Assembly: GCA_022447225.1 (NCBI GenBank)
Contig: JAKVAZ010000007.1
Span: 174,475-238,474, forward strand
Direction of reading: 5' to 3'
Source of the DNA: Fuerstiella sp.
GTDB lineage: Bacteria > Planctomycetota > Planctomycetia > Planctomycetales > Planctomycetaceae
DNA length: 64,000 bases
In this document: positions 1 through 64,000 of the stretch, piece after piece
Layout: every line of letters begins with the position of its first letter
Position numbering within the stretch: the first letter of the stretch is position 1
Translations under genes and position numbers: made by a program
The notes under the pieces: generated by a model
Seen by the model: the letters and a program-made list of their open reading frames with translations, nothing else
Database searches by the model: none
What the model was told of the DNA's origin: nothing

Positions 1-1
1 A

Positions 2-610
2 GCAGCAGGAGTCCTCTTCCAGACTTATTATCCTGGCAACACTCGTTATCCCTACGACGATGCTGCTACAGGCACCGTTCGTTTTATGGGCCATCCCGAT
101 GTGCTGGTCCACAAGGACAAACGATTCCGGCTGAGCAGCAAACCCAAGCCGGATACCGTTCCCCGGGACGGCATTTCGTGGCAGCTTCCTGTCGTCCTGG
201 AGCCAGGTGAAAACGGGCCGGAAATTCATTTGGAGGTTTCGGACGACGTTGCAGCAAAGGCAGAGGCAGGAGAACTGTGGAATTGTGAGCTGAGGATCAT
301 GTTGAGCAACATGATGCATGCTGACAAAGTACGACTGTGGTGGAACGGGGCAGAGATCCCGCCCGAACAGCAGCGAATGGCGGACTGGACCTACCAGTTA
401 CGAAAAACGCCCACGTTTCAGCGAAGTTCAGGATATCGTCTTCATGTGAAGCTGAAGGGGGAACAACTGCCCGGAGTGGGGGACAATCTTTTGCGTGTGG
501 ATGTGTTGCAAAAAGATTCCAGGCTGACCCACTCGATCAGAATGGATGATGTGGAATTGAAGGTTGAATATCTGTCACACCGGAACGGGTTACGACCTGA
601 TGAACGATAA
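2..610 (+). CDS. Unidentified protein, C-terminal part (5' end outside window)
   Basis: The reading frame is open from the first bases of the window and ends at a TAA, so only the last 202 residues are visible. I do not recognise the family. The fragment alternates short hydrophobic and polar stretches rich in Val, Leu, Arg and Trp, which suggests beta-strands. A stretch around residues 120-125 (VRLWWNG) resembles the jelly-roll accessory domains at the C-terminus of exported planctomycete hydrolases, but this is inference. The gene converges on the antiporter gene, with a hairpin between the two. No catalytic motif is visible in the part seen. Confidence 0.6.
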   Translation, partial: AAGVLFQTYYPGNTRYPYDDAATGTVRFMGHPDVLVHKDKRFRLSSKPKPDTVPRDGISWQLPVVLEPGENGPEIHLEVSDDVAAKAEAGELWNCELRIMLSNMMHADKVRLWWNGAEIPPEQQRMADWTYQLRKTPTFQRSSGYRLHVKLKGEQLPGVGDNLLRVDVLQKDSRLTHSIRMDDVELKVEYLSHRNGLRPDER

Positions 611-625
611 TTGATCGGTCAGGAA

Positions 626-664
626 ATCTCAGGCGTTTTCCAAAAAGCGAATCTGTCCTGAGAT
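626..664. terminator. Hairpin between convergent genes, possible bidirectional terminator
   Basis: Arms ATCTCAGG (626-633) and CCTGAGAT (657-664) are perfectly complementary over 8 bp. The 23-base loop itself holds a T-run and an A-run. It lies between two convergent genes, 16 bases after the stop of the plus-strand gene. There is no clean T-tail directly after either arm, so termination is inferred. Confidence 0.35.
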
Positions 665-730
665 GCCTGGACCATAACGAGACCGCACAGACAACTTGCT
701 GTGGTGAGTGCATTTCCCGGCGCAGTGAAC

Positions 731-1777
731 TTACACGCCGCCACCCATCGATAGAGTCAATGCACAGTAAGTCAGGTAGAAGGCAAGTAAAACTGCACCG
801 AATGGTCGAGTGAGTGTGTCTGTTTTTGACCAGCTGGCCCGGACAATTCCCGCGCGAAAACAAAGCAGGATCAGCAGCATCGCCGGAAACTGCAATTGAA
901 AGAAAATGGGGATGACGTCGAGGCCTGCCGGGGTGACAGCTGCCGCTGCTCCGGCAACGAACAACGCATTCAGAATGTCTGCGCCGATGACATTGCCTAC
1001 AGCCAGTGCCCCCTGCCCTTTGCGGACTGCGGTGATAGCAGTAACCAGTTCGGGCAGACTCGTTCCGAAGGCAACTAAAGTCGCAGCGATCACGGCTTTG
1101 GGGATTCCGGCTTTTACGGCGATGATCTTAGTGCATTCGATCAGGCCGATGCTGGACAACACTACAAAAAAGCAACCACATAGAATTGACAGTAACATCA
1201 GCACGACAGGCGAATCAGCTGCTGCTTCCGGCTCATCGTCATCCGTTGCACCCCTCGCAAGCCGCACTGACCAGATCATGTAAATGATGAGGCAGGTGAT
1301 CAGTACAAAACCTGCCCATTGCGGCAAACTGGAGTTTGTGGTGAAGATGTTTCCCGGATTGGTGTACGGAAGGCTAAGCATGACCAGCAGGACGCCGGAA
1401 CCGAATTGAATCCATCCCTGTCGATTTACGATTCGACGATTCAGTGGCAGCGGCGCGATCAGGCACGCGGTTCCAAGAACCAGCCCGGTATCGCAAATAA
1501 TCGATCCGACCGCGTTTCCCAGAGCGATTTCTGAATGTCCGTTCACGGCAGCTAATACAGAAACCACCGCTTCAGGAAATGTCGTGCCGATGGAAACGAT
1601 CGTCGCTCCCACGATGACTTTGGGGATGCCTGTCCTCAGAGACAGACTCACCGCATTGTCCACCATCCAGTCGGCGCTTTTGCCGAGCACAACGATGGAC
1701 ACCACCATGATTCCCCAGATCGCGGCAGTGTGGATTTCTGCAATTGATTCAAAGAGCTGTGTTATCTGTTCTTCCAT
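731..1777 (-). CDS. Calcium/sodium antiporter, CaCA superfamily (YrbG type)
   Basis: This 348-residue inner-membrane protein is predicted to exchange Ca2+ for Na+ or H+. It has the two inverted alpha-repeats of the family. The first contains SIGTTFPE followed by GNAVGS, and the second contains AFGTSLPEL followed by GNVIGAD. The acidic residues in these motifs bind the cation in family members. About ten hydrophobic segments are visible. The frame is open for 26 more codons upstream, but the ATG at 1777 is preferred because the extra N-terminus is not hydrophobic and the shortened length fits the family. It is a single gene, convergent with the upstream fragment. Confidence 0.85.
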   Translation of the reverse strand: MEEQITQLFESIAEIHTAAIWGIMVVSIVVLGKSADWMVDNAVSLSLRTGIPKVIVGATIVSIGTTFPEAVVSVLAAVNGHSEIALGNAVGSIICDTGLVLGTACLIAPLPLNRRIVNRQGWIQFGSGVLLVMLSLPYTNPGNIFTTNSSLPQWAGFVLITCLIIYMIWSVRLARGATDDDEPEAAADSPVVLMLLSILCGCFFVVLSSIGLIECTKIIAVKAGIPKAVIAATLVAFGTSLPELVTAITAVRKGQGALAVGNVIGADILNALFVAGAAAAVTPAGLDVIPIFFQLQFPAMLLILLCFRAGIVRASWSKTDTLTRPFGAVLLAFYLTYCALTLSMGGGV

Positions 1778-2266
1778 GGATTTGAATTTCTGTCTTTCAA
1801 TGATCAATGCAGTAAACGCAGGAGGTGTCTGCCCTGTTCCACCTGCTGATGTCACAGATTAATAATGACCAACCCGGACAGCAGGACGGGAATGACGACA
1901 TCAAATGCCGGGGGCCCTGCTGTGTCGGCTTCGACGACTCTTTCCGACCTGAGCAAATGGAGACGGAATTGAACGCATACCATGACAGGTTATTCACAGA
2001 CCGCAATGCAGTCTGAAACGGCCGCAACCGAATCATCGCCACCGTTGTGTTGATTCAACGAATCTCCTGCTGACTTTTAACTGTCGCAGAATTTCAGTTG
2101 TGATCAGTGACGGACCAGGCCGGTTGGGAGATCCAGTGTGTCGACTGTTTTTCCTGATGTTCCGGACGATCTGGAATTCGGGTTGAGACGAAGCAGTGCC
2201 GGGAAGGTTAACGGAGGCGATCATCAGCAACAGGATTCCGGAACGGGATCATCACAAAAGGAGCAC
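1778..2266. other. Intergenic, no gene seen
   Basis: Several short open frames lie here on both strands, but none has a ribosome binding site, a recognisable motif or protein-like composition. The promoter of the antiporter gene should be at the left end. No strong hairpin was found. Confidence 0.5.
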
Positions 2267-2806
2267 TTACGATTCCAATTGCTCCACGCAAAATTGTAAG
2301 ACCAGTTCAGCGGCAGTACACTGCCTGTCGTGGCGCAGATCGATCTCAGACCGACTGTTCGGGTGATCTGCTGACTGGTGCCGGTCAAGCTGCAGAAGCC
2401 GGGACGTTGTGAGAATTTTATCTCCGGCTCTGAGGGCGATGCTTGACCAGGCCAGTCCGTCCAGATTCTGGGGAGCGTTCGGTCCCAAATGCCCCGTGAC
2501 ACTGGCGGAAATTGATGCTTGTGGAGTGTGATTCAATATGCCGATGGCCATCTGTTCGCTGACAATCTGACTTACAGGACCAGGATCCTGAAGCAGTGTC
2601 TGATCTACCTGCAGCCATTCCGTCTTGGTTTCGATCTGATAGACGACAGCAGACCCGGCCAGCCATTGTGAAACTCCGGGGATTTGTCCAAGCGTTGCAG
2701 AAATGAGGCCCGCGGTGCAGCTTTCGGCAAAGACGATAACGTGATCCGTACGGTAAAGATAATCTGCAAGAGCGGCAGCCCTGTGTTTGCCGACTGTTGT
2801 TATCAC
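2267..2806 (-). CDS. CinA C-terminal domain / PncC-like amidohydrolase
   Basis: This 179-residue protein matches the stand-alone CinA C-terminal domain. Characterised members (PncC) deamidate nicotinamide mononucleotide in pyridine-nucleotide recycling. The nucleophile motif ESCTAG is near residue 30, and it is followed by a Gly/Ala-rich stretch and SAVVYQIETK, which aligns with the family's YSNEAK region. The usual GIAGPGG motif is replaced by SVTGHLGPNAP near residues 145-155, so this may be a divergent subfamily with an altered substrate. The first ATG is used. It appears monocistronic. Confidence 0.75.
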   Translation of the reverse strand: MITTVGKHRAAALADYLYRTDHVIVFAESCTAGLISATLGQIPGVSQWLAGSAVVYQIETKTEWLQVDQTLLQDPGPVSQIVSEQMAIGILNHTPQASISASVTGHLGPNAPQNLDGLAWSSIALRAGDKILTTSRLLQLDRHQSADHPNSRSEIDLRHDRQCTAAELVLQFCVEQLES

Positions 2807-2942
2807 CGTATCACCGTTTATTTCCGGATTTCATCGGAGCAAGTCACCAGATCAAGGCCGTCTCGACAAGCTGAGCTAAGACCGTCTTTGCTGCAGGCCG
2901 GTTTCTGAAGACCCGGGATTCCGGTACCGGTTATTGCTCGAA

Positions 2943-3218
2943 TTATTCAGATGAACGCAATCCTCTGTTTTGAATCTTCGTAGCCCGGCAACTCCGAAAA
3001 ATCTGCTTCGCTGCAGCAATATACTCAGCATCGTCACTGAATTTAAAGACAGTGGGCAGGTGATCCGGATGTCCCTCTGTAATAGTGTTATTGACTAACA
3101 GGTAAGTAAGCGGTGAACGTGCATGCAGGTTTTTCGATGGTACCACCGTTCCGGAAATTCGGTTGGCTGCGATGAAAGCTCCGATTTGTGTTGAATGATT
3201 CCGGTATCCGATCACCAT
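2943..3218 (-). CDS. Small hypothetical protein, uncertain
   Basis: This is an open frame of 91 residues with balanced composition (for example the stretch FSDDAEYIAAAKQIF), no signal peptide and no motif I know. A good ribosome binding site (AGGAG on the minus strand, near 3236) sits upstream of a different ATG at 3229. That ATG opens a 40-residue frame in another phase, and a stop in the 91-residue frame lies between them. The locus may therefore be a decayed gene or a spurious frame. Kept at low confidence. Confidence 0.25.
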   Translation of the reverse strand: MVIGYRNHSTQIGAFIAANRISGTVVPSKNLHARSPLTYLLVNNTITEGHPDHLPTVFKFSDDAEYIAAAKQIFRSCRATKIQNRGLRSSE

Positions 3219-3396
3219 TCGTTTTCATCGAGCGACTCCTGAAGTAACTGATTGCTGTTTCCGGTGAGGAATTTCGGTTCGATGGGCTTTCACAGCTGTG
3301 AAGGTGGCCAGGCCTGGAGTGTGTCGAAAAAAGAAACGGTGCGCATTAGGCTTATGGTATTCACTTTCACTGTTTTCATCCTGACCGGACTAAACA

Positions 3397-4680
3397 ATGG
3401 TATCTCGACTCACACGGCGGCAGACGCTGTCAACACTCACGACGGCCGCCGTGACCCTGGCCCGCCGACAGCTGTCGGCGGAATCCACAGAGGCGTTCCC
3501 CCCGGTACGCACGATTACGCGTGGACCGAAACATCACTGGTTTGGTTACTACGACAAACGGGAATTCGATCCGACCGATCGTTTTGTGCTCTCCAATGAA
3601 GTTGATTTCGAGCACCGTACTCCTCGTGCTGACGACACCATTCGACTTGGCATGGTGGACACAGGAGACGGGGATAAATGGATTGAACTGGGCAAAACCA
3701 GTTCCTGGGGATGGCAGCAGGGCTGCATGCTGCAGTGGCGTCCCAATTCTGATTCCGAGGTGGTTTGGAACGATCGCGACGGTGATCAGAATGTCTGCCG
3801 CGTGATGAACGTTCGAACTCGCAGGATGCGTACGCTTCCACGACCAATCTACACGCTGAGCAACAACGGACAGTGGGCGATCACAGCGGATTTTTCACGG
3901 ATTCAGCGGATGCGCCCGGGGTACGGATACGTGGGTCTCGTCGATCCGTGTGCCCGGCAGCGTGCTCCGGAGGATTCGGGTGTCTGGAAGATGAACATGG
4001 ATACAGGAGAGGCCAAACTGATTTTTTCTCTGGCCGATGCTGCAAAAATTCCACACAACGGTAAATCGCTCAGGGATAAATGGAACTATTTCAACCATTT
4101 GTTGATCAATCCGGATGATTCACGCTTCATCGTGCTCCATCGATGGCGGGAAAGTACCGGACCCGGAGCAGACGCCGAGCCAACGGGTGGATTTACCACG
4201 CGAATGTTCACGGTTGGAATGGATGGGGCAGACCGCATGATCCTCGATCCGTCCGGTTTCACATCTCACTTCATCTGGCGAGATTCCAGGCACGTTTGCG
4301 CCTGGACCAGACCTGCCGGAAAGAAGGCTGCCTTTTATCTGTTCCGGGATCAGTCAGACAGAGTGGAGGTTGTTGGGGATGGGTTGATGAAGTTCAACGG
4401 GCACAACACGTATGTGCCGAATACCGACAACGAATGGATTCTCAACGATACCTATCCCGACGCTCAGACTCGAGAGCAGAAGCCCTATCTGTTTCATGTA
4501 CCAACCGGTCGCCGAGTGGAACTTGGGCGATTCCATTCTCCACCGATCTACACCGGTGAGTGGCGCTGTGACACGCATCCTCGCAGCAGCAACGACGGAC
4601 GAACAGTTGCTATTGATTCACCACATACCCCCGAAGGCCGCCAGGTGCATCTGATCGACATCAGTGAAATTGTCGGATAG
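3397..4680 (+). CDS. Tat-exported beta-propeller protein (oligogalacturonate-lyase / TolB-like)
   Basis: The 427-residue protein begins with a twin-arginine leader (TRRQTLSTL) and a short hydrophobic stretch, so export by Tat is expected. The rest shows repeated propeller-blade features: HHWFGYYDK near residue 46, then blades ending in short WxxD or VxxWNDRDGD stretches, and PDDSRFIVLHRW near residue 240. Such WD40-like folds occur in oligogalacturonate lyase and in TolB-type proteins. Planctomycetes carry many exported members of unknown function. No catalytic assignment is made. The gene is alone on the plus strand. Confidence 0.65.
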   Translation: MVSRLTRRQTLSTLTTAAVTLARRQLSAESTEAFPPVRTITRGPKHHWFGYYDKREFDPTDRFVLSNEVDFEHRTPRADDTIRLGMVDTGDGDKWIELGKTSSWGWQQGCMLQWRPNSDSEVVWNDRDGDQNVCRVMNVRTRRMRTLPRPIYTLSNNGQWAITADFSRIQRMRPGYGYVGLVDPCARQRAPEDSGVWKMNMDTGEAKLIFSLADAAKIPHNGKSLRDKWNYFNHLLINPDDSRFIVLHRWRESTGPGADAEPTGGFTTRMFTVGMDGADRMILDPSGFTSHFIWRDSRHVCAWTRPAGKKAAFYLFRDQSDRVEVVGDGLMKFNGHNTYVPNTDNEWILNDTYPDAQTREQKPYLFHVPTGRRVELGRFHSPPIYTGEWRCDTHPRSSNDGRTVAIDSPHTPEGRQVHLIDISEIVG

Positions 4681-4818
4681 TCAGAAAACTCAAAGTAACG
4701 TCCGGCTGAGTTGTCTTCGCAGACAGGGGGCCAGCGGCACCCGCATTCACTGGATCACACAGACTTTCCGGCGTTTGCTGTGTTGAGAAAGAATTCAGTT
4801 TGCCGGATTCAACGAAAA

Positions 4819-4848
4819 CGGGGCAGATCGTTTAAGTGATCTGCCCCG
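4819..4848 (-). terminator. Rho-independent terminator of groEL
   Basis: A perfect 11-bp GC-rich inverted repeat (CGGGGCAGATC at 4819-4829 and its complement at 4838-4848) has an 8-base loop. On the minus strand it is followed by TTTTCGTT. It lies about 50 bases after the groEL stop codon. Confidence 0.88.
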
Positions 4849-4897
4849 GATTAAGCCATCATGTTCCGGGCGATAGGCCGCCACGAAACAGTTAATC

Positions 4898-6514
4898 TTA
4901 GTACATTTCTTCGTCGCCACCTCCTGCAGGGGCCTTTTCGTCCTTCGGCTTTTCAGCGATCAGTGCGTCGCTGGTCAGCAGAAGCGTGGAAACGCTGGAT
5001 GCGTTCTGAAGTGCAGTTCGAGTCACTTTCGTGGGATCGATGACACCTGCCTTAACAAGGTCTTCAAACTTGTCCGAAGCTGCGTTGTAGCCCGAATTCC
5101 CCTCTGACTCGGAAACCTTCTCACAAATCACACTGCCGTCTACGCCGGCGTTGTCGGCGATCTGAGTCAGCGGAGAACGACAGGCCCGCACGATAATGTC
5201 GTAGCCAACCTTCTCGTCGTGGCTTATTCTGCCAGGTTTGACGGAGGTCGATGCACGAAGGATTGCGACACCACCACCAGGGAGAATACCTTCTTCGACA
5301 GCTGCTCGTGTTGCATGCAAAGCATCTTCTACGCGGGCTTTCTTTTCCTTCATTTCACTTTCTGTTGCGGCTCCGACGTTAATCTGAGCCACGCCACCTG
5401 CCAGCTTGGCGATTCGTTCTTCCAGCTTTTCTGAATCGTAGTCGCTGGTGCTGTTTTCCAGTTCACGACGGATCTGCTCAATTCGCGCCTGAATATCGGC
5501 CTTCTTTCCGCCACCTTCCACGACGGTCGTATTATCCTTGTCGACGACCAACTTGCGGGCACGGCCCAGATCGCTCAGTTCGACATTTTCCAGCTTGACG
5601 CCCAGGTCCTCAAAAATCGCCTGCCCACCGACACTGATGGCGATGTCCTGCAACATAGCTTTCCGACGATCGCCGTAGCCAGGTGCTTTGACAGCAGCAA
5701 TTTTAAAGGTACCACGCAGTTTGTTGATAACCAAAGTCGCCAGGGCCTCGCCTTCGACGTCTTCTGCAATAATCAGCAGACCCTTTCCACTGTTGACCAC
5801 TTTTTCGAGGACGGGCACGAGGTCCTTGATATTGGTGATCTTCTTTTCGTGAATCAGGACATACGCGTCTTCCATGACACATTCCATGCTCTCGGAGTCT
5901 GTCACAAAATAGGGTGACAGATAACCGCGGTCGAACTGCAGTCCTTCGAGCACTTCAAAATCAGTTTTAAGGCTTTTGCCTTCTTCAACAGTGATGACTC
6001 CGTCTTTGCCGACCTGATCCATGGCATCTGCCAAAATTCCGCCTATCTCGGCGTCACCGTTGGCTGCAACCGTGCCAACCTGCGCGATGGCTTTTTTGTT
6101 TTTACATTCGGTCGCCATCCCTCGAAGATTTTCCACGATGTCGTCAACTGCACGTTCCATTCCACGTTTCATCTCAAGCGGACTGACTCCGGCAACGACT
6201 GCTTTAAGGCCTTCTTTGTAGATTGATTCGGCCAATACGGTGGCGGTTGTGGTACCGTCGCCGGCAACGTCAGATGTCTTACTGGCGACTTCGCGCACCA
6301 TTCGAGCGCCCATGTCTTCAAATTTTTCCGAGAGCTCAATTTCACGGGCAACGGTCACACCGTCTTTTGTGACGGTTGGTGAGCCAAAGCTCTTCTCGAT
6401 AATGACGTTGCGACCTTTCGGTCCCAGTGTAACTTTGACAGCTTTCGCAAGCTTGGATACGCCGCGGCGCATGGCTTCCTGAGCTTCCTGGTCAAACGCA
6501 ATCATTTTTGACAT
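4898..6514 (-). CDS. groEL: Chaperonin GroEL (60 kDa, Hsp60)
   Basis: This 538-residue ATP-dependent chaperonin subunit assembles into double rings and folds proteins in the cytoplasm with GroES. It shows the family hallmarks: [11 protein letters not shown] near residue 27, the ATP-site motif [10 protein letters not shown] near residues 85-94, the apical domain, and GILPGGGVA near residue 410. The C-terminus is acidic (GGGDEEMY), without the long Gly-Gly-Met tail of Escherichia coli GroEL. This is common in phyla with several groEL copies. A GGAGA ribosome binding site precedes the ATG. The gene is second in a groES-groEL pair and is followed by a strong terminator. Confidence 0.98.
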
Positions 6515-6710
6515 GAGTCTTTTTCTCCAAAGTAGATATTACTGTTCAAATCGTTTCTGTGAGTCAATCGTCGTTGTGTTTCACCAGGCAACAGGGTGTC
6601 ACCGAGTGGCATGGCCAAAGTGAGGGACAGGGACCCTTAACACGGTCTTCAGGCAACACTTCCGGCTCGCCGAATGACTTTGAGTATCGGCAAACGAAGC
6701 CGACGGTTTG

Positions 6711-6735
6711 TGTCAGACAGAATCAGTGTCTGACA
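6711..6735 (-). promoter_or_regulatory. Intercistronic hairpin between groES and groEL
   Basis: A perfect 9-bp inverted repeat (TGTCAGACA at 6711-6719, TGTCTGACA at 6727-6735) with a 7-base loop begins 33 bases after the groES stop codon. No T-run follows on the minus strand, so it is not a standard terminator. It may stabilise or process the groES mRNA and set the GroES to GroEL ratio. That role is inference. Confidence 0.5.
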
Positions 6736-6768
6736 TGTTCAGGCTGATGGGCCCGAACGAGTACGGAA

Positions 6769-7086
6769 TCAGACTGTGGCGAGGATGTCGCTTTCACGGA
6801 GTAGAAGATAGTCTTCGTCGCCGACTGAAATTTCGTCTCCCGCGTAAGAACTGAAAATCACTTTATCACCTTCCTTGACCGTCAGTGCGACCCTGTCGCC
6901 TTCGTCGTTCACGTGACCATCGCCAACCGCAACAACCTCACCTCTTTGAGGTCTGTCTTGTGCGGAGTCCGGAAGCACGATTCCTCCGGCGGTGGTCTCT
7001 TCCGCTTCTGCTCGACGAAGAACTACTCGATCGCCCAAAGGCACGATGCGGATGCCTCCGGAAGAAGCCTTCTTCTTCTTTGCCAT
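6769..7086 (-). CDS. groES: Co-chaperonin GroES (10 kDa, Hsp10)
   Basis: This 105-residue co-chaperonin caps the GroEL ring. Family signatures are [12 protein letters not shown] near the start, the mobile-loop region [14 protein letters not shown] with its hydrophobic GIVLP tip, and the C-terminal [11 protein letters not shown] short Lys-rich leader ([11 protein letters not shown]) precedes the core. The start at 7086 is chosen over an upstream in-frame ATG at 7131 because AGGAGA lies 6 bases before it. The spacer to groEL is long (254 bases) and contains a hairpin. A separate hairpin lies in the leader upstream. Confidence 0.96.
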
Positions 7087-7122
7087 TTCTTTCTCCTGAC
7101 CCAAGTTCACCAAACGCAGACT

Positions 7123-7152
7123 TACCTGCAATCATGGTTATGACTGCAGGTA
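7123..7152 (-). promoter_or_regulatory. Leader hairpin / operator upstream of groES
   Basis: Arms at 7123-7135 and 7140-7152 form a 13-bp stem with a 4-base loop, perfect except for one pair that becomes G-U in RNA. It ends 37 bases before the groES start, the place where many bacteria carry the CIRCE operator bound by HrcA. The sequence does not match CIRCE (TTAGCACTC-N9-GAGTGCTAA). It could be another repressor's operator or an RNA structure sensing temperature. Confidence 0.55.
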
Positions 7153-7502
7153 CAAACACATACAATTCCTGCCCGCCGAGCGAATCCCATGCCAGTTGAG
7201 CGAATCAGTTGTAAACCCTTACAGGAACGGTATTTGAAAACTTGCCGTCTGTTAGCCACTGTGGCTGTTGGCAGGGCTTTCGGTGTGCTCTCTGCCTTTT
7301 TGACACCTGACTTGAATTGAGGGTGGGCCGCTGCTGTTTCCACAAAGTCATCAATGTTGTTAAAATCGTTATATAATTCCTATATTATCATTGTGGGTGT
7401 GTACAGGCCGGGATAGCGTCTAGGGGCTTTCCCTTACTGTTGAGCTTTTGTCACAGGACTATTTTGAGGTTGATTCCTCAGTTCGTACCTGCTGACACAC
7501 GC
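7153..7502. other. Divergent intergenic region with an AT-rich island
   Basis: This region separates groES (minus) from the orphan gene (plus) and must hold both promoters. An AT-rich stretch at about 7361-7390 contains TATAAT at 7372-7377, but no -35 box with correct spacing was found. A small repeat TGTAA/TTACA lies near 7210-7223. No CIRCE element is present. Confidence 0.4.
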
Positions 7503-8351
7503 ATGAGAATACTATTTCACCGTCGTGCAACTGACGCTGAGCGACTGGTTTTGCTCCCGCTGTTGCCAATTCGGTCTGAGGATCACGGGTGTTCACCACT
7601 TAAGTCCTGCCAATCCCATTCGGATTCGGTGCGAGTCAATGTTGGTGACGATTCGGTCACTCCGCAGTGGTGTTTCCCGTCACACCCGTATTCTGATGAG
7701 TCCGAATTGGCGTCGGTTACAGTATCCGAGCCCGCTCCGACGCACGAAGTCGCACAGAATCGTCTGGATCGATTCCTGCAGCGGGCAGCAAAATCTCTGC
7801 TCGATGAACGTGTGTCGGATGCCGTGATGTGGATGCAGCGAGCCAATATGTGGAAAAATCGATGGGAAACATCCGCGGAACAGGTACTGACATTATATCC
7901 CGAGCACTGGATCATTTTTTCAGCCTGCTCAACAGTCGTTGCCGATGACGACACGGCAGGCGCGTTCGCAGTTCATGCCTGGCTGGTAGCCAACAATCAA
8001 TGGACTCGCGACATCGAACATGATTTTCGTAACAGTCGTGCCGATGCCGCCACTTTACTGGCACTGAATCGACTTCTGCAGCAGCGACCACAGCGTGCAG
8101 TGAAGCTGCTGGAATTCAGTATCGATGGCCATCGCCGGGCAGGAGATCTGGAACAACTGGCGGCTGATTATCTTTTGCTGTTCATGTGTCACAATGCGAC
8201 AGCGAATAATTCGCAAGCGACAGAAACGCGAAAGGTCGCGACGGCGATTGTTTCCGATTCTCTCGATTCAGGCCGACATCCTCGCCGATCAGGATTGGTC
8301 GCATGGTTATTGAAACACGGACAACCACGGCCCTGGTTAATGCAAAAATGA
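7503..8351 (+). CDS. Hypothetical protein with helical C-terminal half
   Basis: I do not recognise this 282-residue protein. The ATG at 7503 is preferred to a TTG at 7440 in the same frame. The first 95 residues are low in structure-forming residues. From about residue 100 it is helical and rich in Ala, Leu, Arg and Trp (for example NRLLQQRPQRAVKLLEFSI), reminiscent of TPR-like helical repeats, but no repeat period was established. There is no signal peptide or membrane segment. It lies between groES (divergent) and the nucleoside transporter (same strand, 109 bases downstream). Confidence 0.55.
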   Translation: MRILFHRRATDAERLVLLPLLPIRSEDHGCSPLKSCQSHSDSVRVNVGDDSVTPQWCFPSHPYSDESELASVTVSEPAPTHEVAQNRLDRFLQRAAKSLLDERVSDAVMWMQRANMWKNRWETSAEQVLTLYPEHWIIFSACSTVVADDDTAGAFAVHAWLVANNQWTRDIEHDFRNSRADAATLLALNRLLQQRPQRAVKLLEFSIDGHRRAGDLEQLAADYLLLFMCHNATANNSQATETRKVATAIVSDSLDSGRHPRRSGLVAWLLKHGQPRPWLMQK

Positions 8352-8460
8352 ACTAAGTGACCATGTGACTGGTTAAACAGTTCGGCGACGACCGTTACGA
8401 AATTCACTATGATCGGTCGTGGGTCTCATTTTTTCCTCAGTCAAATCCGAGTGCATTGGC

Positions 8461-9726
8461 ATGTCTGCCGAGTCGGTATTGTTTCACCGTATTGTCGCAG
8501 GGTGCGGGTTACTGGTGATGGTCGGTCTGGCATGGCTGCTGAGCAGCCACAGACATCGATTTCCGTGGCGTATCGTCATCGGAGGGATGTTGATGCAGCT
8601 TGTTCTGGCGACAGCAATTCTGAAGACAGAACGGGGGCGCAAAGTCTTTCAGGCACTGGGCGACGGGTTCAACGTGATGCTGGGCTTTGTGGATGAAGGC
8701 TGTCATCTGGTATTTGGTGACAATTTTAAAGACTACTACTTTGCCTTTCGCGTCCTTCCCACCATCATTTTCTTTTCATCTTTAATGGCCGTACTGTATC
8801 ACACTGGAGTGATGCAGTTTGTGGTACGGCAGCTTGCGTTTGCGCTGAGACACAGTCTGGGAACATCCGGTGCAGAATCTCTTTCGGCAGCAGCCAATAT
8901 TTTTGTCGGTCAGACCGAAGCACCATTTGTTGTTCGTCCGTACATTGCCCGGATGACCTCATCTGAATTGATGGCAATGATGACGGGAGGCTTTGCCACG
9001 GTGGCCGGCGGGGTTCTGGCAGTTTACATCGGATTTGGAATTGACGCGGCTCATTTGATGACAGCATCCGTGATTTCGGCTCCGGCCGGTTTGTTGATCG
9101 CCAAAGTGATGCTGCCCGAAACGGAAGTTGCCGAAACGTCCGGATTCGAGCCGTCGATTATTCCTCGCGAAACCACCAATGTCATCGAAGCCGCCGCGAG
9201 CGGGGCCACCGAAGGACTTAAACTGGCACTCAACGTCGCCGCCATGCTGATTGCGTTTGTGGGGCTGATCGCGTTGTTTGATTATGTGTTGAGTTCGGCG
9301 TCACTGTTTGTTCTGAATACGATGATGGGGCGACAGGCAGAACAGGGACTGACGTTGGCGTATGTTTGCGGACATCTGTTTTATCCACTGGCATGGCTCA
9401 TGGGGATTGAATCCCGCGACTGCTTCAATGCCGGACAATTACTTGGTCTGAAGGTCGTGGCCAATGAACTGGTCGCGTACCGTACGATGGCGTTGTGGAT
9501 TGCGGAGGATTCGAGTCAACCGGAGATCTCAGCGCGAACGGCCGTGATTCTGACTTATGCTCTGTCGGGATTTTCGAATTTCGCTTCGATTGGTATTCAG
9601 GTGGGAGGAATCGGGGGCCTTTGTCCCGAGCGTCGTGAGGATCTTGCACGGTTGGGCTTGCGGGCTATGGTCGGCGGTATGCTGGCGTGTTGTATGACGG
9701 CCTGCGTAGCGGGGGTACTTGTATGA
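8461..9726 (+). CDS. Concentrative nucleoside transporter (CNT/NupC family)
   Basis: This 421-residue inner-membrane symporter imports nucleosides with Na+ or H+. It has the CNT arrangement: N-terminal hydrophobic helices, the FRVLPTIIFFSSL segment, the signature NIFVGQTEAPFVVRPY near residue 155, the gate-like GGFATVAGGVLAVYIGFG, and the C-terminal YALSGFSNFASIGIQ(V)GGIG. The Gln-Thr-Glu and Ser-Asn-Phe motifs contact nucleoside and cation in solved relatives. The ATG at 8461 is chosen over an upstream GTG at 8419. It converges on the GYF-domain gene. Confidence 0.92.
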   Translation: MSAESVLFHRIVAGCGLLVMVGLAWLLSSHRHRFPWRIVIGGMLMQLVLATAILKTERGRKVFQALGDGFNVMLGFVDEGCHLVFGDNFKDYYFAFRVLPTIIFFSSLMAVLYHTGVMQFVVRQLAFALRHSLGTSGAESLSAAANIFVGQTEAPFVVRPYIARMTSSELMAMMTGGFATVAGGVLAVYIGFGIDAAHLMTASVISAPAGLLIAKVMLPETEVAETSGFEPSIIPRETTNVIEAAASGATEGLKLALNVAAMLIAFVGLIALFDYVLSSASLFVLNTMMGRQAEQGLTLAYVCGHLFYPLAWLMGIESRDCFNAGQLLGLKVVANELVAYRTMALWIAEDSSQPEISARTAVILTYALSGFSNFASIGIQVGGIGGLCPERREDLARLGLRAMVGGMLACCMTACVAGVLV

Positions 9727-9826
9727 CTGTGATGTGGTTGTGTATGGAACATAACTTGTCACAGTCTGACAGAGGAACCGGCTGTCTGTTGGCGATGACC
9801 GGCAGATTTTCGGCATACCCTTCAAA

Positions 9827-10615
9827 TCAGTTGACCGGTGCCACATCCGGAGTTGGACTTCCGTCCGGTAGAACCTGCGGAGTCCAGCCACTGCCCGATG
9901 GCATAGCCACTACGCCGCTGCTTACGTAATAAACACCGAAGACCAGAATTACTAACAGTCCCAGATAACCGATGACCAATCCGGCCATTGCCAGATTTCG
10001 TCCTTCCAGTTCCGAGTGACTCTGTTGGATTTCGCGGAGTGCCATGTGCCCGCATACCACAGCTGCAATGCTTCCGATCAGTGGTATGAAAGAAAGCACC
10101 AGGCTGTAAAGAGCCAGGTTTGCCACCGGGCTGTGGCCCCGAACCTCGTCACCGGAGGATTCATTCGGACCCGGTGCGGTGGCTGTCTGTCCGGAAAACA
10201 GTCCTGGCAGGGCCTTGTCTGCTCGTTTCCATTCCTCCATTCCATGCGTCCAGACGAGATCATCAGCATTGAGGGTACCGGTAATCTGCGAATGTTTGAG
10301 GATCTCCATAGAAACAGGACCAAGTTGTTGGCCATTGTGATTGTAGAACCAGCCCGCAGAACTTGGTGCAGCGGGCGCCGTCCCGCTTGGGGCGGAATGC
10401 ACGTTGGTATCAACAGTACCGGTTTGACGCATCTTGCGTTCACCCTGCGCTTCGAACAGATCGGGAAATTCGTCGGCCGGTTTCCAGGAACGTCCATCAC
10501 TGGAAACTCGATACTGGCGCCCGAATCGACCACGTTTTGCCATCTGACGAAGACGTTCGACTGTGAATGGCCCCTGTCTTTTACCGCGCACCTGGATATA
10601 AAATGATTTACTCAT
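9827..10615 (-). CDS. GYF-domain and DUF4190 membrane protein
   Basis: This 262-residue protein has two GYF-like domains, at about residues 3-60 and 88-140. The second has WFYNHNGQQLGP and WTHGMEEWKRAD. They are followed by a DUF4190-type membrane region at about residues 165-232 with two hydrophobic helices and ALREIQQS between them. GYF domains bind proline-rich peptides, and the GAP1-N2-type protein three genes earlier in this operon has a proline-rich linker, so the two may bind each other (inference). It is the last gene of the four-gene GTPase operon, 25 bases after the coiled-coil gene. Confidence 0.8.
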   Translation of the reverse strand: MSKSFYIQVRGKRQGPFTVERLRQMAKRGRFGRQYRVSSDGRSWKPADEFPDLFEAQGERKMRQTGTVDTNVHSAPSGTAPAAPSSAGWFYNHNGQQLGPVSMEILKHSQITGTLNADDLVWTHGMEEWKRADKALPGLFSGQTATAPGPNESSGDEVRGHSPVANLALYSLVLSFIPLIGSIAAVVCGHMALREIQQSHSELEGRNLAMAGLVIGYLGLLVILVFGVYYVSSGVVAMPSGSGWTPQVLPDGSPTPDVAPVN

Positions 10616-10640
10616 TTGAAAATATTCTTCAAAACGCAGG

Positions 10641-13550
10641 CTATTGTTCAGTCAGGAAGACGGGGCGTCCTTCAATGAATCCTGTTGAGTCAGCAGATGA
10701 ATCCAGCGCGACGGTTCCGGCAACCACTGATCCAATCGGGGCAAACCTTGATGGCGGTTGTTGATTATTCAGAGACACCATGACAACCAGTGCACCATTA
10801 TCTGCCGGCTGCAGCCGTGTGTTCGTTGAGCAGTTCCAGCGGTCGTCCTGACTTCTGTAAAGCCAGCCGACCCAGCGATACACGGGACCAGGTTTCAATT
10901 TTGCGACTTCGTCCCGCATGGTAACTGCTTTTTCGGCGGCCTGAGCCACCGGGGACATTTCTCCGAGAATTGCCCGTGCATTAATACGTGCGCTGGGTGC
11001 ACCGGACCCTGCGGGCCAAATCCAGTTGGCGTCACCCCCTTCGAACTGATCGATGGCCGTGATGTGTTCCTGAAATGCTTCGCGGAAGAAGAGGCTGCCC
11101 CGGGCTCCGACGTTCATCACGTTGAGGAGTAGTTTCATTTTCACGATTGGATCAATTTCCAGGTCTTCAGCGAGTAATGTGACCAGTTTCCCGAAACTTT
11201 CCTCCCAGTGTTCGTTTACGGTTTCGAGCTCCCTGAGTGCCGTCCGTGCAAACACTGCAGGAGGCGCATCCCAGATGAATTTGAGACCGGCCTGCTTATT
11301 GCTGACAGAACCTTTGAGCACACGCTTTACAGCAGCACGCTTTAGTGTTGTGTCTCTGAACGGCACGATTGTGATGACATCGCCGGTTTCCAGCGGGGGT
11401 TCTTCGGAATCGGAGTAATATCGATCGTCGCCCTGGGCAACCATGAAGGGGAGTTGCAGATAAAATTCCAGTGGAGCACGCAATTGCTCCTGCAGATCAC
11501 CATGATCTCCGACGCGGAGATTCACTGCTTTCAGTGCCTCCGCCTGACGTGCCAAATTACGACCGGCCGGAAACTCATTTGACACTTTCATGAATTTGGC
11601 GAACTCCAGTTGCAGGTTTCCGGCCGTCGTCGGATTCACATCCTTTAGTGATAATGATGCCCACTGATCGCGGAGTTGATTCCATAGTTCCGGTCCTTTC
11701 CACAAATCTGACTCACTTGAGATCACACTTTGAAAGGTAGTCGCCCGCTTTGTACCGGAGTGGTTCCGAACATATGCCAGAAGCTGAGTTCTGTACCGGT
11801 CCACATTTCCGACAGAGGCCGTGATTGTGTTCAGATCAGCAGCGACTTTCATTGAACGCTGATGTTCTGCCCGGGCATTGCCCAGTGTACGAAGAATGGC
11901 TGTGATCGGAATTTTGTGATTTTCACTCACATGAGCTCGACGCTGCAGGCCGCGAAAATCATCCGTGAGCAGTTGATTGGACTTCATATCATTCTCCGTT
12001 CTCTCCTGAAATCGAATCATTACCGCATCAAGATCTGCCAGAAACAGAGTGTCTGCAGCAGACTGCGCCAGCTGCCGGGCTCTCTCCAATACGTTTCTTG
12101 CTTCCTCGACTTCGTTCCGTTCTCCGTCGTCTTTTGCCATCGATTCGGCTCGTTTGAGAACTTCCATTGCCTGACTGATACGATCCCAGTCGGGTGACGA
12201 GCCCAGTTGGTCCGTCGCGGCGGACAACAGTTTCAGGAATGAATTTCGTCGTTCCTGTGCCGTGCTGAGGATCTCCGACAGTTCTCCGTACAACAGCTGT
12301 AATTCCGGACTTTCTGCAACGTCAGGAGATTCTGAACGGAGCTGACTGCAGAATTCTTCAGCCTGTTCGATGTGTTCGTCAGTCAGCAGTTGACGCAGCG
12401 TCTGAGCATGGTTCCGGATGCTTTGTCCGTGCCGGTACTGCAACATCAGTGACAACAGGATTGAACAAATCACTAACGCTGTTGCCGCAATTCCTGCGAC
12501 AATCATTGCGGTCCTGCGACTCGTCTGACGACCAATCTGCGTTTTACGCTCTTCCAGCCGCCTTTCCAGTTCTTCCGGGATCCCCAGATCAAACAGAGAA
12601 ATCGCCTTGGCAGACCGATCCAGTTCGTCGACAGACGAATCCCGGTCGAGGCTGCGTTCCAAAGCCGTTATACTGTTTTGATAGGCATCTTTCTGCAGTT
12701 CCTTTTGCTCTTCTTCTGTGATCCATTCCAGCGCCAGTTCCGTTGTCTCGAATATCGGTTCACCTTCCTGTATTTCGGCCGTAGCAATGAGTGATTCCCA
12801 GCGTTGAGCGTGATGGCGTGCGGTGTCCAGATCGCGGGCAAGGAACGCGTTATTCAGTGCTTCGGCAACATTTTTGAGTTCTTTTCGGGCATCGTACATC
12901 TGTAGGCGAACGCGAACTGTCTGAACTTTTCTGATGAGGTCGTTCGGTGGTCGGTTGCTCCATTTGCGACTGGCAAGTTCTGCTTCCAGAGCGGCCGCCT
13001 GAGTTGTATTTTTGTTCGCCAGAACATTCTCGAGTTCTGACTCAATCTGATTCTGTCGCGCAACTTCATAGACTTCCAGGTCCTCGAGCCACAACGGATT
13101 GTCTTTGTCTTTGTTGGCCAGTTCCCGCAGAATCTGAATCCTGACGGACAACGGGCTGAGTGCCAGAGCATGAAGGCGATGCAGCTTCAGCAGGCCGGAA
13201 ACCGGTTGCGCTGACGCATAGGCGTCATTAAGATCGGACGCAACTTCCAGCAGTAATTCGGGAAGCGGCGGTAACTCGTACTGCGAAACATAGTCCGACC
13301 AGAACTCGATTTCAGGGAAATCCAGAACGGCTGTAAGATCCAGCAGATTGGGTTCTGTTTCGCACTGTTGGATTGCCTCTGTACGCAGTCCTTTGCTCAG
13401 CAGCGCCTCGCATGTTCGCAGCCGTTCGTTGGCGACAGACACGTTTCGGGAATAGTCTGCAACCAGTGTTTCCATATACTCCTGATCCGGATCGTGCTCC
13501 CACGCAAGCACCGACTGAATCTGCTCGATGACAGCTTCGATTTCTCTCAT
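10641..13550 (-). CDS. Large membrane coiled-coil protein of the GTPase operon
   Basis: This 969-residue protein has no family I can name. Residues 1-344 are highly charged and helical with many Glu/Leu/Arg heptad-like stretches. One transmembrane helix follows at about 345-370 (MIVAGIAATALVIC), preceded by GRQTSRR, so the N-terminal part should be cytoplasmic. Residues 371-650 are again helical. The last 300 residues are mixed, with several Trp and Gly and a PVYRWVGWLYR stretch. Its start codon overlaps the stop of the GAP1-N2 gene by four bases (ATGA), implying coupled translation. Its length and layout suggest a scaffold spanning the membrane. Confidence 0.75.
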   Translation of the reverse strand: MREIEAVIEQIQSVLAWEHDPDQEYMETLVADYSRNVSVANERLRTCEALLSKGLRTEAIQQCETEPNLLDLTAVLDFPEIEFWSDYVSQYELPPLPELLLEVASDLNDAYASAQPVSGLLKLHRLHALALSPLSVRIQILRELANKDKDNPLWLEDLEVYEVARQNQIESELENVLANKNTTQAAALEAELASRKWSNRPPNDLIRKVQTVRVRLQMYDARKELKNVAEALNNAFLARDLDTARHHAQRWESLIATAEIQEGEPIFETTELALEWITEEEQKELQKDAYQNSITALERSLDRDSSVDELDRSAKAISLFDLGIPEELERRLEERKTQIGRQTSRRTAMIVAGIAATALVICSILLSLMLQYRHGQSIRNHAQTLRQLLTDEHIEQAEEFCSQLRSESPDVAESPELQLLYGELSEILSTAQERRNSFLKLLSAATDQLGSSPDWDRISQAMEVLKRAESMAKDDGERNEVEEARNVLERARQLAQSAADTLFLADLDAVMIRFQERTENDMKSNQLLTDDFRGLQRRAHVSENHKIPITAILRTLGNARAEHQRSMKVAADLNTITASVGNVDRYRTQLLAYVRNHSGTKRATTFQSVISSESDLWKGPELWNQLRDQWASLSLKDVNPTTAGNLQLEFAKFMKVSNEFPAGRNLARQAEALKAVNLRVGDHGDLQEQLRAPLEFYLQLPFMVAQGDDRYYSDSEEPPLETGDVITIVPFRDTTLKRAAVKRVLKGSVSNKQAGLKFIWDAPPAVFARTALRELETVNEHWEESFGKLVTLLAEDLEIDPIVKMKLLLNVMNVGARGSLFFREAFQEHITAIDQFEGGDANWIWPAGSGAPSARINARAILGEMSPVAQAAEKAVTMRDEVAKLKPGPVYRWVGWLYRSQDDRWNCSTNTRLQPADNGALVVMVSLNNQQPPSRFAPIGSVVAGTVALDSSADSTGFIEGRPVFLTEQ

Positions 13551-16132
13551 GGCACTGCCTTTGTGTTGAGGACATCGACCGGCTGACCATCGTTGACGGT
13601 GTAGGCCCGGACGTGCAGTTTTTTCTCCTCCAACTGATGTTTGAGCTGGCTGAGGACCTGCAGAGTGTTCCCGTAATTTTCAACGGTTTTGATGAGTATT
13701 TCGACGTTCTTCTTCAGTTTGTTTCGATTCAGGCCGGCGACAGGATCCGTGTCGTAATACCCGTCAATTTCGTTCCGAAGTACGTCAAAAAAATTGTCGG
13801 CGTTTATCTCAAGGTTCGAGGGATGCGTCCGTTTGTGATTGATTTCTCTGCGGATGCGTCGATAGATCTTTTGCCGCACGTCTTCCATCGACAACCGGAT
13901 CGCTATGTCTTCCATGTTCCAGTTACTTGCAGAAACACTGCTGATCAGGTCCAGGCTGCCTGCCAGAAATTGTTTGGCGAATTCCGGTGCGCCGGAAGTA
14001 TTCAGCAGTTTTAGATAAACGGCTGGTGTCACAGTCAGGACAATCTGACCTGACTGGGGCCCTGCCGCATCACCTTCGGCAGGTTCGATGACGGACAGAC
14101 TGACTTTCACATCGGCAAGTACACCCAGGTTTGCGCGATCCTGAGGGGACATTTCCGAAGGGGCCGTTTCAACTGTCAGTGCACCGTTGTTACTGAATGC
14201 CAGCAAAAATGAATCGTCGAACCTGAGACCGGACAGTTCAAATCCTTTTACGGCTTCGTGACGGAGATCAAACTGTAGTGCCGTGGCCACAACGTCATGA
14301 AAGTCTCCCGGCAGATCCAGTCTGATTTCGACCGATGAGTGCTGATCTGCAACCGGCATTCTCAGCAACGGAGCTGTTTCGGGTTCTCGAAATGAAAAGA
14401 TCTCAGAACGTTCATCAACCGTGAGTTTCAGCAGACTGTAGTGAAGGACTGTCACGCGCGGATCCGCATTTCTTCCCGTGGATTGGTATGCAAAGTTGCT
14501 GCCATCCACAGTGAATGTGCCGATCTCTGTTGGTTTGCCTCCACCGGAGGCGTCCATCTCTGCTGTCCAGACCCGTGCTGATGCCTGCAGAGAATTGCCG
14601 GCTGTCTTATTCTGTTCTTGGAATCGAAGTGCGCGGATGGCTGATTTGTCTGCTGCATTCGGAAGCAGTATTTCAAGACTGCAGCGTGTCAAGTCATCCA
14701 GTGGCAGGGACTTACTGACTGTGTTGTCTGTTTTTGACACTACCAGTGGAATCAATCCGCTTGGGAGCTTTTCCAGGGCAATTTTTGCCAGCGGGTCGAT
14801 TGGTGAATCTTTGATGTCACTTCCAAGCGAACGACGAATTTTCAAATGCGGTTGTCTTGTCGTTGCAGGTTTCGGATCTGTGTGTTGCCGGAAACCGGAC
14901 TTCACGGAATTGCCTGTGTCCTCTTCAGTTTCCGGCGGGGCTGCAGTTTGGGAGGTGGTGACATCATTTGTTTTTGGGTATTGCGTATTCCCGTCTGGCG
15001 GGTTGCGATCAGCGGGGACGATCGGGAGTGGTGGAGTTTTTGATACCGAGTTCTGTCCTGCGTAGTAGGCCGCAGCAACCAGTCCGCCGACGCAGCTCAA
15101 CAACATCAGCGCCGTCAGGATCCAGGTGATCTTTCGCTGATGCCATGGAATTCGTCTGCCCGGCAGTTCGGGGGGTACCGGCATGCCCTGATATTGACTG
15201 TACGCCCCGTACTGACCTGACGCTTCGGTATATTCAGTATCTGCCGGAGGACTTAGCTGAGCCTGTCGGCGAGGGAGCATCCTGTTAACGGGTTCATTCT
15301 CTGTTGCCGATGGTACGCTGAATTGATCGCTGTAGCTGGCATTTGGTCTGCCGCTGCGCGCCGAAGACGAAAAAGGGGTTTCCGGTGGTGGTCCGGGATT
15401 TCCACACAGGTCGACAACATGCATTGTCGGGCTGTGTCTTAGTGAGGCAGCCTGTTTCGTGCCATCAAGAACAAAACGCCACAGGCAGTCACTGCCTGCA
15501 ATCGGCTTTGTATAGTATGTGTTGAATGTCACATTCCAGCGGCGGGCCGGTGAGATCAGATTCAACGCTTCAACCACCAGTACCAGTGAATTGGTACCCA
15601 CCGGGACGATCACGGAAACCGGTTTTTGTTTTGTCCGGGTGGCTGAGTCAGCCAGTACCCCGGCCCATCCGGCGTCTCCGGCAAGACGCTTCCACTGAGA
15701 GCAGACGCTCGGCTTGGAATATACTGCATTTGGTCGGCGACCTGTCGGCAATGTCCTGACATTCCCGTCCCAGCGTTTTTCACAAAATCCGTCGTGTGCG
15801 AGTACCGCGGCAGGTCCTGCGATCACAAGTTCGTTTGGTGCCAGTGCGACATGATGCGCCAGTTTGTTGGATCGTTGTGAATAGTCCAGACCGGCGTCAC
15901 AAATCCGTGACAGAACGTAGTATCGCTGACTGGATACTTTGATATGCAGGTGAGAGTAATTCACCGGAGCTTTGCAGTCACCTGGTGTAAAGGCATGTCG
16001 GTAGCCACTGAGCATCTCCAGTCGCTCAGAAATATTCGCTGCAATTCCATCGGTACTGACGACCGTACAAAATCCTTTGCTGCCGGGCTTCAGACCCTGC
16101 GGCGCGGACGTATACACGATCTCGTGACTCAT
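13547..16132 (-). CDS. GAP1-N2-type GTPase-associated protein with membrane anchor
   Basis: The first 250 or so residues of this 861-residue protein match what I recall of the GTPase-associated protein 1 N-terminal domain type 2 (GAP1-N2). The start is EIVYTSAPQGLKPGSKGFC, followed by PVNYSHL near residue 56 and a conserved block with ICDAGLDY and NKLAHHV near residues 77-95. This domain is found next to bacterial GTPases of the double-GTPase group. Here it is followed by a Pro/Ser/Gln-rich linker (about 250-330), a transmembrane helix (about 334-355) after basic residues, a second low-complexity linker, and an exported C-terminal region of about 430 residues of unknown fold. It overlaps both neighbours by ATGA. 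Confidence 0.75.
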   Translation of the reverse strand: MSHEIVYTSAPQGLKPGSKGFCTVVSTDGIAANISERLEMLSGYRHAFTPGDCKAPVNYSHLHIKVSSQRYYVLSRICDAGLDYSQRSNKLAHHVALAPNELVIAGPAAVLAHDGFCEKRWDGNVRTLPTGRRPNAVYSKPSVCSQWKRLAGDAGWAGVLADSATRTKQKPVSVIVPVGTNSLVLVVEALNLISPARRWNVTFNTYYTKPIAGSDCLWRFVLDGTKQAASLRHSPTMHVVDLCGNPGPPPETPFSSSARSGRPNASYSDQFSVPSATENEPVNRMLPRRQAQLSPPADTEYTEASGQYGAYSQYQGMPVPPELPGRRIPWHQRKITWILTALMLLSCVGGLVAAAYYAGQNSVSKTPPLPIVPADRNPPDGNTQYPKTNDVTTSQTAAPPETEEDTGNSVKSGFRQHTDPKPATTRQPHLKIRRSLGSDIKDSPIDPLAKIALEKLPSGLIPLVVSKTDNTVSKSLPLDDLTRCSLEILLPNAADKSAIRALRFQEQNKTAGNSLQASARVWTAEMDASGGGKPTEIGTFTVDGSNFAYQSTGRNADPRVTVLHYSLLKLTVDERSEIFSFREPETAPLLRMPVADQHSSVEIRLDLPGDFHDVVATALQFDLRHEAVKGFELSGLRFDDSFLLAFSNNGALTVETAPSEMSPQDRANLGVLADVKVSLSVIEPAEGDAAGPQSGQIVLTVTPAVYLKLLNTSGAPEFAKQFLAGSLDLISSVSASNWNMEDIAIRLSMEDVRQKIYRRIRREINHKRTHPSNLEINADNFFDVLRNEIDGYYDTDPVAGLNRNKLKKNVEILIKTVENYGNTLQVLSQLKHQLEEKKLHVRAYTVNDGQPVDVLNTKAVP

Positions 16133-17451
16133 AGACCGCCGCCTCCATTCGGCCTTCGCGGGTCACTGTTTCTGTTCTTTCCGGTATAGGCCATGATCAT
16201 GCCGGGAACCGTGCGGTAAATAGCGTACAGCAGAGGAATTTCTGTCCAGACGGGTTTGATGTCAGCCGGTCGAACGATGAATTCTTCCCGGTCGTCGGTT
16301 TTGATGAGTTCGGGGCCCTGTCCAAGAGCACTGGCGGCAATGTACGTCACGTCCTTCGAAAACCCGTCTGCTGCACTTACAAACTCGGGCGCAAGTTCAG
16401 CCATGAGTTTGCGGAGTTTTGCCGACATTCGTTCCAGACGGTCGATATCAAGGGCCGTTTTTCCGGAACGAGTTGTGCGCAGAAAATAGTCCGGCGGGAT
16501 ATCACTGCTGTCCATTAGCGAATTCCACGCATCATACTTTGTGACAACAATGATCAGTGGACGGCTGTCACGGTCTGCCTGACGCAGGCCCGTCTGAGCG
16601 CGAATTCTACTCTCGGCCTCCAGCAGAATTTTATCCTGTCGAAAGTTCCAGCCACGTTCTCCCATTTGCGGGTCGGTGCTTGTACCGGAACATCGGTTTC
16701 GAAACTCGTGGTGCTGGGTGGGGTCAAACAGAAACAGCAGTGCTTTCGACACGGACAGATGCTGTGTTCCCGGATTGTTGGACGATTCTTCCCCCGGCAT
16801 AAAGTGTTCGCCGGCATTGTCGTAAAGACACAGAGCACGAGACATTGACTTTAAGTGACTGAATCGTGGATGCTGTGGCTGCGGTTTTACCGAAAAGACA
16901 AACGGCCTGGGGAACAGAACCGGACGGCCTCCCAGTACCACCGATTCGTACAGATCTCCTTCCTTTTCTGTTTTCGGCAGCGTCACAGGGGCGTTGCGAT
17001 CGTTGTTCAGAAACAGGATCTCTTCGTACTGGTTCACGATTCGATTTGAGGCCGGGTCTGCGTCACCAAATGCGATCTGGAATTTGGAACTGAACGCCTT
17101 TCGCAACTGCCAGATTGATGCGGCAAGATAGTAGGATTTTCCGGATCCCGGAGCACCCAGGATCGAAAAAAACAAAGGATTCAATTCCAGAGAGGCGCGG
17201 ACAACTGTCAGATGACATCGTGGACAGGCAAGGTGGTGACAAACCTCCCCTTTGACGTCAATTGCATGGCCATTCTCATTCAGTCGAGTTGGCAGAAACC
17301 GTCGCTGGCCGCGGGGCGTGACGATTTCATCATCATCCAGATCGGGGTGAGCCGAAACCCACAAAGCCTCTTCAGGAGGAAACCTGGTCCAGCAGTGAGG
17401 ACAGGTGGCCCTCGGGAGCAGTGAAGTGGGACGTTGAAAGGCACTAGGCAT
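16129..17451 (-). CDS. Zinc-ribbon GTPase (double-GTPase 2-like)
   Basis: This 440-residue cytoplasmic protein has a split zinc ribbon (Cys17, Cys20, Cys76, Cys79), then a P-loop GAPGSGKS at residues 99-106. DNAGEH near residue 213 fits the G3 motif, VVTKYD near 302 fits the NKxD-type guanine motif, and ASALG near 370 fits G5. The composition fits the DO-GTPase2 group that accompanies GAP1-N2 proteins in comparative-genomic surveys. It is the first gene of the operon, with its start codon reached after a leader hairpin. No clear ribosome binding site is visible. ATP rather than GTP use cannot be excluded from sequence. Confidence 0.75.
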   Translation of the reverse strand: MPSAFQRPTSLLPRATCPHCWTRFPPEEALWVSAHPDLDDDEIVTPRGQRRFLPTRLNENGHAIDVKGEVCHHLACPRCHLTVVRASLELNPLFFSILGAPGSGKSYYLAASIWQLRKAFSSKFQIAFGDADPASNRIVNQYEEILFLNNDRNAPVTLPKTEKEGDLYESVVLGGRPVLFPRPFVFSVKPQPQHPRFSHLKSMSRALCLYDNAGEHFMPGEESSNNPGTQHLSVSKALLFLFDPTQHHEFRNRCSGTSTDPQMGERGWNFRQDKILLEAESRIRAQTGLRQADRDSRPLIIVVTKYDAWNSLMDSSDIPPDYFLRTTRSGKTALDIDRLERMSAKLRKLMAELAPEFVSAADGFSKDVTYIAASALGQGPELIKTDDREEFIVRPADIKPVWTEIPLLYAIYRTVPGMIMAYTGKNRNSDPRRPNGGGGL

Positions 17452-17472
17452 GTGGATGCTCAGAAGGTCGAT

Positions 17473-17514
17473 GGTTAGTTGTGAGAGATGACCCGACCGC
17501 AGTCACAACCAACC
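17473..17514 (-). promoter_or_regulatory. Inverted repeat in the leader of the GTPase operon
   Basis: Arms at 17473-17484 and 17503-17514 pair over 12 bp, with one pair that is G-U in the minus-strand RNA. The loop is 18 bases. The repeat ends 21 bases before the GTPase start codon, where it could act as an operator or limit ribosome entry. The rest of the gap 17452-17739 shows no gene. Confidence 0.5.
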
Positions 17515-17739
17515 GGAGTCACACGAGCAACTGTATCAACAGAACTCCATATGTCGGAGAACCGTGGTCCAATTTCTTCCAGCAGCCTTCGAAGTATCCC
17601 TGATGCTGTCTCCCACGTCCAGTACTACCTGATACATCATCATCCAGTGGTGACATTATGAAACGTCGACTGTACTCAGCGATCTTCCCGAGGTGGTAAA
17701 CGAACGAGAACCAAATGTTGCGAAAATGTCTCAGCTGTC

Positions 17740-20700
17740 TCATTTAACCTCGACACATCTGTTTGCCTCAAGTAACAGAAGTGATGACGAGATGAACGTT
17801 TTCGGAATTCCGAAACACCGGGTAACGGCGGTACGATACTCACGCAGCTGGTTTTCGTAGTCTTCTTTTTTTGATTCCGTCCACTGGTCGATTTCGCCAA
17901 CAATCCGATCTGATTTGAAGTCGATGATTTCTGCGGCCAGTCTTTTTCCTGAATTTTCAGCGATCACAAGTCGATCGATTTTACCGTGAACAATGCAGTC
18001 TTGTTCACGGTAAACGAAGGGCCGTTCAGGAATCACCCGAAGGTCCAGTCGGGAATGTTCTGCGAGTCCAGGCATTTGCTGGAATCGTTTTCGTGTTGCG
18101 TCCTGTGTGAGGACCGACTTCGCTGAGGTCCGGTTAATGAACTCCAGGAACTCTGTCAAAAGTACTTCGATAGCTGCATCAGCAATATGCAGCGCCTGTA
18201 TTGACGGATCCGTTGTGGTTTCCCGTAACCGACTCCGTGTCAGCGGTTCTCCACAGTCCAGCCAGAGAATCCGTTCGAACCATGCGTGAATCAGCATTCC
18301 ACGGGTTTTCCCGTCAACAACCGAACAATCGCCGGTAGGCGACAATGTGTGACTGGTCAGTGGCAGGCGGGTTGTTCTATGTTCGGACGGCGTGCGACGG
18401 ACCAGACCGCGCCGACGACCTCCTGTCATGGTGGCTAAATGCAGCTGAGGATCCGCTGTTTGATGTTCTGTTTTGCTCCGGTCGGACGGTACCTGAGTAT
18501 GAGGGACCTGATGAAACCAGGATGCATTTCCGGTCTTCCAGATCTGTGAATCATCTTCGAGGACTTCTGTGTCAGAAAATACGGCGGCCAGGATTCCGGC
18601 CAGAGTTTTCCGGGTTGTCTTCGTTTCCGGTGGAATAAGCAGATGCAGCGCGTGAACAGCGCGAGTCAGTGTAACGTAAAGCAGGCACAGTGAACCCCGG
18701 ACAATCTCATCAGTTGTTTGCGCCATTGCGTTTTGCAGCTGTTGAGGCAACAAATGTCGTAATCCCCTGTCAACCCATACACAGACGTCTTCCGGTGCTG
18801 CCGCACGACCGGGCCTGTCGGCTGCGACTGCCGGAACCTTGACTAATGGGCCGGTGAGTTCCGGCGCAACGACAATTTCGAATTCCAGTCCTTTGCTCTG
18901 ATGAACCGTCATGACGCGAACCCGGGACGGCACACTGCGACTGAATCTTGAGGACTCCAGATGCTGAACAAATTCTGCCGGATTGAGGGATGATGTCACA
19001 TCGAACTGCCAGGCTTCTGAAACAACCTGCTGCAAACGAATTCTGTCACGATCGCTGCATTCATTTTGTACCGCTTCCATAATCCACTGGAGTGTGGCGC
19101 CGTAACCGTTATCCAGCAGACGACCACGAATGAAGGATGCTGTGGCCATTGCCGCAGCATCGTCCTGCCACTGATCGAAACCTACGACTCTGGCGAGTGG
19201 AGAGTGAGCAACGTGGTAACGTGAAACGGTGCAACCGGGATGACTGGACAGATAGAGCAGAGACATGACAGCAAGCACGGCGGGACTGTCAGTCGGCGGA
19301 GTTCCGCCTTCTTCACTCGCAGGGACACCAAGTTGGGTTAGTTGATGCACAAGCTGAGCAACACCATTATTGGTTCGCATCAGGACGCCAATTTCCGCAC
19401 CAGGGCACCGCAGATGGATACTGTGTATCTGTTCCGCAACCCAATTGTTGTAAGCAGCCTTTCTGTCAGATTCGGAATCATCACCGGTCCGGGGCGCGGT
19501 TCTCAACTCCGCAAATCCAGGTAAATCGGCAAGGTGAGTCGAATGGACCGGATAATTCCCGCTCCATTCAAGGCTGGCTTTGGCATATTCTTCCAGGTGC
19601 TTGTGTCGGTGCAGTTTCTGAAACACATGATTGACGGTTTCAATTACGGCCGGAGCCGATCGTCGACTCTCGTTCAATGGTTCAGCCGCAATCCCCGGAA
19701 TCGTTGCCTGAACTTCATCCATGACTTCAGCATCTCCTCCGCGCCAGCCGTAGATCGCCTGCTTTGGATCTCCCACGCAGAACACACTGGACGGATTGTC
19801 GGATGTAAATTTGATCAGCGGCTTGATCAGTTGCTTCAGGACTTTCCACTGATCGAGTGAGGTGTCCTGAAATTCATCCAGCAACAGATGGCGAAACGAA
19901 CTGTCCAGTCGATAATTAACGCGGTGTCCTTCGATCATGTTCCCCGAGCAGGCAAGCAGGCGGGTGATTTCACTGAATCGTGTGAAACCAGTGTCGCGGC
20001 GCAAACGTTGATACGCGGTATCGAATCGGTGAATCAGTCGCCATGCTGCCTGGTTGTGGTGTGCGATTTGGTTAAGGATTTCAGTTCGGGCATGTCTCAC
20101 AAGCGGTTCATACGCACAGATCAGTTCTGGTGAAAGATCCTGTCGGCCGAATTGTTGTCGGCCGGATGATACGGCTGCCGCGATCCCTTTCGTCAGAAAT
20201 TCGGACCAGTTTCCGTCGTGAAATCGGTGCAGATCAGCTGCTCGTGTTTTTGGCTGCTGTTTGCCGCTCAGCGCAACTTCCTTCAACGCATCGATACAGA
20301 TCTGTAGATCCGGTTTTGACCGACCGGCTGTCTGAGGGATGCGGTTCCACGCCTGGGAATCCGTCTGCAGAAACAGTTCATAGTAGCCCTCTACGGCTTC
20401 ATCAATCAGCGAACGAACACTGCGACGACTTCGCCCCCTGGCCAGCATCTGCATGAGCTGGCGAGAGTCTTTGGTATCCTGTTCTGCCAGCACCGCATCA
20501 ATTGCCCGCTGGCGCAATACAGTGTCGGTGAAGTCATCGGCAATAGACCATCCCGGAGGTAAGCCGAGTTCCAGAGTCAGGTTGCGTGCGATCTGCTGAA
20601 AGAAGCTGTCGAGTGTCGAGACACGCAGACGGTGCAGCTGTCTCGTCAGTTGACTCAGTAATTCAGTAACTCGCGGCTGAGTCAACTGAAGTGGAGACAT

Positions 20701-20913
20701 TGCACCCGCCAACTCATCATATTTCTGACTGTCAACACAGGATTCCGCCAGTCTCACCAGCAGACGTCCAAGAATTTCACCCGCCGCTTTACGGGTGAAC
20801 GTGGTTGCCAGAATGGTTTCCGGACGTGCTCCCTCAAACAGCTGTCGGAGGAAATGGCCGGAAAGATTCCACGTTTTTCCGGTGCCGGCCGATGCTCGAA
20901 TCAGTTGGTGCAT
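17740..20913 (-). CDS. UvrD-like helicase with C-terminal RecB nuclease domain (AddA-like)
   Basis: This 1057-residue protein is a superfamily 1A helicase-nuclease acting at double-strand DNA ends. The Walker A motif ASAGTGKT is at residues 7-14, motif Ia TTFTRKAAGE near 38, Walker B LLLDEFQDTS near 345, motif III GDPKQAIYGWRGGD near 378, and the QSKGLEFEIV motif near 670. The C-terminal nuclease core holds HGKIDRL and AEIIDFKSD near 975-1000, giving the catalytic Asp and Lys. The protein begins almost directly at the Walker motif, so the usual Q-motif is short. It lies 38 bases after the AddB-like gene and is presumably cotranscribed with it. Confidence 0.88.
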   Translation of the reverse strand: MHQLIRASAGTGKTWNLSGHFLRQLFEGARPETILATTFTRKAAGEILGRLLVRLAESCVDSQKYDELAGAMSPLQLTQPRVTELLSQLTRQLHRLRVSTLDSFFQQIARNLTLELGLPPGWSIADDFTDTVLRQRAIDAVLAEQDTKDSRQLMQMLARGRSRRSVRSLIDEAVEGYYELFLQTDSQAWNRIPQTAGRSKPDLQICIDALKEVALSGKQQPKTRAADLHRFHDGNWSEFLTKGIAAAVSSGRQQFGRQDLSPELICAYEPLVRHARTEILNQIAHHNQAAWRLIHRFDTAYQRLRRDTGFTRFSEITRLLACSGNMIEGHRVNYRLDSSFRHLLLDEFQDTSLDQWKVLKQLIKPLIKFTSDNPSSVFCVGDPKQAIYGWRGGDAEVMDEVQATIPGIAAEPLNESRRSAPAVIETVNHVFQKLHRHKHLEEYAKASLEWSGNYPVHSTHLADLPGFAELRTAPRTGDDSESDRKAAYNNWVAEQIHSIHLRCPGAEIGVLMRTNNGVAQLVHQLTQLGVPASEEGGTPPTDSPAVLAVMSLLYLSSHPGCTVSRYHVAHSPLARVVGFDQWQDDAAAMATASFIRGRLLDNGYGATLQWIMEAVQNECSDRDRIRLQQVVSEAWQFDVTSSLNPAEFVQHLESSRFSRSVPSRVRVMTVHQSKGLEFEIVVAPELTGPLVKVPAVAADRPGRAAAPEDVCVWVDRGLRHLLPQQLQNAMAQTTDEIVRGSLCLLYVTLTRAVHALHLLIPPETKTTRKTLAGILAAVFSDTEVLEDDSQIWKTGNASWFHQVPHTQVPSDRSKTEHQTADPQLHLATMTGGRRRGLVRRTPSEHRTTRLPLTSHTLSPTGDCSVVDGKTRGMLIHAWFERILWLDCGEPLTRSRLRETTTDPSIQALHIADAAIEVLLTEFLEFINRTSAKSVLTQDATRKRFQQMPGLAEHSRLDLRVIPERPFVYREQDCIVHGKIDRLVIAENSGKRLAAEIIDFKSDRIVGEIDQWTESKKEDYENQLREYRTAVTRCFGIPKTFISSSLLLLEANRCVEVK

Positions 20914-20951
20914 AGAAACGGGGAGTCCGTTGAGGTGATCAACAAGCTGTC

Positions 20952-23945
20952 TCAGTGGCTGGATCTGGTGTTGACTGAACTTTGAGAGCGTCCGGACCAG
21001 TCGGCCAGCCAGGGAATGTGACGATCAATGACCGAGTCCTGGCAAATTCGTGTCAGGTCGTCCTGATACATTCCATTCACAGGCTGGAGTCGGTCGATTT
21101 GCAGATCCACGATTTGTGCCGCTAACTGCTTCGCTTTTTCTTCAGCGCCGTTCAGTTCTTCCGGAGTCCAGTCAGCAATGCTGGTGCCGATGTACTTGAG
21201 ATCCCCGGGCAGATTCACGTAACCCAGCTGCACGTTTGAATCAATACCCATTTCCCGAATCAGCAGTCGATACAGTGGAAGCTGAAGATCGATCCAGTCG
21301 CCCTTTTTCCGGTGTGTTGATTTCGGATTCTGTGCTCTCTCACTGGTTTTGTAGTCCAGTACTCTCCATTCACCGGATTGACTGTGCCGATCAATTCGAT
21401 CGATACGACCAACGATCGTCAGAGGACGTCCCAGAGCATCATGCACGTTGTATTCCAGACTGCGTTCACAAAATTTGATTTTCCAGCCATCTGATACCTG
21501 TCGTGCCTGCCATTCAGCAAATGCTCTCAGACGTTCTGAGGCCATCTGAAGCTGTACGGCCACAGTGGCAGACAGCTGATTTCCGAAGCGTTCCAGAGCC
21601 TCCTGATGCAGATTGTTCAAAAGCGTTTCTTCGATAAGATCAACGCTGCTGAAATGGCGCGTGGCACCCGTCCCGAACTGACTCAGCACAGTATGCAGTA
21701 AATTGCCGAACAGGCGGCCGTCCATCTCTCGCGGCTGGTCTTCAATTGATGTGAGACCGATTTCCCGCCGAAGTAAATATCGATACGGACAGCTGATATA
21801 GTCACGAAAATGGGTTACCGGAATCTGTGTTGGTTGTGAAGTCTGTTGTGGTGCAGGAATGACGAAGGCGGATTGCCGACTTGTGCTGAATTTGGCCGGT
21901 GGATCTCCGGGGAGAGCGTCAGGCAGTGTCGAACCTGATTTGCGTTCCTGATAGAAACGAAGCACTCGACCTGGAACATCGGACTCGTTGCCCGCAAACC
22001 ACAGTCTGCTGGGAGCCAGTGGATTGCCCTGAACATCCCGGCGACCTGCGATCAGTCGTACCTGTTGTCTACAGTTCAGTAATGATTCCAGTGCCCAGGT
22101 GTCACGAGCGTAGCGACGTTTATTGTCGGTCAATCCCAGCTTTGTCCGAATGGTATCCGGCAAAAACACGTCTGAATTTGTTGATTCAGGAACCCGCCCC
22201 TCGTTGAATCCCGCTACGGTCACGACCGGACAGTCATCGAGTGGCAGTTCCAGCCATCCCATCAGATCAATCGCAGAGTTATTCGGAGCGGATGCGATGT
22301 TGAGATCTCCGATCTGCATCAGCAGTACCGGAAGTGCCTGAGCTGCCGTACACGCGGGTATGACTTCAGCGGGAATCTGCCGCAGCGTTTCGTTGAGTTC
22401 GTTCAGGGCATTGATGCAGGCGATCATGGATTCGTCGCGCTGATCATCCCCGCCCGTCGAATAGTCTGCGTAGACCAGATCCAGCAGCCGAAGGGTTCCG
22501 GTTGCCCAGTCGCTCAGTGGGTGACGAACCATTAACCCGCGATGCACGGTGTTTGGGTCCGGAACGCCTGTATCGTTGAACTGCGAGTTGTGAACCGGGC
22601 TGTCGGTTCGATTTTGTTCCTGCAGGTTCAACTTCGTTTTGGTGAAAGGACGATCCGGCAGAAGTTGCGAAAGCAATTGTGTCACGGACGCGCAGATACA
22701 TTCAACGATGTTTGTCCGGGGATGATGTCCCAGTGTGCGGCCTGGAACCGGCTGCAGGTGGTCGGCTCGGTAGCTGTCGAGTTCGGCAAGCCAGTTTGTG
22801 GCCGCCTGTACACCCTGTTTCTGCAGTTGCTGTTCTATGAATGCAGTTACATCCGAATGGCGCACCAAATCTGTCAGACTTGGGAAATCGGGTCTCTGAC
22901 GGTCGTCTGCTGTTGCCAGATGCGACGCAACGGCGTCCAGGAGTCTCCAGGGGCGTGAAGCACGCAGGTGTGATCCAATCGGCCAGCGTCCGGACACGCC
23001 CGCCAGGGCCAGAGACTGCAGAATCACCGGTACCAGACTGTCATCTGTGACCCCGACAGCGATCTCATCAGCACGATTGATTCCATTCAGTGTCGCCAGA
23101 TGATCCACAACAGCGTCGGCCTGGTCCTGAGGTGTATCTGTTACCAACGTGGTTTCGTCGGGAATGTGAACAACGCGATCCTGCCATTTGTCAGCAACCA
23201 GGCACCCCCACTGATCGAAGTGATCGGCGATGGATTGCGGTGCACAAACCAGTGCCGTGACGCGATCGGAGACCTGGTCCAGCATCTTCCTGACGATGCC
23301 GTTCATATCCACTGTTCCAACCAGTATGATGTCGTGATTCGTCGTGCATTCCTGCTGATCAACAGCAATCAGTCGAGCGGTCTGCCGGTCCCACAACTGC
23401 AGCGCATCCATACGCATGAGATATTCGGACTGAATCCTTCGAAGGGCCTTCCAGCGTTCAGTTTCTTCTGTCAGTTCGGTTCGCGACAGAATCCGGAACA
23501 CGTCATCGAAATCCAGACCCTCTGCTGCCAGTTCATCGTGCTGTCGCCTCAGTGAATCACAGAGGTTAATCCACGATGGCAGAGATGTTTCCGGCGGAAG
23601 AGTGGCGATTGCCGAATGAAGCTGCTGTGGTGGTACCGCACGGATTGCTGTCATCCATACCAGAAGCTGGGTGAGCTGATCCGCCATTTTTTTTTGTTGC
23701 GGATAAAGCAGTTCCGGAAAGTGCAGGAACGTAACCATCCGGGGCGGGATCAGAGAAGGAAACCGGGATTCCGCACGCTCGACCAGCAGTTCAAGCATTC
23801 GGCGTGCAGCGCGTCTTGCAGGAAAGACTAGGATGACCTTTGACAGGTCCAGATCATCGGTTGAGGCATATCGGCGGATCAGATAATCAGCAACCAGCGG
23901 CAGAGCCGGTTGCTTCCATCCGGTAAAGTGACGTTTGACTGCCAT
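20952..23945 (-). CDS. AddB-like PD-(D/E)XK nuclease subunit
   Basis: This 997-residue protein is the likely partner of the adjacent AddA-like helicase in processing broken DNA ends. The N-terminal half resembles an inactivated helicase: VILVFPARRAARRM replaces the P-loop. GFNEGRVPE near 595 and the CPYRYLLRREIGL region near 720 are typical of AddB and related proteins. The C-terminal nuclease core contains IVGRIDRIDR and WRVLDYKTS near residue 858, followed by LQLPLYRLL. I see only the one CPYRY cysteine in the right place, so the iron-sulfur cluster of Bacillus AddB is probably missing. Confidence 0.82.
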   Translation of the reverse strand: MAVKRHFTGWKQPALPLVADYLIRRYASTDDLDLSKVILVFPARRAARRMLELLVERAESRFPSLIPPRMVTFLHFPELLYPQQKKMADQLTQLLVWMTAIRAVPPQQLHSAIATLPPETSLPSWINLCDSLRRQHDELAAEGLDFDDVFRILSRTELTEETERWKALRRIQSEYLMRMDALQLWDRQTARLIAVDQQECTTNHDIILVGTVDMNGIVRKMLDQVSDRVTALVCAPQSIADHFDQWGCLVADKWQDRVVHIPDETTLVTDTPQDQADAVVDHLATLNGINRADEIAVGVTDDSLVPVILQSLALAGVSGRWPIGSHLRASRPWRLLDAVASHLATADDRQRPDFPSLTDLVRHSDVTAFIEQQLQKQGVQAATNWLAELDSYRADHLQPVPGRTLGHHPRTNIVECICASVTQLLSQLLPDRPFTKTKLNLQEQNRTDSPVHNSQFNDTGVPDPNTVHRGLMVRHPLSDWATGTLRLLDLVYADYSTGGDDQRDESMIACINALNELNETLRQIPAEVIPACTAAQALPVLLMQIGDLNIASAPNNSAIDLMGWLELPLDDCPVVTVAGFNEGRVPESTNSDVFLPDTIRTKLGLTDNKRRYARDTWALESLLNCRQQVRLIAGRRDVQGNPLAPSRLWFAGNESDVPGRVLRFYQERKSGSTLPDALPGDPPAKFSTSRQSAFVIPAPQQTSQPTQIPVTHFRDYISCPYRYLLRREIGLTSIEDQPREMDGRLFGNLLHTVLSQFGTGATRHFSSVDLIEETLLNNLHQEALERFGNQLSATVAVQLQMASERLRAFAEWQARQVSDGWKIKFCERSLEYNVHDALGRPLTIVGRIDRIDRHSQSGEWRVLDYKTSERAQNPKSTHRKKGDWIDLQLPLYRLLIREMGIDSNVQLGYVNLPGDLKYIGTSIADWTPEELNGAEEKAKQLAAQIVDLQIDRLQPVNGMYQDDLTRICQDSVIDRHIPWLADWSGRSQSSVNTRSSH

Positions 23946-24067
23946 ATCGGGTCCACTCGATGTGTGGCGTACAGCGGCCTGTTGACGACCGGCTGATGTG
24001 ATTATTCTGTCATTCGTGTTGTCGCTTTGCAGTTCACAGGCTGTTTCTGTGGATCAGCGGGAACAAA

Positions 24068-24102
24068 TCAGACACTTTGCAGTTTTCTAAACGAGTGTCT
24101 GA
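24068..24102 (-). terminator. Probable terminator after the FG-GAP gene
   Basis: Arms TCAGACACT (24068-24076) and AGTGTCTGA (24094-24102) pair over 9 bp with a 17-base loop. On the minus strand TTTGTTC follows. It begins 48 bases after the stop of the FG-GAP gene and before the AddB-like gene. Confidence 0.5.
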
Positions 24103-24149
24103 CGATATCCCTAACGCCAACAACAATTCCTGAATGTACGTTGAGACTT

Positions 24150-26516
24150 TCATTCAGATGTTTGGGCTTGGGCAGTTGAATCCTGCGGGTATACGATCAG
24201 TTGATCGTGACACAGCAGGACCAGATCTTTTCGACCGTCTCCTGTCACATCAGCTACGATTCCTTCCCGAGGTTCGGTGCCTCTCGAGTCAGCGCTGGAT
24301 ACCAGTCGCTTTTCTTCAAACACACGGAAGTGCGTTGCCGCCCGAAGACCATTTGTTTCGCTGAAATGAAGCAGTTCAAGTCCGTCGATTCCGGTATCGA
24401 TGAGTGCCAGGTCAATCACGTCGTCTCCATTGAAATCACCGGAGATGATATCAGCCGGATAAGCGTCCTCACGTGCAGACTCCCAGGTTGCTATCTCTTT
24501 CAGTTCACTTTGCGTATTTCCGGAATACATCACACTGATCCGCTGGTTACTCACCAGCAAAAGATCATCGGCAGAATCTCCGTTCAAATCAGCGATGACT
24601 GCGGAGCGGAACCGGAATGATCCCATTTCGACTTCTCTCCACGGTCGAAACAGTCCGGATTCGTTTCTTAGAATCCGAAGGCGATCGATTCCGGTATCGA
24701 TCAGTATGATTTCGTCCGTGCCGTCGTTGTCGTAATCCATACTCACTGCGCCACTGATTCGTGCCTTTTCTTCAGCGGCATTGAACTGATCAACAACCGT
24801 CCAACGCTGGTCCTCCAGTTTCATGGCACGGGCAAATGCCCCGCGACCAACCAGCAGATGGTGATGGTGGACAAACAGTGGCCCGGCAGTACCTTTGCCC
24901 AGACTGAGCCGATGGGGATGCGGAGTCTCTGATAAAAGTCCGTGTTTGTCACTTAGAAACGTGATGACACCCTCGGAACCGGCGCCCTGGGGAACAATCA
25001 GCAGATCTTCGTTTCCGTCGACATTGGCGTCCATTTTTAGGAGATGCACAGGCGGGTTTCCGTTAATCCCGGCCGCTTCGAATTCTGTCACACGATTCAT
25101 CGATTCGGCAGTACCTTCGGAGGAAAGTGACATCTGACGGAGACCGAGCAGATTTTTCCTGTTGCGCCCGCCGGACTTCGTGCAAATTGCCAGTGTTGGC
25201 TGACCGCTTGTCTGCAGCACCTGAATTCCGCACAGAGACTGACTTTTCTTTGCGCGTGTCAGTGGTTTGGGAAATGTGAGCCTTCCTTCCTGGAATCGAC
25301 TGAGTGCGACCACGTTTTCCGGTTCGCTCATCAGAACCAGTTCCTGCTGCGCATCACCGTCAATATCAACCATACAGGCATCCGTCGCACCCAGCAGTCC
25401 CGGAAACATTTCAGCTGGCGCCAGACCATCGATCCCACTTTGCCGAAACACAAGTACCTGGGCGTTTTCGGGATCTGTCACAACGACGTCACTGAGTCCA
25501 TCACCGTCAACATCACCGACTGCAATCGCCCGGTTTTGTCCGGAGGATCTGCCGTCGCCGATCCCAAAATGTACCAGACTGCGCGGAGCCGACGGATCCG
25601 CGTGCTTTGGATTTGCCAGGCGTGAAATGACCAGTCGTCCGGTGCGCTGATCAATCGTCAGGATTTCCTTCCCGGGTTCGGTGTCGACATCGCAAACCGT
25701 CACAGAACGAGGCTGATGCAGATCAAAATTGAGCTCCGGCCCAAGACGACCGTCAGCGGTCTGCAGTCTGGCGTATAATCCACGATGACTTCCTTCGATT
25801 GCCATATAACAGACATCATCCCGACCGTCACCGTTGATGTCTGCTGCCTGCACCAGTGATAACTGAACTGATGTATTGATCAGTCGATGCGGAGAATTCA
25901 TCTCACCGCGGTCATTCTGGTAGACGATGTACATCGCCGTCTTTCCGAGTACGACCAGATCACAGCGATCGTCACCATTGAGGTCTCCTGCAGAAACCAT
26001 CCACGCGACTGCTGCCAGTTCGGGAAGTCTCACCGACCAGGATTTACTCCAGTCAGCTTTCGTGTCACCGTGCTGATAACGGATCACCAGTCGGTCCGGC
26101 ATTCCGACATAAGCAATGTCGGTGCGTCCGTCGGCATTGAAGTCCCCGGAAGTTAATCCGGCCACCTCTTTATCGACCGGGATTTCCTGAAATTCAAACC
26201 GCCCATCCGATCGCAGGTCATTGACATGTCCCCTGACGTCCTGCTCTTCCTGTTCTTCAGGAAGACGCTGCCGCAGTAATTTCAGACAGCTGTCGCGATT
26301 GTCCACCAGTAGTAAATCGGTGCGGTCGTCGGGGCTAAAGTGTCCCGCCACCAGATTGCCGGCACGGCTATTGAGTTCAAACAGTTCCACCCCTGTGAAC
26401 CCGTAAAACTGGGCCAGGTTTGTGGACTCTGTGGTGTCTTCGGCGGTTGCTCCCGAGACGCCGGCCACGAGCAGGAATCCGGACACAGCCATGAAAAACA
26501 CAAGGCGATGAATCAC
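24150..26516 (-). CDS. Exported FG-GAP/VCBS repeat protein
   Basis: A Sec signal peptide (residues 1-25, cut after a TAEDT-like site) is followed by roughly ten FG-GAP repeats over about 760 residues. Each repeat has the calcium-binding core DxNxDGxxD, for example SGDFNADGRTDIAYVG, AGDLNGDDRCDLVV, ADINGDGRDDV, VGDVDGDGLSDVVV and SGDFNGDDVIDLALI. The repeats fold into integrin-like beta-propellers, so the protein is probably two propellers outside the inner membrane. Function is unknown; planctomycetes have many such proteins. It is monocistronic, downstream of tRNA-Leu on the same strand. Confidence 0.88.
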   Translation of the reverse strand: MIHRLVFFMAVSGFLLVAGVSGATAEDTTESTNLAQFYGFTGVELFELNSRAGNLVAGHFSPDDRTDLLLVDNRDSCLKLLRQRLPEEQEEQDVRGHVNDLRSDGRFEFQEIPVDKEVAGLTSGDFNADGRTDIAYVGMPDRLVIRYQHGDTKADWSKSWSVRLPELAAVAWMVSAGDLNGDDRCDLVVLGKTAMYIVYQNDRGEMNSPHRLINTSVQLSLVQAADINGDGRDDVCYMAIEGSHRGLYARLQTADGRLGPELNFDLHQPRSVTVCDVDTEPGKEILTIDQRTGRLVISRLANPKHADPSAPRSLVHFGIGDGRSSGQNRAIAVGDVDGDGLSDVVVTDPENAQVLVFRQSGIDGLAPAEMFPGLLGATDACMVDIDGDAQQELVLMSEPENVVALSRFQEGRLTFPKPLTRAKKSQSLCGIQVLQTSGQPTLAICTKSGGRNRKNLLGLRQMSLSSEGTAESMNRVTEFEAAGINGNPPVHLLKMDANVDGNEDLLIVPQGAGSEGVITFLSDKHGLLSETPHPHRLSLGKGTAGPLFVHHHHLLVGRGAFARAMKLEDQRWTVVDQFNAAEEKARISGAVSMDYDNDGTDEIILIDTGIDRLRILRNESGLFRPWREVEMGSFRFRSAVIADLNGDSADDLLLVSNQRISVMYSGNTQSELKEIATWESAREDAYPADIISGDFNGDDVIDLALIDTGIDGLELLHFSETNGLRAATHFRVFEEKRLVSSADSRGTEPREGIVADVTGDGRKDLVLLCHDQLIVYPQDSTAQAQTSE

Positions 26517-26670
26517 TGCAGGCCGTCCTGACTAAAACAGAGAATACGGAAATGTCCGCTGAATATGCGACCAGCGATACGATTCTATTTTCGTGAACGA
26601 CCTGTTTAGATGCAAACCGATGACCGTGCTGTCAAAGTGATTCCGATTCGAGTGGTACTTAGTAACGTAT

Positions 26671-26703
26671 AAAGGAGCTGCAGTCGATGACTACAGCTCC
26701 TTT
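26671..26703 (-). terminator. Terminator of the tRNA-Leu gene
   Basis: Arms at 26671-26685 and 26689-26703 pair over 10 bp (AAAGGAGCTG and CAGCTCCTTT), then one mismatch and 4 more pairs, with a GAT loop. On the minus strand the 3' arm ends in TTT followed by ATACGTT. It starts 12 bases after the tRNA 3' end. Confidence 0.8.
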
Positions 26704-26714
26704 GTGAGTTGTCA

Positions 26715-26800
26715 TGCGCAAGAGAGGATTCGAACCTCCACGTCCAAAAAAGGACACCAGGCCCTCAACCTGGCGCGTCTGCCAATTCCGCCACTTGCGC
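26715..26800 (-). tRNA. tRNA-Leu (anticodon GAG)
   Basis: The 86-base gene folds as a class II tRNA. The acceptor arms GCGCAAG and CTTGCGC pair, and the anticodon stem CCAGG/CCTGG encloses TTGAGGG, which gives anticodon GAG. A long variable arm is present, and the T-loop is GGTTCGAATCC. The discriminator base is A, as leucyl-tRNA synthetase requires. The 3' CCA is not encoded, so it must be added after transcription. A strong hairpin terminator follows. Confidence 0.97.
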
Positions 26801-27021
26801 CGATTCGGGCTGACACGTTGTCACTGCGGACGCTGATACGACCGAATGTCAGGCAGGATAACACGACGGAACCGTTCGTCAATCTTGATTTGTGTCGGAT
26901 CCCGGCACGCATCACATACGTGACAGTCCGCCAAGCTTACAGACGTTTGAATTGCTGATCGGTTTCCGGTTGTGCGGCACGGTTCAGACGAAAGGAGTCT
27001 GTGTCAGCAAAAATCGACTTC

Positions 27022-27052
27022 AAAAACCCCGTCAGGACCTGACCGGGTTTTT
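27022..27052. terminator. Rho-independent terminator after the DUF1501 gene
   Basis: AAAAACCC at 27022-27029 pairs with GGGTTTTT at 27045-27052. One C-C mismatch follows, then six more pairs to the tip. The flanking A- and T-runs allow function on both strands. It lies 51 bases after the DUF1501 stop. The rest of the gap 26801-27102 shows no gene. Confidence 0.85.
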
Positions 27053-27102
27053 GTGCGTTATTTTTCAGGTTGATGTCCACCGGAGGCCTGCGGTGTTGTC
27101 CG

Positions 27103-28536
27103 TCAGGACAGGATATCTTTAACAATCCGGGCGTCGAAGACACCGGTCAGCTTCTCTTCAAGTCCGTTGCGGTAATACGATAGCCGCTGGTAGTCCAGGC
27201 CCAGAATGTGCAGCATGGTGGCGTGCCAGTCAGGTACGCTGACTTTGTTCTCTGCGGCAGCAAATCCGATCTCATCGGTGGTTCCGTGACTGAGTCCGCC
27301 TTTGACGCCTCCGCCGGCCATCCAGCTGACCATCGCATTTTTGTTGTGATCACGCCCGTTTTTGCTCTGGGCAATCGGCAACCGACCGAATTCGCCACCC
27401 CAGACCACCAGCGTACTGTCCAGCAGACCGCGAATTTTTAAATCTCTTAACAGCGCAGCAATCGGCTGGTCCGTGCGTCCACAGATATTTCTGAGTCCTT
27501 TCTCAAGGCCGGAATGATGGTCAAACGGCTGAAAATTGAGATACAGCTGTACAAAACGCACACCACGTTCCACTAGACGTCGGGCAATCAGGCAACGGCG
27601 ACCGTATGAATCGAGAGGTTCCTGGTTCATTCCGTACATTTTTTGTGTGGCGTCGGTTTCCTGGTTGAGATCCAGGGCATCGGAAGCTGCCAGCTGCATA
27701 CGTGCTGCAAGCTCGTAACTGGCAATCCGTGCTGCGAGTTCCGGCTGGAACGAATGTTTCCGTTCATGCAGTCGGTCGAGTCTGGAAATGAGGTCCCGTT
27801 CCAGATGAGTAATACTGGACGGTTCTTCGTAGTCCGGTTTCAGATCCAGAACGGGTGATCCCTGCGAACGAAAACGAGTACCCTGATAAACCGGCGGCAG
27901 GTACCCACACTGCCAGCTTTGCGACCTGTTAACGGGAAGTCCTTTCGGGTCGTCCAGTACGACGTAGGCCGGCAGGCTTTGATTGGCGGTTCCCAGCCCG
28001 TATGTGATCCAGCTGCCAAGACTGGGCAAACCTGGCAGTGTGTTGCCGGAGTGGATCTGGAACAGAGCCGGCTCATGTGTCAGATTTGTTGTAAACATAG
28101 ACCGAATCAGGGCAATATCATCGACGCAGTTAGCGAGGTGTGGCATCAGTTCTGAGACCCACATACCGCAGTTTCCATGTCTTGCGAATCTGAATGGGGA
28201 ACGCATCAGCGCACCGGCGGCAGCGGGACTCTCTACTTCTCCGGCGATTTTTTCAAAGTGTGATTTTCCGTGATGTTTTTCGAGTTCCGGTTTAGGATCA
28301 AACAGATCCATCTGACTGGGGCCGCCATTCATGAACAGGTGAATGACAGAATTTGCCCTTGGCGGAATGTGTGCTTTCTGTGGTTTCAGGTCATAAACTC
28401 TTGGTGAATGCGCCTGTTCTTCATCAGCAAACACGTCCTCGCTGAGAATAGATCCAAGCGCTGCTCCGTAGATGCCTCCTCCCACATGGTCGAAGAAGCT
28501 GCGTCGATCGAAGTTTGTGCTGGATTTTGGGGACAT
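27103..28536 (-). CDS. DUF1501 protein (sulfatase-like fold, Tat-type leader)
   Basis: This 477-residue protein of the planctomycete DUF1501 family has the alkaline-phosphatase/sulfatase-like fold but unproven activity. The leader NFDRRSFFDHVGGG fits a Tat signal. Family motifs are HLFMNGGPSQMDLFDPKP near residue 68, a central SYELAARMQ, FDHHSGLE, and LVVWGGEFGRLP with GRDHN near the end, which hold the likely metal-binding Asp and His residues. The ATG at 28536 is chosen because it falls 5 bases after the stop of the upstream DUF1549 gene. The pair is a common planctomycete operon. Confidence 0.92.
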   Translation of the reverse strand: MSPKSSTNFDRRSFFDHVGGGIYGAALGSILSEDVFADEEQAHSPRVYDLKPQKAHIPPRANSVIHLFMNGGPSQMDLFDPKPELEKHHGKSHFEKIAGEVESPAAAGALMRSPFRFARHGNCGMWVSELMPHLANCVDDIALIRSMFTTNLTHEPALFQIHSGNTLPGLPSLGSWITYGLGTANQSLPAYVVLDDPKGLPVNRSQSWQCGYLPPVYQGTRFRSQGSPVLDLKPDYEEPSSITHLERDLISRLDRLHERKHSFQPELAARIASYELAARMQLAASDALDLNQETDATQKMYGMNQEPLDSYGRRCLIARRLVERGVRFVQLYLNFQPFDHHSGLEKGLRNICGRTDQPIAALLRDLKIRGLLDSTLVVWGGEFGRLPIAQSKNGRDHNKNAMVSWMAGGGVKGGLSHGTTDEIGFAAAENKVSVPDWHATMLHILGLDYQRLSYYRNGLEEKLTGVFDARIVKDILS

Positions 28537-28541
28537 GGATT

Positions 28542-31403
28542 TCAATCGATGTACAAAAAATCGGCGGAATTCGTAATGGCATGGCAAAGATTCTCAAGCG
28601 CTCTTTGGGCCGCTGCATCCGGATCGGATGTTGTGGGGGGAAGCTCTGCCGATGGTGGACTGTTTTCCTGAGTACTGTGATTCCGATTATCCGTTTTCCG
28701 GGTCCATTCCTCTGTCAGTTTGCGGAATGAAGTCAGCATTGTCCTTTTTTCATCGCCTGTCGGATGACGACCATAGGCGACCAGCCAGACGCGTTCGATT
28801 TGCGCCTCCGGTTTGGTGCCGGCTTCGCTTCTGATGCGGGCAGCAAAAAAACGGCTAAGCTCATGAATTCGTTTGTTGTTCAGCAGGTGCAACGCCTGAG
28901 GTGCCACAATGGAATCACCGCGTTCGATACAGTTTGGGTTCAGTTGCGGAAGGTCGAAATTGTCCAGGATCGTCAGATGGGCCGTCCGTCGCTGCAGAAC
29001 GTATATCGTTCGCCGCCAACGATCATTTATTCCCACACTGACCACAAGCCCGTCGTCACGAGCATCAAGTGCGTCCGCCGGACCGTACTGTGTCGGATCC
29101 AGTCTGCCGGCAACACTCAACAGACAGTCCCGCAGAACTTCTCCTTCCATTCTTCGCAGAGGCATTCGGGACAGCAGCCTGTTTTCCGGATCGAGCCGCA
29201 TGTGGTCGTTGGTCACAGTAGATGACTGTCGCCAGGTCGTCGAATGCATCATCAGACGATGCATGGCTTTAATGGACCAGCCGCTGCGCACAAAACTGCG
29301 GGCAAGCCAGTCTAGGAGTTCGGGATGGGTGGGGCGAGCACCGGTGGTTCCGAAATTATCCAGCGTTGAAACGATTCCGCTACCGAAATGATGTTTCCAG
29401 ATTCGGTTCACCATGACGCGAGCTGTCAACGGGTGATCCGAAGTGATCAGCCAGCGAGCAAACGCCAGTCGCCGTCCGGTAGTATTTTCGAACGGGGGCT
29501 CAATCTGAAACGGGGTCATTCCGTCGGTCAGCACCGATGGAACGCCTGGACCCACCGGACGAGCGGGAGTGAGGTAATTGCCGCGTTTCAGAAGATACGT
29601 GGGCGACGGTTCTCCTCGATCCCACAGCGCCCGAATAAGTGGTTGCGGCACCCGTTTTTGTTCGATTGTCTTAATCGCTTCTTCTGCATGTTTTGCAGCT
29701 TCGGCAAATTCAGGTTCCAGTTTCTTTAAAGTTTCTGTGTTCGGGGAATCATCGGCATGTCGTTTCGCGTATTCGCCCTGCTTCTCTCTGAGTCGTTTTT
29801 TGATGGACTCGATTTCTGCAACCAGTTTTTCGTCATGTGACTGCCACGCATGCCGCTCATCGTCTTTGACCTGATCCAGGTATCGGCCCCGGGTCGGCTC
29901 CAGCCAGTCATGTTCGTCCAGTGCTCCTTTGAAGACCGCGGCCAGACGATAATAATCCCGCTGTGGAATAGGATCGAATTTGTGTGAATGACACCTCGCG
30001 CATCGTATGGTCAGACCCATGACCGAAGACGTGAGTACCTCAATCTCATCGTCGATGATTTCCAGACGATCGGGAACGAACGCCGTGATTCCCGCATAAG
30101 TTCCGTCCGGGGCCATTCGCAAAAAACCAGTTGCCACGAGGTTGTCATAGATCTCGTCAGTGATCCGGTCAGCATTACGATAGTCAACCAGTTCATCACC
30201 GGCGATTTGTTCGAGTAGAAAGCGGTTATAGGGTTTGTCATTGTTCAGGGAACGAATGACGTAATCACGATAGCGATAGGCTTCGGGACGAATCCGATCT
30301 GCGTGCTGTCCGCCTTCGGAATCTGAGTATCCTGCCAAATCAAGCCAGTAACGTCCCCAGCGTTCTCCATAGTGAGGTGAGTTCAGAAGTCGATTGATCA
30401 CGCGTTCCCAGGCATCCGGTGATGTGTCGGAAAGGAAGTTTTCGATATCGGTCGGTGAAGGTGGTAAGCCCGTGAGATCCAGTGTTGCCCGACGAAGCAG
30501 TGTGGCCGGGTCTGCTTCGGGTGAAAAAGTCAGTCCGTTTTCCTGCAGTTTCTGCAGCACAAATGCATCGACAGGGTTACGCGTGTGACCTGTTGTTTCG
30601 GGAACCGGTACAGGTTCAGGGCCCCGGAAAGACCAGAAGTTCCGATCCTGTGCACTCACCAGTGCATCCGGCTGTGTGTTGGCAACGTCTTCGGGAATGT
30701 CCTGTTCGGGAGCGTTTGTACGAATCCAGGCTGTCAGCAGTTTGATTTCGGCTTCGTCCATCGGTTTCACGCTGACCGCTGCCAGTTTGTCAAGTGGCGG
30801 CATTTCTTCGGCGTGGATCCTTTTGAGAATCAGACTTTGATCCGGTTTTCCGAGCACCATAGCCGGTCCGGATTGTCCACCTCTGAGAATAGAGGCTCTG
30901 GTGCGCAGGTCGAGCCCTGCTTCCTGTTTCTGACGACCGTGGCAGACGGTACAGCGCAACCGCAGGACCGGCAGGATGACGTGCTGATTCAGCTGATCAG
31001 AATTGTCTGATCCCGATTCCTGAAACACGGCCCCTGAGATTATCCATCGTTCGATTATCTGTCTTTCATCATCCGTCAGCGGTTGTTTGTCTTCCGGAGG
31101 CATTCGTCCTTCGTGGATGACCTCGTAAAGCGGACTTAGTACGGGTGATTCCGGCGAAATGACCGGGCCGGATTCGCTGCCGCGCAGAATTGACTGACGG
31201 GAACGCAGGTCAAGCTCCGCCCGCTGCATTTCTCCATGACACCCGAAGCAGTGGACTGCGAATATCGGCCGGACCTGTTTTTCATAAAGAAACTGGTCCG
31301 ACGGCTGTTCTGCAGACAGTGCCTCAGCGCAAATCATCGCGCCCACAGTCATCACGATGAGGTTCAGCGGACGTTGGCAATGAATGGGATAAAGCGAGCT
31401 CAT
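28542..31403 (-). CDS. Planctomycete cytochrome / DUF1549 / DUF1553 protein
   Basis: A signal peptide (cut after ALSAE) leads into two planctomycete cytochrome C domains with heme motifs CFGCH and CTVCH. Each is followed by the typical LDLRSRQSILRGGxSGP and RMPP/EMPP stretches. DUF1549 begins near residue 275 (NPVDAFVLQKL) and includes HYGERWGRYWLDLAGYSDSEG and a third CARCH motif. DUF1553 occupies the C-terminal third (LARWLI, NRIWKHHFG, HPELLDWLA). The 953-residue length is normal. It is exported, probably redox-linked, and operonic with the following DUF1501 gene. The substrate is unknown. Confidence 0.93.
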   Translation of the reverse strand: MSSLYPIHCQRPLNLIVMTVGAMICAEALSAEQPSDQFLYEKQVRPIFAVHCFGCHGEMQRAELDLRSRQSILRGSESGPVISPESPVLSPLYEVIHEGRMPPEDKQPLTDDERQIIERWIISGAVFQESGSDNSDQLNQHVILPVLRLRCTVCHGRQKQEAGLDLRTRASILRGGQSGPAMVLGKPDQSLILKRIHAEEMPPLDKLAAVSVKPMDEAEIKLLTAWIRTNAPEQDIPEDVANTQPDALVSAQDRNFWSFRGPEPVPVPETTGHTRNPVDAFVLQKLQENGLTFSPEADPATLLRRATLDLTGLPPSPTDIENFLSDTSPDAWERVINRLLNSPHYGERWGRYWLDLAGYSDSEGGQHADRIRPEAYRYRDYVIRSLNNDKPYNRFLLEQIAGDELVDYRNADRITDEIYDNLVATGFLRMAPDGTYAGITAFVPDRLEIIDDEIEVLTSSVMGLTIRCARCHSHKFDPIPQRDYYRLAAVFKGALDEHDWLEPTRGRYLDQVKDDERHAWQSHDEKLVAEIESIKKRLREKQGEYAKRHADDSPNTETLKKLEPEFAEAAKHAEEAIKTIEQKRVPQPLIRALWDRGEPSPTYLLKRGNYLTPARPVGPGVPSVLTDGMTPFQIEPPFENTTGRRLAFARWLITSDHPLTARVMVNRIWKHHFGSGIVSTLDNFGTTGARPTHPELLDWLARSFVRSGWSIKAMHRLMMHSTTWRQSSTVTNDHMRLDPENRLLSRMPLRRMEGEVLRDCLLSVAGRLDPTQYGPADALDARDDGLVVSVGINDRWRRTIYVLQRRTAHLTILDNFDLPQLNPNCIERGDSIVAPQALHLLNNKRIHELSRFFAARIRSEAGTKPEAQIERVWLVAYGRHPTGDEKRTMLTSFRKLTEEWTRKTDNRNHSTQENSPPSAELPPTTSDPDAAAQRALENLCHAITNSADFLYID

Positions 31404-31536
31404 TATACGGCCATGTCCGGTCGGGTACCTGAGTGACGGAAACCACTTCGGATCAAAATGTTGTTTACCGGCACAGTGTCACCTGCAAATCATTTTTCTC
31501 CGGCCAGGTCACGCAGACCAGTCGGATCTCCAGGAT

Positions 31537-31561
31537 GTTTCATCCCGGATCGGGATGAAAC
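31537..31561. repeat. Perfect 11-bp inverted repeat
   Basis: GTTTCATCCCG (31537-31547) and CGGGATGAAAC (31551-31561) are separated by GAT. It sits in the 367-base gap between the stop of one DUF1501 gene and the start of the cytochrome/DUF1549 gene, both on the minus strand. There is no T-tail on either side, so it could be an operator or an mRNA-stabilising hairpin as well as a terminator. No gene is seen in the gap. Confidence 0.6.
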
Positions 31562-31770
31562 GGAATCGAGTCACAAATCGTTGATCCTGCAGTCATTAGA
31601 TGGTGTCTGCAGTCAGGAGGACTTTTTGCCCGTCTGAAGACGAAACCGCAGGAAACCGGGTAATACCGTACACATAAATCCTATCATTTCGTGTGCTGTA
31701 ATTCGAATCGAGAGTTTTCTCGCGACGGTTTAAGACGATGCTGTTCTGTGGATTGATCTGACGGAATCCT

Positions 31771-33114
31771 TCAGATCAGTTCACTGATGACCTTTGCACC
31801 TTCGGGAAGCAGATATCGTGGCCGACCGGAGAAATCTTCAAACTGAATATCGGCAGCGATTCTGAGTACATGGAACAGTGTTGCCATCAGGTCTTTTGGT
31901 TCAATCATGCGCGATGTCGGATATTCGGCTCTGGCGGATGACGTTCCGATGACCTGAACCATTGTCAGACCTCCGCCGGCCAGTGCGAGTGTACAGAGGT
32001 CCGGCCAGTGGTCGCGACCGCCAAATGCATTGATTTTTGGTGTGCGACCGAAGTCACCGGTCACCACGAGCAGAATGTTGTTGTTCAGGCCGCGACCCCG
32101 AACGTCATCCAGAAATGCTGAAACCGCCTGGTCGAACATCGGGAACATGCTTTGCAGCTGTTGTTCCATTCGTGGCGCCCGGAGCTGGCCAGGACCCAGG
32201 TGCATATCCCAGGTAAATGGTGTCTCTGCCGGGTTCGGAGCCCACCCGTAGTTGAGCATCACAAATCCACATCCGGCTTCACACAATCGCCTCGCCGCCA
32301 GTAACTGAGCACCAAGCCTTGGACCATATCTTTCACGCAGTCGCGGAGCTTCTTTTGAAATGTCGAACGCGTGCCGAACTCCTCCGGAAACGAGATCGAG
32401 TGCCTGCTGCCGGAAGGAATCCATTCCGACTGTGAGACCACTTTGATCCAGCTCACGATGCACACGGTCCAGTTCCTGGAGCAGGTTTTGACGATCGTTA
32501 AGTCGAGATGCATCCACGGCCATGTTGAGACTGCTGCGCGACGGACCATCCGCATCGAACAGTGAATTACCAACTCCAGGCCACAGAGGCTGGTCAAAGT
32601 CAAAGCTGATAGTTCGGCTGAGCCGAACGAATGTGGGGACTCCCGACAGCGGGTGACTTGCTCCACGAACCCGGGCAGCGACCGATCCGAATGACGGACT
32701 CTGTTGCCGTTGAACCCCGCCCGGTGCGTCATGGGCGGTGAGAACGTAATGTGATGCACCGAGGTGATCAGCGTTGCTGTGACGAAATGAGCGGACGATT
32801 GTCATTTCATGGGCATGACGCGACAGATTCGGAAGCAGGCCGCCAAATTCAACCCCTGGCAGACTTGTTGACATTGCACCGACCATACTGCGATAGTCGG
32901 ATGTTGCTTCCATTTTTGGATCAAACGTTTCGATATGAGGCGCACCTCCCTGCAGCCAGAGCCATACAACAGAGGTGTCGCCTGTGGGCGTCCGCTGATG
33001 CCCCCCGGCATCCCGGGTGCTCAGGCCGTTTGACAGATACTGTCCGGCTGAACTCCCTAACCCGGTTTTTATCAGTTCGCGGCGAGACGTCGTGTGTGGC
33101 TGGATCGGAACAGG
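31771..33114 (-). CDS. DUF1501 protein with broken or frameshifted start
   Basis: From the ATG at 32913 the frame gives 380 residues of DUF1501, including VVTGDFGRTP, GGRDHWP and MLNYGW. The missing family N-terminus lies just upstream in the same frame: SRRELIKTGLG, then WLWLQGGAPHIETFDPKM. This 67-codon extension has no ATG, GTG or TTG and is preceded by a TGA at 33115-33117. An ATG at 33158 opens another phase, which runs to 33072 and overlaps it. One single-base shift around 33075-33110 would give a complete gene, so this is either a recent frameshift, a sequencing error or use of a rare start codon. Confidence 0.8.
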   Translation of the reverse strand, partial: PVPIQPHTTSRRELIKTGLGSSAGQYLSNGLSTRDAGGHQRTPTGDTSVVWLWLQGGAPHIETFDPKMEATSDYRSMVGAMSTSLPGVEFGGLLPNLSRHAHEMTIVRSFRHSNADHLGASHYVLTAHDAPGGVQRQQSPSFGSVAARVRGASHPLSGVPTFVRLSRTISFDFDQPLWPGVGNSLFDADGPSRSSLNMAVDASRLNDRQNLLQELDRVHRELDQSGLTVGMDSFRQQALDLVSGGVRHAFDISKEAPRLRERYGPRLGAQLLAARRLCEAGCGFVMLNYGWAPNPAETPFTWDMHLGPGQLRAPRMEQQLQSMFPMFDQAVSAFLDDVRGRGLNNNILLVVTGDFGRTPKINAFGGRDHWPDLCTLALAGGGLTMVQVIGTSSARAEYPTSRMIEPKDLMATLFHVLRIAADIQFEDFSGRPRYLLPEGAKVISELI

Positions 33115-33274
33115 TCACCGTTGAGTGAGAAGTGCCGTACTGGACCGAATTGTTGCATGAACCGGACTGCTTTGCGACTGCGGTTACGGTGTGCTGCAGG
33201 CAGCCGGCTGTATCAACGGCCGGATCCGGTACATCGCAGGTGACAGTGTGTAAACGTCTGCGGGCAGCACGTCT

Positions 33275-34273
33275 TCAGCACATACCGGACAGCTTTGCAT
33301 CCAGAACAATCGCATCCATGGCACCGTTTCGCAGCTGGAAGTGGTCTGACAATCGACCCGCGGGTCGAAAGCCGGCGACAGTCAGAGCCGAGGTTTTCAG
33401 GGATTCTTCCGTACCGACAAAGGCGCGAAGAACTTCCACACCGCGTTGTGTGGCTTCATATCTGAGACGGTCAATGATTTCTCCCAGAGACCCGGAGTAT
33501 CGGTCATGAGCAGCCACGTCCAGAACCGCCTGATGTGTACGGCCGGGTGACGGTCCTGGTGTCAGAGATCCAAAACCAAACACACGACTGCCGCTCTGTG
33601 AGGCGAGTGTCAGCATCAGACCCCCTCGCTGTCTGGTCTGGTCATGTATGGCTGCGAACGCTGACACGCAGCGCACCGGATCCGCAGACTTTACGGAAAA
33701 CAATCCACGCGGATAGTCGAGTACCGTATCCGGCAATGATTGTGTCAGCAGACTCACCAGACCGGGCATATCCCCCCAGTTGGCGTTCCGGATTTTCGTT
33801 GCCTGACCGGATGCGAAGAGATTTATATCGTCGTGCTGTTCACTGCCAGCAGACCTGCACATGATACAGCCACTGAGGTATTCAAACCCGATGCGTTTAT
33901 ACACATTGCCACGTACTCGCGATGAGCCGAGACAGGCGATCCGGCAGCCGGCGTCAAATCCGTAAGCCACTGCCGCATCCGTGACGGCTGCGCCAAGGCC
34001 CCGGCCACGATATGGTTTCAGAGTGACAACATTGCCGAGCAGACACACCTCCGGCGAATTTCGGGGCAGGTTAACTGTTGCCGTTGCCACCGGCTGATCA
34101 TCGACACGGGCAATCATGGAAACAATTGTGAGCGTTTTACTGTAATCGCCATACAACGCTTCGAGCCAGTTGTAGTCGGTTTGGCTCCACTCGCTGCGCC
34201 ACAGACTGATTAAATCCTGCTGAACGGATGCTTCAGCAGGATAGATGTGCTGCGTTATCACTGGTTGTTTCAT
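33275..34273 (-). CDS. GNAT-family N-acetyltransferase
   Basis: This 332-residue protein contains a GNAT acetyltransferase domain in its first half. Motif A is LGNVVTLKPYRGRGLGAAV near residue 90, with the R-G-x-G-A acetyl-CoA pyrophosphate loop, followed by NVYKRIGFEYL. The second half, from about residue 165, looks like a second, weaker GNAT repeat (RIRNANWGDMPGL to TVAGFRPAG). The start at 34273 removes 43 residues of non-family sequence. The substrate is unknown. It is on the same strand as the CPBP protease but 423 bases away. Confidence 0.8.
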   Translation of the reverse strand: MKQPVITQHIYPAEASVQQDLISLWRSEWSQTDYNWLEALYGDYSKTLTIVSMIARVDDQPVATATVNLPRNSPEVCLLGNVVTLKPYRGRGLGAAVTDAAVAYGFDAGCRIACLGSSRVRGNVYKRIGFEYLSGCIMCRSAGSEQHDDINLFASGQATKIRNANWGDMPGLVSLLTQSLPDTVLDYPRGLFSVKSADPVRCVSAFAAIHDQTRQRGGLMLTLASQSGSRVFGFGSLTPGPSPGRTHQAVLDVAAHDRYSGSLGEIIDRLRYEATQRGVEVLRAFVGTEESLKTSALTVAGFRPAGRLSDHFQLRNGAMDAIVLDAKLSGMC

Positions 34274-34696
34274 TGTATTACCGGACCCGGCATGTACTGT
34301 ACGCCGGAAGAAAAACGTTGGTTTTCGGCTGTTGCCAACCCCGGTGAGCAACCGGTCTCTTCGTTGGGCACTCATTGGAGTGATCCAGACTGAGTGTACC
34401 ATCGAACGTGTTTTTGTGTGGAGGGGCGAGGTGCCACGTCTGCCGGTGGGAATATAATGCGAAACGTGGAGTCAGCGGGGAAACGCACCGAGCCGGCAGC
34501 TAAAGTAACATATTAAACCCTGATTCTACCGGATTCACAAAATAACCAGAGAGTGTCGTCGAGCCTTTTATGACATTGGAAACTGCGGGAAGTCCGTCAG
34601 GCGGTTACCATTCCTGTTTAACGGGAGGAACCGTGCTGAAAAGAACAGAGGGCGAATACAACTTCAGGACGGCAGGTGCCGAACAGCTTCCCGGTT
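34274..34696. other. Intergenic, no gene seen
   Basis: This is the region between the GNAT gene and the end of the CPBP gene, both on the minus strand. Short open frames exist but lack ribosome binding sites or motifs. The promoter of the GNAT gene is expected at the left end. Confidence 0.45.
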
Positions 34697-35470
34697 TTAG
34701 GTTTGATTCGCCAGAAAAACTCCAACCAGCAGATCATAGACAGCGTGACAACCGACCGTAATTCCGAACCCTCTCAAAAAAAACACAGTGGCGAAGAATA
34801 CTCCGGCAGCGGCGCGAAATGAGAATGTGAACAGATTGAAGGCATCGGCAGCCGGTCCAAGATGATGAGCCAGCGCAAACAGGAAACTCGTCGAGACTGC
34901 TGCCATGATCGTTGCCCATCTTGCAGGGAGTTCCATCACGCGAAACAGTCCGAATGCCGCGGGCACCAGCAGCAGTCGGAACAGCACTTCTTCGTAAACA
35001 CCGGCACCAATGTAGGAAACGGCATGTGTCATGCGGCCGTCGACTGTCATCAATGGCTGTGTCGGATCCGGAGTCTGCAGGTTAACGAACAGCAAATGAT
35101 GCAGTTGCCCCACTGCCACCAGAGCCACGGCCAGCAGAAGACTTTCCGCCAGCATACCGATCTGAGTTTCCAGCCGAATTTTCCACGGGTAACGACGAAC
35201 CAAATGCCAGCTCAGCAGAGTGGCGATTACCAGTATGGGCAGCAGAAAAGCCTGACTGTTACCGAACAGGGCGAGCAGAGACCTCAGCCAGTAGTCGGCT
35301 CCGTTGCGCAGTCCGCCGGGTTCCTGCCCTGACAATATTAAGATTCCTGTCTCGTAGACCGCAATCCACGGGAGCAGAAACAACAGAGATGTCAGTGGCC
35401 TTTGGGTGTCTGACCAATAGTCATTCGTCAATAAATCAGACGTGTGTTTCGTCACCGGTGACTCGCTCAA
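34697..35470 (-). CDS. CPBP-family intramembrane metalloprotease
   Basis: This 257-residue protein with about seven hydrophobic segments has the three CPBP/Abi motifs: YEEVLFRLLL (near residue 160) with the catalytic Glu pair and Arg, ALAHHLG (near 200), and GCHAVYD near the C-terminus. In Rce1 these residues coordinate zinc and cleave substrates within the membrane. In bacteria the targets include prenylated or bacteriocin-related peptides. Here the target is unknown. It is divergent from serine acetyltransferase with 309 bases between. Confidence 0.88.
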   Translation of the reverse strand: MSESPVTKHTSDLLTNDYWSDTQRPLTSLLFLLPWIAVYETGILILSGQEPGGLRNGADYWLRSLLALFGNSQAFLLPILVIATLLSWHLVRRYPWKIRLETQIGMLAESLLLAVALVAVGQLHHLLFVNLQTPDPTQPLMTVDGRMTHAVSYIGAGVYEEVLFRLLLVPAAFGLFRVMELPARWATIMAAVSTSFLFALAHHLGPAADAFNLFTFSFRAAAGVFFATVFFLRGFGITVGCHAVYDLLVGVFLANQT

Positions 35471-35779
35471 TTCGCTGTTTTTCCCGGCATCAGCATCTAA
35501 AGCTCAGCGGTTTCCCGGCAGGAATTGCTGACGTTACGGCCGGATTCAATCGGTCTTTGATTGGATCATCGACTCAATCTGTAACAGTCATTGAAGGAAT
35601 TCCTTCAACACCGACTGCGACGATCGTGATGGTCGGAGATCGCTGTCAGGTTGTTCACCGCAGGGCCGCTGCCTCACTTTCGGATGTTCGCGGACTTGTG
35701 CAGTTTCTCAAGGTGACTCGCCGATGACAGTGCAAACATCGTGGTGTGATGGAAAGCGGCAGAGAGCGAGTTTCAGTGG
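35471..35779. other. Divergent intergenic region
   Basis: This region holds the promoters of the CPBP gene (minus) and cysE (plus). A plus-strand open frame from 35389 to 35727 overlaps the CPBP start and has no family resemblance, so it is not called a gene. Confidence 0.4.
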
Positions 35780-36694
35780 ATGTATGCGACAACAGGGAAA
35801 TACGGCACCGGTCAGCAACTGGTCAGACAACTCATCCGGCAGGATGTGACAGGTGCAGTGTCTGCAACGCGGCCGCTTCCGGAGGAAGCAGCAGTGATTG
35901 AGATTGCTCATGACCTGCGCCGTCTGATTTGTCCAGAACTCTGGCTTTCGTGCGCTGAAGATTCAGTGGAGTCCGCCGCCCGGCGCTGTTTTTCAAGAGT
36001 CGAACATCGTTTACGGAAACAAATTGAAATTGGCGTTCGACATTCGCAATTGAAAAATTTACGGCTTCACAGTTCAGCATCGGTTGAGATTGAAGATGTT
36101 GCGACCGAACTGACGTCTCGATTTCTGGGGTTGTTGCCACAGTTGCAGAAACTGCTGCAGGATGACATTCAGGCGGCGTTTGACAGGGATCCGGCGGCGA
36201 CGTCACGGGAGGAGATTATCATCAGCTACCCGGGGATTCACGCGGTGCTGGTTTATCGCATGGCACATGCCCTGCTGAAGCTGAAAGTTCCGTATCTGCC
36301 TCGAATTCTTACGGAGTGGGCTCACCGGGAGACGGGGATTGATATTCATCCCGGTGCTCAGATCGGTCCTCGTTTTTTTATCGATCACGGTACCGGAGTC
36401 GTTATTGGTGAAACATGCGTGATTGGTTCTTCAGTAACGTTATATCAGGGGGTAACACTTGGTGCCTGGTCGTTTCCACGTGATGAAGATGGCCGGCTAA
36501 TTCGAGGGATGCAGCGACATCCGACACTGGAGGACAACGTAACGATCTATTCGAACGCCACTATTCTTGGGGGACGTACCGTTGTTGGTGCCGGGTCACA
36601 GGTTGGTTCCAGTGTGACACTCAGTCGCAGCGTTCCTGCCAATACGATTGTCACTATTGAGGATCCTTCATTGCAGTTTCGTGAGGCCGTCTAG
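35780..36694 (+). CDS. cysE: Serine O-acetyltransferase
   Basis: This 304-residue enzyme makes O-acetyl-L-serine from serine and acetyl-CoA, the first step of cysteine synthesis. The N-terminal helical domain (to about residue 150) ends in SYPGIHAVLVYRMAH, which aligns with the family's DPA/YPG-H-A region. The left-handed beta-helix follows with GIDIHPGAQIG, FFIDHGTGVVIGET (catalytic Asp-His), and GVTLGAWSFPRDEDG instead of the usual GGTGK loop. The C-terminal hexapeptides carry VGAGSQVGSSV. The altered loop and long N-terminus resemble the EpsC-like long serine acetyltransferases. It is a single gene. Confidence 0.88.
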   Translation: MYATTGKYGTGQQLVRQLIRQDVTGAVSATRPLPEEAAVIEIAHDLRRLICPELWLSCAEDSVESAARRCFSRVEHRLRKQIEIGVRHSQLKNLRLHSSASVEIEDVATELTSRFLGLLPQLQKLLQDDIQAAFDRDPAATSREEIIISYPGIHAVLVYRMAHALLKLKVPYLPRILTEWAHRETGIDIHPGAQIGPRFFIDHGTGVVIGETCVIGSSVTLYQGVTLGAWSFPRDEDGRLIRGMQRHPTLEDNVTIYSNATILGGRTVVGAGSQVGSSVTLSRSVPANTIVTIEDPSLQFREAV

Positions 36695-37135
36695 CAGAAT
36701 CCTGGTAGTGTGTCCTGCCGGTACAGGATTGAAGTGTAAGTTCGTGTCTGTTGAGGTAACCGGACATGGACTTTGATTGATTTCTGACTACATCGTCGGA
36801 AGTCTGAGTGAATCTGGGCAGACTGCACTGAGATTTCTAATTGGATCGGTCGTGTCGGATCCACCTGAATAACTACCCGTTCGTTACGTAGCAGTCGGAG
36901 GGATTGATTCATCTTCGTCCGCGGCGGAAGCCGAAATGTACGATTGAGATGACAGTTTTGATCTCGTTGCATCGTCAGCCGGGACAACTGAACGGTAGCA
37001 GAGACTGGTACGGTATCTCAGCGGTGTATTGTGAATGAAACAGATTTGACAGGGATGTCGAATCCATACCGTTAGTCCAAATTTTGAATTGTTTGGCAGG
37101 GTAGGTTTGGTCCATAAGCCATGGAGGGGCAAGCG
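36695..37135. other. Intergenic with a hairpin after cysE
   Basis: AATCCTG (36698-36704) pairs with CAGGATT (36724-36730) just after the cysE stop, a weak terminator candidate without a T-tail. The rest shows no gene. A ribosome binding site (GGAGGG) ends the region before 37136. Confidence 0.35.
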
Positions 37136-37909
37136 ATGCTTCGCACAGGAATAGTGATGCTGTTTATCTGCAGCGTCAGTACGACGGGTGTCGGCGCGGA
37201 TGACGAAGTGCCGATCAGGACAAACGAAATACCGGGGCAGAAGCTGTCGACCGGAAACAATACAGATCATGGTACCTCGCCAGTGCATTCTGACGCTGGA
37301 CCTGACGGAATTCAGCCATCCCGTCCACACCAGATTACAGATATCCGGGTGCCACTGAATCCGGTGCCGATGCGGGTGGCGTCTGTACTGCCTGTCCGGT
37401 CACCGATATCCGGTCCTCAGTACGTTAGCGTGCCCGACACACCGGGGATTGTGCAACCTGTTCATCCCGTTCGAAACCGGCAGCTGTATCAGGCACCTCA
37501 ACCTGTCTACCGGAATTCACCCGGTGTTTACAGTGTCGTCTCAAACGGTGTGGCCCGGGGCCCGGCATCATCAGCCGGTGGAATCGCACCCGGGGCTGCC
37601 GGATCAAAGTCTGGTACTCCCCTGTCTCCTGGAACGGCCCTGTACCCGTCACCGGTCCCGGGAATCCCGCAGCAGATCGGTGGAACGGCGATTTCCAGTC
37701 AATTTCTGAATCCACATGAGATGCTCTATCCTCATCACTATCGGGCCATGTATCCGCCTTATTCCTACAAAGTCAACGGCAAATATATGGTCACTCCTTT
37801 TGGTGTGTGGTCTCACGAAGACTGGAACCTGCAGGGAACAGTGGTGGATGTGAAGTACAAATCTTCGATCAGTCCGTTTGCGCTGTTCCAGTCACCGCTT
37901 CGACGCTGA
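37136..37909 (+). CDS. Exported Pro/Gly/Ser-rich protein of unknown function
   Basis: The protein has 257 residues from the ATG at 37136, which has GGAGGG 9 bases upstream; an ATG at 37121 is less well placed. A signal peptide ends near VGADDE. The middle 150 residues are low in complexity and rich in Pro, Ser, Gly and Val (VPDTPGIVQPVHPVRNRQ type). The C-terminal 60 residues are ordered and rich in aromatics (MLYPHHYRAMYPPYSY, then TPFGVWSHEDWNLQG). I know similar C-termini only as hypothetical exported planctomycete proteins. It is the first of three exported genes in a row. Confidence 0.75.
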   Translation: MLRTGIVMLFICSVSTTGVGADDEVPIRTNEIPGQKLSTGNNTDHGTSPVHSDAGPDGIQPSRPHQITDIRVPLNPVPMRVASVLPVRSPISGPQYVSVPDTPGIVQPVHPVRNRQLYQAPQPVYRNSPGVYSVVSNGVARGPASSAGGIAPGAAGSKSGTPLSPGTALYPSPVPGIPQQIGGTAISSQFLNPHEMLYPHHYRAMYPPYSYKVNGKYMVTPFGVWSHEDWNLQGTVVDVKYKSSISPFALFQSPLRR

Positions 37910-38069
37910 TCCGATGCCGGTGTGAGCTGAAGCTGACGGACTCAGGCAGTGCTTTATAAACCGGCGGCCAGAAGAATTGATTCGACGAATCTGAACCGGA
38001 ATAGCGCGTCAACGGCTGACTCGCTGCCTACAGAATATTTTACGGACCCTGAAACAAGGTGGATCCAGA

Positions 38070-38561
38070 ATGCATATTCAACACTGCTCCCCGGCATGGA
38101 TAGCCACTGCGATCTGCATGACGGCCTGTATGTCGTCTGCTGTTGCAGACGATGCACCAGGTGTTGTGCGGATGGCGGACCTGAAACCTGTTGCCAGTCA
38201 GCAAGGTAAAACTGCGGAACCGTACCGGGATGTTAAATTTTCGGGAGTCGGAACAGGTGCCGGCAACTCCTATTCGTCTGAGTACCCGGTTCACTGGTGC
38301 TACGGTGCCGGAAGTCAAAAGGGTGTGCCGCTGCTCGGAAGGTATCAGATTACCTATGCGAGTCAGCCTTCCTATGCAGATCCCCGGGACAGCAAAGCCT
38401 GGGCGGCTCAGGGATACGGAATGCCTGTGACAGTGCCAACTGCACCGCTGGTTCGATACTCATACAACTACAGCCACGGGACGCCGGCCAGTCGCCTGAC
38501 TCCCCTTTCGACATACAATCCATCCACCTCACGACAACCATTGTTTCTACGTTCGTGGTAG
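38070..38561 (+). CDS. Exported small Tyr/Ser/Gly-rich protein
   Basis: This 163-residue protein has a signal peptide cut near SSAVADDAP and the ribosome binding site AAGGTGG upstream. The mature part is rich in Tyr, Ser, Gly and Pro, with YSSEYPVHWCYGAGSQKG and RYSYNYSHG, and only one Cys. No known domain is seen. It is on the same strand as the two neighbouring exported genes, 160 bases from the first, and may be an envelope or matrix component (inference). Confidence 0.7.
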   Translation: MHIQHCSPAWIATAICMTACMSSAVADDAPGVVRMADLKPVASQQGKTAEPYRDVKFSGVGTGAGNSYSSEYPVHWCYGAGSQKGVPLLGRYQITYASQPSYADPRDSKAWAAQGYGMPVTVPTAPLVRYSYNYSHGTPASRLTPLSTYNPSTSRQPLFLRSW

Positions 38562-38622
38562 TGGAAATTTGACAACATCAGTCAACCCGGCTGGTGGAAT
38601 TTCTGTCGGTTGAGTCCGGCAG

Positions 38623-38695
38623 CGGAAGTCAGCTTCCGGCCGAGACTGCAACTCCCGCATTGTTGCAGTCAGGCCGGTCCGGATCGCCGGATTTT
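38623..38695 (+). terminator. Three tandem hairpins between exported genes
   Basis: Three inverted repeats follow each other. The first is CGGAAG/CTTCCG at 38623-38638. The second is GACTGCAAC/GTTGCAGTC at 38644-38670, extended by flanking GGCC pairs at 38638-38641 and 38672-38675. The third is TCCGG/CCGGA at 38678-38691, directly followed by TTTT. The last is a short intrinsic terminator. The middle one is the most stable. They start 61 bases after the previous stop codon. Confidence 0.55.
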
Positions 38696-38822
38696 GACAC
38701 GACAGCTTACCGGGTGCAGTGAGGAACGAATCCGCTGAGTTACCTGACGCCGATCAACGGTTCATATCCACCCTCGAACGATTATCTCGAATCCAACCAG
38801 TGATTCGAAGGAGATGCAACTC

Positions 38823-39392
38823 ATGTTACGACCATTCGCTCTGATTGGGACTGTTGGGATGGTGGCCATGTGGGCCGGCGTTGCAAATGCCCAGCAGGTT
38901 TCCGACTGTCAGGCCTGTGATCAGTCAGGAGGGATCTATTACGCCGGAAGCTGGGCCGGTGACGGTAACTGCCGGTCCGCGGGCTGCAACTTAGCGGCAC
39001 CGACGAAAGGCTGGAACGCCCCGCTCAGACTTCCGGTGAACAGAGACGGCATCTGGTATCGCAACAACTGGCCGCAGGCATGGTACGGAAATCCCGGCGG
39101 TGGATTTATCGGGAACTCACCGATGGTCTACCAGCCTACTGATACGACACAGCTTGGATTTTCGTACGCCAAAGTCCCTACCTGGCAGGCTCGACGTATG
39201 ATCCCGCCGACGCCGTGTCCGTCTGATTTTCATGTTCGCGGCAATGTACCTGTTCAGTCCAGTCGACTGCCTGATCCGTGCCTTGGCCGTGGCTGCCGGA
39301 CGTGTGAGACCTGTCCTCAGGGACATTCTGTTACAAAAAACAGAAAGAAGGGACTGTTCCGGATCGCATCGTTCGCAAAGATCTTTGAATAG
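38823..39392 (+). CDS. Exported Cys/Gly-rich protein of unknown function
   Basis: This 189-residue protein starts at ATG 38823, with AAGGAG nine bases upstream; the ATG at 38814 abuts the ribosome binding site and is less likely. A signal peptide is cut at VANAQQ. The mature part has paired cysteines (CQACDQ, then GCRTCETCPQG near residue 165) and aromatic Gly-rich stretches (WYRNNWPQAWYGNPGG). The Cys pairs could form disulfides or bind metal. The C-terminus is basic. It is the third gene of the exported cluster and ends in a strong terminator. Confidence 0.75.
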   Translation: MLRPFALIGTVGMVAMWAGVANAQQVSDCQACDQSGGIYYAGSWAGDGNCRSAGCNLAAPTKGWNAPLRLPVNRDGIWYRNNWPQAWYGNPGGGFIGNSPMVYQPTDTTQLGFSYAKVPTWQARRMIPPTPCPSDFHVRGNVPVQSSRLPDPCLGRGCRTCETCPQGHSVTKNRKKGLFRIASFAKIFE

Positions 39393-39409
39393 AACCAGAC
39401 ATGCTTAAC

Positions 39410-39446
39410 ATCCCGTTCCGATATTCTGTCGGAGCGGGATTTTTAT
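39410..39446 (+). terminator. Rho-independent terminator after the exported-protein cluster
   Basis: Twelve pairs (one T-G) form between 39410-39421 and 39429-39440, with a 7-base loop and the tail TTTTAT. It starts 17 bases after the stop codon. The remaining gap to 39712 holds no recognisable gene. Confidence 0.93.
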
Positions 39447-39712
39447 TTGGTGGTAAACAGTTCCAACAGAACAGGCAGATCAATCACCGGCCGTGGACGG
39501 CTCCGTATAAACCGGAAGCGTCTGCTGTGGTCGTGCGCAGGCCGGCTGCTGAAACACGTTGTCCTGAAAAATCACCTGTCCAAAACGAATATCCGCCGCA
39601 TAGACTTCTAAAACAAAACAATCGGTGGTCCGTAACGGAATCCCCGGACACGCTCTCAAATTGCTACTCTACGCTTTGCGGTCTCAATTCCAGGCCATTG
39701 TCGGCGGTCTGG

Positions 39713-40135
39713 TTACTTGAGAAATTCGTCACTGTGTTTCTTCCGTGATCGTGAAGGGACCCAGGTGTTGCCGCTTAACAGACGGATCTCACGCACTTCA
39801 TCGGCAGTGATCGGTTTTTGTCGGGCTGGAGGGACCGTGCGTTTTCGATCGATCGGGCACGGCTGGTAATCCACCGTATGGTCTGTTCTTGTGCGGGGTC
39901 GAAATGCGGCACACCAGAATTCCAGTCCGGTTCCCAGATTGGGCCAGCGAATAACAACCAACATTGCCAGAAACATTACCGCGGAACACAGAATCAACGC
40001 CATGAACCAGGACGAAACCTCTCGGGCCGCGGCGGCAAACATGATACAGGAAATTCCGGATCCCAGCACAACGGTGAAGCTGGCAGCAAACAAACTACCC
40101 GAATCGTTGCCATGTTTTCGTTGACGCTTCATCAT
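39713..40135 (-). CDS. Small membrane protein, unknown
   Basis: The protein has 140 residues from the ATG at 40135, which follows GGAG; an upstream in-frame ATG at 40171 is possible. Two hydrophobic helices at about residues 15-60 (TVVLGSGISCIMFAAAA, then FMALILCSAVMFLAMLVV) are followed by a basic soluble tail ending in SRSRKKHSDEF. I do not recognise the family. It follows the unknown exported gene on the same strand by about 100 bases. Confidence 0.6.
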   Translation of the reverse strand: MMKRQRKHGNDSGSLFAASFTVVLGSGISCIMFAAAAREVSSWFMALILCSAVMFLAMLVVIRWPNLGTGLEFWCAAFRPRTRTDHTVDYQPCPIDRKRTVPPARQKPITADEVREIRLLSGNTWVPSRSRKKHSDEFLK

Positions 40136-40238
40136 GACCGACTCCATCTGGCTTTTACAAAGTTTAGCCAATCGTCAGGCGTCCGTCGAACCCGAACAAT
40201 GCAGTGACCATCCGCTGTATTACCGGATGAAATCCGGC

Positions 40239-41198
40239 TCAGTTTTCGTCCCGGATGTTCAGTACCAGCTGATTGATGTCTTCCAGTAGTTGTTCGTCTT
40301 CGTGCAGGTCCGGGAACTGGGTCCGGACAATTGACGATCGCAGAACAATCGTCGAATCCCGGGCCGTGCCCGGGACGAGAGACGCAACCATCAGTGCTAC
40401 GACGTTCTGTTGTTCCGACTGTAACTGAAATACCCGATCCAGTACACGCGTTCGTAATTCAGTGGCCGCCAGTTTCACCGCGTTATCGGACAGATCATCC
40501 CCCTTAAGGTCCTGCCGTCGCAGCCTGTGAACGGCTTCAGCCGTTTGGCCGGCAAGGATCGGCATGATGTGCGACCAGATCGGACCAGCCGCTGCAATAA
40601 ACGTTGCTTCTTCCTGATAAAAACGGCGCATTAAATTGATTTGAGACCGGAGTCTTTTCTGTGGTTCATCAGCGGTATTCTGCAGTGTTGCACTTTTCAG
40701 CGAACCTGCGACGTCACCGCGAGCACGTTCCCAGTCCGCATACTGACTCTGGTAATCAGTCAGTGCATTTGCCAGTTTGACGTTGTTCACACTGGTCGTG
40801 GATGTTTTGCTGAAGGAACGAACGACCTGCTGACGAATGATCCGATCACGATGCCGTGAGCCAGGCTGCAGTTGACTGATTTCCTTCACCAACATCACCA
40901 GGTCATTTGGCTGCGTCTGAATCTGATTCGTGCAGTGGCTTGTCGTAGCATCGGCTTTCTGCACAGTGATGTGTCCGACGGGTGCAAAGTGTCCATGAAC
41001 CGCACGAAATACTGCGAGTCGGTCCTGGTTGGCAATCGTGTGAGCCGTTCCCAGGTCAATCAGACAGGACGATCCCGTGGTGTGCATGACGAGTCCGCTC
41101 ACATAGACAATGCTGGAACGCTCTTCTGTTTTATCCTGGGCCACACCCGTCGACAGACACGTGACGAGTGTGCAGATCAGAACAAACCGTTTACACAT
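40239..41198 (-). CDS. Exported protein of unknown function
   Basis: This 319-residue protein has a signal peptide cut at TGVAQDKT. Residues 25-105 look like a small beta-domain (IVYVSGLVMHTTGSSCLIDLGTAHTI, then GHITVQKADATTSHC). The rest is helical and charged, with about six predicted helices (for example AATELRTRVLDRVFQLQ). I know no family. It lies downstream of the MoxR operon on the same strand with a 144-base gap, so it may or may not belong to it. An AGGAGG-like site precedes the ATG. Confidence 0.65.
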   Translation of the reverse strand: MCKRFVLICTLVTCLSTGVAQDKTEERSSIVYVSGLVMHTTGSSCLIDLGTAHTIANQDRLAVFRAVHGHFAPVGHITVQKADATTSHCTNQIQTQPNDLVMLVKEISQLQPGSRHRDRIIRQQVVRSFSKTSTTSVNNVKLANALTDYQSQYADWERARGDVAGSLKSATLQNTADEPQKRLRSQINLMRRFYQEEATFIAAAGPIWSHIMPILAGQTAEAVHRLRRQDLKGDDLSDNAVKLAATELRTRVLDRVFQLQSEQQNVVALMVASLVPGTARDSTIVLRSSIVRTQFPDLHEDEQLLEDINQLVLNIRDEN

Positions 41199-41342
41199 GC
41201 TAAAATCCTGCGGAAGGAGGTGATTGTGGTGATGGCATAATAATGACCGGTTCGGGGGAGAGCCAAAGAAGAAAACGACTCACATGTGATTCCGTGTGGA
41301 ATTCTGACGGCAGTGCGGGCCGGCAGCGGTTGTTTCATCGTT

Positions 41343-41594
41343 TCATTCTGTTTCGTTACTTTGTTGAAAGATGCGGGCGGCCGTGTTCATTCGAATCAGC
41401 AGAACTGACATGCGCATGACGGCGATTGAAGAAAACACGACGATTCCTGCCTGAATCACCTGTCTGTCTTCGGCAAAACGAAGAGCAATCGAAATCAGAT
41501 AAAGAGCCACAGCCAGAAGTGTCCAGCCGATCAGTTCACGAATCCAGAAGAACATCATGCCGCCTTTTTTAAAGGTACGAATGTTATTTGACAC
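41343..41594 (-). CDS. Small two-helix membrane protein of the MoxR operon
   Basis: The protein has 83 residues starting with GTG; its start overlaps the stop of the preceding gene by 11 bases, so translation is probably coupled. Two hydrophobic helices (LIGWTLLAVALYLISIALRF and VIQAGIVVFSSIAVM) are separated by a short charged loop. An internal ATG (Met12 or Met13) is an alternative start. No family is recognised. It is the last gene of the operon. Confidence 0.65.
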   Translation of the reverse strand: MSNNIRTFKKGGMMFFWIRELIGWTLLAVALYLISIALRFAEDRQVIQAGIVVFSSIAVMRMSVLLIRMNTAARIFQQSNETE

Positions 41595-42327
41595 GCCTCG
41601 GTCGGTGTGACTGTTTGTCCCGGTGACGTCTGCGGTGTTGTTCGATGCTTCGCAGATCCCGGCGAAGCCAGTCGGTGAATCGACTACGGAGATAAATCCC
41701 TGCCTGATCGGGTGTCAGGTGTCGCCAGCGAATTTCGCTGAATGGAAGTGAGATCATCAGATAGACAGCGCACAGAACCAGGCCGACCGACAGGGTCTGC
41801 ATGTCAGACGGTGCGAGGCCGTATTCCTGAATGGATGAGCCATCGGGAGAAGACACTTCCAGTATCCATCCCGCCGCGAGAACGAGTAATAATGAACGCG
41901 CGGCGATCCCGGCAATTTCAGTCCCTGCAGTCGGACGTCGATTGTCAGTGTCAGGGGAGACAGATTGTCCGGATGGGATGGTGATGGTGTTGACCGCACC
42001 GGTGAGTAACTGCCGGAAGGAGCGGACGCCGGTTAGTTTCTGAGACGATCGGAGTCGGGACAGCAGCATCAGTAGTGCCACACAGAAGAATGCTATGATC
42101 AGTCGTGGCGGAGCTTCGACGGCGTTTATGTCTGAGAACGTGAGGTACAGATCGAGCTGAATCAGGATCAGCAGAAAGGGCGCTGACCAGCGAATCAATC
42201 CCATCAGTAGCAGCCCGGCAAAGATCAGCTGAACGGCTAAAGTGGAATATGGATTCTGCAGTTGCCAGATCAGTACGGAGCCGGCACAGCAAGCTGCGAT
42301 GCTATAGCGTCGTTTTGCAGAACCCAT
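41584..42327 (-). CDS. Multi-pass membrane protein of the MoxR operon
   Basis: This 247-residue protein has about six hydrophobic helices in two groups (residues 10-95 and 140-190), split by a polar loop, and ends in a very basic tail (LRRDLRSIEQHRRRHRDKQSHR). No motif is recognised. It lies 50 bases after the DUF58 gene and overlaps the next gene. The place in the operon suggests a membrane partner of MoxR and DUF58, in the slot where VWA or Bat-type proteins often occur. Confidence 0.65.
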   Translation of the reverse strand: MGSAKRRYSIAACCAGSVLIWQLQNPYSTLAVQLIFAGLLLMGLIRWSAPFLLILIQLDLYLTFSDINAVEAPPRLIIAFFCVALLMLLSRLRSSQKLTGVRSFRQLLTGAVNTITIPSGQSVSPDTDNRRPTAGTEIAGIAARSLLLVLAAGWILEVSSPDGSSIQEYGLAPSDMQTLSVGLVLCAVYLMISLPFSEIRWRHLTPDQAGIYLRSRFTDWLRRDLRSIEQHRRRHRDKQSHRPRRVK

Positions 42328-42377
42328 TGGATCCTGAGCAAGCGTTTTTGATCGTTGGGAAATCGGATCAGTCCTGT

Positions 42378-44099
42378 TTAGATATCGCGGGTCGCCGCAC
42401 GTCCCCGACGTCTGCGGTTAAGATTCTGCAGTGTGATGGAAAGTGGTTCATCTCTGTCAGGAAATGCCACCGTGGCCCCAAGAGACCACAGTTTACGCGT
42501 CAGACGATCGCGTTTTTCCTGAAGTTCAATTTGCCACGCTTCGTGCAGAAGAATGGGCGCCGTCGGCGGATCGTTGCCGTTTCCGGAAATGGCGTGCGAA
42601 GAAGGGGCGGGACACACGAAGCTCAGACGGTGGTGTGCGGCCCGGGCCAGCTGAATCACCGGACGGATAGTCGACAGCAGAGGGGCGGCGTCCAGCAGGT
42701 CGCAAACAATCAGGTAGTGTTCATTATCACGAGCCTGAGCGGTCGTCTGTTGAATTGAAATACTAAGGTGTCGCAGCGTCTCATTCAGAGACGCGGAATT
42801 CTGCTGTTCTACTGTTGACGATTGATATGTGATGGGCGAGCGGCCGTGGGCAGTCAGAAATTCTGAAAGATGACGTCCCATGAAGTCATCGTCGTTGAGC
42901 AGTCGAGACCAGTCACTGATGCTGAGTTGATAGAGCTGGCACAGGATTGCAGACAGCCGCCAGCGTGTATGGAACACCCGGCGATTCCACGGAAGGATCG
43001 GAAAGACAGTCCACGGGACTCTGTTGATGTTGATATCGAGCAGATGCGGATAACGTTCCTCGCAGACGTCCATGGCCAGTTTCTGCAGGTCGACAGTCCA
43101 GTTGAGCTGCCCGTTATCGGTGTGGCAGCTTTCGGACAGCATCTCCAGGACACGAAACATCGTTCGGTCACCCCGGCCTGGTGAAATTCGTTTCGCCCCC
43201 GATTCCGAAAACAGGACCAGGCCGGTCGGGTCGCCCGCGTTCACTGCGTTTTTGCAAATACCGGCGGCCAGTCGACTGGATGTGTCACACAGACGACTTC
43301 CACGGTGACCACGACGTGTGCGGGAGGAATTGTCAACGAAAACAATCGTCCGTACGGCGACTTCGGATTCGTATTCACGGGTCATGAGCCTGTCACGACG
43401 CGCTGAGACCTTCCAGGCAATTGACTTGGGTGGATCTCCTGGCACGTATTCGCGCAGTTCAAGCAGTTCAGAGCCCATGCCTGCGCGCTGGAGACGATGG
43501 CTGCCGTGTTGAGGAAGACAGTTGAGGCGTTTGATTTGCGGGTGAGCATCTGCGATCGATTCGCAGCTCGGCAGAATTCGAATCGTCTGCTGTGCAGTAA
43601 CAAAGCGGTCACTCAGAAAAAAACCATGGGGGTCCTGAATCCGCAACAGGCAACCCGACATGGTGGCAGTACCGGCTGCCTGAGGCTGGCAACGGTAGTT
43701 GAAAGTCACCTGCTTCTCCGACGAGACGACAAACTGAACCGGATTTCCCTGGATGACCGTCAGAATGTCGGGCACGAGATCACGAATTCTTGTCCACGGT
43801 TGCAGTTTTCCGCGGTGGCAGTGCACTGTCACGGAAATTCTCATCGTCCGGTCGGCATGGCAAATCCCGGCAGCATCCCCCCGTTGATTGATCCTGCGTT
43901 CGACTGAAATAGAACGGAACTCGCGGAGTACTCTCCATTGAAACCACGTCCATTCGGTTATCATCCAGAGAATGACAGCCAGCGAGAGCAAACTGACTGC
44001 GGAGTTGCCGGTTATTAGTCCGACAATGGCTCCGATCAGCGCTGGAATCAGTGTCCAGACGCCTCTTGCGGTCATTGCAGACTCCGAGCGACCGAGCAT
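42378..44099 (-). CDS. DUF58 protein
   Basis: This 573-residue protein has two N-terminal membrane helices (about 15-50), a beta-rich region, and the DUF58 signature GSELLELREYVPGDPPKSIAWK followed by RRDRLMTREYESE near residue 230. The following VWA-like region (TIVFVDNSS) holds the first part of a MIDAS-like motif. Family members are linked to MoxR ATPases and often help assemble or activate other proteins. It is 26 bases after the MoxR gene. The C-terminal 200 residues are longer than usual. Confidence 0.88.
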   Translation of the reverse strand: MLGRSESAMTARGVWTLIPALIGAIVGLITGNSAVSLLSLAVILWMITEWTWFQWRVLREFRSISVERRINQRGDAAGICHADRTMRISVTVHCHRGKLQPWTRIRDLVPDILTVIQGNPVQFVVSSEKQVTFNYRCQPQAAGTATMSGCLLRIQDPHGFFLSDRFVTAQQTIRILPSCESIADAHPQIKRLNCLPQHGSHRLQRAGMGSELLELREYVPGDPPKSIAWKVSARRDRLMTREYESEVAVRTIVFVDNSSRTRRGHRGSRLCDTSSRLAAGICKNAVNAGDPTGLVLFSESGAKRISPGRGDRTMFRVLEMLSESCHTDNGQLNWTVDLQKLAMDVCEERYPHLLDININRVPWTVFPILPWNRRVFHTRWRLSAILCQLYQLSISDWSRLLNDDDFMGRHLSEFLTAHGRSPITYQSSTVEQQNSASLNETLRHLSISIQQTTAQARDNEHYLIVCDLLDAAPLLSTIRPVIQLARAAHHRLSFVCPAPSSHAISGNGNDPPTAPILLHEAWQIELQEKRDRLTRKLWSLGATVAFPDRDEPLSITLQNLNRRRRGRAATRDI

Positions 44100-44125
44100 T
44101 CCGAGTGATGATATCCTGTCATCGT

Positions 44126-45109
44126 TTAGTCCTGCAGAACGGCTACGGATTCAACGACCTGCTGAATGACTTCTTCCACTGTATGTCCATCCATCTCGGA
44201 TTCCGGTCTCATAATCAGTCGATGTCCAAGAACCGGCTGAATGACACCCTGGACGTCTGCATGGGTCAGATAGTCACGTGCGTGCAGCAGCGCATGAACC
44301 TTTGCTGCTTTCATGATCGAAATGGCGGCCCGAGGACTGCCGCCCAGAAGCAGGTCAGGATGCTCGCGACTCATCCGAATCAAATCAATGATATAAGCCT
44401 GCATCTCAGGGGTGGCATAGACGGAATCCACGCACTGTCGTATCTGTCGGATTTCTTCGGGACCGGTAACCGGTTGAGGAACCGTCATCGGACGACTGTG
44501 CAGGTTCAGCATGTCGATTTCACGATCACGATCCGGATATCCGACAGGAACACGAAACAGGAAACGGTCCAGCTGAGCCTCCGGAAGACGGTACACTCCT
44601 TCCTGCTCGATCGGATTCTGAGTTGCCAGGACCATAAAGGGGTCAGGAAGCGGTAATGTTGTCCCTTCAATCGTGACCTGTTGTTCCTGCATCGCTTCCA
44701 GCAGAGCCGATTGTGTCCGGGCGGGAGCTCGATTGAGTTCATCAGCGAGCAGCAGCTGGCAGAAAATCGGGCCCTTACGAAGCACAAAATCACTCGTTTG
44801 CCGGTCGAGAATCTGTGTACCGGTTACGTCAGACGGCAGGAGATCAGGAGTGAACTGCACTCGTTCATAGTCGATACCCATAACGGTTGAAAATGCGCGG
44901 CAGAGCGATGTTTTGGCCGTTCCGGGAACACCTTCCAGTAACACGTGTCCCCCGGCCAGCAGCGCCATCAGCAGCTGGTCAGTGACAGCGTCCAGTCCAA
45001 CAACCACCTGACTCGTTCCGGCCAGTGCAAGACTGCGCAATTCGCTGACACGTGCGGCCGGATTCTGTTGCTGTGATACAGACACTGAATTTCCTTCTCC
45101 TGCCGGCAC
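44126..45109 (-). CDS. MoxR-family AAA+ ATPase
   Basis: This 327-residue cytoplasmic chaperone-like ATPase has Walker A GVPGTAKT near residue 60, Walker B LLADELNRAP near 122, sensor 1 ATQNPIEQEG near 163, and arginine finger and sensor 2 regions (AQLDRFLFR and GGSPRAAISIMKAAKVHAL). These are the standard MoxR motifs. Such ATPases remodel partner proteins encoded beside them, often DUF58 or VWA proteins. It sits in the middle of the operon, 58 bases after the DUF4350-like gene and 26 before DUF58. Confidence 0.95.
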   Translation of the reverse strand: MPAGEGNSVSVSQQQNPAARVSELRSLALAGTSQVVVGLDAVTDQLLMALLAGGHVLLEGVPGTAKTSLCRAFSTVMGIDYERVQFTPDLLPSDVTGTQILDRQTSDFVLRKGPIFCQLLLADELNRAPARTQSALLEAMQEQQVTIEGTTLPLPDPFMVLATQNPIEQEGVYRLPEAQLDRFLFRVPVGYPDRDREIDMLNLHSRPMTVPQPVTGPEEIRQIRQCVDSVYATPEMQAYIIDLIRMSREHPDLLLGGSPRAAISIMKAAKVHALLHARDYLTHADVQGVIQPVLGHRLIMRPESEMDGHTVEEVIQQVVESVAVLQD

Positions 45110-45167
45110 GTGTTCTGTTTCCTGCCGGGGTAGCGACGTAGAATTGTTGCTTTGAGCGTTTTCGATT

Positions 45168-46667
45168 TCAGACCGGATTTGATCGGGCGCATTTCACAGG
45201 CTGGTGGAGTTGCCGCAGTTGGTAGACCGATTCGCCGAATCGCTCGAATTGCTGATGAGACAGCTGAGTGTTTTCTGTTTCTGTGCTAAATGAAAGTACC
45301 TGGTCCATTGTATCGATTGTTGCACTCGGAACAGGTGACCGGGAAGACAATGTTCGCCAGAGATCTCCGTCGGGCTGCAGGCGGGACCGCCAGTCTTTGG
45401 GGTCCCCGCTTCCAGTGAAGTACCGGCAGGTATCGCGAGCCAAAGCGCGAGTCGCCTGATCGTAATCCGTTACTGGTACGGTCGCGGGGGAAGCAGGCCC
45501 CCGGGGGCGTCGGGGCTGTTTCAACCACGGCGAAGGACTCTGATCAGCCAGGTAGCTTCTGATCAGGAAAATCGTCACTCCGGCTGCAAAGATGGCGAAC
45601 AGGATGCTTCGACGGTAAAAACGGCTGGCCTGATATCTGGGGCGATCTGCTAGTAGTTGGTTCAGGATCTCCGAGTCGTCAATTCGGGCTGCCAGAGTGT
45701 TACCGATGTCGAGCAGGGTTTCGCCCGGCAGGTTAGCCAACGCCTCCAGCGGGAGATCGGATGATTGTTCAGCAGGGATCTGATCAGAGGCCGATCGGAG
45801 ATTCGTCAGAACGTCCGGCGCCAGTTGACGGATCAGTCCGGTCACACGATTTTCCACCGGTTGACCGTCGTTCAGGAAAATGTAAGCGTTTCGGTTATCT
45901 CGTGTGAGTTCCTGAACAAGATTTACCAGAAGTGTCAGGTTGTTGCCGTGCCACAGCATTCCATTGGAAAGCAGGCTGCCGTCTGCCAGCACGACAAGTC
46001 GGCCGGTCCCGTTTCTGCGACTCTGTGCAACTGCAATCACCGGCTGGTGAACGCTTTCCGGCGGATGCACACGATCCGGTAAAACGACCAGTGGTGACCA
46101 TTGGTATTCCATCGAATCGTTCAGCCGGTCAATCCAGCCGGAGCGGTTAATCACGATGGTTGAAACACCGTTCATGAGAGCATTCGAATGGTTGATGTCG
46201 GTCAATTGGATACAGTCTTGGTGACCCTGCCAGCGAAGATTCGGGTCACCAGCAGTCACCGGACCGAAATCAATCCGGAAAAAACCGTACATGTCGGTCG
46301 GTTCATTGGATGCGACCAGAATCACGCCGCCCTTCTTCAGAAAATTGTGGAACAGATTCCATGAGGAAACCCCTTCAAGTTTTCCGGTGAGGATCATCAC
46401 GGATCTGGAGGGAGCAACCATCATTCGATCCCGGTCAAGGCCGAGGTTCTGACCGGGTTCGTTGGGTTGTGATTCAAGTCCCTCAATTTCCAGCAATGTC
46501 TGAAACAGATCGAAATCAAAGTCCCACGTCGGCGGTATGGCAGGAGCAGCAGTATTCGTGGACGTCTGTGCCGGAATGTCGGGAACCACTATCAGCAGCA
46601 GACAGAAAATTGCTGTTTGTGCTGCTTTCGGAACAATTCCGAAGACGCAGGTCTTCATGAAAGGCAT
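45168..46667 (-). CDS. DUF4350-like exported or membrane protein
   Basis: This 499-residue protein has an N-terminal signal or anchor and a DUF4350-type domain (a fold related to class I glutamine amidotransferase-like domains) at about residues 50-260, with FLKKGGVILVASN and GRLVVLADGSLLSN. A single transmembrane helix follows near 355-375 (SILFAIFAAGVTIFLI), then a cytoplasmic C-terminal region of about 120 residues. This layout is typical of DUF4350 proteins in MoxR operons. It overlaps the preceding gene by 13 bases. Confidence 0.75.
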   Translation of the reverse strand: MPFMKTCVFGIVPKAAQTAIFCLLLIVVPDIPAQTSTNTAAPAIPPTWDFDFDLFQTLLEIEGLESQPNEPGQNLGLDRDRMMVAPSRSVMILTGKLEGVSSWNLFHNFLKKGGVILVASNEPTDMYGFFRIDFGPVTAGDPNLRWQGHQDCIQLTDINHSNALMNGVSTIVINRSGWIDRLNDSMEYQWSPLVVLPDRVHPPESVHQPVIAVAQSRRNGTGRLVVLADGSLLSNGMLWHGNNLTLLVNLVQELTRDNRNAYIFLNDGQPVENRVTGLIRQLAPDVLTNLRSASDQIPAEQSSDLPLEALANLPGETLLDIGNTLAARIDDSEILNQLLADRPRYQASRFYRRSILFAIFAAGVTIFLIRSYLADQSPSPWLKQPRRPRGPASPATVPVTDYDQATRALARDTCRYFTGSGDPKDWRSRLQPDGDLWRTLSSRSPVPSATIDTMDQVLSFSTETENTQLSHQQFERFGESVYQLRQLHQPVKCARSNPV

Positions 46668-48256
46668 CCGGACAGAGCAGCACGTGCCTGCTCAATAAAG
46701 GTTTGGTCCGTTGTGCGTCTCTTGCGCTGGTAGCGAGCTGTTTCATACAGATAGGTGAGCTGTTGCAGGGATTGTCGGCATTCCGGACTGGTCTGTGACA
46801 GAGAGGCTTCAGCCTGAAGGTGATTCCACCACTCTGCAGCGTCCGGTGACTGACACTGAATAAGTCGGTGAAATGCATGGATGACATCGGTACGCGTATG
46901 AATCTTTTCGGGTCGGATCGCGGCCAGTTTCCGAGCCCGTTCCCTGCGAGCGGTCAGAGTCTTATGCCGTGCTGCACCAAAGATTATGATTACCGCGATC
47001 GTCAGACTGAACAGAATCGCAGCCAGCTGGATCAGTTCGGAGTCCCGCGGTGGCCAGGACCGGCCTGACGGATTTCCCGGAGAGTTGAACCGTGGATTCT
47101 TCGGAGGACGGGAGGAGGGAGGTGACCTCTTTGACAGAGTTCGTTTGTTGATTGTTTCAGCTGGTGCTGATTGGTCAACGAAACGCCTGCGAGTCACAGT
47201 TGATGTGTTGGCTAACGTAGGGTTTTGTTCGGAATCATTCGGCGTGTCCTTCTTCAGCTTACGGGCGGCGCGAACGACATCAGATTTGATGGTATCCAGC
47301 ACACTCGACATAATTCCGTTCCACATCGAAGTTTCGGTTGTGTTCTTTGAAACGCCTCCTTCAGGGCCAAGCTTCTGCTGTACCTGCTCCCGCACGTCCC
47401 GGAACAGTCGAGTGAGTGTCTTTTTGAGGTTTCGGAGTTCCGGTTCCCTGCGGAGCCCGAATGGGGAATCCTGATTGTCTGTACGCGAATCACGTGTTGG
47501 ATTCTGTATTTGCGGTTTCTTTCCGCGGTCTGCCAAATGCTGCACCATGTTCTCCGCAGTGCCATGCCGCTGAGACCCTCTGGAGAATTGTTTGTGATGG
47601 TTCAAATAACCGGCACGGTTGTCTGTCATCTGTTGCCGCCTGCGAGCAGACGCCTGTACTTTGCCGGGCAGTGAAGGCTGAATGAGTTTGCCCCACTGCT
47701 GACGTTGTCCAGGCACGTGCGATCCGCGAAGGAGCGGTGATGATTTGCGGGTTACGGTTGCTGCCTTTTCAGGCTTTATCCGGTCCTGGGCCGAACCGTC
47801 GGGAGCTTCAGGAAACGATCCGAGTGTGTCGGGATGCTGCACACTCCCGACTGGTCGGGGATGCTTGAACAGTGGATTTACCGATGAATACAATTTTTCA
47901 AAGTCTTCAGTCAGCCTTCGAATTGTTTCCGGGCTGAACGGCTTGTTTTGGGGATTGTTGATTCGATGTGTCAACATGTCGTTTGCATGCAGGACCTGCA
48001 TCATCAGCCTCAGCTGATCCAGTGGCTCCGGTGGTTCCGTGCCGTGTGACAGTCGGCGCTGAGAAAGTGTGTCCTGCGAATAAACAGTGACCGAGAGAAA
48101 CAGAACCGCCGTCGCCGTCAGGATTAGGTGGAATTTTAATTCCGGACAGGGAAGATTCCGTACGGCAGACGGAGGTGTAATGCCTGCGGGTTCCGACGGT
48201 CTGCCGAAATTGTCTGGCATGAGGAATCTTTTCAGTGGTGATTTGCTGTTGGTCAC
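46655..48256 (-). CDS. DUF4129-like membrane protein of the MoxR operon
   Basis: This 533-residue protein has an N-terminal hydrophobic segment (residues 42-60, ILTATAVLFLSVTVYS), a long charged low-complexity region to about residue 410, a transmembrane helix (LAAILFSLTIAVIIIFG), and a C-terminal domain with RTDVIHAFHRLIQCQ. That domain resembles DUF4129, the tail of transglutaminase-like proteins in MoxR clusters. The transglutaminase core itself is not seen. A later start at 48220 is possible. It is the first gene of the operon, 603 bases from lpxI. Confidence 0.68.
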   Translation of the reverse strand: MTNSKSPLKRFLMPDNFGRPSEPAGITPPSAVRNLPCPELKFHLILTATAVLFLSVTVYSQDTLSQRRLSHGTEPPEPLDQLRLMMQVLHANDMLTHRINNPQNKPFSPETIRRLTEDFEKLYSSVNPLFKHPRPVGSVQHPDTLGSFPEAPDGSAQDRIKPEKAATVTRKSSPLLRGSHVPGQRQQWGKLIQPSLPGKVQASARRRQQMTDNRAGYLNHHKQFSRGSQRHGTAENMVQHLADRGKKPQIQNPTRDSRTDNQDSPFGLRREPELRNLKKTLTRLFRDVREQVQQKLGPEGGVSKNTTETSMWNGIMSSVLDTIKSDVVRAARKLKKDTPNDSEQNPTLANTSTVTRRRFVDQSAPAETINKRTLSKRSPPSSRPPKNPRFNSPGNPSGRSWPPRDSELIQLAAILFSLTIAVIIIFGAARHKTLTARRERARKLAAIRPEKIHTRTDVIHAFHRLIQCQSPDAAEWWNHLQAEASLSQTSPECRQSLQQLTYLYETARYQRKRRTTDQTFIEQARAALSGCLS

Positions 48257-48859
48257 TGAGGCACGTGGGTGTGATGGTTATCGATGCGGGACCGACAACG
48301 GGTTTGGAGTGTGACATTTATTCCTGTGACAGGTATTGCAGGGCACACCGAGTGGATTGTCAATGTTCACACGTGACTGGTGTGCGACCCAAACCGGAGT
48401 GTACCTTCGGATTCAACAGCAGACGGCTGTTTGCAAATGACAGTCGGTGTGACCAGTTTTGTGACAAGTCGAGTGTCCGGTCCAAATATACCTAACAGTG
48501 ATACTGTTTCATCTGAGTTCAAATGAAACGAAAAACCAAGACAACAGGCAGGGGCAGTGTGACCCCAAAAAATCCAGAATCGTCCGATTCGTGGCGTAAA
48601 AACACACACTGAAGTTCAGACCGCTCAGAGGAAAACAGATTGTCCGGCTGTTTCTCTGTAAGAAAAAAGCGACCGGGAAATTCGCTCGCAGGACGCACTA
48701 AACCAGCCGGGCCACGGACTGGAAAATTTCGGAACGACGCAAAGTCGTCGTTATACCTCGCCACAGGTGTGCCGTTCTTTTTCACGAAAGAACCGACCGA
48801 CGTTTCGGCCGACCCAGGTTTTGTCCGATGTGAGTCTGTCCGCTCGTCGGCAAAACAGC
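48257..48859. other. Long intergenic region upstream of the MoxR operon
   Basis: No supported gene. Near the right end, GTTTTG-T-CCGA (48818-48828) pairs with TCGG-CAAAAC (48847-48856) just after the lpxI stop, a weak terminator candidate. An 88-residue minus-strand frame (48519-48785) has no motif and no ribosome binding site. The MoxR operon promoter should be near the left end. Confidence 0.4.
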
Positions 48860-49714
48860 TTAAGCAGCAGAACGCAGTGCGATTTCTTCCGTGTTGACAG
48901 CTACTACTGAAATTCCAAATTTGTCGGCAAGCTGTGTGACCTCATCGGGTTGCAGTAAAATGGTCATACCGCTTTCGATCGCAAGAACCCGACCGCCGGA
49001 CTCGTACATGGATTTAATGGTTTCTACACCGACTGTGGGAACATCGAATCGCATATCCTGCTGCGGTTTCGCCACCTTCACGACTGTAAATCCGCCACGG
49101 CGGCACAGATTTCCTGCACGGCGAATACACTGATCCGTCCCTTCAATGGCTTCTATGGCAAGCACGGCAGTGTCATTGACGACCACGGTTTGTCCCACAT
49201 CCAGACGACCCATCTCACGGGCCAGTTCCCAGCCAAACTGAATGTCCTTCCACTGCGGGGATGTTGGCCGTTTTCTGGTCAGGAAGCCGTGTTTCACGAG
49301 AAGCTCCGGGCAATAGTTCAGGGCTGAATCAAAATACAGATTGTCACGGGCAAATTCACGGATCACGGCCAACAGCAGAGTGTCGTCCTTTTTGTTATGG
49401 CTCGCATAACGGAACCACATGTGGATCGTGCGCCAGTCAGGCATATGCCGAACCCACCTGAACGGATGAAAGATCACTGTTTTCTCAATCTTTCCGGCCA
49501 TCACGATTCTCTCGACACCGGCACGTTTGAACAGCCGAATAGCCTTGCCGATTCGAGCCAGCGGAGCGAAACGAAAATCGTCACAGACGTCGCCGAGTGC
49601 CTCCGAAGCCATTCCTGTTACACCGAGTCCGAAAACGGAATGCCCGGATGCCTGAGCGGATCGGGTAAAACGGATGGGAAAATCTCCTCCACCTGCCAGC
49701 AATCCAAGTTTCAT
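48860..49714 (-). CDS. lpxI: UDP-2,3-diacylglucosamine pyrophosphatase LpxI
   Basis: This 284-residue enzyme hydrolyses UDP-2,3-diacylglucosamine to lipid X in lipid A synthesis, the role filled by LpxH in gamma-proteobacteria. Family features are the N-terminal KLGLLAGGGDFPI, IVMAGKIEK near residue 72, DDTLLLAVIREF near 112, ALNYCPELL, and the C-terminal FDVPTVGVETI. A start at 49792 is possible but adds 26 non-family residues. It follows lpxD on the same strand. The pair agrees with a Gram-negative envelope. Confidence 0.9.
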   Translation of the reverse strand: MKLGLLAGGGDFPIRFTRSAQASGHSVFGLGVTGMASEALGDVCDDFRFAPLARIGKAIRLFKRAGVERIVMAGKIEKTVIFHPFRWVRHMPDWRTIHMWFRYASHNKKDDTLLLAVIREFARDNLYFDSALNYCPELLVKHGFLTRKRPTSPQWKDIQFGWELAREMGRLDVGQTVVVNDTAVLAIEAIEGTDQCIRRAGNLCRRGGFTVVKVAKPQQDMRFDVPTVGVETIKSMYESGGRVLAIESGMTILLQPDEVTQLADKFGISVVAVNTEEIALRSAA

Positions 49715-49847
49715 CGGACCATCAGTATGTGGTCGACCGTGATCAGCAGATAACGGAATCAGATTTCGGTCGGATGAAAAGCTGGAAGTCATGTTTTACA
49801 GAACAGCTGCGGACGGTTATCAGGAATCAGGGAAATCATCAGAATGT

Positions 49848-50999
49848 TCAGGCAGCTTCACTTTCACTGTCGAAGGTCTCAGAAGTCGGCGGGCCAATAT
49901 CGTTCGGGTGAGAGACAGGTGAATTACCGGACGTTTCGGTTTTTGTCAGATTCTTCTGAAGATCTTTAACGCTGCGTTCCAGCTGTTTGACAGAGTTTCG
50001 TATTTCAGGAAGGCGCCGCAGTGCCATCATATTCCTGGCTGTTTCGGCAATCGGCAGTGCCGGGATACCCAAATACGACTGTCCGCCTTTCATATCCCGA
50101 TGCACGCCCGTTTTGGCTCCAATAATTGCTCCGTCTGCCAGATGAACGTGGTCAGCAATACCGGCCTGACCGGCGCAAACAACGTATGCCCCAGTCGAAG
50201 CGGATCCCGCGAATCCAACCTGCGAAACGATCAGGTTATGTGGTCCGATCTGACAGTTATGCCCAATCATGACCTGATTGTCGATGCGTGTACCCGTTCC
50301 AATGACCGTTTCACCCACCTTGGCACGATCGATGGTGGTGCCGGCGCCAATTTCCACGTCGTCACAGATACGCACGGTTCCGTAATGTGGAATTCGCTGA
50401 TGGTGACCGTTGACCGTACGGTATCCAAAACCATCGGCACCAATCACACAGGTTGCGTGAATTGTGACCCTGCTTCCAATGATCATATCCGAATAAACTA
50501 CGCAATTCGCATGCACCATAACCTGATCACCCAGCTTACAGCCGTCTTCGATCAAAGTGCCGTGTTCAATTCGACAGTTGTTGCCGATGGTGACATGGTT
50601 GCCGATCACCACATGGTGCCCAATCACCGTTCCGCTGCCAATATTCGCAGACGGAGCGACCACTGCCGTTCCGGCGATGCCTTCGCCTGTCGGGGTTCGT
50701 CGAGGATGAAGAATGCCGGCAATCTGAAGGAACGCAACTTCAGGTTCATCAACCAGAATGAACGTGACATCCCTGAGATGGCTCACTGCCTGTTCCGTGG
50801 AATGGGGAACCAGCACAAGTTTAGCGTTTGATGAGTCCAGTCGGGACAGCTTATTCGGGTCATTCAAATAGGTAAGGTGTGTTTTGGTTGCCCGTTCGAT
50901 CACCTCAACTGAGGAAATAAAGGTTTCTGAGTCTCCGATGATTCGGCCATTGACGAGATTGGCAATTTGCCCGGCCGTCAGCGCCTGCTGTTCTGACAT
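49848..50999 (-). CDS. lpxD: UDP-3-O-(3-hydroxyacyl)glucosamine N-acyltransferase LpxD
   Basis: This 383-residue enzyme adds the N-linked acyl chain in lipid A synthesis. The N-terminal uridine-binding domain (residues 1-100) is followed by a left-handed beta-helix of hexapeptide repeats (IGSGTVIGHHVVIGNH, then IGADGFGYR). The catalytic His lies in MIGHNCQIG. The C-terminal 45 residues form a coiled helix (SVKQLERSVKDLQKNL) and an acidic tail, longer than in E. coli. It is upstream of lpxI, and a run of ten cytosines lies about 100 bases before its start. Confidence 0.94.
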   Translation of the reverse strand: MSEQQALTAGQIANLVNGRIIGDSETFISSVEVIERATKTHLTYLNDPNKLSRLDSSNAKLVLVPHSTEQAVSHLRDVTFILVDEPEVAFLQIAGILHPRRTPTGEGIAGTAVVAPSANIGSGTVIGHHVVIGNHVTIGNNCRIEHGTLIEDGCKLGDQVMVHANCVVYSDMIIGSRVTIHATCVIGADGFGYRTVNGHHQRIPHYGTVRICDDVEIGAGTTIDRAKVGETVIGTGTRIDNQVMIGHNCQIGPHNLIVSQVGFAGSASTGAYVVCAGQAGIADHVHLADGAIIGAKTGVHRDMKGGQSYLGIPALPIAETARNMMALRRLPEIRNSVKQLERSVKDLQKNLTKTETSGNSPVSHPNDIGPPTSETFDSESEAA

Positions 51000-51480
51000 C
51001 GCAGCCTCCTTGCTACGTGGTTTACCTGTACGGTTAGCGAATCAGGGACCAGCGTGTCCGTTGACTCCGGAGAGTCGTGCCCGAGCCCGGTTTGACACCG
51101 CCCCCCCCCCGGAAAAACACTTAATGACTGTATTCTATATTCACGGAATTTGGCAGCATGACTTTTAGGACATTGGCGGCCACAGTTGCAAGATGAACCC
51201 CGTCCAAATCGACAGTGTCCGTCAGTGAATGTCGGGCCTTACCGCAGGATTTGCGGAATCCGGTTTCTGAATCAGAGGATATTGCCGGACTGCGGACTCA
51301 ATGTCGAATTAATCAATGTCATGAGTGCACAGGCCCGGAGGATCGCAGTCATTGCCGGCTTTTGCCCGGTTTTCCGGTCCAACGGGTGCCCAAACGGCTG
51401 CTATCCACTTTAGAATCAAACATTCCCGTTCGATCGTGAATCATCAATTCCATTCGCACCTTAGGCGATCCTGATAACAC
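51000..51480. other. Divergent region lpxD-metX with a ten-base C tract
   Basis: No gene is supported. A run of ten C lies at 51101-51110, between lpxD (minus) and metX (plus). The sequence upstream of metX was scanned for SAM riboswitch cores (the GATGAAACCC-type stretches) and none was found. No strong ribosome binding site precedes metX. Confidence 0.45.
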
Positions 51481-52710
51481 ATGTCTGCACGTTCACAGCC
51501 AAAGAGCGCTCAGACGCCGTCAGAATCTCCGGGAATTGTCCAAAAACAGACTGCGACACTGTTTACGGACCCGCCGTTGACACTGGCTTCCAGTGAATCC
51601 ATTGGCCCGATCACCGTCGAATATGAGACCTATGGACAGCTGAATGAAGCCCGGGACAACGCAATTTTTGTATGCCACGCTCTTACCGGGGATGCCCACG
51701 CTGCTGGAATTCATTCCACGGATGAACGGAAGCCTGGATGGTGGGATGCTCTCATCGGTCCCGGACGTGGTCTGAACACGGATGAATACTTCGTTATTTG
51801 TGCCAATGTGCTTGGCGGATGCCAGGGAACCACAGGTCCGGGGAGCCTGAATCCGCAAACGGGACAACGCTATTGCCTGGATTTTCCGTTTCTCACCGTG
51901 GGTGACATGGTTTCAGTGCATTCGGAGCTCGTACGTTCCCTCGGAATCGATCGACTTTGTGGAGTCATTGGTGGAAGTTTGGGCGGTATGCAGGCACTGG
52001 AGTGGTCCGTTCGTTTTCCGGATCAAATCGCTTCAGCAATCATTGTGGCGGCGGGGCATCGCCTGTCCGCTCAGGGAATCGCGTTCAATGCCGTCGGCCG
52101 CCGCGCCATTTATGCCGATCCGGGATTTGACAAAGGCAACTATGGTCCGGAGACTCCGCCGCGTTTTGGTCTGGCGCTGGCGCGTATGATCGCTCACATT
52201 ACTTATCTTTCGGAAGATTCCATCGAACTGAAGTTTGGACGTCGTCTGCAGGACAGTGACAAATTCGCGTTTGACATGCTGAAGGAGACTGAATTTAAGA
52301 TCGAGAGTTATTTGCACTATCAGGGGAAACGGTTTGTGCAGCGATTCGACGCGAACAGCTATCTATATCTGACCAGAGCGATGGACTATTTTGATCTTGC
52401 AGAATCACACGACTCGCTGGCTGCTGCCTGCCGGCGGGCCAGCTGTCGGTTTTTGGTGATTTCCTATGATACCGACTGGTTGTTTCCAACGTCGCAAAGT
52501 CGTGAGCTGGCCACCGCTTTGATGAAAGTGGATAAGCATGTGTCATTCCTTGAGTTAAAATGCAGCTTCGGGCATGACTCGTTTCTTATCGACATCGATC
52601 CTCTGTCCGAACTGGTTGCCCCGTTCATTGACCAAACCATCGTCGCTGAGCGGGAATATCCAGCCGGTGCAGGCAAGACAGCTACAGCGGCATTCACTAC
52701 GCCGGTTTGA
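51481..52710 (+). CDS. metX: Homoserine O-acetyltransferase
   Basis: This 409-residue alpha/beta-hydrolase enzyme acetylates homoserine in methionine synthesis. It contains CHALTGDAHAAG near residue 65, GGCQGTTGP near 105, the nucleophile elbow GGSLGGMQ with Ser166, Asp332 in SYDTDWLFP and His365 in FGHDSFL, which make up the catalytic triad. The length is normal with a 30-residue extra N-terminus. metW follows after 24 bases, an arrangement common in bacteria that make O-acetylhomoserine. Succinyl rather than acetyl use cannot be excluded from sequence alone. Confidence 0.95.
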   Translation: MSARSQPKSAQTPSESPGIVQKQTATLFTDPPLTLASSESIGPITVEYETYGQLNEARDNAIFVCHALTGDAHAAGIHSTDERKPGWWDALIGPGRGLNTDEYFVICANVLGGCQGTTGPGSLNPQTGQRYCLDFPFLTVGDMVSVHSELVRSLGIDRLCGVIGGSLGGMQALEWSVRFPDQIASAIIVAAGHRLSAQGIAFNAVGRRAIYADPGFDKGNYGPETPPRFGLALARMIAHITYLSEDSIELKFGRRLQDSDKFAFDMLKETEFKIESYLHYQGKRFVQRFDANSYLYLTRAMDYFDLAESHDSLAAACRRASCRFLVISYDTDWLFPTSQSRELATALMKVDKHVSFLELKCSFGHDSFLIDIDPLSELVAPFIDQTIVAEREYPAGAGKTATAAFTTPV

Positions 52711-52734
52711 TTTTCTTTCTATTCTTCGATCACT

Positions 52735-53364
52735 ATGTCTGTTTTTAACCGCTATCAGCTGCCGGACATCAGTGTCCGTCTCACGGATGAGTTGATTATG
52801 CAGCACATTGACAAAGAAAGCCGCGTCATCGACCTGGGATGTGGTGATGGTCGGCTGCTGGAGCGACTTCGACGCGAAATGAACTGTAGTGTTCAGGGGG
52901 TTGACCTGGAACGTTCTAATATCGTCTCGGTGATTCAGCGTGGTCTGCCGGTTGTGAGTGCCAATCTGGATGAAGGACTGACAGACATACCGTCCGGAAG
53001 TTTCGATTTTGCTGTGTTGAGTCAGACTCTGCAGCAGGTCAAAGAACCCAGGCAGTTACTCACAGAGATGTTGAGAGTTGCTCGACGCGCGCTCGTGGTG
53101 GTTCCCAATTTCGGCTACTGGCGCGTCCGCATGGAAGTGTTGTGGCGAGGGAGGACTCCAGTCACAAGTCGTCTGCCGTATGAGTGGTACGAGTCTCCCA
53201 ATCTGCATTTCATGTCGATGTATGATTTTCGCGATTTAATGACGAGTATCGGGCTGACAATTGTCAAAGAAAGTCCAATCATCCGAGGCCGCGCGGTGGA
53301 TCGTGCGTGGGCCGCGAATCTGCGAGCAGACAGCGCGTTTTATCTTCTCGAACACCAGATTTGA
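52735..53364 (+). CDS. metW: Methionine biosynthesis protein MetW
   Basis: This 209-residue protein has a class I methyltransferase-like fold. The SAM-binding glycine motif VIDLGCGDGRLLERL is near residue 32, with VQGVDLE near 55, FDFAVLSQTLQQV near 85 and VVPNFGYWRVRMEV near 122, a MetW signature. It is the usual partner of MetX; in studied bacteria it is needed for full homoserine acetyltransferase function. It is translated 24 bases after metX. Confidence 0.93.
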   Translation: MSVFNRYQLPDISVRLTDELIMQHIDKESRVIDLGCGDGRLLERLRREMNCSVQGVDLERSNIVSVIQRGLPVVSANLDEGLTDIPSGSFDFAVLSQTLQQVKEPRQLLTEMLRVARRALVVVPNFGYWRVRMEVLWRGRTPVTSRLPYEWYESPNLHFMSMYDFRDLMTSIGLTIVKESPIIRGRAVDRAWAANLRADSAFYLLEHQI

Positions 53365-53623
53365 CCTCTGTCGGGCAGTGACGACGAAAATCTGACAGAA
53401 CCGATCTTGTGCTTCATTAACCATGCTTAATGGTGCCGGCACCGGCGTTTCCGCAGGAAACTGGAATTGTTTTGGATTCCATGGCCACGGAGGGAACCGA
53501 GGCTTAAGGTCGCCGTTACACAGACATGTATTGACCCAAACCCTGGCCCCCGGCTACCGTGCGTGACCGTCGGCTGAGTTAATCGGCCCCGACAAAGAAT
53601 TCTGTATCAAACGGGTCATCGTT

Positions 53624-54781
53624 GTGTCTCTGTGGAACGGATTCCTGAGACTCCTGCTTCTCGCTGTCTGCGCCGGCGGCGTGGCCGTGCCTGCGCAACA
53701 GACGGTCGGTGATGACGTTGCTGGAGAAGATTCAGTAAAAGCAAAACAGGTTCTGGTATTGAAGTCGGGTCGCGTCGTGAAAGGTAATATCAGGCCGCGG
53801 GGTACGGGCTACGATATTGATCAGAAGAACGGGCACATGTTCGTTGGCTCGGAGCAGGTGTGGCTGCTGGCTGACGATCTACCTCAGGCCTACCAGACAA
53901 TAAAAGATTCCTTTGCTGTCCTGACTCCCGATATTCACATGCAAATTGCATCCTGGTGTTCCGATCACCAGTTGTGGGGAACTGCTCGCCGTGAACTGCT
54001 TGATGCACTTCATCTTGATCCTTATCGCGAAGATGCTCGCAGAATGCTTGCCAGGATTCTGAGGTTGCAGGATCAGGCGCATCAACTGTCTGCGGGACCA
54101 CAGCAGCAGAAGAAGGATGTGGGCCTCCATGTCACGCGCTTGCGTCGTTCACTCGGCGGATTGTCAATTGAACTGGCTGGTGAGTTCACTCGCCGGATTC
54201 AGCCACTGCTGTCCAACAAATGTGCGGGCTGCCATCGAAAAGACAGTGAGCGAACGTTTGTGATGGAATCAGTTCGGACCGGATCAACGCCGCAAATCGC
54301 ATCACAAAACCTGGACGCAATTCTGGAACAGCTTGATTCCCCGGTCTCAAAGTCAGATTCGTTTTTAGAGATGGCTCTGTCCCGGCATGGTTCGATGGAA
54401 ACGGAGCCGTTTAACGGACAGGTGGGGACGATTCAGCGTGATCGATTGAAAGCGTGGATCGACAGTGTTCGACGGCAGAGAGGATTGGCAAATATCCGTC
54501 CGACCGCAGCCACATCGGGTACGGTCCGGAATGTTGACTCTGATGCAGCACCGGCAGATGTCGGCACCCCGCAGCAAAGCGATTCTTCACTGAAAGTTGC
54601 GACGTCGATTGAACTCGATACGCATCCTGTCGGAAAAACGGCTGAGGATGGTTTGCTGGACGATGCCCGGCGCCGGAACCGAATTGACAAATTTGATCCT
54701 GAGATCTTTAACCAGCGGTATCGAGTTTCGGCGCAGTTGCCGGACTCCGAAACGGAGCCGGCTACGCGCGGTTCACTTTAG
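53624..54781 (+). CDS. Exported protein with one heme-binding motif
   Basis: This 385-residue protein starts with GTG and has a signal peptide cut after VAVPAQQ. Residues 40-80 contain VLKSGRVVKGNIRPRG, a small beta-domain seen in planctomycete proteins. A helical part follows (RRELLDALHLDPYREDAR), and then one c-type heme motif, CAGCH at residues 200-204, in an IQPLLSNKCAGCHRKDS context. This resembles the planctomycete cytochrome C domain, but with the rest of that domain reduced. The C-terminus is low in complexity. A lipoprotein gene follows after 15 bases. Confidence 0.75.
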   Translation: MSLWNGFLRLLLLAVCAGGVAVPAQQTVGDDVAGEDSVKAKQVLVLKSGRVVKGNIRPRGTGYDIDQKNGHMFVGSEQVWLLADDLPQAYQTIKDSFAVLTPDIHMQIASWCSDHQLWGTARRELLDALHLDPYREDARRMLARILRLQDQAHQLSAGPQQQKKDVGLHVTRLRRSLGGLSIELAGEFTRRIQPLLSNKCAGCHRKDSERTFVMESVRTGSTPQIASQNLDAILEQLDSPVSKSDSFLEMALSRHGSMETEPFNGQVGTIQRDRLKAWIDSVRRQRGLANIRPTAATSGTVRNVDSDAAPADVGTPQQSDSSLKVATSIELDTHPVGKTAEDGLLDDARRRNRIDKFDPEIFNQRYRVSAQLPDSETEPATRGSL

Positions 54782-54796
54782 TGCGAAGGACTCGCC

Positions 54797-55558
54797 ATGT
54801 CGCAACACCGATGGACGAGCGTCGTGATCCTGACGCTGGTGGTCAGCCTGTTCTCCGGCTGTCAGAATTCCGGTCGATTTTCCCGAAGCCAGTACGCCAA
54901 ACTGGACGCAGATCCGTTTTTGGCTGCTGAGGCCGACGCGGAACATGTCGCAGGAAATCATCGTCCTGCGATTCAAAGAGTCAGTGCAACGAGTCAATCG
55001 GTGACGGACAAATCCAAACAGCGAGTTGGTTTTGACGATGTTTCAGTTGACGACGTCGATTCTGAAACACCTGGACTTGTCACGAAAAATCCGTTGAAAC
55101 GGCTAGTGGCTGCGTCCAGTGAACCGCTTGCGCCGATTCCGGATTTTAAAGGAACTCTGACGGAGATTCGTTCTGCAGCGACAGGTCCGGATTCCTTCTC
55201 CGGGTTGACTGGTGCGGACACGACGGCGGTTGTAGGACAGGGGGCTTCTGCCGTGGCAGTGACCGATATCGACGGGGGGTTCGATGAATGGCTGCTGAAA
55301 CACGGAACTCAGGTGGTACAGAATTCCGCTCACACGCGGAATTCTGTCTATGAATCGGGAGCGTCCGCGTCTCCGGATTACGCCGCAGATTTTACGGCGT
55401 TTCCCGGTCGGAATCAGTCTGTTGAGATTGAGAAACCGGTCACTTCCAGTGCTGTTGTCGAAGAGAATCCATTCGAGCACCAGGAAGTTTCTCCGGATGA
55501 GTCTTCAGTATCATCCGATGCTGTGTTTTCTCCTCCTGAAGGCTTTTCGTTTCCCTGA
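54797..55558 (+). CDS. Lipoprotein of unknown function
   Basis: This 253-residue protein has a lipobox LFSGC, so Cys22 should be lipidated and the protein anchored in the outer or inner membrane. The mature part is low in complexity, rich in Ser, Asp, Val and Pro, with no domain recognised. GAAGGA precedes the ATG. It lies 15 bases after the heme-motif protein gene and is probably cotranscribed with it, which suggests the two act together at the envelope. Confidence 0.75.
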   Translation: MSQHRWTSVVILTLVVSLFSGCQNSGRFSRSQYAKLDADPFLAAEADAEHVAGNHRPAIQRVSATSQSVTDKSKQRVGFDDVSVDDVDSETPGLVTKNPLKRLVAASSEPLAPIPDFKGTLTEIRSAATGPDSFSGLTGADTTAVVGQGASAVAVTDIDGGFDEWLLKHGTQVVQNSAHTRNSVYESGASASPDYAADFTAFPGRNQSVEIEKPVTSSAVVEENPFEHQEVSPDESSVSSDAVFSPPEGFSFP

Positions 55559-56143
55559 ATCGAAACGTTCCTGTCACCCGGAACTCAGGACCGTGTTGGG
55601 CGTTATGAACTACAAACGCGCCGCCGGCTGATTTGATCAGTAAGAACTCGTCAGGTCCCCGGACTGAACTTGTGTACGGGTACTCCGGCAGTTTGTTCCC
55701 GTGAGTTGTGCCTGAACAATTTAGTTCACACGGCAAAAGAGCACGTCTGGGTTGTTAAGATTCACATTGGCGGATACCGCTGCACATCAAACAACGGGGC
55801 CACGAAAATCGGCGAATAAGTCCCGAATCAGGTGACGTTGTTTGTTTCACTTGATATTGCGCAGACGTCCGAATTTCAGATCCGGAGTCGGGGAATATTT
55901 CTGTGAAGACACTCAGCGAAAACTTGAATTGAGTGCTCTGGAAGGTCGATGTCGGCGAGACAGGACAGACATAATGTTCGGTGTTATTCAGTTGAGGGGG
56001 CATCTCCGGTAACTTAAGTGAATTCGAATCTCAATGCGGTTGTGCTCTGGTTCATGAACGGTTGAGCCTGTTCAATGGGACTGAGGACTCTGGTTTCAGA
56101 GCCGGAAAATACGCGTGCGTTTTACCTGTCAAAGGAATCTGTG
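55559..56143. other. Intergenic, no gene seen
   Basis: A hairpin made of TGCC-TGAAC (55709-55717) and GTTCA-CAC-GGCA (55724-55735) with a bulge may terminate the lipoprotein transcript. Open frames here lack motifs. AAAGGA (56131-56136) is the ribosome binding site of the next gene. Confidence 0.4.
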
Positions 56144-56818
56144 ATGCAGCGATGTCCAGTCTGTGAACGGCGTCAGTTTTTGTTTCGTGCGACAATGGGT
56201 TCGGCGGCACTATTCACGGTTCCAGGAGCCTATGCCGAGGAATTAATTCGCACGGCTCCGCAGGGTGAGGGACCGTTTTATCCCGACAAACTTCCGCTGG
56301 ACACCGATAATGACCTCATCATTATCAATGATTCGATTACTCCTGCAGTGGGTCAAATCACTCACCTCACCGGTCGTGTTACGGATGTTAGGGGCAATCC
56401 AGTCCGTAATGTTCTGGTGAAAATCTGGCAGGCCGATAATAACGCCGTGTATCTCCACAGCCGCGGTGGCCGTCGGGACAGACTCGACACAAATTTTCAG
56501 GGGTTTGGCCGGTTTTCCACCAATCTGAACGGTGAATACTATTTTCGCTGTATCAAACCCGTTCGCTACACGGGGAGACCACCACACATCCACGTCGCTG
56601 TGGAGCAATCTGGTAAACGTCTTTTGACAACTCAGCTGTACATCAGGGGCGAAAAGTTGAACGACAGCGATTTCCTGTTCCGTCAGGTCGAAGATCCCAG
56701 GGCGCGAGAAACCCTGCTCGTGGACTTCAACCCGCTGAATAGATCTGAAACCGGTGAATTACATGCAAATTTCAACATCATTCTTGGAATGACTCCCAAC
56801 GAATCACAAGCCGGATAA
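56144..56818 (+). CDS. Tat-exported intradiol ring-cleavage dioxygenase
   Basis: This 224-residue protein resembles the beta-chain of protocatechuate 3,4-dioxygenase and related intradiol enzymes, which cleave catechols between the hydroxyls with Fe(III). A Tat leader is present (CERRQFLFRATMG). All four iron ligands appear to be kept: Tyr103, Tyr142, His148 and His150, the last two in RPPHIHV. The QGFGRFSTNLNGEYYF stretch matches the family core. The start is at 56144, with AAAGGA 7 bases upstream; an in-frame ATG at 56075 is rejected. The substrate is unknown. The neighbours are also exported hydrolase- or lyase-type proteins. Confidence 0.85.
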   Translation: MQRCPVCERRQFLFRATMGSAALFTVPGAYAEELIRTAPQGEGPFYPDKLPLDTDNDLIIINDSITPAVGQITHLTGRVTDVRGNPVRNVLVKIWQADNNAVYLHSRGGRRDRLDTNFQGFGRFSTNLNGEYYFRCIKPVRYTGRPPHIHVAVEQSGKRLLTTQLYIRGEKLNDSDFLFRQVEDPRARETLLVDFNPLNRSETGELHANFNIILGMTPNESQAG

Positions 56819-56963
56819 ATTGGAACGGATTCTCGGCCCGGATGGATGATTGTGCGGTTGGAACCGAGAGACTGACAGAGATGCCGGGGCAGCCTGCTTC
56901 TGTGATGTTGCTGTTCCGAAAAATTACAGACAACTTCTTTTACCTGCAGAGAGTGATCGCATC

Positions 56964-58121
56964 ATGCTTCGATTCTCAGCCGTTGCACTTGTTTTTCTGT
57001 GTCTGTTCACGTGTCAACTGATGTTGGTTGACTCTCTTGTGGCGAATGATGCGGTGTCGGACATGACACGGTTCTACATTGGAACCTACAACAGTCCGAC
57101 GAGCCACGGGATCTATCGTTCTGAACTGGATCCGGTTACCGGGCAGCTGACGGAGCCGGTGCTGGCGGTGGAGGCTGTCAATTCGTCGTTTCTGGCAATC
57201 CATCCCGGTAAAAAATTCCTGTATGCGGTCAGTGAAGCCGGCGACGGCAGTGTGGGGGCTTATGCCATTGACCCGAGCAGTGGTGATCTGACGCTACTGA
57301 ATCAGCAGCCCTCGGGAGGACCAGGAGCCTGTCACCTGGTCGTTGACAGAGCCGGCACCCATGTGCTTGTTGCCAATTATTATGTCGGAAATGCGTCTGT
57401 CCTTGAGTTATCAGCGGACGGAAGACTCGGGTCGCAGACCGGTTTCGTTCAGCACCAGTCTGTCATCAGTTCCAGCGGCAGGAAAAAAGGGCCGCTGGCT
57501 CACGCGATTCATCTTGATGCCGCCAATCGTTTCGCGTTTGTCTGTGATGCCGGCGTCGACAGGGTTTTTATCTACCGATATGACGCGGATGAAGGAACAT
57601 TGACGCCCAATGATCCTCCGGCCGGCATTGTGGCAGTTGATGCCGCACCTCGTCATTTTGCGTGGCACCCTGACGGAAAGCACGCTTACGTGATCAACGA
57701 ATCGGAACTCAGTCTCACGTTGTTTGACTACACTCCGGAAACCGGCGAACTCACTGCTGTGCAGACGATATCCACTGTACCCGGTGGCGTGAATCGTAAA
57801 GGGTACTCGACTGCAGAAGTCGTGGTTCATCCTTCCGGAAAGTTCGTCTACGGGTCAAATCGCGGCCATGATACGATCGCCGGATTCAGAATTGATCCGG
57901 TCAGCCGCCGACTGACACCAATTGGCCAGTTTGCCGGTGGTACGATCAAAATGCCGCGAAACTTCAACATTGATCCTACTGGTAACTTTGCTCTCGTGGA
58001 GGGGCGGGAAAGCGACAATGTCGTCGTCTTCCGCATCGATACGCTAACCGGTGAATTCCAGGCCACGGGGCATTCGATCAGTATCGGACAACCCGCCTGT
58101 GTGAAATTTTTTGTTCCCTGA
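56964..58121 (+). CDS. Exported seven-bladed beta-propeller lactonase (YbhE/carboxymuconate cyclase fold)
   Basis: The protein has 385 residues from ATG 56964, with a signal peptide near residues 1-28. The propeller shows repeats such as HPGKKFLYAVSEAGDGSVGAY, DRAGTHVLVANYY, AFVCDAGVDRVFIYR, HPDGKHAYVINES and HPSGKFVYGSNRGHD. This is the lactonase 7-bladed family, which includes 6-phosphogluconolactonase (Pgl/YbhE) and fungal carboxy-cis,cis-muconate cyclase. Export makes a pentose-phosphate role unlikely. It follows the exported intradiol dioxygenase by 145 bases on the same strand. Confidence 0.85.
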   Translation: MLRFSAVALVFLCLFTCQLMLVDSLVANDAVSDMTRFYIGTYNSPTSHGIYRSELDPVTGQLTEPVLAVEAVNSSFLAIHPGKKFLYAVSEAGDGSVGAYAIDPSSGDLTLLNQQPSGGPGACHLVVDRAGTHVLVANYYVGNASVLELSADGRLGSQTGFVQHQSVISSSGRKKGPLAHAIHLDAANRFAFVCDAGVDRVFIYRYDADEGTLTPNDPPAGIVAVDAAPRHFAWHPDGKHAYVINESELSLTLFDYTPETGELTAVQTISTVPGGVNRKGYSTAEVVVHPSGKFVYGSNRGHDTIAGFRIDPVSRRLTPIGQFAGGTIKMPRNFNIDPTGNFALVEGRESDNVVVFRIDTLTGEFQATGHSISIGQPACVKFFVP

Positions 58122-58312
58122 TTCCGAAATCCACTTGTTGGTCTGCATCGTGAGCAGCCGTGTGTCTATAGGGAACGAATGGATTTTTGTTTAAGGGATG
58201 CGCCGTCGATTCCTTGTCCTCACACAAGGGGTGTTTCGGAACTCCGACGTACCGGAGTTGTCAAAGAGAAACTGGTACCTTCAAAGTTCTCTGTTCAATT
58301 GTCGGTGATGGA

Positions 58313-59716
58313 TTACTCGTTAATGATTACGATTCCCTCGCGTTGAATCCGGGCAAACATGTTGCGGTATTCGTTGGTTCCGTCGTCGTCCCAGTAGTCA
58401 GTCGTGACGGGAGCGTCATAGCTCATGGGGATCAGCCGGTGCGTGTCCGGGCGCACCATGAAAATTGAGTCTTCCGGATCATGAATGTTGTACATGGCTG
58501 TGCCGTTTTCGAACCGTGTCCTGACGATCCATTTGTCCTGACCCGGGACATTCAGGTTCTTGATCCGTTCCAGTTCCTCCCGATCAAGAGTCACACCAAG
58601 TCCCGGTGTTTCCGGGACCCGCACGAAACCATTGACGGGATCAAGTCGTTCCTTCACCACGTCCCATTTCATAATTTCCGATGCAGTTCCAAAATGGAAA
58701 CTTGATGTTTTAAATGCTGACTGCATGTGCGCCACCATCGCCCGAGTAATGTTGCCGCCGGTATTCTGCAGCATGAAGGGGGTGTTGGTTGCCGCGAAAA
58801 GACCGGCCCGCCGCATCACTGTTCCGATTTTCTGATGTCCAAGCATGTAGGCATCGGCAGCTCGCATCTGGACTTCGAATGTGGCCCCTAAGGGGGAATG
58901 ATGATACACAATCGGAAGTCGGCAGCGTTTGCGCAGCTCGGCATGACCATCGATATCCCGCGCCGTCAGCGGGTCTTCGAAACAGCCGGCGATCGGATAT
59001 TCGGAGATCTTCTCCAGCAGTTCAAACATATGGTCGTCGGTACCGTGCATTGTGAAGTCATGGTGAATGCGAAAACCGCGTGGAGCAACAGCCTGCATGG
59101 CATCCATCTGATCAAGCACATTTTCGAACGGTGACAGATGGTATTTCATCCATGTGTAGCCCATCTTTGAGTAACGCCGGACTGCTTCCGCCATACGGTC
59201 CGGGTGTGTTGATACTGTCCACGAAGAAACCGACACCCACTTGCGGTATTGCTGTCCGAAGAGTTTGTAGACCGGAACCATGGCGGCTTTTCCCATCAGG
59301 TCATACATCGCTGTTCCCAGGCCCAGTGATGTTTCATCACCGACCCAGTCAAACGGACTCGTCCCGATGTATTTTTCGATGGTTTCCGGGGGTTCCGTCC
59401 AGCCACTTTCACCGAGTCCGATGAGTCCTGTATTCGTATGTGCGACGTAAATTGTCCGTGTCCACGGGCCGTAAAAATGGTTCAGTGGCCATGCCTGCCA
59501 GTCGACGAATTCGTTGGTGATTTCGTGAACTTCAATGTCTGTGACAGTGACGGGGCCATGCAAAGATTCAGAACGTTTCAGGGCTGCCCGCAGCGCTGCG
59601 GAACTACTCGGCAACAGTCCGCCGGCCGCCGCAGCGCCCGCAGATGCGGCTAGAAAGCTGCGCCGAGAGCAGTGATCAGAACTGAATGGCGGGACGTTGT
59701 TTACCACGGAGTTCAT
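58313..59716 (-). CDS. Tat-exported enolase-superfamily protein (mandelate racemase/muconate lactonizing type)
   Basis: This 467-residue protein has a Tat leader (SRRSFLAASAGAAAAGG). The N-terminal capping domain starts with VTDIEVHEI and IGLGESGWTEPPE. The barrel contains MGYTWMKYHLSPF (Lys in the family's KxK position), IHHDFTMHG, GCFEDPL and LPIVYHHSP, which fit the acidic metal ligands with altered spacing. It probably belongs to the mandelate racemase/muconate lactonizing group, acting on a sugar acid or a similar substrate, but no activity is assigned. It converges on the propeller gene. Confidence 0.82.
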   Translation of the reverse strand: MNSVVNNVPPFSSDHCSRRSFLAASAGAAAAGGLLPSSSAALRAALKRSESLHGPVTVTDIEVHEITNEFVDWQAWPLNHFYGPWTRTIYVAHTNTGLIGLGESGWTEPPETIEKYIGTSPFDWVGDETSLGLGTAMYDLMGKAAMVPVYKLFGQQYRKWVSVSSWTVSTHPDRMAEAVRRYSKMGYTWMKYHLSPFENVLDQMDAMQAVAPRGFRIHHDFTMHGTDDHMFELLEKISEYPIAGCFEDPLTARDIDGHAELRKRCRLPIVYHHSPLGATFEVQMRAADAYMLGHQKIGTVMRRAGLFAATNTPFMLQNTGGNITRAMVAHMQSAFKTSSFHFGTASEIMKWDVVKERLDPVNGFVRVPETPGLGVTLDREELERIKNLNVPGQDKWIVRTRFENGTAMYNIHDPEDSIFMVRPDTHRLIPMSYDAPVTTDYWDDDGTNEYRNMFARIQREGIVIINE

Positions 59717-60092
59717 TGTTAGTTCCTTGCATTGTGGTCCGGATCGGGTGTGAACGTTCGACGGCGGTTATTCCGTATCGTTCACAATGAGCGTTGTGGT
59801 CACCAATGTTAACACTGTTTCCTAAACAACAGCCGACGCCACACTCTGAAATATGCAGAAAAAGCCCGCATCCCGCCAAGTGTACCAAATTCACTTTCCC
59901 GTGCCCCACAATCCTGACAAACCTGTCGTTCACAGTGACCATTGACCGGGTCTGCCCGACTTCACGAGGTGCAACTTGCATCGTCAGGGGAAACGTTCCA
60001 AAATGGGAGACAAACGATATTGATCTGTTTCTTCTTCATTCCTGTTTCCGTTTTCCGCGGACAGGTGTCCTGACAGTGAACAGCGTGCTGCG
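59717..60092. other. Divergent intergenic region
   Basis: The promoters of the enolase-superfamily gene (minus) and the cytochrome/DUF1549 gene (plus) must lie here. No strong hairpin, operator or gene was found. Confidence 0.4.
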
Positions 60093-63000
60093 ATGATGCG
60101 ACGTTTCTTTCAGCCGTTTTTGCACGTGACTGCCGTCTTTCTGTTGGTTGCCTCGTGCGCAACAGCGACAGAGGTCGACTTCAATCGGGATATTCGTCCG
60201 ATTCTTTCCAACCACTGTTTCCAGTGTCACGGTCCGGATGACGATGCTCGGCAGGCCGATCTCCGACTGGATCAGCAGGAGGGAGCGTTGGCGCACCGTG
60301 ACGGGCATGCAGCCATCGTGCCCGGTGATTTGGCCAACAGTACGGTCGTGGAGCGAATTACGTCAGAGGATGTGGACCTCCGGATGCCGCCGGCAACATT
60401 TGAGAAGCCGCTTTCGCAGAAGCAGATAGATCTGCTGGTGGCATGGATTGAGTCCGGAGCAAACTATACGAATCACTGGTCTTTCGAAGCGATCCGGCGA
60501 CCACCGGTGCCATCGGTTCGACCGGAGGATTTGGTTCGGAATGGTATCGACAACTTTATTGTCAGCCGTCTGGCCTCACATCATATCCAGGCTTCGCCAT
60601 CGGCCGATCGCTACACCTTGATCAGGCGCGCATATTTCGACCTGCTGGGGCTGCTACCTTCTATCGAAGAAGTCGACCAGTTCGTTAATGACCAGCGTGA
60701 AGACGCATGGGAGCAGTTGCTGAATCAGGTGATGGATAATCCTCACTTCGGCGAACGTTGGGGCCGCCACTGGCTGGATCAGGCTCGTTATGCTGATTCA
60801 CACGGCTACACCAACGACAACGAGCGATCGATGTGGCCGTATCGCGACTGGGTGATCGATGCATTCAACCGGGACCTTCCGTTTGATCAGTTTACTATTG
60901 AACAACTGGCCGGTGACCTGCTTGTCAGTCCGGATTTGTCGCAGCAGGTTGCCACCGGATTTCATCGTAATACGTTGATCAATACCGAAGGGGGAACCAA
61001 GGCAGATCAGTTTCGTGACGAACAGGTGAAGGATCGCGTTGATACCACGGGACTCGTCTGGATGGGGCTGACGGTGGGCTGCGCAAAATGTCACAGTCAC
61101 AAATTCGATCCGATTAGTCAGCAGGAATATTACCAGCTGTACGCTTTCTTTAATTCGACGGCTGATAATAACTCTGAGACACCAACGGTGAAGGTGCCGG
61201 GACCACACCAGAAATCTGAAATTCTGCGTCTTGAAACAAAGCAGATTGAATTAAAGCAGCAGATCAGCACGGATCCGGATCGTGAAAGCCGCCAGTTGGC
61301 GTGGCAGCAACAGTTGCTTGACAGGGCCGGCGATGGATCGCTGGAGCAGCACGATTCTGACGCCGACTGGTCCGTCTTGAATCTTTCGGGGAAATCACTG
61401 GAGGGTCGAGCGGAACTGAATGCGCTGCAGGATCACTCACTGCTTGTGAGCGGATCATCGGATGATACTGATGAGTACCATGCCTCAGCACCCAGTCCTT
61501 TGAAAAAGATCCGATCAGTGCGTCTGGAAGTGCTGACTCATGACAGTCTCCCACAAACGGGTCCCGGACGTGCGGAGGACGGTAATTTTGAACTGTCTGA
61601 ATTTTGGTTTCGCACGGGTGACGGACGTGAACTTCGATTTTCCACGGCAGGTGCGCAGCATTCTCAGCCAGGTTACGAAGCGGCAAAGACGATTGACGGC
61701 AAGGACGAGACCGGGTGGGCGATTGACGGTGCGCCGGAGGGCAGTCTGAACAGAAACAGAACGGCCTGGTTTGTTCTGCCGACACCGCTGGAGGTCGATC
61801 TGAATCATTCATTAACATTCAAGATGCGGTTTGCGAAGAAAGCCGCTGGAATCGGCCGTTTTCGTATCGGAGTGTCTGAAACGGAATGGCAGTACGATCC
61901 CGACCCTGCGATTTTAGCAGTCCTTGTTGCGATTGATTCGGCTGACCGCAGTGAGGAACAGAATCACAAACTGGATGATGCTTTTCTGCGGCAGGACGCT
62001 GTGTTGGGACCGGTTCGGGCTTCGCTCACGGACGTCACGAAGGAACTGGATGCAATCAGGAAGACGATTCCGACCACGATGGTGCTGCAGGAACTGGAGG
62101 AACCCCGGAAGACGCATCTGCAGATTCGAGGGGAATTCCTCAGGACCAGCTATGAAGTGACTCCCGCCGTTCCGGCGGTGCTGCCGGAGGTTGCCGAGGC
62201 AGAAGGTGCACGGACACGACTTGATTTTGCAAACTGGCTGATGCACCCCGATCATCCGCTCACGGGACGTGTGCGAGTCAACCGGATCTGGATGCGTCTG
62301 TTTGGGCGAGGTCTCGTTGAAACCGAAGACGATTTTGGAACCCAGGGCACCCTGCCCAGTCATCCGCAGTTGCTCGACTGGCTGGCCGATGAATTTCGTG
62401 GCCAGGGGTGGTCCACCAAAAATCTGCTGAAGCTAATCATGAATTCGGCGACCTATCGACAGACTTCGGCAGCTCGGCCGGAATTGATGTCGGTGGATTC
62501 CGGAAATGTCCTGCTGGCCCGACAGAATCGTCTTCGTGTTGAGGCCGAAATTGTACGCGACCTGGCTTTGTCTGTCAGTGGAAAATTGTCTCCGGTGATC
62601 GGGGGCGAAGGAGTCTATCCGCCTCAGGAATCCGGTATCTATGCGTTCACTCAGCGCAAGAAGAACTGGAAAACCAGTGCTGATGAAGATCGATACCGCC
62701 GTGGGATGTACACGTTTTTCTACCGCAGTGCGCCCTATCCGATGCTGGAAACATTTGATGTGCCAAAATTTAATGATACCTGCACTCACCGTGACCGATC
62801 AAATACGCCCCTGCAGTCTCTGACGATATCGAATTCGGAAGCAATGTATGAGCTGGCACAGTATTTTGGACAGCGAATTCTGTCGAATGAGGCGGTGGGT
62901 TCTGAGTCAGCTGCACTGGATGAAGAACGACTCATTTTTGCTTTTCGCCTGTGTGTGAGTCGCCAGCCCAGGCAACATGAACTTGTGGTTCTGATGAGAT

Positions 63001-63101
63001 ATTTGGAGCAATCCCGCCAGGTCTTTACTGAGGAAGAGAAGGTCTGGACGGCTGTGGCAAGACTATTGATGAATCTTGATGAGTTTATAACTCGGGAGTG
63101 A
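60093..63101 (+). CDS. Planctomycete cytochrome / DUF1549 / DUF1553 protein
   Basis: This 1002-residue exported protein has a signal peptide cut near SCATATEV, then a planctomycete cytochrome C domain (RPILSNHCFQCHGPDD, with RMPPATF). DUF1549 follows with HFGERWGRHWLDQARYADSHGY and a second heme-type motif CAKCHSHKFDP. A middle insert of about 250 residues looks like a beta-sandwich sensor domain (ESW-type FRTGDGRELRFST). DUF1553 makes up the C-terminal third (NRIWMRLFGRGLVETEDDFGTQG, HPQLLDWLADEF). A DUF1501 gene follows after 74 bases. Confidence 0.92.
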   Translation: MMRRFFQPFLHVTAVFLLVASCATATEVDFNRDIRPILSNHCFQCHGPDDDARQADLRLDQQEGALAHRDGHAAIVPGDLANSTVVERITSEDVDLRMPPATFEKPLSQKQIDLLVAWIESGANYTNHWSFEAIRRPPVPSVRPEDLVRNGIDNFIVSRLASHHIQASPSADRYTLIRRAYFDLLGLLPSIEEVDQFVNDQREDAWEQLLNQVMDNPHFGERWGRHWLDQARYADSHGYTNDNERSMWPYRDWVIDAFNRDLPFDQFTIEQLAGDLLVSPDLSQQVATGFHRNTLINTEGGTKADQFRDEQVKDRVDTTGLVWMGLTVGCAKCHSHKFDPISQQEYYQLYAFFNSTADNNSETPTVKVPGPHQKSEILRLETKQIELKQQISTDPDRESRQLAWQQQLLDRAGDGSLEQHDSDADWSVLNLSGKSLEGRAELNALQDHSLLVSGSSDDTDEYHASAPSPLKKIRSVRLEVLTHDSLPQTGPGRAEDGNFELSEFWFRTGDGRELRFSTAGAQHSQPGYEAAKTIDGKDETGWAIDGAPEGSLNRNRTAWFVLPTPLEVDLNHSLTFKMRFAKKAAGIGRFRIGVSETEWQYDPDPAILAVLVAIDSADRSEEQNHKLDDAFLRQDAVLGPVRASLTDVTKELDAIRKTIPTTMVLQELEEPRKTHLQIRGEFLRTSYEVTPAVPAVLPEVAEAEGARTRLDFANWLMHPDHPLTGRVRVNRIWMRLFGRGLVETEDDFGTQGTLPSHPQLLDWLADEFRGQGWSTKNLLKLIMNSATYRQTSAARPELMSVDSGNVLLARQNRLRVEAEIVRDLALSVSGKLSPVIGGEGVYPPQESGIYAFTQRKKNWKTSADEDRYRRGMYTFFYRSAPYPMLETFDVPKFNDTCTHRDRSNTPLQSLTISNSEAMYELAQYFGQRILSNEAVGSESAALDEERLIFAFRLCVSRQPRQHELVVLMRYLEQSRQVFTEEEKVWTAVARLLMNLDEFITRE

Positions 63102-63175
63102 CATAGACGACACGATGCTGCCGATAGAGCCATCAGGCCCGGCGGAATCGACTGTACTCGGAAAGAACAAAATAT

Positions 63176-64000
63176 ATGACACGATCAGATATTCACCCCC
63201 TGACAAGTGCCGGGCGTCGGGCGTTGCTGGGAAATGCGGGACTCAGCATTGGATCCATTGGACTGTCTTCGTTACTGGCAGGGGAACAGGCACAGGCAGC
63301 GACCGGAGCGCCAATGCCGCACTTCAAGCCTCGTGCCAAGTCTGTGATCTATCTGTTTATGGCAGGTGGGCCAAGTCAGCTGGAATTATTTGAAGACAAG
63401 CCTCAGCTGACTGAGCTGTCGGGACAGAAACCACCCGAAAGCTTCACAAAGGATCGACGATTTGCATTTCTGAAGGGGACGGAGAAACTTCTTGGATCAC
63501 GCAGAACTTTTGGTCGTTACGGCGACAGTGATGTCGTGCTCAGCGACTTGCTGCCATTTACCAGTAAGATAGCGGATGAAGCATGCTGGCTGAAAGGCAT
63601 GAGCACCGATGTTTTCAACCATGGTCCTGCCAAGATCTTCCTGCAGACCGGGTCTCCTCAGCCCGGCCGACCATCAATGGGGTCGTGGGTGACATACGGT
63701 CTTGGCAGTGAATCTAAAAACCTGCCTGGTTTTGTGGTCCTGCCGTCCGGTCCCCGCGGTCCCCGTGGAGGTTCCGCTTTGTGGTCCAGCGGTTTTCTGC
63801 CGACAACTCATCAGGGTGTCCCGTTTCGTGGACAGGGGGACCCGATTCTGAATCTGCAAAGCCCGGAAGGATTTGATCAGCACGCCCAGCGACAGTTCAC
63901 TGATGCTGTACGGGATCTGAATATGGCTCGTTATGACGCCGTGGGTGATCCGGAAATTCAGACGCGAATCTCTGCATACGAAATGGCCTATCGAATGCAG
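63176..64000 (+). CDS. DUF1501 protein (3' end outside window)
   Basis: The start codon is an ATG at 63176. The first 275 residues are visible and the frame is still open at the window end. A Tat-like leader (GRRALLGNAGLSIGSIG) is followed by family motifs: IYLFMAGGPSQLELFEDKP near residue 60, MGSWVTYGLGSE and GFVVLPSG. It is cotranscribed with the preceding cytochrome/DUF1549/DUF1553 gene (74 bases), the usual planctomycete pairing. The metal-binding C-terminus is beyond the window. Confidence 0.9.
   Translation, partial: MTRSDIHPLTSAGRRALLGNAGLSIGSIGLSSLLAGEQAQAATGAPMPHFKPRAKSVIYLFMAGGPSQLELFEDKPQLTELSGQKPPESFTKDRRFAFLKGTEKLLGSRRTFGRYGDSDVVLSDLLPFTSKIADEACWLKGMSTDVFNHGPAKIFLQTGSPQPGRPSMGSWVTYGLGSESKNLPGFVVLPSGPRGPRGGSALWSSGFLPTTHQGVPFRGQGDPILNLQSPEGFDQHAQRQFTDAVRDLNMARYDAVGDPEIQTRISAYEMAYRMQ

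What the first reader, a model, noticed from the sequence alone, without database searches (positions are those of the whole stretch)
9827..17451. Four-gene GTPase operon: candidate undescribed membrane signalling or defence system
Seen: four minus-strand genes with two ATGA overlaps and one 25-base gap, coding for a zinc-ribbon GTPase, a GAP1-N2-type protein with a membrane helix, a 969-residue membrane coiled-coil protein and a GYF/DUF4190 membrane protein. Known: GAP1-N2 domains and double-GTPase 2 proteins were grouped by comparative genomics as linked partners of unproven function, some suggested to be conflict systems. Inferred: the GTPase switches an assembly that spans the membrane. 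The coiled-coil partner and the GYF protein have no described role that I know of.
Basis: partly seen in the sequence, partly recalled or inferred. Interest (0 to 1): 0.78.

Follow-up and report, generated by a model that had tools for sequence, protein, structure and literature searches.

The report
GTPase-switched envelope machine in planctomycetes
Four neighbouring genes in a planctomycete bacterium encode a GTPase switch with membrane partners; relatives keep the same genes in the same order and often add a gene from the family of ion-driven membrane motors, which suggests an undescribed energy-coupled machine, although this particular copy has no motor gene beside it.

Summary
The four-gene operon is real and its coordinates are exact. 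Genes 1 and 2 are a DO-GTPase2 and a GAP1-N2/GAP1-M protein, a pair predicted in 2020 (Kaur et al., eLife). That paper also mentions planctomycete versions with a two-GYF protein, so the operon is not wholly undescribed. Four things go beyond its main text as far as I read it. (1) The 969-residue partner ("CC") is a constant component: 22 of 25 strong copies in 392 Planctomycetota genomes lie within 8 kb of GAP1-N2. It is alpha-helical, not a classical coiled coil. (2) Many relatives continue the operon with a dedicated MotA/TolQ/ExbB-family gene and two single-TM proteins. (3) In one clade GYF is fused to a PilB/GspE-type ATPase, and GAP1 and CC end just after their membrane helix. (4) The predicted GAP1 head resembles DENN/longin GTPase regulators. 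Best reading: a GTPase-gated assembly spanning the inner membrane, driven in relatives by an exchangeable motor. The window's copy lacks a motor gene beside it, probably by loss, and no function was tested. The two single-TM proteins failed a profile test for TolR/ExbD. I class it as a new variant of a known kind.

The parts
16129..17451 (-). gene 1: DO-GTPase2-type GTPase with an N-terminal CPxC...CPxC zinc-ribbon-like region (440 aa)
   Evidence: PF19993 1.6e-6; C17, C20, C76, C79, P-loop, DNAGE and K305/D307 invariant in 18 sequences
17134..17157 (-). P-loop GAPGSGKS, residues 99-106
16807..16821 (-). G3/Walker B motif DNAGE, residues 211-215 (the glutamate described for DO-GTPases)
   Evidence: glutamate described in PMC7159879 (passage)
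13547..16132 (-). gene 2: GAP1, cytosolic GAP1-N2 and GAP1-M, one TM helix, about 500-residue outer part (861 aa)
15281..16132 (-). GAP1 residues 1-284: predicted head resembling DENN/longin GTPase regulators
   Evidence: model (10-residue block means 88-98 for residues 1-260); VIA-align; Foldseek
15053..15139 (-). GAP1 helix 332-360 containing the predicted TM segment
   Evidence: hydropathy of relatives
10641..13550 (-). gene 3 (CC): alpha-helical protein, cytosolic 1-345, TM about 346-375, outer part 376-969 (969 aa)
   Evidence: no consistent Pfam family in 47 relatives
9827..10615 (-). gene 4: two GYF_2 domains (residues about 5-50 and 89-133) plus DUF4190 membrane region 167-225 (262 aa)

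Best explanation
The operon encodes a GTPase-gated assembly across the inner membrane, a planctomycete variant of the DO-GTPase2/GAP1-N2 systems. Shown by sequence: an intact GTPase with a zinc-ribbon-like region, GAP1 and CC proteins that each cross the membrane once, and a GYF membrane adaptor. Inferred: the DENN/longin-like head of GAP1 binds the GTPase and controls its nucleotide state (exchange, hydrolysis or both). The outer parts of GAP1 and CC act as arms that sense or transmit force to the envelope. The GYF protein docks the energy unit, possibly on the proline-rich linker of GAP1. In many relatives the energy unit is an operon-encoded MotA/TolQ/ExbB-family protein with two single-TM partners (a presumed ion-driven motor). 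In one clade it is a PilB/GspE-type ATPase fused to GYF, and the outer arms are gone. The window's copy has no motor gene beside it; it may work as a switch or sensor alone, or borrow the unlinked MotA/ExbB-like block of its genome. What the machine does for the cell (gliding or adhesion, secretion, envelope upkeep or defence) is open.
For: Order GTPase-GAP1-CC-GYF in 45 of 45 complete loci; median gaps 3, 46 and 23 bases. Over 392 phylum genomes, CC has 25 strong places in 23 genomes, 22 of 25 within 8 kb of a GAP1-N2 match; 22 genomes have both. MotA_ExbB Pfam matches above cut-off in the gene after GYF in L065 and in homologues in L079 and L025. Of the 83 places found with its profile at E<=1e-20, the top 19 include 18 within 10 kb of a CC place (16 strong, 2 weak), and the other 64 include none (27, 37). 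27 of 99 unique GTPase loci have this gene downstream and 14 of the 27 also show two R genes, several others being cut by contig ends. R1 and R2 are homologous (98.9%) and share one invariant aspartate at the start of the TM helix in 19 sequences. T2SSE fused to GYF: Pfam 1e-96 to 1e-102 in the three scanned, nearest solved structures PilB, E 5e-72. In 10 of 10 such loci GAP1 and CC end 0-7 residues after the predicted TM helix. The GAP1 head ranks DENND1A, DENND1B, a DENND10-containing complex and TagF first (Z 8.1, 7.7, 7.3, 7.0), and Foldseek independently ranks DENND1B, TagF and C9orf72:SMCR8 first. Two arginines in the head are conserved, R76 44/45 and R87 45/45.
Against: The window has no motor gene in the operon, and the closest MotA-like match in its genome is weak and unlinked (8.8e-20, about 104 kb away). 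17 of 68 loci lack the motor, 6 of them T2SSE loci, and 23 of 68 could not be judged. R1/R2 do not match ExbD by profile-profile comparison (at most 1.3% probability; positive control 99.9%) nor consistently any Pfam family, so calling them TolR-like rests on position, topology and one residue. Foldseek gave no GAP1 hit at E<=1e-3, Z near 8 is borderline by the tool's own note, and GAP1 showed no profile match to TagF (an imperfect test). The T2SSE form is one clade, so the joint loss of both outer arms is one event, not ten; L063 lost most of the CC arm but kept GAP1's. GYF docking on GAP1 prolines is weak: PP 126 observed against 78 shuffled in 47 loci, but 50 against 42 in 25 others, and only 10 PPG in the 47. 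No experiment.
Confidence: 0.5

Rival explanations
1. Anti-phage or other biological-conflict system, as Kaur et al. proposed for DO-GTPase/GAP1: the outer arms sense an invader at the envelope, the GTPase switches, and an effector (channel, protease or ATPase) is fired, somewhat as in Zorya, which also uses a MotA-type channel.
For: The family was predicted to be a conflict system (PMC7159879). The system is patchy: GAP1-N2 in 36 and strong CC in 23 of 392 genomes. The outer parts evolve fast. The downstream module varies: MotA-type, T2SSE or Trypsin_2. The MotA-type protein matches ZorA models weakly (3.7e-5 and 2.7e-4; Zorya's mode of action is recalled).
Against: No PADLOC match better than 0.024 to the four window proteins. 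ZorA similarity covers only the common MotA core. Scanned window neighbours are not defence genes. Fixed gene order and one copy per genome in the window's genome. I did not survey relatives' neighbours for defence genes.
Confidence: 0.25
2. A secretion or pilus-like assembly controller: the GTPase complex gates an assembly ATPase or export apparatus, and the MotA-type version is the derived variant.
For: GYF fused to a PilB/GspE-type ATPase in 10 loci. TagF, a T6SS repressor, is among the structural neighbours of GAP1 (repression stated in the abstract of PMC5995506 as listed).
Against: No pilin, GspF/PilC or secretin gene was recognised by eye beside the short-form operons apart from scattered prepilin-like ORFs in L073 and L080 (not scanned with profiles). 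The T2SSE form is one clade nested among loci with the MotA-type gene, so it looks derived.
Confidence: 0.12
3. A plain envelope-stress or surface-signalling switch without a motor: GAP1 and CC sense, the GTPase signals, GYF anchors. The MotA-type genes of relatives would be a side module.
For: The window, its sister L063 and seven Rhodopirellula/Stieleria-group loci lack the module. In that group an ECF sigma factor and a kinase lie upstream.
Against: The MotA-type subfamily is almost exclusive to CC loci (18 of 19 against 0 of 64), and the tree places the window's copy inside a motor-bearing group (98 SH-aLRT), which points to loss.
Confidence: 0.13

Closest known systems
DO-GTPase2/GAP1-N2 GTPase-centric systems (Kaur et al. 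2020, PMC7159879)
   Same: DO-GTPase2 with zinc ribbon, downstream GAP1-N2/GAP1-M gene, TM segments, two-GYF partner in planctomycetes
   Different: No FNIII-repeat component found. A constant CC partner, MotA-type and R genes, and a GYF-T2SSE fusion are not in the main text passages or word searches. Figures and source data were not available.
Agl-Glt gliding machinery of Myxococcus xanthus with MglA
   Same: GTPase, GYF-containing membrane protein (window GYF matches the GltJ model at 2.8e-5), one TolQ-type and two small TM proteins in relatives. MglA acts on AglR and GltJ (passage in PMC12288465); AglR is MotA/TolQ/ExbB, AglQ and AglS are ExbD/TolR (passage in PMC3169522).
   Different: DO-GTPase2 instead of an MglA-type GTPase, GAP1 instead of MglB, R1/R2 do not match ExbD, and no motor in the window.
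DENN/longin GTPase regulators (DENND1, FLCN-FNIP, C9orf72-SMCR8) and TagF
   Same: Predicted fold of GAP1 residues 1-284, encoded next to a GTPase
   Different: No sequence-level similarity shown; partner is a TRAFAC DO-GTPase rather than Rab, Arf or Rag; activity unknown.
Zorya ZorA/ZorB
   Same: MotA-type core in relatives' motor gene
   Different: Weak score, no ZorC/ZorD-type partner recognised, different gene set.

Membership tests
DO-GTPase2/GAP1-N2 system | GTPase of the DO-GTPase2 family with the Walker B glutamate | tested here: met
   PF19993 1.6e-6 just above cut-off; DNAGE invariant in 18 of 18
DO-GTPase2/GAP1-N2 system | GAP1 with N2 and M domains encoded downstream of the GTPase | tested here: met
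   both domains in 45 of 45 aligned relatives; ATGA overlap
DO-GTPase2/GAP1-N2 system | two N-terminal zinc ribbons in the GTPase ('usually', section 29) | tested here: inconclusive
   one set of four invariant cysteines C17, C20, C76, C79 seen; metal binding not testable
DO-GTPase2/GAP1-N2 system | FNIII-repeat component (said of GAP1-N2 systems in general) | tested here: not met
   no FNIII among the Pfam matches of the window proteins or in the family lists for 45 GAP1 and 47 CC (first 25 of 51 families shown). The core pair is met, so this is filed as a variant, not a plain member.
[quoted passage not shown]
   two GYF_2 stretches; description
Agl-Glt machinery | MglA-type GTPase | tested here: not met
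   only DO-GTPase2 above cut-off, no MglA/Ras-type family at E<=1
Agl-Glt machinery | TolQ-type plus two ExbD/TolR-type proteins | tested here: not met
   absent from the window operon; in relatives MotA_ExbB is met but R1/R2 do not match ExbD
Zorya | ZorA/ZorB with ZorC/ZorD | tested here: not met
   only weak MotA-core matches in relatives, none convincing in the window proteins
DENN/longin regulators | longin plus DENN fold | tested here: inconclusive
   Z 8.1 over 239 residues, 5.4 A; Foldseek probability 0.98 but E 5.4e-3; prediction only
DENN/longin regulators | GEF or GAP activity on a GTPase | not testable with these tools
   R76 and R87 are conserved candidates

The most novel reading that the evidence does not exclude
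A new class of GTPase-switched, energy-coupled trans-envelope machines with exchangeable motors (MotA/TolQ-type ion channel or PilB/GspE-type ATPase), in which GAP1 is a bacterial DENN/longin-type regulator of its GTPase, so that a eukaryote-like GTPase control module runs an envelope machine in Planctomycetota.
Probability: 0.33. Interest if true: 0.88.

Novelty: new variant of a known kind. Interest (0 to 1): 0.68.

Why it matters
The DO-GTPase/GAP1 systems are so far known, as far as my searches show, only from comparative genomics. A linked motor gene, an alternative ATPase and a fold prediction for GAP1 turn 'a GTPase pair of unproven function' into a concrete mechanism that can be tested: does GAP1 control the GTPase, and does the GTPase control a motor? 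If GAP1 is truly DENN/longin-like, it bears on where eukaryotic GTPase regulators came from. A 2012 analysis derived the longin domain from prokaryotic MglB-type proteins and treated the fuller DENN module as an early eukaryotic assembly (PMC3521125, passages).

Tried and rejected
Rejected: 'coiled coil' for CC. The model shows helical repeats and rods; Foldseek found nothing at E<=1e-3 and VIA-align only generic helical-repeat matches (best Z 8.3).

Rejected: R1/R2 as proven TolR/ExbD. Profile-profile comparison failed (first attempt with unsuitable options, repeated properly). The ExbD set was what my ORF picker recovered from 30 loci (19 rows, one 5-aa row dropped). PDB profile hits of R were coiled-coil noise. 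Pfam on 19 members showed no ExbD among the first 25 of 134 families.

Inconclusive: GAP1 against TagF profiles. Only 15 of 20 loci gave an ORF, several cut short by my choice of start. MQ profile against PDB sequences gave no hit. The GTPase profile gave only weak partial hits to EngA/Der-type and other proteins. GASH as a relative of CC: GASH is in 1 of 199 genomes, too few for a profile; Pfam on CC shows no GASH in the rows listed.

GYF docking on GAP1 prolines: a lead only. The first genome-contig scan with CC alone found nothing. Paper searches with GltJ, MglA and GYF or zinc found none. The search for planctomycet, TolQ, GTPase, gliding (3 of 4 terms) gave 21 papers, 10 listed, seen as a listing only. 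'GYF domain' with 'planctomycet' gave only Kaur et al.. Papers with at least two of TagF, DENN, longin: 51, of which the 20 listed have no TagF.

Papers: PMC7159879 outline, section 29 and passages; PMC11237479, PMC3169522, PMC12288465, PMC3521125 and PMC8213707 passages only; PMC5995506 only the abstract start in a listing. Zorya's mode of action and the GYF ligand PPG-phi are recalled.

Full report
OBSERVATION. The four ORFs, the two ATGA overlaps and the 25-base gap are exactly as reported. Pfam finds DO-GTPase2 in gene 1 (1.6e-6, just over its cut-off), GAP1-N2 and GAP1-M in gene 2 (5.6e-24, 5.6e-11), two GYF_2 stretches and DUF4190 in gene 4, and nothing convincing in gene 3. In the genome (5.43 Mb, 33 contigs) the GAP1-N2 model, the GTPase profile and the CC protein each match once.

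WHAT WAS KNOWN. Kaur et al. 2020 (PMC7159879; section 29 read in full, other parts as passages) named DO-GTPases and GAP1 and predicted conflict systems. [quoted passage not shown] The window's GYF protein fits the TM-rich form, and two relatives (L105, L126) carry GYF plus Trypsin_2. The words TolQ, MotA, ExbB, ExbD and PilT do not occur in its main text, 'secretion system' occurs only in a reference title, and DENN, longin, roadblock and TagF do not occur. I could not see its figures or source data, so I cannot exclude that some of the following is drawn there.

THE OPERON IS CONSERVED. A GTPase profile found 326 relatives in genome contigs, and the best 80 were fetched (L063-L142). The titles of 78 of the 80 name planctomycete taxa; two say only 'bacterium'. 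Of the 78 unique GTPase loci among them, 47 have at least 7 kb downstream, and 41 of these have GAP1, CC and GYF on the same strand. The six exceptions lack all three (L091, L096), GYF (L114, L125, L129) or a GAP1 in the expected place (L133). In all 45 loci with the three genes the order is GAP1, CC, GYF, and median gaps are 3, 46 and 23 bases. These are the best-scoring loci, so the share is not a phylum-wide rate. Phylum-wide, 36 of 392 genomes have GAP1-N2 (44 places, 42 over the cut-off) and 23 have a strong CC match (25 places, E<=2e-28), with 22 having both. 22 of the 25 CC places lie within 8 kb of GAP1-N2; the other three are on contigs without a GAP1-N2 match. 18 of the 44 GAP1-N2 places have no CC within 10 kb, some at contig ends and others of a different subtype, for instance with a shorter GTPase. 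So CC marks a subtype. Eleven weak CC matches (E 4e-9 to 8e-6) were kept apart.

THE MEMBRANE-SPANNING PARTS. CC is predicted as a helical cytosolic part (1-345), a TM stretch of low confidence (346-375) and a helical outer part with beta regions at 702-745 and 890-968. GAP1 has a well-predicted head, a helix at 332-360 and a poorly predicted outer part. Residues 459-585 look Ig-like at Z about 4. In alignments of the operon members the cytosolic parts are conserved, while the outer parts are variable and often missing.

THE MOTOR MODULE IN RELATIVES. After GYF many loci carry a MotA/TolQ/ExbB-family gene (MQ; Pfam 2.7e-8 in L065, 9.8e-10 in L079, 1.4e-10 in L025, all over the cut-off) and two single-TM genes, R1 and R2. 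27 of 99 unique GTPase loci have MQ downstream, and 14 of those show two R genes. A profile of MQ found 83 places at E<=1e-20 in the 392 genomes. Of the top 19, 18 are within 10 kb of a CC place (16 strong, 2 weak). Of the other 64, none is. So this MQ subfamily belongs to CC operons. R1 and R2 are homologous and share one invariant residue, an aspartate at the TM start, in 19 sequences, as expected of TolR/ExbD/MotB partners (recalled). But they fail a profile comparison with ExbD and show no consistent Pfam family, so this identity is inferred.

THE ATPase FORM. In ten loci GYF is fused to a T2SSE domain. The three scanned with Pfam gave 2e-96 to 2e-102, the rest were recognised by BLAST against L080, and the nearest solved structures are PilB. 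In all ten, GAP1 and CC end 0-7 residues after the predicted TM helix. Two further loci have a short CC: L063, which keeps a long GAP1, and L098.

HISTORY. A quick GTPase tree of 68 loci puts the ten T2SSE loci in one clade (one change, with undetermined L078 inside it), needs five changes for the motor (28 with, 17 without, 23 undetermined), and places the window with L063 (100) inside a clade that holds three motor-bearing loci (98). Supports are SH-aLRT only and several branches are long. The simplest reading is loss of the motor genes in the window's lineage. A same-genus contig (L025) carries CC, MQ, GYF, R1 and R2. The window's genome has an unlinked MotA-like gene with two R-like neighbours about 104 kb away; whether it serves the operon is unknown.

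THE GAP1 HEAD. VIA-align ranks 6ekk (DENND1A:Rab35, Z 8.1, 239 residues, 5.4 A), 3tw8 (DENND1B, 7.7), 8p0v (complex with DENND10, 7.3) and 9t0n (TagF, 7.0) first, then FLCN and roadblock-longin entries at 5.3 and TagF 6iz8 at 4.9. Unrelated Ig domains, matching another part of the model, start at 4.4. Foldseek puts 3tw8 (E 5.4e-3, probability 0.98), 9t0n (1.9e-2, 0.75) and 7mge (1.9e-2, 0.33) on top, with none at E<=1e-3. This is a consistent but borderline structural prediction without sequence support (one search found none for TagF). Longin-type GAPs can act through an arginine (SMCR8 Arg147; passages of PMC8213707). GAP1 has two conserved arginines in the head, R76 (44/45) and R87 (45/45). 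Whether GAP1 is a GEF, a GAP or neither is unknown.

MECHANISM. See Best explanation. The closest working analogy is the Agl-Glt machine of Myxococcus, where the GTPase MglA acts on AglR (TolQ-type) and GltJ. The window's GYF protein has a weak domain-level match to the GltJ model (2.8e-5, 23 bits against a cut-off of 450). This is a 'works like' argument, not membership: the GTPase is of another family, and the motor is missing in the window.

VERDICT. The new content is the CC component, the linked MotA-type module, the T2SSE form and the DENN-like prediction.

Noticed in passing
L199:7591-12440 (G000 contig C7, about 75591-80440): The window's genome carries an unlinked MotA-like gene (416 aa) followed by two large R-like proteins (750 and 403 aa).
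   Followed up: partly
L109, L112, L122, L128, L131, L132, L136; L118: Rhodopirellula/Stieleria-group loci lack the motor genes and have an ECF sigma factor gene (Pfam in L132) and a large kinase gene (Pfam in L122) upstream; six loci (L109, L112, L118, L122, L128, L132) have an uncharacterised protein of about 880 aa downstream.
   Followed up: partly
L068, L076, L098 and others between GAP1 and CC: In several loci an extra gene lies between GAP1 and CC; in L068, L076 and L098 it encodes a proline-rich N-terminus before a hydrophobic segment, a possible GYF ligand; no Pfam match in the two scanned (L068, L098).
   Followed up: partly
L038, L039, L044, L040, L111, L135: A second GAP1 copy lies upstream of the GTPase, so some systems carry paired GAP1 genes.
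   Followed up: no
L107, L117: A divergent MQ/R block lies upstream on the opposite strand next to a 606-645 aa protein; the one in L107 has zinc-ribbon-like cysteines.
   Followed up: no
L098, with similar genes in L079, L115, L133: An HSP70 gene lies near the operon (Pfam in L098), recalling the HSP70 theme of Kaur et al. in other phyla.
   Followed up: no
window 17740-23945 (-): UvrD-type helicase and PD-(D/E)XK protein pair, AddAB-like, directly upstream of the operon on the same strand.
   Followed up: partly
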